From Bacteroidota bacterium (GTDB lineage: Bacteria > Bacteroidota > Ignavibacteria > SZUA-365), in contig QKAF01000122.1 in NCBI GenBank assembly GCA_003246455.1, forward strand, positions 1 to 36,957: 36,957 nucleotides of DNA, read 5' to 3'. Made by a program: the position numbers and the translations under genes. Below, piece by piece: positions 1 through 36,957 of the stretch (positions are counted from its first letter, which is position 1; every line of letters starts with the position of its first letter). The notes beneath the pieces were generated by a model. It was not told where the DNA came from. It did not search any database and saw nothing but the letters and a program-made list of their open reading frames with translations.

Positions 1-265
1 ATACGGAAAAATCGGAAGAGGAGTGGAGGAGAAAGAGAATGGAGGAGAAAGGGAGGGAGGATGCAGAGGGCACGGAGAAGAGTTTTACCGCGGAGACGCG
101 CGGAGGCGCACAGAGAATTTTGGAGGATGAGCCTTCAGGCTCGTTCGTGGAAGTACGGCTCCTCGCTTGGCGCGTTCCGGGTTCCGACTCGCCCTGATGG
201 CGCGAAGCATCAAAGCCCGTGGCGCTATAACACGAATCACAGCACCTCAATGTCGGAGAACATCT
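1..265. other. Non-coding, purine-rich repeat region
   Basis: I see no credible gene here. The first 115 bases are strongly purine-rich (runs of GGAGGAGAAAG and GGGAGGGAGG) and carry the first copy of a direct repeat that recurs after the osmC-like gene. Bases 255-258 (GGAG) are the probable ribosome-binding site of the gene starting at 266. Short open frames in this stretch have low-complexity, arginine-rich translations typical of chance reading of repeat DNA. Confidence 0.6.
41..115 (+). repeat. Direct repeat copy A (about 75 bp)
   Basis: This segment matches 698-772 at a constant offset of 657 bases. From 41 to 98 only a handful of positions differ; the match then loosens. The core reads GGAGGAGAAAGGGAGGGAGG, then a CAGAGGG block, a CGGAGAAGAGTTTTACC block and a GGAGACGCG/GGAGGCGC tail. 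The two copies bracket the broken osmC-like gene. Confidence 0.8.
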
Positions 266-671
266 ATGTCAACTCTCGAAGCAACGGTAACGATGATCAA
301 CGACCGCATGCAGTATCGAGGCGCGCAGCGCGACAATCCCCCCATTACCATGGATTACATTCCAGGGCTACATGCCGCTGGAGCTTGTGCTCATGAGCCT
401 GGGCACCTGCAGCGGGTCGAGTGTCGCTGCCCTGCTGCGGCGCATGGGAAGAACCGTTTCCGCACTCGACGTGCATGCGTCAGGCGTGCGGCGGGAACAG
501 CATCCGACTTCCTTTGAATCCATCATGCTGCGTTTCGCACTCACCTCCCCGGATGTCGAAGAGGAGGATATGCGGAAGGCCATTCAGCTTTCGGAGGAGT
601 CGATCTGTCCGGTATGGGATATGCTGAAAGGCCGCGTGATTATTACAACCGGATTCGATATTATTCGATGA
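266..671 (+). pseudogene. OsmC/Ohr family protein, frameshifted with a probable small deletion
   Basis: The protein reads in two frames. The N-terminal part (start 266, GGAG ribosome-binding site at 255-258, 'MSTLEATVTM...ITMDYIP') is in one frame to about 364. The rest ('GYMPLELVLMSLGTCSGSS...CPVWDMLKG') is in another frame to the stop at 669-671. Joined, they give a protein of OsmC length (about 135 residues). OsmC/Ohr proteins reduce organic peroxides with two cysteines, and both are present here (GTCSG and ESICPVW). At the junction, the glycine-rich loop I expect from the family between 'DY' and 'GYMPLEL' is short by roughly six residues. A loss of about 17 bases would explain both the missing residues and the frame change. 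A sequencing error is the alternative, but it would not explain the missing residues. Confidence 0.6.
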
Positions 672-813
672 GGCAGGGGGGACGGAAGCCGAGGACCGGA
701 GGAGAAAGGGAGGGAGGAGGCAGAGGGCGCGGAGAAGAGTTTTACCTCGGAGGCGCGGGAGGCGCTGAGGGCTTTTCAGTGACGAGACAGTATTTCATAC
801 AGATGGAGATCGG
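672..813. other. Intergenic region with second repeat copy
   Basis: This gap between the osmC-like gene and the yciI-like gene is mostly occupied by purine-rich repeat copy B (698-772). A GGAG ribosome-binding site for the next gene sits at 805-808. I see no terminator hairpin or gene. Confidence 0.5.
698..772 (+). repeat. Direct repeat copy B (about 75 bp)
   Basis: Second copy of the repeat at 41-115, in the same orientation and lying just after the stop of the osmC-like gene. The tail (CGGAGGCGCGGGAGGCGC) belongs to the same degenerate theme as the short repeats at 2957-2998 and 8054-8081 when those are read on the opposite strand. Confidence 0.8.
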
Positions 814-1089
814 ATGCACTACATTCTTTTCTATACCACGGCGGACGATTACCTCGAACGCCGCACGCAGTTTCGTGCCGAACATCTCGCGTACGCGCAG
901 GCCGCGCATGAACGCGGGGAACTGATCCTCGCCGGTGCGCTGGCCGATCCTTCCGATCGTGCCGTTCTGGTATTCAATTCCGAAACGCCGGCTGTCGCGG
1001 AGGAATTCGCCCGGAATGATGTGTATGTGAAAAACGGTGTCGTCACGGGATGGGAGGTGCGTCCCTGGACCGTGGTCATCGGCGGGTGA
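814..1089 (+). CDS. YciI-like (YCII-related domain) protein
   Basis: A 91-residue protein that looks like a complete single YCII domain. It begins 'MHYILFYTT', carries the family's 'R..HL' segment with its conserved His (RAEHLAYAQ) and an Asp after 'AGALAD', and ends with the usual 'VV..WEVRPW' strand. YCII domains are small ferredoxin-like dimers; some act as hydrolases or dehydrochlorinases, but most have no known substrate. The start is supported by GGAG at 805-808. The next gene begins 5 bases after this stop, so the two are probably cotranscribed. The family call is fairly secure; the biochemical role is not known. Confidence 0.8.
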   Translation: MHYILFYTTADDYLERRTQFRAEHLAYAQAAHERGELILAGALADPSDRAVLVFNSETPAVAEEFARNDVYVKNGVVTGWEVRPWTVVIGG

Positions 1090-1094
1090 CGGTC

Positions 1095-1724
1095 ATGTCC
1101 GAGCCGACACGCGCAGAGCACTGGGAAAAGGTCTACGCGAAAAACGACATGCGTCGGGTCAGCTGGTACCAGGACGAACCTGTCGTCTCGCGTGCGCTGA
1201 TCACTGCGGCAGGTCCCGCCCTCGACGCGCCCATCATCGACGTGGGAGCCGGGACATCACGCCTGGCGGCGGACCTTTTGAATGACGGATATACCGATGT
1301 CACCGTCCTCGACATCTCGGGAGCGGCCCTGGATCTTGCACGGACCGCCCTCGGGCAGTCGGCATCGCGGGTGCGCTGGATTCAGTCCGACGTGACCGCG
1401 TTCGCACCTGTCCGCCGGTATGCACTGTGGCATGACCGTGCCGTCCTGCATTTTCTCACCGGTGAAGCGGATCAGCGAGCGTACGTTTCGGTTCTTCGAC
1501 ATGCCCTGCTGCCCGGAGCGCAGGTGATCATCGGGAGCTTCGCCGTTGATGGACCGAATCGCTGCAGCGGTCTCGACACGATGCAGTACGATGCGGACCG
1601 GCTCCGCTCCGTGCTTGGTGCGGAGTTCTCGCTCCTCGAAGATCGGAACGAATCTCATGCAACCCCTTCAGGAGTCGAACAGCGGTTCTCCTGGTTTCGG
1701 CTGCGGTACTCACCGGCACAATAA
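1095..1724 (+). CDS. Class I SAM-dependent methyltransferase
   Basis: A 209-residue protein with a Rossmann methyltransferase fold. The glycine-rich SAM-binding motif I is 'IIDVGAGTSRLA' (residues 47-58), followed by 'VTVLDIS' with the acidic residue that normally contacts the SAM ribose, then 'WIQSDVTAF' and a motif-IV-like 'ALWHDRAVLHFL'. The N-terminal 'HWEKVYAKND...SWYQ' resembles small methyltransferases of the methyltransf_25/thiopurine-methyltransferase-like group. The ATG at 1095 is preferred over the upstream one at 1050, which would overlap the yciI-like gene and add a basic, non-homologous leader. The substrate cannot be read from the sequence. Confidence 0.85.
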   Translation: MSEPTRAEHWEKVYAKNDMRRVSWYQDEPVVSRALITAAGPALDAPIIDVGAGTSRLAADLLNDGYTDVTVLDISGAALDLARTALGQSASRVRWIQSDVTAFAPVRRYALWHDRAVLHFLTGEADQRAYVSVLRHALLPGAQVIIGSFAVDGPNRCSGLDTMQYDADRLRSVLGAEFSLLEDRNESHATPSGVEQRFSWFRLRYSPAQ

Positions 1725-1736
1725 CAGCAGGGATCA

Positions 1737-2447
1737 ATGCACGAAACAGCGGTGATGGAACGAATGCAGGCGCTCCTCGATGGGTGGTCCGCCGCCGGTG
1801 ACCGGCGGGAGGTATTCCTGCGCTGCTATTCCATGATGACGGCCAACATGCACGGCGGCATCGATCGGGGTGATTTTTCGGATGCCGCGTGGGTTGCGCG
1901 GCTGCTGCACCGCTTCGCGGAGTATTATTTCGAAGCGCTCTCGCAGTGGGAGGCGTCGCCTGCAGTCACGCCCCCGGTCTGGCGGCTGGCGCATCAAAGC
2001 ACGAGACATCCTGATGCCACGGTCTGGCAGCACCTTCTGCTGGGTGTGAACGCGCACATCAACTACGACCTCGTGCTGACCGTGCATGAAATCCTGAAGC
2101 CCGAATGGCCGAAACTTCCACCCGGTGATCGCGACGGCCGGTTCGCGGATTACTGCCGGGTCAACCAGATTATCGCGGACACTATTGACGCGGTGCAGGA
2201 CGACGTGCTTGCGCCCGCGATGCCGGTCAGTGCCATTCTGGACCGCCTGATGGGCCGGCTCGATGAGTACCTGATTTCGCGGCTTATCACCGCATGGCGC
2301 GATCGGACGTGGAGCTTTGCGGTCGAACTGCTGGAAGCCGCGGACGATGAGACGCGGAACGCCATTGTTGCGCGCGTCGAGGACAAGGCCATGAGAATAG
2401 GGTCACAGATCAGTCTGGGTCACGATCTGTCCGCAGAACCACAGTAA
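1737..2447 (+). CDS. DUF5995 family protein
   Basis: A 236-residue, mostly helical, soluble protein with no signal peptide. The segment 'LLGVNAHINYDL' (about residues 101-112) is the hallmark I associate with DUF5995, a family of unknown function with conserved His and Asp residues that could bind a metal. Further family-like segments are 'RCYSMMTANM' near the N-terminus and 'WVARLLHRFAEYYFEAL'. It starts 12 bases after the methyltransferase stop, so it is likely in the same transcript. A shorter start at 1752 (second Met, 'MERMQ') is possible. Function unknown. Confidence 0.65.
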   Translation: MHETAVMERMQALLDGWSAAGDRREVFLRCYSMMTANMHGGIDRGDFSDAAWVARLLHRFAEYYFEALSQWEASPAVTPPVWRLAHQSTRHPDATVWQHLLLGVNAHINYDLVLTVHEILKPEWPKLPPGDRDGRFADYCRVNQIIADTIDAVQDDVLAPAMPVSAILDRLMGRLDEYLISRLITAWRDRTWSFAVELLEAADDETRNAIVARVEDKAMRIGSQISLGHDLSAEPQ

Positions 2448-2460
2448 AGAGGGCACGCCA

Positions 2461-2946
2461 ATGATGATCACGGTCGTCCGTCCCGCTTTTCTCATCCTCG
2501 TTACCGCGATGCTTCTCATGCCATCGTGCGCGGTGGCGCAGGACACGGATGAGGAATATCCTGACGCGAACTTTTTTGTCGGCAGGTATACGCTCATCGG
2601 CAAAATCCTCGAAGGCGATGAAACGTTCATGGGACTGCTGATCCTCAGTGCGGATACGTCCGGACCGAGATCGTTCATGCGCATTCTCGGCGCTGATACC
2701 ACACGCGGTACCTGGGCGATGGAATACGCCATCGGTGCGGAGGTGCGCGTCGTGCGTCTCCGCTGGGAGAGCGAAATGCGGAAGTTCGAATGCACCTATC
2801 AGTGGTGCATGGATTTCGACAGCTACCCTCGATTGTCCGGGCACTGCTACGAAAGCGGGAAAGCCACGGACAGCCCCGGCATGGAGGTCGGCTTCGTCAT
2901 CTGGCCGGACTGGGGAAACGACGGCGACACAAAGCGCGACGAATGA
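2461..2946 (+). CDS. Small secreted hypothetical protein
   Basis: A 161-residue protein that I do not recognise. It has a clear N-terminal signal sequence: a short charged start, a hydrophobic core 'PAFLILVTAMLL', then 'MPSCAVAQD'. Cleavage after 'AVA' by signal peptidase I fits best; 'MPSC' is a poor lipobox, so lipoprotein export is less likely. The mature part is acidic, has three cysteines (FECTYQWC and GHCYE) and ends with a charged tail. It begins 13 bases after the DUF5995 stop with a GAGG ahead of the start, so it probably closes this small operon. Confidence 0.55.
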   Translation: MMITVVRPAFLILVTAMLLMPSCAVAQDTDEEYPDANFFVGRYTLIGKILEGDETFMGLLILSADTSGPRSFMRILGADTTRGTWAMEYAIGAEVRVVRLRWESEMRKFECTYQWCMDFDSYPRLSGHCYESGKATDSPGMEVGFVIWPDWGNDGDTKRDE

Positions 2947-2956
2947 ACGTCAGCGC

Positions 2957-2998
2957 TCGTGTCTTTGCGCCTTCGTGACTTCGTGTTTTGCGGCTCCT
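2957..2998 (-). repeat. Short dispersed repeat at the 3' end of the ammonia-lyase gene
   Basis: On the - strand this reads as a degenerate series of GAAG/GGCGC units (ACGAAGTCACGAAGGCGC, then AAAGACACGAG). It fills most of the 56-base gap between two convergent genes and lies just past the stop of the - strand gene. It shares its theme with 8054-8081 and with the tails of the repeats at 41-115 and 698-772. Confidence 0.5.
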
Positions 2999-3002
2999 CG
3001 GA

Positions 3003-4517
3003 TCACTCCGACAGATTCAGTACTTCATCGAGGATCTCACCCGAACGGACTACTTCCTGCATCTTCGTGTGGTCGGGGTAGAGCGGACGGTCGACGTCGA
3101 GATGGTCGACGTGACGGCGTACGACCTCGCGTGCCTTCTGCACACCCGCACCGTTTTTGAAATCGCGGAAATCGAGTGCCTGCGCGGCAGCGATGAATTC
3201 TATTCCGAGGACGCCGTTCGCGTTATCGAGGATCTGCCTGTTCTTGATGGCCGTGTTCATCCCCATGGAGACGAAGTCCTCCTGGTCCGCTGCGGCCGGA
3301 ATCGACTGTATCGACGCCGGCACCGAGAGGATGCGCTGTTCGACGATGAGGGAATCCGCGGTGTACTGGCTGAGCATGTGTCCCGAGAACATTCCAGCCC
3401 CTTTGGTGAGGAAGGCCGGCAGTCCGACACTGAGAGCGGGATTGAGCAGGCGATTGAGCCGGCGTTCGGAGAGGACGCTGACCATGGTGATCGCGGCACC
3501 GGCCATGTCCATCGGCAGCGCGACCGGGCTTCCCTGGAAATTTGCTCCCGTGAGCGTCAGGTTCTCCTCGGGCAGGAATATGGGATTGTCGCCCACACCG
3601 TTCAGTTCGATTTCCACCTGCACCTTCGCATGCGCGATCGCATCATGCGCCGTCCCGATCACCTGCGGAGTGGAGCGCATCGAATATGCGTCCTGGACTT
3701 TCACCTTCATTTTTCCGGTCTGCAGGTCGCTGCCCTTGATATGGGATGCGATCGCGCGGGCGCTGCGGACGGCGCCGCTGAATCCGCGCAGCTGGTGGAG
3801 CCGTTCGTCGTAGGGTTTCAGATTCGCCAGAAGCGCCTCGAGGGACATTGCGGCCGCGATCTCCGCCTGCATGAGCCATCGATCCATGTCGTAAAGGTGA
3901 ATCGCGCTCATCGCGGTCAGGAGGTTCGACCCGTTGATCGTCGCGAGTCCGTCACGCGCCTGGAGTCCGGGGATCGGGATTCCGGCAGCTTCCATGGCCT
4001 TGCGGGCCGGCATGCGCTCGCCGTTGTACCACGCCTCGCCTTCCCCCATCATCAGCAGTGCGACCTGCGACATCGGTGCGAGATCGCCGCAGGCGCCGAC
4101 GGAACCCTTCTGGCAGACCACCGGCGTGACGCCTTTATTCAGCAGCTCGACAAGCGTGAGGGTGATTTCCGGGCGGCAGCCGGAATTCCCGTGGGCGTGC
4201 ACGTTGATGCGTCCGGCCATGGCGCCGCGGACATATTCGACAGGTGCCGGATCGCCGATACCGGCCGAGTGATTGTAGATGAGATATTTCTGGAACTCGG
4301 ACACCTGCTCGTCGGTGAGCACGACTTCCGAAAACTCGCCGATCCCGGTGTTGATGCCGTACATGATCTCATGCGCGGCGATCTTCTTCTCCAGCATGGC
4401 GCGGCAGATCTTGATGCGCTCCAGTGCCTCGGGATGCAGTTCCACAGTTTCACGATGGCGTGCGATGCGCACCAGTTTTTCCACGGTCAGGCTCGCGCCG
4501 TCCAGCACAATCGACAT
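3003..4517 (-). CDS. hutH: Histidine (aromatic amino acid) ammonia-lyase with Ala-Cys-Gly cofactor triad
   Basis: A 504-residue MIO-dependent lyase that would remove ammonia from an aromatic amino acid, most likely histidine to urocanate. The start at 4517 has a GGAGG seven to eleven bases upstream, and with it the numbering falls in step with the Pseudomonas putida enzyme. Active-site residues known there appear at the same or nearly the same places: Tyr53, His83, Asn195 (NGSN), Tyr278 and Arg281 (DAYSMRS), Phe327 (ANFQG) and Glu413. The cofactor triad, normally Ala-Ser-Gly, is Ala142-Cys143-Gly144 (GSVGACGDLAP); the codon at 4089-4091 is clearly TGC. The residue before His83 is Asn rather than the usual Ser. 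No hutU, hutI or hutG lies nearby, so a role in histidine degradation is inferred from residues alone. A phenylalanine- or tyrosine-acting lyase is less likely. Confidence 0.85.
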   Translation of the reverse strand: MSIVLDGASLTVEKLVRIARHRETVELHPEALERIKICRAMLEKKIAAHEIMYGINTGIGEFSEVVLTDEQVSEFQKYLIYNHSAGIGDPAPVEYVRGAMAGRINVHAHGNSGCRPEITLTLVELLNKGVTPVVCQKGSVGACGDLAPMSQVALLMMGEGEAWYNGERMPARKAMEAAGIPIPGLQARDGLATINGSNLLTAMSAIHLYDMDRWLMQAEIAAAMSLEALLANLKPYDERLHQLRGFSGAVRSARAIASHIKGSDLQTGKMKVKVQDAYSMRSTPQVIGTAHDAIAHAKVQVEIELNGVGDNPIFLPEENLTLTGANFQGSPVALPMDMAGAAITMVSVLSERRLNRLLNPALSVGLPAFLTKGAGMFSGHMLSQYTADSLIVEQRILSVPASIQSIPAAADQEDFVSMGMNTAIKNRQILDNANGVLGIEFIAAAQALDFRDFKNGAGVQKAREVVRRHVDHLDVDRPLYPDHTKMQEVVRSGEILDEVLNLSE

Positions 4518-4622
4518 AGGTCCTCCGGTTTCACAATAAATACAGCGCAGTAACATAGCGTTTTATCGGGAATGCGCGCAACCGGAAGCCTGTTCGGAGC
4601 CTTTCGCATACTGCTGAACGCA

Positions 4623-4649
4623 AAAGGCCCTCCGAGTCAGAGGGCCTTT
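4623..4649 (-). terminator. Rho-independent terminator after the T9SS cargo gene
   Basis: A perfect 10-bp stem (AAAGGCCCTC at 4623-4632 pairing with GAGGGCCTTT at 4640-4649) with a 7-base loop, lying 32 bases past the stop of the 4681-7632 gene. The A/T ends of the stem give short U-runs on both strands, so it may work in both directions. It separates the cargo gene from the ammonia-lyase gene, which therefore needs its own promoter in 4518-4622. Confidence 0.8.
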
Positions 4650-4680
4650 GCGTTTCGTTTGATCCGCCTGCGGTGTCCGG

Positions 4681-7632
4681 TCAGGGAAGGAAGTGCAGCA
4701 TGCGCGTCATGCGCCGGCCGCCTGCATTCAGCACGCACAGATACTGACCGGGGCGCAGTTGCAGCGATGCCGGGTCAAATCGATGCGTGTAGCTGCCGGC
4801 AGGCAGCGCTTCATCGATGAGCGTCGCGACCTCGCTTCCGAGAAGGTCGTACACGCGCAGGGAAACCGGTGCATCAACGGGAAGCTCGTACTGTATCGTC
4901 GTAACGCCGTTGAAGGGGTTCGGGTAATTCTGTGCGAGGCGGAAGTCCGGGGCAGCCAGACGCAGCACTGCCACGCTCGAGTACGCGGTTGTGCCGTCCC
5001 GGTCGATCTGCCTGAGACGGTAGTAGATCACCGGCAGGAGGGCGTCGATGCCGGCGTCCGTGAATGCGTACTGTTTCGGGGAGGCGCTTGTACCGTGGCC
5101 CGGGACGAAGCCTGCATGTTCCCAGATGGCGCCGTCGCTGCTGCGCTCGATATCGAAGCCGAAGTTGTTCAGCTCCGTAACGGTTTTCCACTGCAGCACG
5201 GCATCCGCACCGCGAAGGCGCACCGAGAAGGAGGTCAGTTCCACGGGCAGGGCGCCCGCGTTTCCGATCGCAATGGGGGATCCGACATCGATGCCGGACA
5301 TCGTAACCGAATATGTGCCGTCAAGGTTGTCGGTGAATGTCGCCGGGGCAGACTCCCATGCCGTGCCGTTCCAGCGGCCGAGGAAAAGCGAACTTGTACG
5401 GCTGAATCCCGACGCTTCATCCGTGTTCGTCCACTGTAAGCTTACGCTCAGGTCGCTTTCACCCGGTATTCCTTCGACGATGGTCCACTGGCGGTCGACG
5501 ACAGCAGTGCTGTACGGCTGATTGTCAAAGCCTTCGCGTACGCTCATCGAAATGGCGTCCGCCGTGCCTGTATTGACGATCGTTGCAGGATTGTAGCTGG
5601 TCGTGGAGGGACCGATGGGGAAGACGACCATGGACGATCCGACACCGTCCCTCGTGAGCATGCCGGCACCGTCGGTGACGACATAGGTGGCGGCGCCGAA
5701 CCCGGTGAGCATCGAGGTCGCGGACAGGGTGAGGTCGTTCGCGCCGAGTACGATCTTTCCGACGGTGAAGCTGGCGAAATTGAGGTTGCCGTTCACCACT
5801 GCTGCACGATCCAGGCTGACCGTCCCGTCCGATTTGTTGATGGTCAGATTATTGAAGACCGTCGGGGAGGTCCCCCCAAGTGTCTGGTAGCCGGTACCGA
5901 GAAATGTGACCGTGCCGGCGCCGGGGGTGAACAGCGCATTGTTCGTCCAGTTGCCCGATACGATGATGTTCGCGTTTGCCGATATGGCGCTGCCGCCGAA
6001 GGTCAGGTCATTGAAGGCCGTCGCCTGGCTCCCGCCGATGGTCTGGGATGTCCCGTTGAAGGTGACGAGGTAGGTGGAAGGGGTAAAGGTGCCGTTGTTG
6101 GTCCAGTTGCCATCCACACGGATGTTCGCGGCCGCCACAGTGGTGCTGCCGCTGCCGATGGTCAGATCATTGAAGGTGGTCACCTGGCTGCCGCCGATCG
6201 ACTGCGCGGAACCGTTGAAGGTCACGAGATAATTCGCGGGGATGAAGGTCCCGTGATTGGTCCAGTTTCCGCTCACGCTGATGTTCGCCGCCGCGGTCGT
6301 GCTGCTGGTGCCGTTGATCGTCAGGTCGTTGAAGGCGGTCGCCATGCTGCCGCCGATGGACTGCGTCGCACCGTTCATTGTGACGACAAAGCTCGCGGGG
6401 ATGAACCCGCCGTCGTTGACCCAGTTTCCCTCGAGGAGGATGCTCGCCGCTGCGGTGAGGCTGCTGCCGCTGCTGATGGTCAGGTCGTTGAAGGTGGTCG
6501 CCTGGCTGCCGCCGACGGTCTGCGTCGTTCCGTTGAATGTGACGCCATATGTCGCGGGAGCGAACGTTCCGTTGTTGGTCCAGCTGCCCGCCACAGAGAT
6601 ATCCGCTGCCGCGGTCGCAGTGCTGCCGCTGCCGATGGTCATATTATTGAATGTCGTCGCCTGCGTGCCGCCGATGGTCTGTGACGTGCCGTTGAAGGTG
6701 GCCCCGTAGGTCGCGGGTGCGAACGTTCCGTTGTTGGTCCAGTTGCCTGCCACCGAGATACCCGCGGCTGCGGTCGTTGTGCTGCCGCTGCCGATGGTTA
6801 CATTATTGAATGTCGTCGCCTGGCTGCCGCCGATCGTCTGTGACGTCCCGTTGAAGGCGACCCCGTAGATCGCGGGGGCGAACGTTCCGTTGTTGGTCCA
6901 GCTGCCTGCCACAGAAATATCCGCTGCCGCGGTCGCAGTGCTGCCGCTGCCGATGGTTACGTTATTGAACGTCGTCGGCTGGCTGCCGCCGATGGACTGC
7001 GTCGTGCCGTCGAAGGTTACCGCATAGCTGCCGGGAATGAACCCGCTGTTGTTCGTCCAGTTGCCGCTGACGGAGATGCCGCAGGTGGCAGTCGTGGAAC
7101 CGTTGAGGACGAGATGATGAAACGCGGTCATGCCCGTCGGCAGGCTGTTGGTGCCGGTGAGGATGACCGTTCCCGTTCCGGGTGTCCATGTGCCGAGCGC
7201 GACCACCCGGAAGCTCTGTGCGGACAGCATCCCGCCGGCGCTCATGTTAATGGTGCCGACCGTCGTATATCCGCTCTTGACCGCGCCGAGAGTGATCGTC
7301 CCGCCCACCGTCAGCGAACTACCGGCGCCGCCAAACAGGATTTCCGCGGAGAAGTTCGCCGCCGCGCGCACGTCGCCGATCGTCAGGTCCGCGCATGCGG
7401 CGGTGACACCGGCGGGAATGGTCACGGTGCTGCCGAATGAAATGATGACAATATCCCCCGCAGCAGGCACCCCGGTCCCCCCCCATGTCTGGGCGACGTT
7501 CCACGGTCCGCTCTGCTTGCTCGCGTAGGTTGCGGCACGAACCGGTGTGTGATAGAGAAGCCCGCCGAGGAGGGCAATGAGGATCGCGGCACGCATGCCG
7601 CGCCGGGCAAATGTTGTCGTGGTTGATGTCAT
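4681..7632 (-). CDS. Secreted tandem-repeat protein with T9SS C-terminal sorting domain
   Basis: A 983-residue exported protein. Residues 1-33 form a signal peptide (RRGMRAAILIALLGGLLYHTPVRA). Residues 40-85 ('SGPWNVAQTW...GDIVIIS') resemble the start of surface proteins with parallel beta-helix-like folds. Residues 170-591 are eight tandem units of 53 residues (the first is 51), each with 'FN.LTI', 'VSGNWTNNGTF.P' and 'VTFNGT.Q.IGGSQAT' segments. A linker with 'LPVELTSF' leads into an FN3-like module (WKTVTELNNFGFDIERSSD). The last 85 residues, from 'LAQNYPNPFN', form a type A T9SS sorting domain that is removed on export while the protein is anchored or released. The gene is likely monocistronic, with a terminator at 4623-4649. 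It is probably a surface adhesin or matrix protein; the ligand is unknown. Confidence 0.85.
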   Translation of the reverse strand: MTSTTTTFARRGMRAAILIALLGGLLYHTPVRAATYASKQSGPWNVAQTWGGTGVPAAGDIVIISFGSTVTIPAGVTAACADLTIGDVRAAANFSAEILFGGAGSSLTVGGTITLGAVKSGYTTVGTINMSAGGMLSAQSFRVVALGTWTPGTGTVILTGTNSLPTGMTAFHHLVLNGSTTATCGISVSGNWTNNSGFIPGSYAVTFDGTTQSIGGSQPTTFNNVTIGSGSTATAAADISVAGSWTNNGTFAPAIYGVAFNGTSQTIGGSQATTFNNVTIGSGSTTTAAAGISVAGNWTNNGTFAPATYGATFNGTSQTIGGTQATTFNNMTIGSGSTATAAADISVAGSWTNNGTFAPATYGVTFNGTTQTVGGSQATTFNDLTISSGSSLTAAASILLEGNWVNDGGFIPASFVVTMNGATQSIGGSMATAFNDLTINGTSSTTAAANISVSGNWTNHGTFIPANYLVTFNGSAQSIGGSQVTTFNDLTIGSGSTTVAAANIRVDGNWTNNGTFTPSTYLVTFNGTSQTIGGSQATAFNDLTFGGSAISANANIIVSGNWTNNALFTPGAGTVTFLGTGYQTLGGTSPTVFNNLTINKSDGTVSLDRAAVVNGNLNFASFTVGKIVLGANDLTLSATSMLTGFGAATYVVTDGAGMLTRDGVGSSMVVFPIGPSTTSYNPATIVNTGTADAISMSVREGFDNQPYSTAVVDRQWTIVEGIPGESDLSVSLQWTNTDEASGFSRTSSLFLGRWNGTAWESAPATFTDNLDGTYSVTMSGIDVGSPIAIGNAGALPVELTSFSVRLRGADAVLQWKTVTELNNFGFDIERSSDGAIWEHAGFVPGHGTSASPKQYAFTDAGIDALLPVIYYRLRQIDRDGTTAYSSVAVLRLAAPDFRLAQNYPNPFNGVTTIQYELPVDAPVSLRVYDLLGSEVATLIDEALPAGSYTHRFDPASLQLRPGQYLCVLNAGGRRMTRMLHFLP
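5860..7125 (-). repeat. Eight tandem 159-bp repeats inside the T9SS cargo gene
   Basis: The coding units are 53 residues (159 bp; the first 153 bp) laid head to tail. Units 2, 3 and 4 (roughly 6490-6970) are also very close at DNA level, sharing long blocks such as CGTTCCGTTGTTGGTCCAG and GTGCTGCCGCTGCCGATGGT. Units 5 to 8 are more diverged. The pattern suggests recent duplication at the N-terminal side of the array and older units toward the C-terminus. Confidence 0.9.
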
Positions 7633-7669
7633 TCGAGGCCTTTGTTAAAAGTAAAACGCACCTTATACT

Positions 7670-7675
7670 ATTATA
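7670..7675 (-). promoter_or_regulatory. Candidate -10 box for the T9SS cargo gene
   Basis: On the - strand the sequence is a perfect TATAAT in a short AT-rich island (7641-7680) that stands out from the GC-rich surroundings. It would start transcription about 30 bases upstream of the ATG at 7632. No good -35 box is visible at the expected distance. AAAGG nine bases upstream of the ATG could serve as ribosome-binding site. Confidence 0.35.
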
Positions 7676-7720
7676 TTAATGCAGCAGGAATGCGTGCGGC
7701 ATCGGGGTTTATCGCATCGG

Positions 7721-7742
7721 CCATGGATCGTGGGATCCATGG
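7721..7742. repeat. Perfect inverted repeat (9-bp arms, 4-base spacer)
   Basis: CCATGGATC at 7721-7729 and GATCCATGG at 7734-7742, with spacer GTGG. It lies about 46 bases upstream of the candidate -10 box of the cargo gene. The symmetry suits a dimeric regulator, and there is no U-run to suggest a terminator. Function is not shown. Confidence 0.5.
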
Positions 7743-8000
7743 GTCGCGAAGTGATCTGTCCGGGGAGAAGGAGACCGGAATGGTATGTCTGAGATGCGTC
7801 CGCCGGGTGGTTGGCAGTGGGAATATTTTCCCATGACAAATATACACCCCCGCAACGAACCACGAAAGAGCTTTTACGGAATTGTTTCTCCAGATTTCCG
7901 GGAGGAAGGGCGCATGGATCCCGCCGTCACGCAGGAGTATTCTCCCGCCTGGCACAGGAAGCACGGCACATTCGCGGAGCGGGGCCGGGATGCATCAAAA

Positions 8001-8031
8001 AAAACGTCCACCCGCATGGGGTGGACGTTTT
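8001..8031 (-). terminator. Rho-independent terminator of pepD
   Basis: A perfect 13-bp stem (AAAACGTCCACCC at 8001-8013 with GGGTGGACGTTTT at 8019-8031) and a 5-base loop. On the - strand it is followed by a run of eight T residues, the standard form of an intrinsic terminator. It lies 55 bases past the pepD stop. Confidence 0.9.
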
Positions 8032-8053
8032 CGCAGACAATTCGATTGTGGTT

Positions 8054-8081
8054 TTCTGTCGCGCCTCTGCGACTTCGCGGG
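8054..8081 (-). repeat. Short dispersed repeat at the 3' end of pepD
   Basis: On the - strand it reads CCCGCGAAGTCGCAGAGG then CGCGACAGAA, the same GAAGTC...GAGGCGC theme as the repeat at 2957-2998. It sits between the pepD stop and its terminator, so it would be transcribed in the pepD 3' untranslated region. Confidence 0.45.
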
Positions 8082-8086
8082 CTGCC

Positions 8087-9553
8087 TTATCCGGCCTTGG
8101 CGACGTTCTCCAGGGTTTTCACCACGAGATTCCAGAACTTTTCCGTGGTGGGAATGTTGAGGCGTTCGTCGGGGCTGTGTGCGCCCTGGATGGTCGGACC
8201 GAAAGAAATCATATCCATTTTCGGGAATACCTCACCGATCAGTCCGCACTCGAGTCCGGCATGGATCGCTTTGATTTCGGGGTCCTTGCCGAAGAGTTCG
8301 TTGTGCGTCTGACGGACGAACTTCAGGGCGCGGGAGTCCATGTTCGGCTTCCATCCCGGATAACCGTCGCCCATGACGATTTCATAGTTGGCGAGACGGA
8401 AGACCGACTGCACCATGGCGACCAGGTCGAACTTCTCGGATTCGACCGAGCTGCGCTGGCTCGTCCCGACCACCATCCTGTTCGCATCGATCGTGACCGT
8501 GGCGAGGTTGGTGGAGCTTTCCACGAGGCCTTCGATGTCGGCGCTCATTTTCATGACGCCGTGCGGAAGGGCCATCAGCAGATCCAGGAAGGTGGCGAAC
8601 TGATCGTCGGCCATGACCTGGCCGTTTCCTTCGGTGCGCTTCGCGAGCACCTTGAGATCGGGTTCGACGGTCTTGATTTCATTGAGGAAGGTCTCGGTGA
8701 AACCGGCCATCTTCGCGATGATCGCGTCGGCATCCGTTTTCGGGACGTAGACCGTCACTTCCGCTTCGCGGGGAATCGCGTTGCGCTTGCTGCCGCCGAT
8801 CATGCTGGAGAAGGCGATGGAGGGGAACTCCTTGCGAAGGTCGGCGAGAACGCGCGTGAGGAACTTGATGGCATTACCGCGGCCGGTGGCGATATCGAGG
8901 CCGGAATGTCCGCCCTTGAGCCCGCTGACCATGATTTCCAGCGCTTCATGCGTTGCAGGAGCGGCACTCATGTTCATCGTGAGCACGCCTGCGGTATCCA
9001 TGCCGCCCGCGCAGCCGACGTACAGTGCGCCGTCTTCCTCGGAATCGAGGTTGAGCATGATTTCCGACTTCAGGAAGCCGGGCTTGAGTCCCTTGGCGCC
9101 CGTGAGCCCCGTTTCTTCATCCACGGTGAAAATGAATTCCATCGGAGGATGGACGAGATCCTTCGACTCGAGCACCGCGAGTCCGGCTGCAACGCCGATG
9201 CCGTTATCCGCGCCGAGAGTCGTCCCCTTCGCGGTGACCCATTCGCCGTCCACATACGCGGCGATCGGATCGTTGTCGAAGTCGAACTGCGTGTCCTTGT
9301 TCTTTTCGCAGACCATGTCGACGTGTCCCTGGATCAGCACCATCGGGGCATTTTCATGTCCCGGGGTCGCCGGCTTGCGCACGACGATGTTGCCGGTTTC
9401 GTCCTGCTCATACGTATAGCCCAGATCGGTGATCAGCTGCTTGAGATAGGCGAGGACTTTCTCTTCCTTCTTTGAGGGACGCGGGACCTGGGTCAGTCCA
9501 TAAAAGTGTTTCCAGAGAATTTTCGGTTCAAGTTCGTTCACGGGCGTAGGCAC
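8087..9553 (-). CDS. pepD: Aminoacyl-histidine dipeptidase (peptidase D, M20C)
   Basis: A 488-residue cytosolic zinc dipeptidase that splits Xaa-His and other dipeptides. The M20 metal-binding set is complete: 'LIQGHVDMVCEK' (His ligand and Asp), 'TTLGADNGIG' (bridging Asp), 'TVDEETGLTGAKGL' (catalytic Glu and ligand) and the C-terminal 'HAGLECGLIG' and 'GAHSPDERL' with the last His. I chose the GTG at 9553 because AGGAGA (9561-9566) sits seven bases upstream and the length then fits the family (about 485). An ATG at 9598 in the same frame would add 15 residues unlike the family's usual start. A strong terminator follows at 8001-8031. It is transcribed away from the TPR gene at 9755. Confidence 0.93.
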   Translation of the reverse strand: MPTPVNELEPKILWKHFYGLTQVPRPSKKEEKVLAYLKQLITDLGYTYEQDETGNIVVRKPATPGHENAPMVLIQGHVDMVCEKNKDTQFDFDNDPIAAYVDGEWVTAKGTTLGADNGIGVAAGLAVLESKDLVHPPMEFIFTVDEETGLTGAKGLKPGFLKSEIMLNLDSEEDGALYVGCAGGMDTAGVLTMNMSAAPATHEALEIMVSGLKGGHSGLDIATGRGNAIKFLTRVLADLRKEFPSIAFSSMIGGSKRNAIPREAEVTVYVPKTDADAIIAKMAGFTETFLNEIKTVEPDLKVLAKRTEGNGQVMADDQFATFLDLLMALPHGVMKMSADIEGLVESSTNLATVTIDANRMVVGTSQRSSVESEKFDLVAMVQSVFRLANYEIVMGDGYPGWKPNMDSRALKFVRQTHNELFGKDPEIKAIHAGLECGLIGEVFPKMDMISFGPTIQGAHSPDERLNIPTTEKFWNLVVKTLENVAKAG

Positions 9554-9625
9554 TATGGTATCTCCTGTTATGTGAATCGGAGGAATCGATTGTATCATAA
9601 TAAGTAACTAAAGATTTCGATGCGG

Positions 9626-9697
9626 GGCAAGGCAATTGACGCGCTTCGCGCGTCGCGGTAGGCAGGAGGCTGTTCGTCGCAGACGCATTGCCTTGCC
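9626..9697. repeat. Nested inverted repeats between pepD and the TPR gene
   Basis: An outer pair of 11-bp arms (GGCAAGGCAAT at 9626-9636 and ATTGCCTTGCC at 9687-9697) encloses a tight hairpin (GACGCGC at 9638-9644 pairing with GCGCGTC at 9648-9654, loop TTC). It lies in the 201-base divergent region and could be a regulator-binding site or a structured leader element for either gene. There is no U-run typical of a terminator. Confidence 0.5.
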
Positions 9698-9754
9698 TCT
9701 CCTGCGGCAAATCGATAAGTTCCATCTTTACATTCAAAATCATCATCAGGGCTT

Positions 9755-12700
9755 ATGCGTAATCGTCTGTTCGCACTCCTTCTGCTTCTGTTCATCATAT
9801 CGATCGGACCGCGTGCTGCCGCGCAGGGCACCCCGGAGGGGGACGAGTTCAAACTTGCCGTGCAGCTGTACAACGGCGGCCTTTTCGAGCAGGCGGAAGA
9901 CCAGTTCCGCAGTTTCATCGATCGCTTTCCGAGCACCGCCAGTGCGGTCGAGGCGCGCTTCTATCTGGGGCTCCTCCTGAAACGCGCGAAAAAATACGGT
10001 GAAGCGAAGAGCACCTTCCTGGATTTCGCCCTGCGTTATCCCGACAACCCGAAGGCGCCGGATGCATGGTGGAACCTCGGTGAGATTTACGCCGCGGAGC
10101 ACAATTACCCGGAAGCGGGTCAGGCGTTTGCGAAACTGAAGGCATTTCATCCGAAAAGCGCGAAAGCGCCCCAGGCGCTGCTCGCCGCCAGCGGGTATTT
10201 CCTCAAGGCGGGGGATTTCGAAAACGCGCGTACCGTGCTCAACGCCATTCTGCTCGAGTACCCGCGCGCCGAGGTGCGCATCGACGCGCAGTTCGCGCTC
10301 GGGCAGCTCTATCTGGCGACCGGCGAGGCCGAGCGCGCGCTCAGGGAATTCTCCCGTCTGCTGACCGAAACCGTGTCGGCGGAAATGCGTCCGCGTATCA
10401 TCGTCGCGATCGGCGAAGCGCAGACGCAGCTGGGAAACCGGACCGAGGCGGAAGCGCGGTTCCGGGAAGCGATCAGCACCTACCCGAAGAGTGCCGCGGT
10501 GTTCGAGGCGCAGGTGAAGCTGGGAGACATGCTTCGGACGTTCCGCGACTACAGCGGCGCGCGCGCGCAATACGAGGCGGTCACAGGCAATACGGCTGCG
10601 CCGGCGGACATGCGTCAACGGGCCTATATCGGGCTGGCGGAAACCGCCATGGCCGGCGGCGATGCCCGCTCGGCGGCGGATTCGTACGCACGCCTGCTGA
10701 AGGATTACGGGAGCGAGAGCGTGGAACCGGATACGTACCGGCGGGCCGCGGCCGCAGCGCGCCGTGCCGGCGATTATGCACAGGCCGAATCCTGGCTCAG
10801 CGGGCTGTACGCCGATTCCCTGATCGCGTATGACCGCCGGGTGCTTCTCGTGGACATGGCGGAGACGGCGTACGAGGGAAAGAACTTCACCGCCGCGGTC
10901 GGACGTTACCGGCAGTATCTCCAGCGCTATCCGTCGGATGTCGGCGCGCCGTTCGCACAGCTTCGCATCGCGCAGATCGAAGAGACGCAGTTCGGCAGCC
11001 TCGCTGTCGCGCTCGAACAGTACGCTTCGGTGATCGAGCGATACGGACTGACCCGTGTCGCGGACGAAGCGCAGTTCGGCCGCGCCCGCACGCTGGAAAA
11101 ACAGGAGAAGGGGAAGGAAGCCGCCGAGGCATATCGCCAGGTTCTGCTCCAGTACCCGGCCTCGGAACTGAAAGACAAGGCGCGCGAACGCGCGACGGCT
11201 CTCGAGCAGCTCGCCGGCGGTGACGCCGCCCGGGCGGTCGAGCAGCTGGCCGCGGTCATCGCCTCCATGCACGATCAGCCCGGGTCCGCTTCCGTCGATG
11301 TCCTTCTCGGCCGGGTGTATTTGGAAAACATCAGGGATTTCGTCCGGGCGAAACAGTATTATTCCGCGGCTCTGCGGAAGGGTGCGAGCGGAGATGATGC
11401 CGAAGAAGCAGGTTTCGGGGCGGCGCTGGCCGCTGTTCGCCTGGCCCAGCGCGGTGACGGCACCGTGGCAGACGCCGAGCAGCAGTGCGGCGCGTTCTTC
11501 ACCGCGAATGCCGGCAGTCCCCGCCGTGACGATCTCGCCTGGGCTCTGTTTCAGCTGAAATCCTCGTCGGGAAAACCGACGGACATGCTCGACGCCGCGA
11601 CGGCGTTTCTCGCGCACAATCCCGCCTCACACCGGGAAGAAGTGCTTGTCGCGTACGGCGAGGCCATGCTGACCCTGGGCCGTGCCGCGGAGGCAGAGAA
11701 GGAATTCACCCGCGTCGCCGAGACCGCCGGAGCCACTCCCGCCGGTGCGGAAGCCTGGTACGGGCGCGCGCGTGCACGCAGCGACCAGCGGAAGTACGAC
11801 GAAGCAATCGCCGATCTGCAGTCATACGAAAGCAAAGCGCCGAACGGCAGGCACATCGCCGATGCGCTCCTGCTGCACGGCCAGCTGCTCGTGCGTGTCG
11901 GACAGTACGATGAAGCGGTGCGCCGCTTCGATCGCCTCATCACGGACTTCATTTACAGCGCGCTTGCGGATTCGGCGCGCATCGCCGCGGTCCGCGCGCT
12001 CGTCGAAGGCGGATCCCTGCAGCCGGCGCTGGCGCGTGCATCGCGCTATCTCGAACGCGTGGAGGACAATCCCTTCCTCGGGGATCCGGCGAGGCAGGAA
12101 TTCCTCTTCAGCTATGCACAAACGCTCGCCCTCGCACGCCAGCGCCCCGAGGCGAAGCGGGCGCTCATCCGTTATGCCGCATCGTATCCCGATGGAGCGC
12201 ATATCGGGGAGGTGTATTTCGCACTTGGCCAGATGTACAAGGACGAAGGCAAGATCGACCTCGCCACCGCGTATCTCCAGCAGGCAGGATCGATGAAGCA
12301 GGGCGCAGCTGCCCTGCGCGACGCTGCGGACCTTCTGCTCAACAACGGGAAGTATGAGCGGGCCATCCAGACGTACGAACAGCTGCAGCAGCAGGCGGCG
12401 AATCCCGTTGAGCAGCAGTATGCGCAGTCGCGGATCGTCGTGGCGCGCTACCGTTCCGGGGCGCTCGAGGAGGCCCAGAGTGGCGCCGCCGCGTTCAAAG
12501 CCACGTGGCCGCAGGCGCAGCCGGTGTTCGACGAGTTCGAACTCGAGCGCGGGAAACACTTTTTCCGCAAGGGCGACTACCGGCAGGCGCGGGATATCTT
12601 CGACGATGTCGAGGATTCGGATGCAAAACCGATCAGTGCATTCGCGATGTACTGGGATGCACGCTGTCTCGAAGCGCAAAGCAAAAATGCGGATGCCATG

Positions 12701-13363
12701 GAGCGTTTCAACGAGGTCGTCAAGGATCACCCCGGCACCGAGGCGGCGCTCGAATCGATGATGTCTCTCGGACGCATGCGGATGCGGGCGGAAAAATACC
12801 AGGAGGCCGCGATGCAGTTCAAGGCCGTCGTGGATCTCGGGGATATTCCGGAGACACAGCTGAAGGAAGCCCTCAACGCGCTTATTCGCTGCTATGAACA
12901 GCTCGACATGTACGATGTTGCGGCGGAAATGACGCGCCGCTTCATCGAGACCTGGCCGAGCGACCCGACGGTGTTCCGCAAGCGCGTGAATCTCGGGTAT
13001 GACTATTATAAACTCCGGTATTTTGATCAGGCGATCACGCATTTCGAAAGTCTGCTGGCGGAAGCCCCCGCGGATGACCAGGCGGAACTCCGGTATTATA
13101 TCGGGGAATGCACGTACTACAAGGGCGACTTCACGCAGGCTGCGCTGGAATTTCTCAAGGTCCCATTCCTCGTTGTCGGAAAGACGGAGATCAACTGGGA
13201 GGGTGCATCGTACTACATGGCGGGCAAATCGTATGAAGCACTCTCGAAATTCGACCTTGCTCTCGGCATGTATCAGAAAATCATCGATACTCCGGGTATC
13301 GATGCCCGCGAAAAAGCCCAGGCTCAGAAAGAAATCGATCGGGTCAAGGCCCTGATTAAATAA
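9755..13363 (+). CDS. Large periplasmic tetratricopeptide-repeat protein
   Basis: A 1202-residue exported protein made almost wholly of TPR helices. The signal peptide is residues 1-23 (MRNRLFALLLLLFIISIG followed by PRAAAQ, cleavage after AAA). From residue 30 on, the pattern 'A..F..F...YP.S..A..A.f.LG......g.Y..A' recurs throughout, for example 'EAKSTFLDFALRYPDNP', 'RYRQYLQRYPSDVGAPFAQ' and 'FNEVVKDHPGTEAALES'. Repeats of this YbgF/BamD-like type mediate protein contacts in the periplasm. Similar long TPR proteins are common in this part of the bacterial tree. The next gene starts 30 bases later. The partner is unknown; a role in envelope assembly or division is inference. Confidence 0.85.
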   Translation: MRNRLFALLLLLFIISIGPRAAAQGTPEGDEFKLAVQLYNGGLFEQAEDQFRSFIDRFPSTASAVEARFYLGLLLKRAKKYGEAKSTFLDFALRYPDNPKAPDAWWNLGEIYAAEHNYPEAGQAFAKLKAFHPKSAKAPQALLAASGYFLKAGDFENARTVLNAILLEYPRAEVRIDAQFALGQLYLATGEAERALREFSRLLTETVSAEMRPRIIVAIGEAQTQLGNRTEAEARFREAISTYPKSAAVFEAQVKLGDMLRTFRDYSGARAQYEAVTGNTAAPADMRQRAYIGLAETAMAGGDARSAADSYARLLKDYGSESVEPDTYRRAAAAARRAGDYAQAESWLSGLYADSLIAYDRRVLLVDMAETAYEGKNFTAAVGRYRQYLQRYPSDVGAPFAQLRIAQIEETQFGSLAVALEQYASVIERYGLTRVADEAQFGRARTLEKQEKGKEAAEAYRQVLLQYPASELKDKARERATALEQLAGGDAARAVEQLAAVIASMHDQPGSASVDVLLGRVYLENIRDFVRAKQYYSAALRKGASGDDAEEAGFGAALAAVRLAQRGDGTVADAEQQCGAFFTANAGSPRRDDLAWALFQLKSSSGKPTDMLDAATAFLAHNPASHREEVLVAYGEAMLTLGRAAEAEKEFTRVAETAGATPAGAEAWYGRARARSDQRKYDEAIADLQSYESKAPNGRHIADALLLHGQLLVRVGQYDEAVRRFDRLITDFIYSALADSARIAAVRALVEGGSLQPALARASRYLERVEDNPFLGDPARQEFLFSYAQTLALARQRPEAKRALIRYAASYPDGAHIGEVYFALGQMYKDEGKIDLATAYLQQAGSMKQGAAALRDAADLLLNNGKYERAIQTYEQLQQQAANPVEQQYAQSRIVVARYRSGALEEAQSGAAAFKATWPQAQPVFDEFELERGKHFFRKGDYRQARDIFDDVEDSDAKPISAFAMYWDARCLEAQSKNADAMERFNEVVKDHPGTEAALESMMSLGRMRMRAEKYQEAAMQFKAVVDLGDIPETQLKEALNALIRCYEQLDMYDVAAEMTRRFIETWPSDPTVFRKRVNLGYDYYKLRYFDQAITHFESLLAEAPADDQAELRYYIGECTYYKGDFTQAALEFLKVPFLVVGKTEINWEGASYYMAGKSYEALSKFDLALGMYQKIIDTPGIDAREKAQAQKEIDRVKALIK

Positions 13364-13393
13364 CGGACCTCGGATTCTACACAGGCAGAAGCC

Positions 13394-14635
13394 ATGCAGG
13401 GCTTCGAATGGACATTGGAACTGCGTTTTCTGCTGGCGCTCGGACTCGGATTCCTGGTCGGCCTCGAGCGGGAAAGCAGCGGTGCGGACAGGAAAACCGG
13501 CAGAGTGTTTGCCGGGGTGCGCACCTATACCATTATCAGCATGTACGGCTTCGCCTGCGCCTGGCTGTACCGCATCGAGGTGACTGTCGCCCTTCCCGTC
13601 GGCATGTTGTCCGTTGCCGCGATCGCGCTCGTGGGCTATCTCGCGAAACTGAAGGAGGGGCGTGTCGGTTGGACGAGTGAAATAGCGGCGCTGCTGACCT
13701 TCGTTGTCGGCGTGCTGACGCTGCTCACCGACATCTGGGTCCCCATGACGCTGGGGGTCGTCAATACGATTCTTCTTTCGGAGAAAGGCGACCTCGAGAA
13801 CTTCGTCGATCGTCTCAACAAATCGGAATTTCTCGCCGTCCTGAAATTCCTCGTCGTGACGGCGATCATCCTGCCCGCGCTGCCTGACCAATCCTACACG
13901 AAGTTCAATCTCAACCCGACGCACATCTGGCAGATCGTCATCCTGGTCTCGAGCATCGGTTTCGTCGGGTATTTCCTGACGAAGAAACTCGGCAGCCGGC
14001 TGGGGCTGTGGCTCTCGGGCATCCTCGGAGGAATCGTCTCCAGCACGGCAGTGGCGATCGCCGCAGGTCGCGTCGCGCAGCGTGACGCCACACGGTCTTT
14101 CGATGCACTGCGAATGTCTCTCCTTGCGAGCAGTGTCATGTATCTGCGCATCCTCGTGCTTGTCTGGATTCTCAGTCCCGCCATCGCGGCCCTCCTCTGG
14201 TGGAAATGCCTCCTGCTTGCCGCGATCGGTATCGTCCTGACGCTCGGGCGCAGCGATGCTGCAGAGAGAGCCACCGCCGAGGAACATATGGCGTCGCTCG
14301 AAAACCCGTTTGAGCTCAAGCCGGCGTTCATTTTCGCGGCGGTATTCATCCTTCTCACCATGGCGACGGCGCTCGCAAAACAGTTCTTCGGAAGCGCGGG
14401 CGTACTCGCCCTTTCCTTCGTCGTGGGCGTGGTCGATATCGATCCCTACATCCTTTCGCTCGTGCACGACAGTTCACAGGGCGCGCTGGTCGTCATGGCC
14501 GTCATCGTTGCGATGATGAGCAACACACTCGCGAAAGGCGGATACTTTACCGTGCTCGCGCGCAGCCGCAGACGGGACACGATCGTGCGATACGGTGTCT
14601 GGGCTCTGCTGCACCTCCCGCTCCTGCTGATTTGA
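13394..14635 (+). CDS. MgtC/SapB-DUF4010 family membrane protein
   Basis: A 413-residue inner-membrane protein with about ten to twelve hydrophobic segments. The N-terminal part, with 'LALGLGFLVGLERE', 'GVRTYTIIS' and 'EIAALLTFVVGVLTL', matches the MgtC/SapB transmembrane domain. The C-terminal half ('GIVSSTAVAIAAGR', 'SFVVGVVDIDPYILSL', 'SNTLAKGGYFTVL') matches DUF4010. Proteins with this two-part layout are widespread, and transport or sensing of ions is suspected but not established. It follows the TPR gene by 30 bases and may share its transcript. The family call is secure; the function is open. Confidence 0.85.
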   Translation: MQGFEWTLELRFLLALGLGFLVGLERESSGADRKTGRVFAGVRTYTIISMYGFACAWLYRIEVTVALPVGMLSVAAIALVGYLAKLKEGRVGWTSEIAALLTFVVGVLTLLTDIWVPMTLGVVNTILLSEKGDLENFVDRLNKSEFLAVLKFLVVTAIILPALPDQSYTKFNLNPTHIWQIVILVSSIGFVGYFLTKKLGSRLGLWLSGILGGIVSSTAVAIAAGRVAQRDATRSFDALRMSLLASSVMYLRILVLVWILSPAIAALLWWKCLLLAAIGIVLTLGRSDAAERATAEEHMASLENPFELKPAFIFAAVFILLTMATALAKQFFGSAGVLALSFVVGVVDIDPYILSLVHDSSQGALVVMAVIVAMMSNTLAKGGYFTVLARSRRRDTIVRYGVWALLHLPLLLI

Positions 14636-14734
14636 CATCGGACCGGATTGCCTTTTACGCATTTTTTTCGGAACATGTCCTGCACATTCTTCCGCCGCCG
14701 CCGTAACCAGCTTCGTTTCTCCTCAGGAGGTTGC

Positions 14735-17700
14735 ATGAGAACGGGTAAAACCCTGCTCCTGCTGTTCGTGCTTTCCATGACATGGATGACAGGGGTTCCG
14801 ACGGGCGCGAAGGCCCAGCAGCGCACACTGGGACCAGTACTGCGCATATATACCGATCCTTTCCTGTTCGACACCGTACGCTGCCGCGTCCGCCGCTGCG
14901 TCCCGCTGACGTTCCACAACATCGGCGATACCACGCTCGTCGTGCACAATCACGATGTGGTGCGGCGACCGTTCTTCGTGCGCATCGATACGCCGCTCGT
15001 CCTTCAGCCGGGGGAAATGAAAACCTTCGATCTCTGCTACAATCCTTCGCAGTATACGGTCGACAGCCAGCAGGTCTTCATCCGCGCGGATACACGGCTC
15101 CCGCTGTCCATCGCCATGGTGCATGACGTGAGCGCCAGCATGTTCACCACCATGCCGGGAGGGAAGCGGCGCTACGAGGCGGCGCATGATGCGAGCGTGG
15201 AATTCATCGGGAATCTGCTCGATACGCTGGGCATCGAGGATGAAGGGGCGGTGTTCACCTACGACGACAACGAGCATTTCGCGATCGTGCAGACGTGGAC
15301 GAAGGATACGGCCGCGCTGCGCGCCGCGATTCCCAGCGTGGTGCTCGGAACCGCAACGTGCACGTACGACGCCATATCCCGCACCATCGACTCCCTGGCA
15401 GCACGCAAGAAGAAACGGATTCTGATCATGGTGACCGACGGCGAGGACAGCGGTGTGCCCACCTGCGGCATCGCTTCCCCGGCATCCGTGATCAAGAAGG
15501 CGAATGACAACGAGGTGCGGATCTATGCGATCACCATCGGGAATATCGATCGCGCGCCGCTGATACAGATCGCGAAATCGACCGGGGGAAAAGAGTTCAA
15601 TGCTACGCTGAGCACCGACCTGCTTGCGATCTATCGGGAAATCGCCGTGGACATGAGCAAGAACGTCGAACTGAGCATATTCATGAAAGGGGCGGCAGTC
15701 GGGCCGAAGCTCGAAATTACTCCGCCCACATGGTCGTTCGACAGCGTGCAGGTCGGCGAAACCGCCTGCGAAGCGGTGCTGATCCGCAACGCGGGCAACG
15801 CCTGGCTGCATGCCGACTCCGTCCGGAAGCTGTTCCAGTCTCCGTACTCTCTGCAGGACTTCACGGTCGACTCCATCGCGCCGTTCCAGACGGTTCCGGC
15901 ACGGGTGTGCTTCACCCCGCTGCTGCCCCTGCACTATCAGACGCCGATGCCGTATTTCCCGTCGCCGTGCGAATTCAATTCCGACACGCTGTTCGGAGCC
16001 GGGACCAGCTACCTCCTGCCGCGCATTCCGAAGAAAAAACCGCTGCTCGAAGTGCGCATGCCGCAGTTCGACACCACGTTCTGTCAGACCACCGAATGTA
16101 CCGCCCTCGAACTGCACAATTCCGGTGATACCGCCGTGACCGTGCAGTCCCTGGATTTCATACCGCCGCCGTTCACCGGCAGCGAGGCGGTCCCGTTCAC
16201 GATACAGCCCGGAGAGACGAAGTCCATCACCATCTGCTACCGTCCGCCTGATGCGCCGCGTCTCGATACGCTGCGCCTGGGGTTCAGCGCCGACATGCGC
16301 GTCCCGCAGCGCATAGCGCTTTTCTTCGACGAAGGCGCGTCGATGGGCACGGAGTTCATGCCCGGGCTGACGCGTCTTACCGCCGCCTCGGCAGGGGCGA
16401 CGGACTTCGCCGGCGGTATGGAATTCAGCGCCGGATTCACGGATGCCGTGACCGTTGTGGGTTTCGATACCGCCGGGGTGCTGCAATGGGACGGCACGTA
16501 TTTCACCGACAGGGATTCCCTCCGCGCGGCCCTGCCCGATTCGGTGAAAAGCCAGATTTCCTGTCCCTACGATGCGGTCGATCGGCTTCTTACCGATTAT
16601 GACGGACTGCATGCACCGCCGCAAACCGTCGTGCTCTTCACCGCGGGTGAGGACGGCGGAGCGCTCTGCGGCCCCGTCACTTCAGCCGAACTCGCTTCGC
16701 ATGCCCTTTCCATGGGAGTGCGCATCCATTGCGTGCAGCTGGGCGATGCCGATTCCACCGCGCTCGTGCAGCTCGCCGCGAGCACGGGCGGACGCTACCT
16801 GCGGCCGCAGTCCCTGCTCGACCTGATTCTCGAACTGCGTGATCTGGAAGAAGAGTTCTCGAGAAACGTGCGCTTCGAGCACACCGCCATCGCGCGCGGT
16901 GTGACCCCGATCATCCAGGTCGACCGGGATACGATCGACTGCGGGGTGTATTATACGAGGGATCTCACCGCTCCGAGAATCGGGTATGTGGTGATACGCA
17001 ATATTGGTGACGCGCCGCTCCTTCTTCTCGAAAGTCCCGGTTTCGGACCGGATTTCGAATCCACTAAGCTCTACGGTCCGGGTTTCACGGGGGGGATCCC
17101 GGATGACAGCATGATTGTCTGGCCCGGGGAGCAGCGGAAATGGGGCGCGAATTTCCTCGCGCGTGCCGCAGGTTTCTATACCGACACCCTGGTTCTCCTT
17201 CATAACGCGTGTATGCAGCCGGCACTGGAAATTCCGGTTCGCGGACGCATCATACCTGTGCCGGATTTTGCATGGGAGTTTCCCGGGTCGGTGGAGATCC
17301 CCGGACAGCTGGACCTCGATACGGTTTCCTGCGGTGGTGTAAACTGTCGGGACATCATGCTCCGCAACACGGGAAGCGGCCCGAGCCAAGTTCGCATGAC
17401 GGTCGGTCCCACCCCGCCGTTCACCGCGGCATCGCCGGGACCCTTCACGGTCGCCGCCGGTGGCTCATTCGCGCTGAACATCTGTTATCAACCGGATCAG
17501 GCCGGTCAGGATCGACAGCAGCTGCAGTTCGAATTCGATGAGAAACCGCCGTTGAGTACCAGCTTCGTGCTCGCATCCGACCGTTCGACCTTTGAAGCGC
17601 GGGCGGAAGGAACCGATTTCTGGTACATGGTCCGCTATGCCCTGGCTTCCTATGCAGCCGGTGTTCACGGCGACGTCCCTGACGACGACGAGACCAGCGT

Positions 17701-19189
17701 ATTCACTTTCGATGCCGCAGGCTCGGTGATGCGTACCGCCTTCACCAACGACACGAGTCTGATCGTACGGGCTCCGGTCGATTCCTCAGATACCTTCACG
17801 GGAAGTCTTTTCCTCGCGCTTAACACGGCGATGGATTACGCGGCAACGGATGCGAAGGGAAAAAAGATCGTCATTGGCATCGTCAATGATACCGACAGCC
17901 TTTCCACACAGGAGGTGCTTCTGCTGCAGGATCGCGCGGCGCGTGAAAACGTCACGCTCGCCATCGCCGCCGCGGATGCGTACGGCTATGCGATACTCGC
18001 GAGAAATGCCGCAACCGCCGCCCGCTTCGATTCTTGCTTCACCCTGGCCGCACTCGAATCCTTCATCTACGAAACCACCCGATCCGCGGTCGTGACGGTT
18101 CGCGACAGCGTGCTGCTTACGGGGGTGGCGACGGAAGCGAAGCTGGATGTGAACCCGCTGACACTCGATCTCGGAACAATCCGCGTGGGCGGCGACGCCT
18201 GCGCGACAGTGACGATCCACAACAGCGGGAACGCTGACCTGAGCCTGGTCGCTGTCGTGAATCCCGTGGAGCCCTTCCCGACGGTCTTCCCGGCGACACT
18301 GCCGGCGGGAACGAGCGCGGAGGTCGAACTCTGCTTCTCGTCGTCAAAGCTTGGACCCCAGTCGGCCGAAGTGCTGTTCATCTACGACGGCTGCGGCCGC
18401 GATACGCTGCGAGTCAGCATGACGGCCACGGGCTATGACAGCATCAGCGTCGGTGTGTCCGGCACGCTGCGCGGAATGCCGGGACATGTCATCCGCATCC
18501 CCGTGCAGCTGTTCGGCGCGGTGCCCGCGTCCTACGGCGTGCGCGGCTACGAATTCTCCCTCAGTTATAACAAGACGATGCTCTATCCCATCGCCAGCGA
18601 TGAAATCGTTAGCGTAGGAACGGTGTCGGCGGTGATGAATCCCGGAATTCCCGTTGTCGAACGGGTGTTCAGTGAAGCGTCGGCCATGGCGACCACCACC
18701 TACCGGGTCGCCGGCACGGAGCCGCTGGCCAGTACGCTCGGGTCCGCCGTTCTGCTCGCCCCGCCATTCCTCGTTCTGCATGGCGACGCAATGGAAACTC
18801 CGCTGCGTGTGACGTACGTGCGCTTTGCGGACGGGAGTCCCGCGGCGGGTATCGCGGTGGAGGGACGCTTCATCGCTGACAGTCTGTGTTTCGAGGAGCA
18901 ACGGCTCGTCGACGGTTCCGCCCGCTACAACGCGTCCCTTGTCGGCGGATACCCGAACCCGTTCAATCCGTCGGCAACGATCGCGTATGCCCTTCGGGAG
19001 GCGGCGCAGGTACGCCTGAGCGTGTTCGACGCATTCGGCCGCGAGCTCCGGGTGCTCGAGGAAGGGGCCCGCGATGCGGGACTCCACCGCGCAACGTTCG
19101 ATGCGACCGGACTGCCCACGGGCGTGTATTTCTACCGACTCGAAACCGGCGGCGAACTGCTCACCGGATCACTGCTGTACCTGAAGTGA
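14735..19189 (+). CDS. Secreted protein with three von Willebrand A-like modules, ASH-type repeats and T9SS sorting domain
   Basis: A 1484-residue exported protein. The ATG at 14735 is chosen because AGGAGG stands six bases upstream and a signal peptide follows at once (RTGKTLLLLFVLSM...GAKAQ). VWA-like modules at about residues 122-310, 525-718 and 940-1125 alternate with immunoglobulin-like ASH/'choice-of-anchor D' modules ('VRCRVRRCVPLTFHNIGDTTL', 'TTECTALELHNSGDTAV', 'GDACATVTIHNSGNADL'). Module 1 keeps the metal site (DVSAS, a Thr, and TDGEDS). Module 2 is altered (DEGAS, TAGED) and module 3 more so (DRSTF, NDTDS). A possible cohesin-like beta module (about 1237-1385) precedes the C-terminal sorting domain, which starts at 'YPNPFNPSATIAY'. 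Probably a surface adhesin, linked to the barrel gene 7 bases downstream. Confidence 0.85.
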   Translation: MRTGKTLLLLFVLSMTWMTGVPTGAKAQQRTLGPVLRIYTDPFLFDTVRCRVRRCVPLTFHNIGDTTLVVHNHDVVRRPFFVRIDTPLVLQPGEMKTFDLCYNPSQYTVDSQQVFIRADTRLPLSIAMVHDVSASMFTTMPGGKRRYEAAHDASVEFIGNLLDTLGIEDEGAVFTYDDNEHFAIVQTWTKDTAALRAAIPSVVLGTATCTYDAISRTIDSLAARKKKRILIMVTDGEDSGVPTCGIASPASVIKKANDNEVRIYAITIGNIDRAPLIQIAKSTGGKEFNATLSTDLLAIYREIAVDMSKNVELSIFMKGAAVGPKLEITPPTWSFDSVQVGETACEAVLIRNAGNAWLHADSVRKLFQSPYSLQDFTVDSIAPFQTVPARVCFTPLLPLHYQTPMPYFPSPCEFNSDTLFGAGTSYLLPRIPKKKPLLEVRMPQFDTTFCQTTECTALELHNSGDTAVTVQSLDFIPPPFTGSEAVPFTIQPGETKSITICYRPPDAPRLDTLRLGFSADMRVPQRIALFFDEGASMGTEFMPGLTRLTAASAGATDFAGGMEFSAGFTDAVTVVGFDTAGVLQWDGTYFTDRDSLRAALPDSVKSQISCPYDAVDRLLTDYDGLHAPPQTVVLFTAGEDGGALCGPVTSAELASHALSMGVRIHCVQLGDADSTALVQLAASTGGRYLRPQSLLDLILELRDLEEEFSRNVRFEHTAIARGVTPIIQVDRDTIDCGVYYTRDLTAPRIGYVVIRNIGDAPLLLLESPGFGPDFESTKLYGPGFTGGIPDDSMIVWPGEQRKWGANFLARAAGFYTDTLVLLHNACMQPALEIPVRGRIIPVPDFAWEFPGSVEIPGQLDLDTVSCGGVNCRDIMLRNTGSGPSQVRMTVGPTPPFTAASPGPFTVAAGGSFALNICYQPDQAGQDRQQLQFEFDEKPPLSTSFVLASDRSTFEARAEGTDFWYMVRYALASYAAGVHGDVPDDDETSVFTFDAAGSVMRTAFTNDTSLIVRAPVDSSDTFTGSLFLALNTAMDYAATDAKGKKIVIGIVNDTDSLSTQEVLLLQDRAARENVTLAIAAADAYGYAILARNAATAARFDSCFTLAALESFIYETTRSAVVTVRDSVLLTGVATEAKLDVNPLTLDLGTIRVGGDACATVTIHNSGNADLSLVAVVNPVEPFPTVFPATLPAGTSAEVELCFSSSKLGPQSAEVLFIYDGCGRDTLRVSMTATGYDSISVGVSGTLRGMPGHVIRIPVQLFGAVPASYGVRGYEFSLSYNKTMLYPIASDEIVSVGTVSAVMNPGIPVVERVFSEASAMATTTYRVAGTEPLASTLGSAVLLAPPFLVLHGDAMETPLRVTYVRFADGSPAAGIAVEGRFIADSLCFEEQRLVDGSARYNASLVGGYPNPFNPSATIAYALREAAQVRLSVFDAFGRELRVLEEGARDAGLHRATFDATGLPTGVYFYRLETGGELLTGSLLYLK

Positions 19190-19196
19190 GGCGACA

Positions 19197-19931
19197 ATGA
19201 ATACGATGCGCTTTTTCCTTGCCATGATTGTCGCGCTGCCGATGCTGCTGCCCGCCCAGGACAACGGGAAACCGGATCTTCTTATCGGAATAGCGCCCGG
19301 CATGAGCATGCGCTGGCAGCAGGGGACGATGCGGACCACCGACGGCTACTACGACTGCTGCTCCTTCACCGGAGGGAGCGGCATCGGCTTCACCGCCGGC
19401 GTGACGGCCATGTACTCGCTGGGCAGCGCGCTGTACCTGCGGGGCGGCGCGGGATGGGAACACGTCGTCAGTGATTATTCGGCGGAGCGGAAGAGCTATC
19501 CGATACTCGGACAGGGCAACACCGTCGAATACGCGGATCTGCAGAACGATCTTTCGGTCAGCATGTCCGCTCTGCGCATCGACGCGGGACTCGCATACAT
19601 GGTCATCGAGCCGGGGCTGTTCATCTTCGCTGGACCGAGCGTCACGGTGCCGCTTTCTCCCTCATGGACACAAACCGAGGAAATCACCGGTCCCGCGGGA
19701 CTGCGCTATCTCGACGGGAGCCTCAGCAAGGTCCTCATCGACACCGACATTCCCGGCACCCGGCCCTTCGTCAGTCTCCGCTTCGGCGCGGGCGCACTGA
19801 TTCCCCTGACGAGCGATCTGCAGCTGATGCCCGAAATGCTGTTTTCGATTCCGGTGATGGAAATGCAGCCCGATTTCATGTGGTCGATGTCGGGGCTGGA
19901 TCTTTCGGTCGGAATGATGCTTCGGCTATAG
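19197..19931 (+). CDS. Outer-membrane beta-barrel protein
   Basis: A 244-residue protein with a signal peptide (MRFFLAMIVALPMLLPAQ) and a series of short alternating strands rich in Gly and aromatic residues (LYLRGGAGWEHV, LFIFAGPSVTVPL, FVSLRFGAGALIPL), ending 'LDLSVGMMLRL'. This fits a small 8- to 10-strand barrel of the outer_membrane_beta-barrel/PorT-like kind. An unusual CC pair (YYDCCSF) lies near residue 54. The start is 7 bases after the stop of the VWA protein, so the two are very likely co-translated, and the barrel may help to export or anchor that protein; this is inference. The 3' end overlaps the end of convergent lysA by 6 bases. Confidence 0.7.
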   Translation: MNTMRFFLAMIVALPMLLPAQDNGKPDLLIGIAPGMSMRWQQGTMRTTDGYYDCCSFTGGSGIGFTAGVTAMYSLGSALYLRGGAGWEHVVSDYSAERKSYPILGQGNTVEYADLQNDLSVSMSALRIDAGLAYMVIEPGLFIFAGPSVTVPLSPSWTQTEEITGPAGLRYLDGSLSKVLIDTDIPGTRPFVSLRFGAGALIPLTSDLQLMPEMLFSIPVMEMQPDFMWSMSGLDLSVGMMLRL

Positions 19932-21197
19932 CGGGAGAGGGTGCTCGCCGCGCATGAGATCGTCGAGCGACTGCCGGTCACGGGCGACGTGCCAGCGTCC
20001 CCGGTAGACCACGGCTTCCGCGGCGAGAGGACGCGAGTTGTAATTCGAGCTCATGCTCGCCCCGTACGCGCCGGCGGACAGCACGGCGACGCGGTCGCCG
20101 CGATCGAGCCCGGGAAGGGGATAGCGGAGCGCGAACGTGTCGCTGCTCTCGCAGACGGGACCGACCACGTCATACATCTGTACATGCGAATCATCGCTCC
20201 GCAGGGGGAGAATGCCGTGGCTGGCCTGGTACAGCGCGGGACGGAGAAGATCGTTCATCCCCGCATCGAGGATGAGGAAATTCCGATCTTCGGAAGGCTT
20301 GACGTGTTCGACCGAGCTGACCAGCACGCCGGCATTCGCCACCAGCGACCTTCCTGGCTCCGTGATGAGCGTCCAGGTTTCTTCCCGCGTTCCGAGCACC
20401 TCCGCCAGCACCGCAGCCACCTGTCCGGGAAGCAGTTCTCCGTGTCGCTCCTCGTAGCGGACGCCGAAGCCTCCGCCGATATCGATGATGTCGGGCGCGC
20501 GCTCAAGCATGGGCGTGATGTCGTCGAGCACCTTCAGCAGCACGCGCAGTCCCTGCGCGTAGGGAGCGGGCGACAGGATCTGCGAGCCGAGGTGAAAGGC
20601 GAGCCCGGCGATGCGCAGTCCGGGAAGCCACGCCGCCTGGGACGCCAGCGAGTGGATGTCGGCAGGGGAGAGGCCGAATTTGTGCGCTGCCTCGCCGGTC
20701 GAGATGTAGGGATGCGTTTCCGTTTCCACGTCGGGATTGAGCCGGAGCAGGACATCCGCCACGACGCCTTTCGCCTCCGCAAGTTCCGAGATGAGGCGGC
20801 ACTCACTGGCGGATTCGACATTGAAGAGCGCGATGCCCGCGGCCAGTCCGTCTTCGATGTCCGCGCGCGATTTCCCGACACCGGTCATGGTGATCCGGCG
20901 CGCATCCGCGCCCGCGGTCAGAACGCGATGCAGTTCGCCGCGGGAATTCACGTCGAAACCGCATCCGGCGTTCGCAAGCGCCTGCAGCAGTGGAAGGGAG
21001 GAATTGGCTTTCACCGCATAGCTGGTGCGATGCGAGAAACTGGAAAAGGCGGCGCGATGCTGCTCGAAACGTTCGAGCACCGCGTCGAGGTTGTAGAGAT
21101 ACAGCGGCGTGCCGAGTTCGTGCGCGATATCCTCGATGCGAAAATCTCCGCAATGGAGTTCGCCGTTGCGGTATGCAAATCCGTCAGCTGCGGTCAT
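19926..21197 (-). CDS. lysA: Diaminopimelate decarboxylase
   Basis: A 423-residue PLP enzyme that decarboxylates meso-diaminopimelate to L-lysine in the cytosol. The alanine-racemase-type barrel carries the PLP lysine in 'YAVKAN' (Lys63), 'GCGFDVNSRGEL', the phosphate-binding glycine run 'DIGGGFG' and 'EPGRSLVANAG'. The C-terminal domain holds the substrate Cys in 'GPVCESSDTFA' and the Tyr of 'AGAYGASMSSNYN'. The start at 21197 (MTAADGF) matches usual family lengths; a longer reading from 21260 would nearly touch lysC and add an unrelated leader. It follows lysC by 71 bases on the same strand, so the pair likely forms a lysine-biosynthesis operon. Confidence 0.95.
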   Translation of the reverse strand: MTAADGFAYRNGELHCGDFRIEDIAHELGTPLYLYNLDAVLERFEQHRAAFSSFSHRTSYAVKANSSLPLLQALANAGCGFDVNSRGELHRVLTAGADARRITMTGVGKSRADIEDGLAAGIALFNVESASECRLISELAEAKGVVADVLLRLNPDVETETHPYISTGEAAHKFGLSPADIHSLASQAAWLPGLRIAGLAFHLGSQILSPAPYAQGLRVLLKVLDDITPMLERAPDIIDIGGGFGVRYEERHGELLPGQVAAVLAEVLGTREETWTLITEPGRSLVANAGVLVSSVEHVKPSEDRNFLILDAGMNDLLRPALYQASHGILPLRSDDSHVQMYDVVGPVCESSDTFALRYPLPGLDRGDRVAVLSAGAYGASMSSNYNSRPLAAEAVVYRGRWHVARDRQSLDDLMRGEHPLPL

Positions 21198-21268
21198 GAG
21201 GGGCCTTGCTGCATGAAAGAAATTACCGGTGCGTGCTATTGTAGGTGGGAAGATACGCACGAAGCGCG

Positions 21269-22651
21269 CTATTCGAAAATCCCCGGCTCGGATATGTTCG
21301 AAAAGAATTCGTCATGCAGTTCCATGACTGCCTCCGGCACCCTGTCTTCGTCGATGACGCAGGTGAGATTGATTTCCGAGGCGCCGTGGCTGATCATGTC
21401 GAGCGGCACGTCGCGCAGGCGGCTGAATACGCGCGCCGCGATGCCGCGTTCGTCACGCAGGCGTTCGCCGACGATGCAGATGATGGCGCGGTTTCGCAGG
21501 ACGGTGATGTCGCCGTATTCCTTGAGGATGGCGACCAGGCTGTCGAGATCGGGGGAGTGTTCGATGCTGAGAGAGATGCTCACTTCGGACGTGGTCACGA
21601 GATCGACGGCGGTCTGATGGTCATTGAAGACATCGAAGATCTTTTTCATGAAGCCGTAGCTGCCCAGCATCCGCGTCGACGAAATGTTGAGAATACTGAT
21701 GCCGCGCTTGTAGGATATCGACTTCACCGCGATGTTGGCGGATGCGACCTGCGACTTGATCAGTGTGCCCGACAGCTGCGGCCGCCGCGAGTTGAGAATG
21801 TGCACGGGAATGTTTTTTTCCACCGCGGGAAGCACGGTGCTCGGATGCAGCACCTTCGCTCCGAAGTATGCAAGCTCGGAGGCTTCCTGGAACGACATCT
21901 CCTTGATGCGCAGCGCACCGGGCACAATCTTCGGATCCGCTGTCAGCATGCCGTCCACGTCCGTCCAGATCTCAATGTCCTCCGCGTGCATGACCGTGCC
22001 GATGATCGCCGCGGAATAGTCGGATCCCCCGCGGCCGAGCGTGGTGGTGACGCCATGCTCATTTGCCCCGACGAACCCCTGCAGGATCGGCACGACGCCC
22101 TTCTCGACGCGCGGTCGCACAACGGCGTCACAGGCCTCGCGGGTCGCATCGAACAGCGGTTCGGCCTTGCCGAACCCGCTTCCGGTGATGATGCATTTGC
22201 GCGAATCGAGAAGTTCCGCCCGCAGCTTGTACTCACGCAGCGCTTCGGTGAGGATGGCGCTCGACATGCGTTCGCCATACGACATCACGAAATCCAGCAC
22301 GCGCGGTGAAAGGTCGCCCGTGATGGAAATGCCGTAAATCAGGCTGCGGATTTCCTCGTCATAGATCTTGAACTGGCGGATGAGCATGTCCTGTTCGCCC
22401 AGTCCCTTGATCAGATCCGCGATGATCCGGTAATGCCGATCGATGATTCTGTCGCGGAGCACCGCTTCCGCTTCGAGCCGCTTGCCCTCCGCGGCCAGTT
22501 CCGCGCAGCGAATCAGCGCATTGGTGATGCCGGCCGCCGCCGATAGGACGACAACCGGATGCCGCTTGATGCGGGATTTGATGATTTCACAGGCATTTGC
22601 CATGGCGGCCGCGTCTTCGAGCGACGTCCCGCCGAATTTCATCACGATCAT
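21269..22651 (-). CDS. lysC: Aspartate kinase
   Basis: A 460-residue aspartokinase that phosphorylates aspartate in the first step toward lysine, threonine and methionine. The kinase domain shows 'VMKFGGTSLED' at the start, 'SYGERMSS', 'TTLGRGGSDYSAA' and 'EIWTDVDGMLTADP'. Two C-terminal ACT domains (from about residue 310, 'ISILNISSTRM' and 'AIICIVGERL') would bind an amino-acid effector, usually lysine. There is no homoserine dehydrogenase domain, so it is the monofunctional form. The start at 22651 gives the standard N-terminus; an ATG three codons later is equally possible. Upstream frames in this direction run antisense to rnfC and are not part of the gene. Pairing with lysA points to the lysine branch. 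Confidence 0.95.
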   Translation of the reverse strand: MIVMKFGGTSLEDAAAMANACEIIKSRIKRHPVVVLSAAAGITNALIRCAELAAEGKRLEAEAVLRDRIIDRHYRIIADLIKGLGEQDMLIRQFKIYDEEIRSLIYGISITGDLSPRVLDFVMSYGERMSSAILTEALREYKLRAELLDSRKCIITGSGFGKAEPLFDATREACDAVVRPRVEKGVVPILQGFVGANEHGVTTTLGRGGSDYSAAIIGTVMHAEDIEIWTDVDGMLTADPKIVPGALRIKEMSFQEASELAYFGAKVLHPSTVLPAVEKNIPVHILNSRRPQLSGTLIKSQVASANIAVKSISYKRGISILNISSTRMLGSYGFMKKIFDVFNDHQTAVDLVTTSEVSISLSIEHSPDLDSLVAILKEYGDITVLRNRAIICIVGERLRDERGIAARVFSRLRDVPLDMISHGASEINLTCVIDEDRVPEAVMELHDEFFSNISEPGIFE

Positions 22652-22903
22652 GGAGGTAACGGATCCTGTGCTTCTGTGCGTTTTTGCAGGAAGAACTAAA
22701 ATACGAAAAAAATCGGGAAGGAGCGGAAGGAGCGGAAGGGGCGGAGGAGCGGAAGGGGCGGATTCCGGATATTCTGGTTTTGAAAAGAGTGTGGAAATAG
22801 TGATTTTAGTAACGATCAACTGAGCATGCGAGGGTTGTACCGCATTCTTCTTCTCACCGCGAAACCTTCCTGCCCCAACGTTCTCAACACATAACTGCGC
22901 ACT
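22652..22903. other. Divergent lysC/rnfC intergenic region
   Basis: A 252-base region that must hold promoters for both lysC and the rnf operon. It contains an A-rich run (22700-22712), a purine-rich 9-bp tandem repeat (22716-22759) and an AT-rich stretch (about 22770-22820) that could include the rnf promoter. No exact promoter boxes are convincing, and no clear ribosome-binding site precedes rnfC. Confidence 0.5.
22716..22759 (+). repeat. Purine-rich 9-bp tandem repeat
   Basis: Five units in a row: GGAAGGAGC, GGAAGGAGC, GGAAGGGGC, GGAGGAGC (one base short) and GGAAGGGGC. Just before it, ATACGAAAAAAATCGGGAAG closely resembles the first bases of the window (ATACGGAAAAATCGGAAG), so this is a further member of the dispersed purine-rich family. 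Confidence 0.75.
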
Positions 22904-24253
22904 ATGAAGTTCAACACATTTCCGGGTGGGGTACATCCTCCCGAAGAAAAGGAACTCAGTGAACACTGTGCCTTTGAGCGCATGCCCGCACCGAGCATGG
23001 TCGTACTGCCCCTGTCGCAGCACCTCGGAAAGCAGGCAAATCCGCTGGTCGCAAAACGCGCCGCGGTCGTTCAGGGAGAGGTGATCGCCGAGGCCGACGG
23101 CTTTATTTCCGCGCCGGTGCACAGTCCCATCACCGGGACCGTGAAAAGCATCGGCCGCGAAAGCAACAGCAGCGGTTACATGAAAGAGGCTCTGGTCATC
23201 GTCCCGGCGGAAGCTGCGGAAGGTGAAGAAATACCGGATCCCGTCATGATGCCGCCGCTCAATCCCGATTCCGCGACGGTAGAGGAAATCCGCGCACGCG
23301 TCAAGGCCGCCGGTATCGTCGGCCAGGGCGGGGCCGCCTTCCCGACGTTCGTCAAACTGACTCCCCCCGAGGGAAAGACCATCGACACAGTCATTCTCAA
23401 CGGCTGCGAGTGCGAACCCTACCTGACGCGCGACGACCGGTTCATGCTCGAGCGTCCCGAGGCGATCGTCTCCGGACTGAAGCTGATCATGCGCGCGCTC
23501 GGCGTCAGCAAGGGCGTGATCGGCATCGAAAACAATAAACCGCAGGCCATCGCCTCGATGGAGAAAGCGGTCGCGACGCAGAACGGCCTCTCGGTCTGCG
23601 CGCTGCAGACCAAGTATCCGCAGGGTGCGGAGAAAATGCTGATCAAGGCCGTGAACGGACGGGAAGTCCCGCCGGGCCGGCTGCCGCTCGACGTCGGCGT
23701 GGTGATTCAGAACATCGGTACGGCCGTTGCGATCCATGACGCGGTCGCCAAGGGCGAACCCTCGATCACCGCGGCTGTGACCGTCACCGGACGCGGGATC
23801 CGCAATCCGAAAAATCTCATCATTCCGATCGGCACGCCGATATCGGATGTGATCGCCTTCTGTGGCGGACTGACGGACGACGCCGCAAAAGTCGTCGTCG
23901 GCGGCCCGATGATGGGCGTCGCCCAGCACGATCTGAACGCGCCGATCATGAAGGCCACTTCGGGCATCGTCGTCCTTACCCACGATGAGGTTCGCAAGCA
24001 GGAAGAAACCGCCTGCCTGCGCTGCGGAAAGTGCGTCGACGCGTGCCCCCTGCACCTGATGCCGACGCGTCTCGCCCGGCTGGCCCAGCTCAACATGGTG
24101 GAGGAGGCGGAACGTCTCAGCATCACCGTCTGCATGGAATGCGGAAGCTGCGCCTTTACCTGTCCGGCGAACATTCCGCTCGTGCAGTGGCTGCGGCTGG
24201 GGAAACAGCGCGTGATCCATCTTCAGCGAAGCCGCAAAAATACCGCGGCCTGA
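22904..24253 (+). CDS. rnfC: Rnf complex subunit C (NADH/ferredoxin-binding iron-sulfur subunit)
   Basis: A 449-residue peripheral subunit of the Rnf complex, which couples electron flow between ferredoxin and NAD to Na+ or H+ transport. The N-terminus 'MKFNTFPGGVHPPEEK' is typical. The nucleotide/FMN-binding glycine run is 'GQGGAAFPTFVKL', followed by 'NGCECEPYLTRDD'. Two [4Fe-4S] motifs lie near the C-terminus: 'CLRCGKCVDACP' and 'CMECGSCAFTCP'. It ends soon after them, without the long repetitive tail seen in some proteobacterial RnfC. It is the first gene of the operon; rnfD follows 63 bases later. Confidence 0.95.
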   Translation: MKFNTFPGGVHPPEEKELSEHCAFERMPAPSMVVLPLSQHLGKQANPLVAKRAAVVQGEVIAEADGFISAPVHSPITGTVKSIGRESNSSGYMKEALVIVPAEAAEGEEIPDPVMMPPLNPDSATVEEIRARVKAAGIVGQGGAAFPTFVKLTPPEGKTIDTVILNGCECEPYLTRDDRFMLERPEAIVSGLKLIMRALGVSKGVIGIENNKPQAIASMEKAVATQNGLSVCALQTKYPQGAEKMLIKAVNGREVPPGRLPLDVGVVIQNIGTAVAIHDAVAKGEPSITAAVTVTGRGIRNPKNLIIPIGTPISDVIAFCGGLTDDAAKVVVGGPMMGVAQHDLNAPIMKATSGIVVLTHDEVRKQEETACLRCGKCVDACPLHLMPTRLARLAQLNMVEEAERLSITVCMECGSCAFTCPANIPLVQWLRLGKQRVIHLQRSRKNTAA

Positions 24254-24316
24254 TCCCGCGGAACGTCGATACCACCGCTTTCTATCACGATTCATAAACG
24301 AACTCGAACAGGATTC

Positions 24317-25291
24317 ATGTCAAGCGTAACAGTGACCGAGGCACCCACTGGGTCCGAGCTTCTGCTCTCGACCTCGCCTCACCTGCATTCGCGATGGACG
24401 ACAAAACAGATCATGTGGTTTGTCGTGCTCGCGCTGGTCCCTTGCGTGATTTCGGCCGTCGTGTACTTCGGATTCTATCAGCTCGTCGTCGTCGCCACCG
24501 CGGTGGTGTTCGCCGTCGGGACAGAGGCACTGATCCAGTCCCTCATGAAGAAACCCGTCACCGTCACGGACGGCAGCGCCGTCATCACCGGACTGCTGCT
24601 CGGACTGATCGTTCCGCCGAATTTTTCGCTCGTGTTTACCGCGCTCGGCTCGGTATTCTCCATCGCCATCGGCAAGATGGTGTTCGGCGGACTCGGTTTT
24701 AACATCTTCAATCCCGCCCTGGTCGGCCGTGCCTTTCTTCAGGCGGCCTTCCCCGTGGCGATCACGACCTGGACCATCCCGCATTTCGCGGTCGATGCGG
24801 TCTCGAAAGCAACGCCCCTCGCGGCGCTCAAATTCGATCATGTCGCGACCGGCCTCTCCCCGCTGTTCGTCGGCAATGTCGGAGGTTCCCTCGGTGAAAC
24901 CTCCGCGATCGCCGTCCTGCTCGGCGGAATATTCCTGCTCGTGACCGGCGTCGCCAACTGGCGCATCCCCGCGGCGATGATCACGGGGGTGATCGTGTTC
25001 GGCGGCGGTCTCTGGCTGCTCGATCCGGCCGCACCCGATCCCGTGTTCCACCTGTTTGCCGGCGGCTTTCTTTTCGCCGCGATGTTCATGGCGACCGACA
25101 TGGTCACTTCCCCGGTCACCGGGACGGGCATGTGGATTTACGGACTCGGCATCTCCCTCGTGCTGGTGCTGATCCGCGTGTACGGCGGACTGCCGGAAGG
25201 CGTCATGTATTCGATTCTCTTCATGAACGCCTTCGTGCCGCTGATCAACCGCTACACCCAGCCGCGGATTTTCGGGGAGGGACAGGCATGA
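24317..25291 (+). CDS. rnfD: Rnf complex subunit D (membrane flavoprotein)
   Basis: A 324-residue integral membrane protein of the NqrB/RnfD family with about nine to ten hydrophobic segments. Typical motifs are 'SPHLHSRWTTKQIMW' at the N-terminus, 'VTDGSAVITGLLLGLIVPP' and 'GGLGFNIFNPALVGRAFLQ'. The covalent FMN site should be Thr166 in 'VDAVSKATPLAALK'; the residue two before the Thr is Lys here, where I more often recall Ser or Gly. The protein carries electrons through the membrane next to RnfG. AGGA precedes the ATG. Its stop overlaps the rnfG start (ATGA). Confidence 0.95.
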   Translation: MSSVTVTEAPTGSELLLSTSPHLHSRWTTKQIMWFVVLALVPCVISAVVYFGFYQLVVVATAVVFAVGTEALIQSLMKKPVTVTDGSAVITGLLLGLIVPPNFSLVFTALGSVFSIAIGKMVFGGLGFNIFNPALVGRAFLQAAFPVAITTWTIPHFAVDAVSKATPLAALKFDHVATGLSPLFVGNVGGSLGETSAIAVLLGGIFLLVTGVANWRIPAAMITGVIVFGGGLWLLDPAAPDPVFHLFAGGFLFAAMFMATDMVTSPVTGTGMWIYGLGISLVLVLIRVYGGLPEGVMYSILFMNAFVPLINRYTQPRIFGEGQA

Positions 25292-25854
25292 AAACTATTG
25301 TCGCAATGCTGGTGACACTCAGCCTCATCGGCGTCGTTTCCGGCGGCGGACTCGCCATGCTCAGCAGCTGGGCCGATCCGCTGATCGCCGCGAATAAAAA
25401 GGCCGATACCGAACGCGCAATCTTTCTCGTGCAGCCCAGCGCAAAAAGCTATGAGAAGGTCGAGAAGGTCGCGTTCGAGCTCTACCGCGTCTTTGATGAA
25501 ACGAAAAATCCGCTCGGTTACGCGCTCCCGTGGGAGGGCAACGGCTTCCAGGGCAAGGTCCGCATGATGGTGGGCGTCAGCGCCGACCTCAACACCATCA
25601 CCGCCATCGAGGTTCTCGACCAGGTCGAAACGCCCGGTCTCGGAACCAAGGTCACGGAGGAACCCTTCCGCAAGCAGTTCCAGGGCCTGGTGGCCGTGCC
25701 CCAGGTGGACTGGGTCAAGGGCGTGCCGCCGACCAAGGAAAATGAAATCCAGACCATCACGGGCGCCACGATCTCCTCGAAGGCCATCGTCGGCATCGTC
25801 AACGACGGTCTGGCGCATCTGCGCAAGGACATGGCGCAGGGAGGTGCACAGTGA
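25288..25854 (+). CDS. rnfG: Rnf complex subunit G (covalent FMN-binding subunit)
   Basis: A 188-residue protein with one N-terminal membrane anchor (IVAMLVTLSLIGVVSGGGLAML) and a periplasmic-side FMN-binding domain. The flavinylation motif is 'TITGATISS' (Thr161), the target of ApbE, whose gene lies downstream in the same operon. Other family segments are 'GFQGKVRMMVGV', 'VLDQVETPGLG' and 'IVGIVNDGL'. The ATG at 25288 overlaps the rnfD stop by 4 bases and the 3' end overlaps the rnfE start (GTGA), so translation is coupled on both sides. Confidence 0.95.
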   Translation: MKTIVAMLVTLSLIGVVSGGGLAMLSSWADPLIAANKKADTERAIFLVQPSAKSYEKVEKVAFELYRVFDETKNPLGYALPWEGNGFQGKVRMMVGVSADLNTITAIEVLDQVETPGLGTKVTEEPFRKQFQGLVAVPQVDWVKGVPPTKENEIQTITGATISSKAIVGIVNDGLAHLRKDMAQGGAQ

Positions 25855-26531
25855 AAAAACAGGTTTCCCTTTCAAAAGAATACGCCAAAGGCCTGTGGGA
25901 TCAGAACCCCGTCTTCAAGCAGGTGCTCGGTATGTGTCCGACGCTTGCCGTGACGGTTTCGGCGATGAACGGCATCGCGATGGCGCTGGCCACGACGTTC
26001 GTGCTCGTGTTCTCCAGCTTCATCATTTCGCTCATCCGCAAGCTGATTCCCTCGCAGGTCCGCATCGCATCCTACATCGTGATCATCGCGACATTCGTGA
26101 CCATCGTCGACCTGGTGATGCGCGCGCAATTCCCGGACCTGAGCAAGGCGCTCGGTCCGTACATCCCCCTCATCGTCGTCAACTGCGTGATCCTCGGACG
26201 GCAGGAGGCGTTCGCCGCGAAAAACAACCCGCTGCGTTCGGTTCTCGACGCCCTCGGCATGGGGACGGGCTTCATGCTCGCGCTCGCGTCGCTCGGCGGC
26301 ATCCGTGAGATCATCGGCTCCCGCACGCTCCTGGGCATGCAGGTGCTGCCCGACGCGTTCGAGCCGTGGCTGGTCATGATTCTGCCCGCGGGTGCGTTTC
26401 TCACGCTGGGACTGATGATGGGATTTCTCAACAGCCTCGTCGAGCGCCGCAAGCGCCGCGATGAAGCAGCCGTACTCGCACAGCACATGCGGACGCCCGC
26501 GGCCGCGATGCTTGAAGGACAGGAGGGTTGA
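25851..26531 (+). CDS. rnfE: Rnf complex subunit E (membrane subunit)
   Basis: A 226-residue integral membrane protein of the RnfE/NqrD family with six predicted helices. The family core is 'NPVFKQVLGMCPTLAVT' near the N-terminus, 'LGPYIPLIVVNCVILGRQEAFA' and 'DALGMGTGFMLALASLGGIRE'. The two short Cys-containing segments (MCPTLAV and VNCVILG) are the half-membrane motifs that, with the matching pair in RnfA, hold an intramembrane iron-sulfur cluster. The start is a GTG at 25851 that overlaps the rnfG stop; GAGGTG is upstream. Confidence 0.94.
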   Translation: MKKQVSLSKEYAKGLWDQNPVFKQVLGMCPTLAVTVSAMNGIAMALATTFVLVFSSFIISLIRKLIPSQVRIASYIVIIATFVTIVDLVMRAQFPDLSKALGPYIPLIVVNCVILGRQEAFAAKNNPLRSVLDALGMGTGFMLALASLGGIREIIGSRTLLGMQVLPDAFEPWLVMILPAGAFLTLGLMMGFLNSLVERRKRRDEAAVLAQHMRTPAAAMLEGQEG

Positions 26532-26533
26532 CC

Positions 26534-27112
26534 ATGGAACTGATTCTCATTTTTCTCTCCGCCGCGCTGGTCAACAACTTCGTCCTGGCGTACTTCCTCG
26601 GCATCTGCCCGTTCATCGGCGTGTCCAACAAATTGTCGTCCGCCTTCCCGATGGGACTGGCGACGACCTTCGTCATGGTGCTGACGGCAATTGTGACCTG
26701 GCTTATTTACCATCTCATTCTTGTTCCGTATCATGTAGAATACCTCGAGTACGTTTCGTTCATTCTCGTGGTGGCCGCACTGGTGCAGTTCGTTGAAATG
26801 GTCATCAAGAAAGTCAGCCAGCCGCTCTATCGGGCCCTGGGGATTTTCCTTCCGCTGATCACCACCAACTGCGCCATTCTCGGACTCGCGCTGTTCATCG
26901 TGCTCAAGGATTACAGCTTTGTCGAAAGCCTGTTTTTCGGCGTGGGTGCGGGCACCGGCTTCACCCTGGCGATCAGCATCATGGCAGGCATCCGAGAGGA
27001 ACTCGATCTGGCGGACATTCCCAAATCGTTCCGCGGCGCGCCGATCACGCTCATCGTGGCGGGATTGCTAGCGCTCGCGTTCATGGGCTTCGCCGGCATG
27101 ATCACGGTGTAA
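26534..27112 (+). CDS. rnfA: Rnf complex subunit A (membrane subunit)
   Basis: A 192-residue integral membrane protein paired with RnfE. It carries the matching motifs 'VNNFVLAYFLGICPFIGVS' and 'PLITTNCAILGLALF', each with one Cys of the shared intramembrane cluster, and 'GVGAGTGFTLAISIMAGIREEL'. I start it at the ATG at 26534, which has AGGAGGG (26521-26527) six bases upstream; a TTG two codons earlier is in frame but less likely. The gene follows rnfE by two bases. Confidence 0.94.
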   Translation: MELILIFLSAALVNNFVLAYFLGICPFIGVSNKLSSAFPMGLATTFVMVLTAIVTWLIYHLILVPYHVEYLEYVSFILVVAALVQFVEMVIKKVSQPLYRALGIFLPLITTNCAILGLALFIVLKDYSFVESLFFGVGAGTGFTLAISIMAGIREELDLADIPKSFRGAPITLIVAGLLALAFMGFAGMITV

Positions 27113-27150
27113 TGAAGATGAAAAAAACAGTTATAGACAGGAGCATACAC

Positions 27151-27897
27151 ATGATTTCACGTCGTTCGTTTCTGAAACTGTCCGGCCTGGCGGTGGCCGC
27201 CGCCGGAGCCGGCTTCGGAACCGGAAGCATGCTGAGCCGCGGGGAAACGCGCCGCTTCGCCATGCACGGCTTTGTCCCTGACGACGATCGGGCAGTGAAC
27301 GATCTTCTCCGCCTGTTCGCGGCGGAACTTCCCTCGGGCGCGTCTGACCCGGTCATCACCGCGGATGCGCGCTGGAACAGCGTCGTGCGTGCGGCGCTTC
27401 GGCCTTCCACGCGCAGCGCCGGCGCACTGCAGGGCAGCGGCCGGGTGCACGTCCGCCTCGTCCGTCTCGGGAATACCCTCCCCGGTGACGTCCTTGTCTC
27501 CGACGACCGGAAGCGCATCTACAATCCGGAAGGCGATTTCAGCATGGCACTGCACGCATTGCGCTCGCGTCTGAAAGCGGGCGACGCGCGGTACATGATC
27601 AGCGCCGAGTACGTCGATGAAGCGCCGCTGGCCTCGATCTTTGCCGTGAACCGTGTCGTCGTCGTTGAAAACGACCGCGGAATCGTCGACCGGATAGCAC
27701 TCGATGGACGCAGCACCCGCCTCAATGTGCACGGGCCGCAGGGAAAGACCGGAATCACGGTTACCGCCGCGGGAGTGCATGTCCACAGCGCGAGCTGTCG
27801 TCACGCGTTGTGCCGCGGTGCGGGAATCGCCTCCCGTCCGGGCGATGTCATCGCATGCGCTCCCAACCGGGTGCTGCTGCGCGTGGAGAACGCCTGA
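27151..27897 (+). CDS. Tat-exported protein with NusG-II-like C-terminal domain, inside the rnf operon
   Basis: A 248-residue protein. AGGAG upstream of the ATG at 27151 and the Tat signal right after it fix the start. The signal is 'SRRSFLKLSG' (residues 3-12), an exact match to the twin-arginine consensus, followed by 'LAVAAAGAGFG'. Residues 31-160 are a region I do not recognise. Residues about 167-246 look like the NusG domain II found in small proteins beside Rnf-like operons in Firmicutes: 'VVVVENDRGIVDRIAL', 'GKTGITVTAAGVHV', a Cys pair in 'SASCRHALC' (Cys216, Cys221) and 'GDVIACAPNRVLLRV' (Cys236). Tat export suggests the protein folds, perhaps with a cofactor or metal, before leaving the cytoplasm. 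It may help assemble or regulate the outer-face parts of Rnf. The domain call is moderately sure; the role is unknown. Confidence 0.65.
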   Translation: MISRRSFLKLSGLAVAAAGAGFGTGSMLSRGETRRFAMHGFVPDDDRAVNDLLRLFAAELPSGASDPVITADARWNSVVRAALRPSTRSAGALQGSGRVHVRLVRLGNTLPGDVLVSDDRKRIYNPEGDFSMALHALRSRLKAGDARYMISAEYVDEAPLASIFAVNRVVVVENDRGIVDRIALDGRSTRLNVHGPQGKTGITVTAAGVHVHSASCRHALCRGAGIASRPGDVIACAPNRVLLRVENA

Positions 27898-27910
27898 GGC
27901 GCGACCTGCC

Positions 27911-28909
27911 ATGACTCGCCGTTCACCTGTTGCCATTACGATGTTCGTCCTCGCCCTCTTCAGCGTCGGCTTCTACCTGGCGCTGCAGTTTGCGAAAAAG
28001 GAGGAGGACACGGTCACGCGTACCCAGATCGCCCTGGGAACGCTGATCGAGGTGCAGGTGCGCGGACTCGAACGTGCCGATGCGGACGCCGCCATAAACG
28101 CGGCGTTCGCGGAGGTTCGGCGGGTGGATACGCTCTTCTCGACCTACAAGCCGGAGAGTCCCGTCTGGAAGCTGAACCACGGTGACGACACGCTTGTCGT
28201 ACTGCCGTCCGAGGTGTACGCGCTTCTGCTCTGGTGCGATACACTGTGGCAGCGGAGCGGCGGGGCATTCGACGTCGCCGTGCAGCCCCTGATCGAGGCG
28301 TGGGGTTTCGACGGAGAACACCCGGCTGTTCCTTCCGCTGATCGGCTCGCATCCGCGCTCGCACTGAGCGGGTGGCGGCATATCGTGCTCGCGGGCGACG
28401 GCCGCGTCCGGAAATCCCGCGGAGCGGGAGTGAACTTCGGCGCCATCGCCAAGGGCTATGCCGTGGATCGCGCCGTCGCCGTTCTTCGCGAACGCGGTGT
28501 CACCGAAGCCCTCGTGAATGCCGGCGGAGAAATCCGTGCGACGGGTGGAAGCTGGCAGGTGGGAATTCAGCATCCCCGGTCGGCGTCGGAACTGCTGGCG
28601 GTCATCGATCCGCAGGGGCGCTCCGTGGCGACGTCCGGCGATTACGAGCAGTTCTTCGAAGCGGACGGCAAGCGGTACCATCACATTTTTCATCCCGCGA
28701 CCGGCATGCCTGCCGCCGGCTGTCAGAGTGTCTCGGTCATCGCCGACGATGACATGGCCGCCGACGCGCTGGCCACGGCCGTCTTTGTCCTTGGACCCGA
28801 TGCCGGGTTGGAATTTTTACAGCAATATCCTGATATTGAAGCACTTATCGTCGACAGTCTGGGAGTGGCGCACAGCACGCCCGGCTTCGAACGATACCGA
28901 ACGAGGTAA
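27911..28909 (+). CDS. apbE: FAD:protein FMN transferase
   Basis: A 332-residue ApbE-family enzyme that uses FAD to attach FMN to threonines in proteins, here most likely RnfD and RnfG. The N-terminus is a signal anchor (PVAITMFVLALFSVGFYLAL) without a good lipobox, so the enzyme would sit on the outer face of the inner membrane, where its targets are. Family motifs are 'LFSTYKPESPVWKLN', 'GGAFDVAVQPLIEAWGF', 'VNFGAIAKGYAVD', 'ALVNAGGEIRATG', 'HHIFHPATG' and 'ADALATAVFVLG'. I more often recall Asp-Pro than His-Pro in the 'HIxxPxTG' motif. The start at 27911 is 13 bases after the preceding stop. Confidence 0.93.
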   Translation: MTRRSPVAITMFVLALFSVGFYLALQFAKKEEDTVTRTQIALGTLIEVQVRGLERADADAAINAAFAEVRRVDTLFSTYKPESPVWKLNHGDDTLVVLPSEVYALLLWCDTLWQRSGGAFDVAVQPLIEAWGFDGEHPAVPSADRLASALALSGWRHIVLAGDGRVRKSRGAGVNFGAIAKGYAVDRAVAVLRERGVTEALVNAGGEIRATGGSWQVGIQHPRSASELLAVIDPQGRSVATSGDYEQFFEADGKRYHHIFHPATGMPAAGCQSVSVIADDDMAADALATAVFVLGPDAGLEFLQQYPDIEALIVDSLGVAHSTPGFERYRTR

Positions 28910-28915
28910 GGAATC

Positions 28916-29782
28916 ATGGATCTGAATATTCTGATTGCGATCGCCACTATGGGTGGCCTTGGTTTTATCTTCGCCGGCGCGCTCGCGATCGCCGACAAGA
29001 AACTCCGCGTGGAGGAGAATCCGCTCATCGGCCAGGTGAACGACGTGCTGCCCGGCGCCAATTGCGGCGCGTGCGGGAAAGCGGGCTGCTATGATTTCGC
29101 GGTCAATGTCGTCGAGGGCACCATGGCGCCGAACGGCTGCCCCGTCGGCGGTCAGGAAGTGGCCAACGACGTCGCCGCGCTGCTCGGAATCGAGGCGGGC
29201 GAGGCGGTGAAAATCGTCGCGCGCGTGCTCTGCCGTGGCGGCAACATCGAAGCCGCCCGGAAACTGGTCGAGTATCGCGGACCGCAGAGCTGCGCGACGA
29301 TGGACCTGGTGAGCGGGGGATCAAAGCAGTGCCAGTACGGGTGCATGGGCGGCGGCGACTGTGTCGACGTCTGCACATTCAACGCGATTCACCTGAACGA
29401 AAACGGCCTCCCGGTTGTGATCGACGAACTCTGCACCGGTTGCGGCATGTGCGTGAAAGCCTGTCCGCGAAGCATCATCGAACTCCATCCCGCCGACCGT
29501 GAAGTCTTCGTTTTCTGCAAGAGCCACGACGATCCGAAAACCTCGAAGGACGTCTGCGAGGTCGCCTGCAGCGGCTGCGGCATCTGCGCCCGCAAATCCG
29601 ACGGCGGCGTCATCATCGAAAACGGTCTCGCCGTCATCCAGTGGGACAATTTCGATCCCGACAAGATTCCCTTCGACAAGTGCAAGTCCAGCGCCATCTG
29701 TTTCCTGCGCGACGGATTTGCAGAACACCAGGCGGAAGTCGCCGCGGCAGCGGCGGAAATGTCTCCGGAACAGAGCAACTGA
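28916..29782 (+). CDS. rnfB: Rnf complex subunit B (electron-input ferredoxin subunit)
   Basis: A 288-residue iron-sulfur subunit with an N-terminal membrane anchor (ILIAIATMGGLGFIFAGAL). The Fe-S domain motif follows: 'GANCGACGKAGCYDFA...GCPVGG'. Then come two ferredoxin-type clusters ('CQYGCMGGGDCVDVC' and 'CTGCGMCVKACP') and a further Cys-rich C-terminal part ('CEVACSGCGIC', 'DKCKSS') as in the long RnfB of anaerobes. It receives electrons from reduced ferredoxin, or passes them to it in the reverse direction. AAGGA precedes the ATG. Here rnfB is the last of the core genes, separated from rnfA by the Tat/NusG-II gene and apbE. Confidence 0.95.
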   Translation: MDLNILIAIATMGGLGFIFAGALAIADKKLRVEENPLIGQVNDVLPGANCGACGKAGCYDFAVNVVEGTMAPNGCPVGGQEVANDVAALLGIEAGEAVKIVARVLCRGGNIEAARKLVEYRGPQSCATMDLVSGGSKQCQYGCMGGGDCVDVCTFNAIHLNENGLPVVIDELCTGCGMCVKACPRSIIELHPADREVFVFCKSHDDPKTSKDVCEVACSGCGICARKSDGGVIIENGLAVIQWDNFDPDKIPFDKCKSSAICFLRDGFAEHQAEVAAAAAEMSPEQSN

Positions 29783-29797
29783 CGGAAAGGAAACCGC

Positions 29798-30241
29798 ATG
29801 CGCGGTGAGGATATTTACGAAGAAGGGATCGTCGTTTCCGCGGAAGGCGGCCGCGCCACCGTGGCCGTCGCGATGGGCGACGCGTGCGAGGAGTGCACGG
29901 CGAAAGTGTTCTGCAGCGCCGGGGAGAAGAAGGAAAACACGGTCGAAGCCCGTGATACGCTGGGGGTGCACCCCGGCGATCATGTCCGGATCGTGGTGCA
30001 CGGCGAGGACATGTTCAAGGCGGCGTTCCTCCTGTACGGCATTCCGCTGCTTCTTCTGCTCGCGGGCATTCTCGTCGGGACCTACGTGTTCGATCCCGGA
30101 ATGATGCCGACGGAACTGTGGTCATTCATCCTCGGCATAGGACTGGCCGGCATCTACTACCTGCTCTTCTTTCTGAACGGGGCGGATGCCCGGGGCGCGG
30201 GGATGATGCCGGATATCATTCTCGTTCAGGGGAGGGATTAA
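29798..30241 (+). CDS. rseC: SoxR-reducing/RseC-family membrane protein
   Basis: A 147-residue RseC-like protein. The N-terminal cytosolic domain starts 'EEGIVVSAEGGRATVAV' and holds three cysteines (Cys30, Cys33, Cys39 in 'ACEECTAKVFC') that could bind a cluster or metal. 'LGVHPGDHVRIVV' leads into two membrane helices (about residues 74-97 and 107-127). RseC proteins accompany Rnf/Rsx systems; in Escherichia coli RseC helps the Rsx complex keep SoxR reduced. AAGGAAA precedes the start at 29798, which is 15 bases after the rnfB stop. It fits an accessory Rnf factor; the precise role here is inferred. Confidence 0.82.
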   Translation: MRGEDIYEEGIVVSAEGGRATVAVAMGDACEECTAKVFCSAGEKKENTVEARDTLGVHPGDHVRIVVHGEDMFKAAFLLYGIPLLLLLAGILVGTYVFDPGMMPTELWSFILGIGLAGIYYLLFFLNGADARGAGMMPDIILVQGRD

Positions 30242-30553
30242 ATGGACAGCGCCCCGATTCCCAACCGTCCCCTTACCCGCGACGAATTGCTCGACGTTTT
30301 GCGCAGCAGCTTCGTGTTCCCCGGGGAATTCCCGATTACCGTGATCGCACGCAGCGACAGCAGCTTCTATGCCATACTGCATTCGGCGCTCGAAGAGCTG
30401 CAGGGAGAATCGACGTTCACCATCCAGGAACGTCCCTCGTCGAAAAACAACTTCACCTCGTACCGCGTCGAAATCTACGTCGAATCGGCGGAAACGGCAC
30501 TCTTTCGCAAGGAAGCGATTGGCAGGCTCAGCGGTGTGCTGATGATGCTGTGA
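30242..30553 (+). CDS. DUF493 (YbeD-like) family protein
   Basis: A 103-residue soluble protein that fits the DUF493/YbeD fold: '[17 protein letters not shown]' (first strand and helix), a short loop, '[18 protein letters not shown]' (the family's S..g.Y.s..v.v segment) and a C-terminal '[10 protein letters not shown]' (the usual 'pgV...L'). YbeD is a small ferredoxin-like domain related to amino-acid-binding regulatory domains; its function is poorly known. The ATG follows the rseC stop with no gap, and AGGG lies just upstream, so it is the probable last gene of the rnf transcript. Assignment is by motif pattern and is moderately sure. Confidence 0.6.
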
Positions 30554-30605
30554 TCCTTCCGGTTTTCTTGCAACCCCTTCACTTTATTCCGTATTTTTCT
30601 CTGTT

Positions 30606-30917
30606 ATGCTGAGTATGCATGCGATATATTCGGGCGCGCCGCTGCAGTCGCCGGACATCGAAACCCACGCCACCGACGGCACGGCGACCGATGTTCCGTC
30701 GAAGGTGATTCTCTTCAACGACGAGGTGCACACATTTGAAGAGGTCATCACGCAGCTGCAGAAGGCCATTCGCTGCTCCCGCGACAGGGGAGAAGCCCTC
30801 GCCTGGGAAGTGCACACCCGGGGACGCGCCTGTGTCTACACCGGAGAGATGGACGAATGTCTCCGGGTGAGCGGCATCCTGGAAGAAATCGCGCTTCGTA
30901 CGCAGATCGAAATGTAG
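30606..30917 (+). CDS. clpS: ATP-dependent Clp protease adaptor ClpS
   Basis: A 103-residue ClpS. The adaptor delivers N-degron substrates to the ClpA/ClpC unfoldase. Conserved segments are '[21 protein letters not shown]' (with the Asn-Asp-Glu of the N-degron pocket), '[17 protein letters not shown]' (HxxGRA-type segment) and '[12 protein letters not shown]'. The first 30 residues are a flexible extension, as usual. Which of the Met codons at 30606 or 30615 is used is uncertain, since no clear ribosome-binding site is visible. No clp protease subunit gene lies nearby. alaS starts 29 bases later. Confidence 0.88.
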
Positions 30918-30946
30918 TTCCACCATCTTGTAACAGAAACCTCCCT

Positions 30947-33541
30947 ATGAATTCAGCTGATATCCGCCAGAGCTTCCTCGATTTTTTCCGTGAAAAAGAG
31001 CATCGCATCGTCGACAGCGCGCCGGTCGTGCCGCATGACGATCCGACCCTCCTGTTCACCAACGCGGGCATGAACCAGTTCAAGGACGTCTTCCTCGATC
31101 TCGGAACCCGGGAGTATACGCGCGCCGCGGACACGCAGAAATGCATCCGTGTCTCGGGAAAGCACAACGACCTGGAAGAAGTCGGACGGGATACCTATCA
31201 CCATACCTTCTTCGAGATGCTCGGCAACTGGAGTTTCGGCGATTACTACAAGCGCGAGGCGATCAGCTGGGCATGGGAGCTGCTCACCGAGGTCTGGAAA
31301 CTGCCGAAAGACCGTCTGCACGCCACGGTCTTCGAAGATGACGACGAGGCGTTCGCGCTCTGGACAGAACTGACCGATATCGCCCCGGCGCATGTGCACC
31401 GCTTCGGCGCAAAGGACAATTTCTGGGAAATGGGCGAGACGGGTCCCTGCGGTCCCTGCTCCGAAATCCACATCGACATGACGGAAAACGGAGACGGCGC
31501 AGCGCTGGTGAACGCCGGGGTGCCCGAGGTCATGGAAATCTGGAACCTCGTTTTCATCCAGTATAACCGGGATGAAAACGGGGTGCTGCATGATCTGCCG
31601 AAAAAGCACATTGATACGGGTATGGGCTTCGAACGGATCTGCGCCGTTCTTCAGGGGAAAAAATCGAACTACGATACCGACGTGTTCATGCCGGTCATCC
31701 GCCGCATCGCGGAAATCACGGGTACGCCATACGAAGGCGAACAGGAGATGGTGTCGATGCGCGTGATCGCCGATCACGTACGGATGCTGACGTTCTCGAT
31801 CGCCGACGGCGCGATCCCCGGTTCGGAAGGACGCGGGTATGTGCTGCGCCGTATCCTGCGCCGGGCCGCGCGTTTCGGACGCAACCTGGGCATGCGCGAT
31901 CCGTTCCTCTGGAAGGTCGTCGAAACCCTCTGCGCGACGATGGGGGAGGCATTTCCCGAGATCGTCGAGAATCGCCACGTGGTCGAAAAGGTCATCCGCG
32001 CGGAAGAGGAAAGCTTCAATGCCACTCTCGACCGCGGACTGGAGATTTTCGAAGAGATCGTCGCGAACACGAAAGCGTCGGGTGTCGACATCATCGACGG
32101 CGCGGATGTCTTCAAGCTCTACGATACCTTCGGATTTCCGCTCGACCTGACCAACCTCCTCGCCGAGGAAAACGGACTGCGCATCGACGGAGGGCGCTTC
32201 GATGAACTGCTTGCAGAGCAGAAGGAGCGCTCGCGCGCGGTGACGAAGAAGAACATCGTGTTCCCGACAGCGGGGGGCTCCGGCGCGATCCAGCTGGATC
32301 TGCTCGACGGCGCCGCGCCGGCGAGTGAATTCACCGGGTATGAAGGGTTCACCGCAGAGGCGACCGTCACCGGACTGAAGGAAATCGGGGACCAGCTGTT
32401 CATCCTGCTCGATCGCACGCCCTTCTACGCCGAATCGGGCGGCCAGGTCAGCGACCAGGGAACACTCGTATGGAATGGCGTGCCTGCGACGGTGGACGGA
32501 CTGATCAAGGCCGACGGCGGTATCATTCACGCCGTGCATGCCACGGATGCCTTCCGGCCGCAGCTCGGCGACAGCGTCATCGCGGAGGTGGACGTGCGAA
32601 CGCGCCGCGACACGATGCGCAACCATACGGCCACACACCTCCTGCACGCGGCGCTGCGGACCGTTCTCGGAACACATGTCCAGCAGGCCGGTTCGCTCGT
32701 CGATCCGGATCATCTTCGTTTCGATTTCTCGCATTACGAGAAAGTGAATGACGAGCAGATTACGGCGATCGAAGCGCTGGTGAACGAAAAAATTCTCGAG
32801 GGCATCCCCGTGCAGCAGCATCGCGCCATTCCCTTCGACGATGCCAAGACCATGGGGGCGCTCATGTTTTTCGGCGACAAGTACGGCGATACGGTCAACG
32901 TGCTTCAGGTCTCGGATTTCTCCATGGAATTCTGCGGCGGAACGCATGTTCGCAATACCGCCGAAATCGGTCTGCTGAAGATCACCTCCGAAGCTTCTGT
33001 GGCGAGCGGCACCCGCCGCATCGAAGCAGTGACCGGTCGCGGAGTCGCACGGTATATCGAGGACATGCACGAACAGCTGGCGGAACGCCGCCGCCACGAA
33101 TCGGCGCTGCATGAGGAGATCAAGCGTCTCGAGAAGGAAGTATCGAAGCTATCGGTCGAGCAGGGCGCGTCGCAGATCGACAGCATCCTGGCGGGCGCCG
33201 AGGAGTGGAACGGAAGCCATATCGCCGTCGCGCGCATGCAGGCTGGCGATGCCGACCAGCTCAAGGGCATCGGCGATGTCCTGCGCGAAAAACTGAAGTC
33301 CGGCGTCGGCCTTCTCGCCGACGTGGTCGACGGGAAAGTGCTGCTGGTATGCGTCGTCACTGACGACCTCGTCGCAAAGGGAATCAAGGCGGGCACGATC
33401 GTCGGAACCATCGCAAAGAAACTCGGCGGCGGCGGCGGCGGACGTCCGCATATGGCCACCGCCGGTGCAAAGGATACGGAATCACTCGATGCCGTACTCG
33501 CGGAAGCGCCGGCAATCATCCGGGAGACAGCCGCATCGTGA
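30947..33541 (+). CDS. alaS: Alanyl-tRNA synthetase
   Basis: An 864-residue class II synthetase that charges tRNA-Ala. The N-terminal catalytic domain begins 'MNSADIRQSFLDFFREKEH' and has 'LFTNAGMNQFKDVF', 'FFEMLGNWSFGDYYK' and 'GMGFERICAVLQGK'. The editing domain has the zinc-binding set 'NHTATHLLHAALR' (His560, His564) and 'CGGTHV' (Cys663). The C-terminal DHHA1/C-Ala part ends with 'KKLGGGGGGRPHMATAGAKD'. The ATG at 30947 gives the standard start; longer readings would run into clpS. The last base of the penultimate codon and the stop overlap the GTG start of the next gene. Confidence 0.97.
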   Translation: MNSADIRQSFLDFFREKEHRIVDSAPVVPHDDPTLLFTNAGMNQFKDVFLDLGTREYTRAADTQKCIRVSGKHNDLEEVGRDTYHHTFFEMLGNWSFGDYYKREAISWAWELLTEVWKLPKDRLHATVFEDDDEAFALWTELTDIAPAHVHRFGAKDNFWEMGETGPCGPCSEIHIDMTENGDGAALVNAGVPEVMEIWNLVFIQYNRDENGVLHDLPKKHIDTGMGFERICAVLQGKKSNYDTDVFMPVIRRIAEITGTPYEGEQEMVSMRVIADHVRMLTFSIADGAIPGSEGRGYVLRRILRRAARFGRNLGMRDPFLWKVVETLCATMGEAFPEIVENRHVVEKVIRAEEESFNATLDRGLEIFEEIVANTKASGVDIIDGADVFKLYDTFGFPLDLTNLLAEENGLRIDGGRFDELLAEQKERSRAVTKKNIVFPTAGGSGAIQLDLLDGAAPASEFTGYEGFTAEATVTGLKEIGDQLFILLDRTPFYAESGGQVSDQGTLVWNGVPATVDGLIKADGGIIHAVHATDAFRPQLGDSVIAEVDVRTRRDTMRNHTATHLLHAALRTVLGTHVQQAGSLVDPDHLRFDFSHYEKVNDEQITAIEALVNEKILEGIPVQQHRAIPFDDAKTMGALMFFGDKYGDTVNVLQVSDFSMEFCGGTHVRNTAEIGLLKITSEASVASGTRRIEAVTGRGVARYIEDMHEQLAERRRHESALHEEIKRLEKEVSKLSVEQGASQIDSILAGAEEWNGSHIAVARMQAGDADQLKGIGDVLREKLKSGVGLLADVVDGKVLLVCVVTDDLVAKGIKAGTIVGTIAKKLGGGGGGRPHMATAGAKDTESLDAVLAEAPAIIRETAAS

Positions 33542-34317
33542 CACACCCGGCACCCGTGTATCAGCGACTGCTTGCCGCGCATGAAGAGGGGCGTCCCCAG
33601 CTTTTCGTGCTGGTCGATCCGGACAAATCCGATCCATCCGAACTGCCGGGTTTCGTCGCGGATGCGCAGGAAGCGGGAGTGGACGGTTTTCTCGTCGGCG
33701 GCAGCCTCGCGCTGCTCCCGACGTTCGAGGAATGCCTCCGCGCGATGAAAGTCGCCGCGCGCGTGCCCGTGGTGATCTTCCCGGGCGGTATCCACCAGAT
33801 ATCCGGGGAAGCGGACGCGATACTCTTTTTATCTATCGTCAGCGGCAGAAACCCCGATCAGCTTATCGGCCAGCACGTCCTCGCCGCGCCGATGGTGCGC
33901 GAACTCGGGCTTGAAGCGATCGCGACCGGGTACATGATCGTCTCATCCGACGCGGTCACCTCCACCGAGTACATGAGCTATTCGAAGCCGATTCCGCGCG
34001 AAAAGGCCGAGATTGCCGCGGCCCATGCGCTCGCGGCGGAAATGCTCGGGATGAAGACGGTGTATCTCGAGGCCGGGAGCGGCGCCCCGCAGAGCGTCCC
34101 GAATGAAATGATCCGCATGGTCCGGGCGCTGGTGGATGTCCCGGTCATCGTGGGCGGAGGCATCCGCACGCCGGAAGCGGCAGCCGAGAAAGTGGCCGCC
34201 GGCGCCTCCGTCGTCATTATCGGCAACCATTTTGAAGTTGACGCCAACCGAGCGCAGCTGCGTGCATTCGCGGAAGCCGTGCACGAAGGCCGCGCGCGCG
34301 GTATCACCGAACTGTAA
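33538..34317 (+). CDS. Geranylgeranylglyceryl-phosphate synthase (GGGPS/PcrB family)
   Basis: A 259-residue TIM-barrel prenyltransferase that joins a polyprenyl diphosphate to sn-glycerol-1-phosphate, making an ether lipid precursor. Seen directly: 'FVLVDPDKSDPSEL' (metal/diphosphate loop), 'GVDGFLVGGSLAL', 'FLSIVSGRNPDQLIGQHV', 'YLEAGSGAP', and the phosphate-binding 'VIVGGGIRTPEAA' and 'VVIIGNHFE'. The longer form with these features matches group II GGGPS, known from archaea and from some Bacteroidota. The prenyl chain length cannot be read reliably. The GTG start at 33538 overlaps the alaS stop by 4 bases. No glycerol-1-phosphate dehydrogenase gene lies in the window, so the source of the acceptor is not explained. 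Confidence 0.88.
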   Translation: MTHPAPVYQRLLAAHEEGRPQLFVLVDPDKSDPSELPGFVADAQEAGVDGFLVGGSLALLPTFEECLRAMKVAARVPVVIFPGGIHQISGEADAILFLSIVSGRNPDQLIGQHVLAAPMVRELGLEAIATGYMIVSSDAVTSTEYMSYSKPIPREKAEIAAAHALAAEMLGMKTVYLEAGSGAPQSVPNEMIRMVRALVDVPVIVGGGIRTPEAAAEKVAAGASVVIIGNHFEVDANRAQLRAFAEAVHEGRARGITEL

Positions 34318-34330
34318 CCCGGGAGGTCGC

Positions 34331-35164
34331 ATGCACCGGATACTGCTCCCCGCCGCAGCTGCGCTGCTTTTCGCCAGTGCCTGCGGGCCGTTGATCGAAC
34401 TCGAGGATGAAAACACCGCGCTTCGTTCGCGTGTGGATTCTCTGGAGATCGTCCTCGCAGAATGCCGCGGCCAGGGAGATTTGCTGCAGGAGCGGCTCTC
34501 CGCGATCGAGAACGAGAATCTGCAGCTCGATGATCGCAACCGCGATCTCGCCGCCCGCATCGCCGAACTGCAGTACACCGGCGGCGGACGCGTCCCGTTC
34601 GATCCCGACGCGCCGGCCGTCGCCGCTGCTCCGCAGACGGAAACCGGCACCGGCGATGCCGACAGGCCTTCCGCAGCGGGTTCCGAGAAAAACGCCTCCC
34701 CCGTCCCGGATGCTCCCGGCTCGACTACGCAAGCGTCCGCCGCGGAAGCCGGTCTCCCCGGGGTGAGCTACGACGGGAGTGTTTCGCCGGGGATCTCATT
34801 CCTGCAGAAATACCAGACTGCGCTGAATACCTACAATGGGAAGCGCTTCGAAGAATCCCTTGACCTCTTCGCCGACCTCCTGCGACAGAGCGCTGCCAAT
34901 GACATGACCGACAACTGCGTGTACTGGATGGGCGAGGCGGCGGTACAGCTGGGGCGGCCCGTCCAGGCAGTCGCGCTGTTTTCCACGGTCATCGGATATC
35001 GCGGCGCCGACAAAGTCGACGATGCGCTCGCGTCCCGCGCCGCGGCATATTCCGGCCTCGGCCGGAAAGAGGATGCGCGCGCGGATCTCGAGCGACTGCT
35101 TCGCGAATTTCCGGGAAGCGAGCATGCGGGTGTGGCGCGGCAGATGCTGCGTACGATGCGCTGA
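34331..35164 (+). CDS. Lipoprotein with coiled coil and TPR domain (YbgF/CpoB-like)
   Basis: A 277-residue envelope lipoprotein. A short signal peptide ends in a lipobox, 'FASAC', making Cys18 the lipidated residue. Residues about 22-82 are a heptad-rich coiled coil (IELEDENTALRSRVDSLEI... NLQLDDRNRDLAARI). A Pro/Ala/Thr-rich linker follows (about 90-145), then a C-terminal TPR domain ('ALNTYNGKRFEESLDLFADLL', 'NCVYWMGEAAVQLGRPVQAV', 'DDALASRAAAYSGLGRKEDA'). This order (coiled coil, linker, TPR) is that of YbgF/CpoB, which works with Tol-Pal, but those proteins are not lipoproteins and no tol genes are nearby. The start at 34331 has GGGAGG just upstream and places the signal peptide at the N-terminus. 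Confidence 0.8.
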   Translation: MHRILLPAAAALLFASACGPLIELEDENTALRSRVDSLEIVLAECRGQGDLLQERLSAIENENLQLDDRNRDLAARIAELQYTGGGRVPFDPDAPAVAAAPQTETGTGDADRPSAAGSEKNASPVPDAPGSTTQASAAEAGLPGVSYDGSVSPGISFLQKYQTALNTYNGKRFEESLDLFADLLRQSAANDMTDNCVYWMGEAAVQLGRPVQAVALFSTVIGYRGADKVDDALASRAAAYSGLGRKEDARADLERLLREFPGSEHAGVARQMLRTMR

Positions 35165-35206
35165 TCGCTTCGAAAACGTTTTTTTCACCAGTGAAATGGA
35201 ATACGC

Positions 35207-36957
35207 ATGGCCATGCAAGGCGCCCTGCCGACTCGTGATGAAATAGATCCCCGCAGCAAATGGCTGCTCGAAGACCTCTATCCTTCCGATGCGGAGTGGG
35301 AAGAGGAGTTCAATGCAATGGAACGGATGATCGGGGAGATCGGCGGCTTCCGCGGGACTCTCGGTCAGTCCGGCCGACAGCTTCATCGGTGGCTCGATTT
35401 CGCGGACGATCTCAACATCATCGGCGGGAAGCTCGGCAATTATGCGTTCCGCCGATATGATGAAGATACCGCGAACACGCGTTACCAGGGAATGATGGAC
35501 CGGGTCCTCACCCAGCACTCCCGCCTGGGCGCGGAGCTTGCCTGGGCGGTTCCGGAACTCCTCGCTGTTCCGGATGCGACGATCCACGGCTTTCTCGCCG
35601 ACACTGAAGAGCTCCGGATCTATGCGCATCATCTCGACGAGATTCTCCGGATGAAGAAGCACACGCTGGACCCGGAACGGGAGCAGCTGCTTGCCCTGTC
35701 CGGCGACGCGCTCAACGCGCCTTCAACAATTTTCTCGATGTTCAACGACGCGGATATCCGTTTCGGTACCATCCGGGGTGAAGACGGCAGCGATGTCGAA
35801 GTGACGAAAGGACGCTACATCCAGTTTCAGGAGTCCCGTGACCGCCGCGTGCGGGACGACGCCTACCGCGCGATGTATCAATCCTACGGGAACTGGAAAA
35901 ATACCCTCTCCGCTACGTTCAGCAGCCAGATCAAGCGTGAAATGTTCTACGCCCGCGCGCGCAGCTACGCGAGCACCCGTGAGATGGCCCTGTACGAAGA
36001 CAATATTCCCCTCGACGTGTACCGCAACGTCGTCGATACAGTGAACGACAATCTCGCGCCGCTGCATCGCTCCATCTCCCTGCGAAAGCGGCTGCTGGGT
36101 GTCGACGCCGTGCGCCCGTGGGATCTGTATGTCCCGCTCGCCTCGGAGGCGGATTTCCATTTCCCGTATGACGAAGCGGTGCGCCTCGTCTCCGACGCAC
36201 TCGGCGTGCTCGGCGCGGAATACAGCCGCGATCTCACATGCGGGCTGGAAGGGGGCTGGATCGACGTCTACGAGAACCAGGGAAAGACATCGGGTGCGTA
36301 CTCTGCGTGGACGTACGGTGCGCATCCTTTCGTTCTGCTCAACTACACTGACACGATGAAAGACGTGTTCACCCTGGCGCACGAGATGGGACACGCAATG
36401 CACTCGTATTATACCTGGAAGCACCAGCCGCCTGTCTACGGCGGATACACGATATTCTGCGCCGAAGTCGCGTCCACCTGCAATGAGATGCTCCTCGTCG
36501 ACCACATGCTCAAGACCCGCGGCGAAAAGGAACTGCAGAAACATCTCCTCTTCCATTTCATCGATACGATCCGCGGGACCGTGTACAACCAGGCGCTCTT
36601 CGCAGAGTTCGAAATGTTCGCCCATGGCAGCGCGGAAGAGGGGACGCCGCTGACGGTGGACATGCTCAGCGCCAGGATGGGAGAGCTCTATCAGCGCTAC
36701 TACGGTCCGGATTTCGTCTCCGACGATCTCTACGCCCTGAACTGGGCTCGCATCCCGCATTTCTATCGCAGCTTCTATGTCTTCCAGTATGCGACGGGGC
36801 TGTCTGCCGCCGTCGCCCTTTCCCGCCGTATTCTCGACGGGGAGAAGGACGCGCTACAGGATTACCTGCGATTTCTCCAGTCAGGAAGCTCCGCCTACTC
36901 CATCGACCTGCTGCGCAACGCCGGCGTGGATATGAGCAGTCCGCAGCCCATCGCCGC
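35207..36957 (+). CDS. pepF: Oligoendopeptidase F (M3B), cut by the window edge
   Basis: 583 residues are visible; the reading frame is open to the last base, so the C-terminus lies outside the window, and probably only a small part is missing. It is a cytosolic zinc metallopeptidase that degrades oligopeptides. The zinc site 'AHEMGHAMHS' (HEMGH at residues 392-396) and the third ligand Glu420 in 'CAEVASTCNEM' are intact. Other family segments are 'LEDLYPSDAEWEEEF', 'HPFVLLNYTDTMKDVFTLAHE' and 'IPHFYRSFYVFQYATGLSAA' with the substrate-binding His and Tyr residues. Two close Met codons (35207 and 35213) could serve as start; the usual ribosome-binding site is weak here. Confidence 0.93.
   Translation, partial: MAMQGALPTRDEIDPRSKWLLEDLYPSDAEWEEEFNAMERMIGEIGGFRGTLGQSGRQLHRWLDFADDLNIIGGKLGNYAFRRYDEDTANTRYQGMMDRVLTQHSRLGAELAWAVPELLAVPDATIHGFLADTEELRIYAHHLDEILRMKKHTLDPEREQLLALSGDALNAPSTIFSMFNDADIRFGTIRGEDGSDVEVTKGRYIQFQESRDRRVRDDAYRAMYQSYGNWKNTLSATFSSQIKREMFYARARSYASTREMALYEDNIPLDVYRNVVDTVNDNLAPLHRSISLRKRLLGVDAVRPWDLYVPLASEADFHFPYDEAVRLVSDALGVLGAEYSRDLTCGLEGGWIDVYENQGKTSGAYSAWTYGAHPFVLLNYTDTMKDVFTLAHEMGHAMHSYYTWKHQPPVYGGYTIFCAEVASTCNEMLLVDHMLKTRGEKELQKHLLFHFIDTIRGTVYNQALFAEFEMFAHGSAEEGTPLTVDMLSARMGELYQRYYGPDFVSDDLYALNWARIPHFYRSFYVFQYATGLSAAVALSRRILDGEKDALQDYLRFLQSGSSAYSIDLLRNAGVDMSSPQPIA

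Follow-up and report, generated by a model that had tools for sequence, protein, structure and literature searches.

EetA, from the Gram-positive flavin-based electron-transfer loci of Listeria, Enterococcus and Lactiplantibacillus, which are among the closest described systems, is a protein of about 140 amino acids with a plain membrane anchor that is encoded near EetB, Ndh2 and PplA. The eetA-annotated gene of Listeria reached 108 bits for NusG_II in a locus with pplA, an FAD-dependent oxidoreductase, eetB and apbE, and in E. raffinosus and Treponema saccharophilum NusG_II adjoins an EetB relative and ApbE. EetB is the FAD-binding part of an FAD exporter (PMC9973259). The literature is divided on the role of EetA: a clean eetA deletion in L. 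monocytogenes had no phenotype and did not alter electron transfer (PMC9973259), L. plantarum mutated in both eetA and eetB lost flavin-dependent electron transfer, which neither gene alone restored (PMC9888254), and EetA-defective E. faecalis showed about 10% ferric reductase, the role of EetA being called unknown (PMC9864754).

Solved NusG_II structures include the single-domain proteins Lin0431 (3ld7/2kpp), EF3258 (4obi, E. faecalis) and RUMGNA_02503 (4esn), which have no Tat signal, and domain II of Aquifex aeolicus NusG, which is inserted in a cytoplasmic transcription factor. The ApbE/DUF3570/DUF4266 system, in which DUF3570 is a proven ApbE substrate, comes from a flavinylation survey whose main text does not mention a NusG_II protein (PMC8238504); NusG is likewise not mentioned in the main text of the flavinylation papers searched. 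Short relatives of the protein studied here (X) sit between DUF3570 and apbE of this system.

Operon structure and sequence of X

The window (36,957 nucleotides of a contig from a Bacteroidota bacterium) carries a locus in the order rnfC-D-G-E-A-X-apbE-rnfB-rseC, with the neighbours of X verified by Pfam. The features are as follows:

22904..24253, + strand: rnfC (Pfam)
24317..25291, + strand: rnfD, with the motif SKAT, probable second ApbE substrate (Pfam, motif)
25288..25854, + strand: rnfG, FMN_bind, with the flavinylation motif TGAT, probable ApbE substrate (Pfam, motif)
25851..26531, + strand: rnfE (Pfam)
26534..27112, + strand: rnfA (Pfam)
27151..27897, + strand: X, predicted Tat-exported protein of 248 aa with N-terminal module and NusG_II domain (open reading frame, profile search)
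27151..27240, + strand: twin-arginine signal SRRSFLK plus hydrophobic stretch, X residues 1–30 (profiles, conservation)
27250..27630, + strand: N-terminal module, X residues ~34–160, about 125 residues (AlphaFold2 prediction, conservation)
27649..27894, + strand: NusG_II domain, X residues 167–248, with Cys216, Cys221 and Cys236 (Pfam, fold, conservation)
27911..28909, + strand: apbE, FAD:protein FMN transferase (PF02424, 286.6 bits)
28916..29782, + strand: rnfB (Pfam)
29798..30241, + strand: rseC-like gene (Pfam), found after rnfB in most rnf loci seen

The frame of X is open from 27151 to 27897, its product starts with MISRRSFLKLSG, AGGAG lies just 5' of the ATG, and apbE starts 13 nt after the stop. 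X is a real gene, since homologues at 19–83% identity retain the complete architecture. Terminators and promoters in the rnf-X operon were not clearly above shuffled sequence. The TGAT of RnfG fits [ST]GA[ST], the motif modified by ApbE, and SKAT is the usual RnfD variant of this motif. The ApbE of the window has an N-terminal transmembrane anchor and is not a lipoprotein. The rseC-like gene after rnfB brings the locus close to the SoxR-reducing system of E. coli, a pathway that includes both RseC and ApbE.

The twin-arginine signal named in the initial annotation was confirmed by TIGR01409 above the NCBIfam cut-off (22.6 vs. 16.7), with the Pfam profile 0.6 bits short of its own (22.1 vs. 22.7); a clear cleavage site was not found in residues 1–30. 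Conservation was determined on 34 Rnf/orphan-type homologues, 37% identical on average between pairs, all of which keep R4, F7 and K9 of the signal, and 32/34 keep R5 and hence both arginines. By motif and signal profile, X is a candidate Tat substrate. The other invariant positions are G21, P43, D113, R138, G198, C216, C221, C236 and P238, and the three cysteine positions first read from the window are correct and invariant (34/34). The extra N-terminal module, described as unrecognised at the outset, indeed had no match in Pfam, NCBIfam or PDB over residues ~34–160; its predicted secondary structure is b-a-b-a-b-b-a-b and includes the invariant Pro43, Asp113 and Arg138. X itself was rejected as an ApbE substrate because its own flavinylation motif (SGAS at residue 62) is not conserved, being absent from every other Rnf-type homologue.

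The proposed C-terminal NusG_II domain was borne out by PF07009 on residues 167–247 (49.5 bits vs. a cut-off of 29.6, E-value 5.5e-13). Only NusG_II and TAT were matched in Pfam at E-values up to 10, with neither NGN nor KOW; X thus carries no other NusG domain, unlike Aquifex NusG, and by its domain content would not qualify as a NusG transcription factor. Like EetA, X has NusG_II, is extracytosolic (by prediction in the case of X) and is encoded near ApbE (FmnB) and a flavinylated protein, and the three cysteines of X are also present in the EetA of Listeria and E. raffinosus. It differs in its Tat signal and the module of ~125 residues. PF07456 (EetB) was not found in the genome of the window, where apbE is present. 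X is therefore not an EetA in the strict sense, having no eetB in the genome and not being the short single-domain form, and is best described as a putative Tat-exported EetA relative.

Predicted fold of the two modules

The fold of X was predicted with AlphaFold2 from 12 homologues. The C-terminal domain is predicted to have the NusG_II fold: it aligned with Aquifex aeolicus NusG domain II (1npp, 1m1g, 1m1h) at Z 15 and rmsd 1.2 over 82 residues, and with 4esn (Z 13.8), 3ld7 (13.6) and 4obi (13.0) at rmsd 1.5–1.8 Å over 78–83 residues, whereas the nearest unrelated fold reached Z 5.6. Foldseek E-values against solved NusG_II domains were 3.5e-6 to 3e-4. The C-terminal assignment made initially from strand pattern and cysteines is thus supported by both profile and predicted fold (Z 13–15 vs. 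solved domains). All three cysteines are present in X, whereas Lin0431 is without the first and second and EF3258 without the second.

The N-terminal module modelled alone gave a pLDDT of 82.8 and a pTM of 0.78. Its best scores against the PDB (Foldseek E-value 0.11, VIA Z 3.5) lay below those of chance arrangements, so that no fold family was named; the missing PDB match is no proof of a new fold, and the ferredoxin-like look of the model is only an impression from strand order. A PDB sequence search with the single X sequence gave no match, and the 12-row X profile found NusG_II entries and no match for the N-terminal module.

Census of relatives and genomic settings

Few genomes of the phylum carry NusG_II (14 of 395); in the class of the window genome it is commoner (61 of 391). 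Neighbours were typed at all 73 NusG_II loci of this class and at two further loci outside it, in another class. The 61 loci of apbE-linked type comprise 34 of the Rnf/orphan type, 23 of the short type and four of the EetB type, with 14 X2 paralogues left out. In 60 of these 61 loci the next gene downstream, in the same orientation, is apbE. The 60 loci fall into four settings: 29 lie with rnf, 22 with DUF3570 (and a further one truncated by a contig end), four with EetB, and four are X-apbE pairs without rnf. The link to flavinylation proposed in the initial annotation is likely. Three cysteines in the pattern C-x4-C-x(11-17)-C-x-P were present in all four groups of the lineage (73/73 readable related proteins).

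Among the 34 Rnf/orphan-type loci, 30 adjoin rnf genes and four do not, with apbE directly 3' in 33; the position between rnfA and apbE reported for the window is constant inside rnf operons. The exception, G572, has the order rnfA-X-rnfB and carries its apbE in a porin-FMN_bind operon elsewhere. The short type reads DUF3570-X-apbE in 22 of 23 loci, the remaining one being cut by a contig end, and DUF4266 accompanies this arrangement in one genome (G077). The EetB type reads EetB-NusG_II-apbE; in G035, ABC ATPase genes and a gene for a CbiQ-type ECF-T come next, in what is an operon for FAD export and transfer with no substrate gene. By hhalign, the N-terminal modules of the DUF3570 type and of X2 are clearly related (98.7%), and those of the Rnf type and the DUF3570 type may be (31% probability, E-value 5e-4 for one pair).

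One rnf-less locus (G224) reads porin-FMN_bind(SGAT)-171 aa protein-X-apbE. An operon of a Porin_O_P-like gene, an exported FMN_bind protein (SGAT) and a membrane protein of ~170 aa, sometimes followed by X-apbE or apbE, was found to be conserved and looks like a separate envelope flavin-based electron-transfer system. Its loci are:

L124, 142-3231
L145, 1707-5010
L146, 1539-3717
G000:C56 of the window genome, near 951 (L127)

ApbE as the constant partner

rnfC is present in 21 of the 100 nearest genomes (in G009 cut by a contig end), of which 14 have X and seven are without NusG_II; the assemblies are mostly metagenome bins with neighbours cut at contig ends, so that the absence of a gene from one bin is weak evidence. 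Three of the rnf genomes without NusG_II (G067, G074, G085) have an unrelated ApbE. In two others (G032, G041), apbE lies between rnfA and rnfB and NusG_II is absent from the genome. Five genomes (G213, G682, G224, G670, G101) carry X-apbE although the search for RnfC and/or RnfD gave no match. X is consequently not distributed as an Rnf core subunit, which should accompany rnf in every genome and occur in no other. The three apbE-linked types of NusG_II occurred in 16 of 37 genomes with ApbE vs. 0 of 63 others (Fisher p 1e-8, ignoring kinship).

In a tree of 75 ApbE proteins, the partners of Rnf/orphan-, DUF3570- and EetB-type NusG_II proteins fell into separate groups (support 100/99 for the DUF3570-type and 100/100 for the EetB-type group). 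The only X-free members of the Rnf/orphan-type group were the ApbEs of G032 and G041, both lipoproteins, and the ApbE of G572, which is X-free although its genome keeps X at rnf. The two X-free rnf operons with lipoprotein apbE are:

L062, 5346-6305
L063, 1274-2239

Where the start is readable, ApbEs of the Rnf/orphan type carry a plain transmembrane anchor, whereas the X-free rnf ApbEs are lipoproteins, a contrast that represents one event and is therefore only a hint. Twin-arginine-like signals were seen on several X-free ApbEs of the class (L135-L140).

Taken together, the apbE adjacency in 60 of 61 loci, the rnf genomes without X and the clustering of ApbE by setting identify ApbE, not Rnf, as the constant partner, and the genomic tie of X to apbE is independent of the substrate. 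The proposal that X is a dedicated partner of Rnf accordingly did not hold. Homologues in genomes without rnf, named at the outset as the finding that would speak against it, were partly encountered, namely as X-apbE in the five genomes above and as DUF3570-X-apbE.

NusG_II domains away from apbE

The X2 type (14 loci) has the Tat signal, the N-terminal module, NusG_II and the three cysteines and never adjoins apbE. In five genomes with X2 only, neither ApbE nor DUF3570 was found, and an FMN_bind protein was not found in the three tested. In several genomes X2 follows a protein of ~450 aa ending in F-C-[LI]-T-C. Loci of X2 are:

G000:C111:96153-96581 (L068), in the window genome
L069, L070, L071, L072, L075

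NusG_II also occurs away from apbE in Fusobacteria (Ilyobacter, Haliovirga), as the Listeria lin0431 type, and on Enterococcus and Levilactobacillus plasmids. The intact NusG_II genes read outside flavinylation loci have lost two (the first two) or all three cysteines. Plasmid copies of Enterococcus, Levilactobacillus and Lactococcus (L155, L156, L157, L160) lie near lgt, DUF2933, peptidase or multicopper oxidase genes, and the intact ones are without the first two cysteines. The cysteine triad was considered as a clean marker of flavinylation and rejected, being spoiled by X2, EF3258 (second cysteine missing) and a degenerate Lactococcus copy.

Proposed role and alternatives

We give even chances to X being an exported accessory protein for the ApbE-dependent flavinylation of RnfG and RnfD. 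The analysis shows the architecture, the C-domain fold (prediction vs. solved structures), the gene order and the clustering of partner ApbEs by setting, whereas actual export, contact with ApbE and an effect on flavinylation are inferred. X would fold in the cytoplasm and be exported via Tat, with its N-terminus probably keeping the protein anchored. At the outer face, X and the membrane-anchored ApbE would attach FMN from FAD to RnfG (TGAT) and RnfD (SKAT), and in relatives the pair would act on DUF3570 or on porin-linked FMN_bind proteins. Most likely X would dock ApbE onto its membrane-bound substrate or present the substrate to it, the N-terminal module being the lineage-specific part and NusG_II with its three cysteines the core. 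Since relatives of X track ApbE through four electron-transfer settings, X probably assists flavin attachment and does not belong to Rnf as a fixed component. Against this stand G572, with X at rnf and apbE elsewhere, the unaltered electron transfer of the Listeria eetA deletion, the NusG_II genes of other bacteria that lie apart from apbE, and above all X2, the main weakness of the reading; in addition, G032 and G041 have rnf-apbE without X, and X is thus dispensable for Rnf-linked ApbE.

Any protein of a flavin system would adjoin apbE, so gene order alone cannot separate a helper from a redox partner. That X is such a partner, with the three NusG_II cysteines holding a dithiol or a metal/Fe-S centre and electrons passing between RnfG, DUF3570 or FMN_bind and other envelope proteins, ranks next and is in our view rather unlikely. 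Insertion of a cofactor in the cytoplasm would be in keeping with Tat export, the cysteine pattern holds throughout the 73 readable proteins, the first two cysteines are gone from several intact NusG_II genes that lie outside flavinylation loci, and a working model for L. plantarum places EetA in the electron path (PMC9888254). However, the G035 gene accompanies FAD export and ApbE only, the link between cysteines and context is not clean (EF3258 lacks the second, and X2 keeps all three without ApbE), and the cysteines could merely form a disulfide.

The first reading, in which X serves the structure or assembly of the Rnf complex, we consider improbable: in 29 rnf operons X is flanked by rnfA and apbE, and G572 keeps it between rnfA and rnfB without apbE, but X-apbE also occurs in the genomes that yielded no RnfC and/or no RnfD, relatives are part of DUF3570 and EetB operons, and seven rnf genomes are without X. 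Least probable, and by our estimate very much so, is that X binds FAD in the cytoplasm and is delivered by Tat to ApbE outside, replacing the ECF exporter EetB; PF07456, the FAD exporter family covered by the search, was found in only one of the 100 sampled genomes (G035), whose NusG_II protein is short and without Tat signal or N-terminal module, and the forms with both occur in sampled genomes without EetB, but this correlation is confounded by kinship, a PDB structure search found no known FAD-binding fold in the N-terminal module, and one FAD per exported protein would be costly.

The initial annotation also regarded X as the best candidate in the window for an undescribed component. NusG_II beside ApbE and EetB in Gram-positives is already annotated as EetA, and the domain is therefore not such a component; the Tat-exported, N-extended form and the association with Rnf and DUF3570 appear undescribed in the literature searched. 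EetA/NusG_II proteins are present in many flavin-based electron-transfer loci, and the pattern found here points to ApbE and flavin attachment, the lineage offering one protein with the same partner across different substrates. If the accessory role is true, a helper would be added to a modification now treated as the work of one enzyme, including for the Rnf ion pump.
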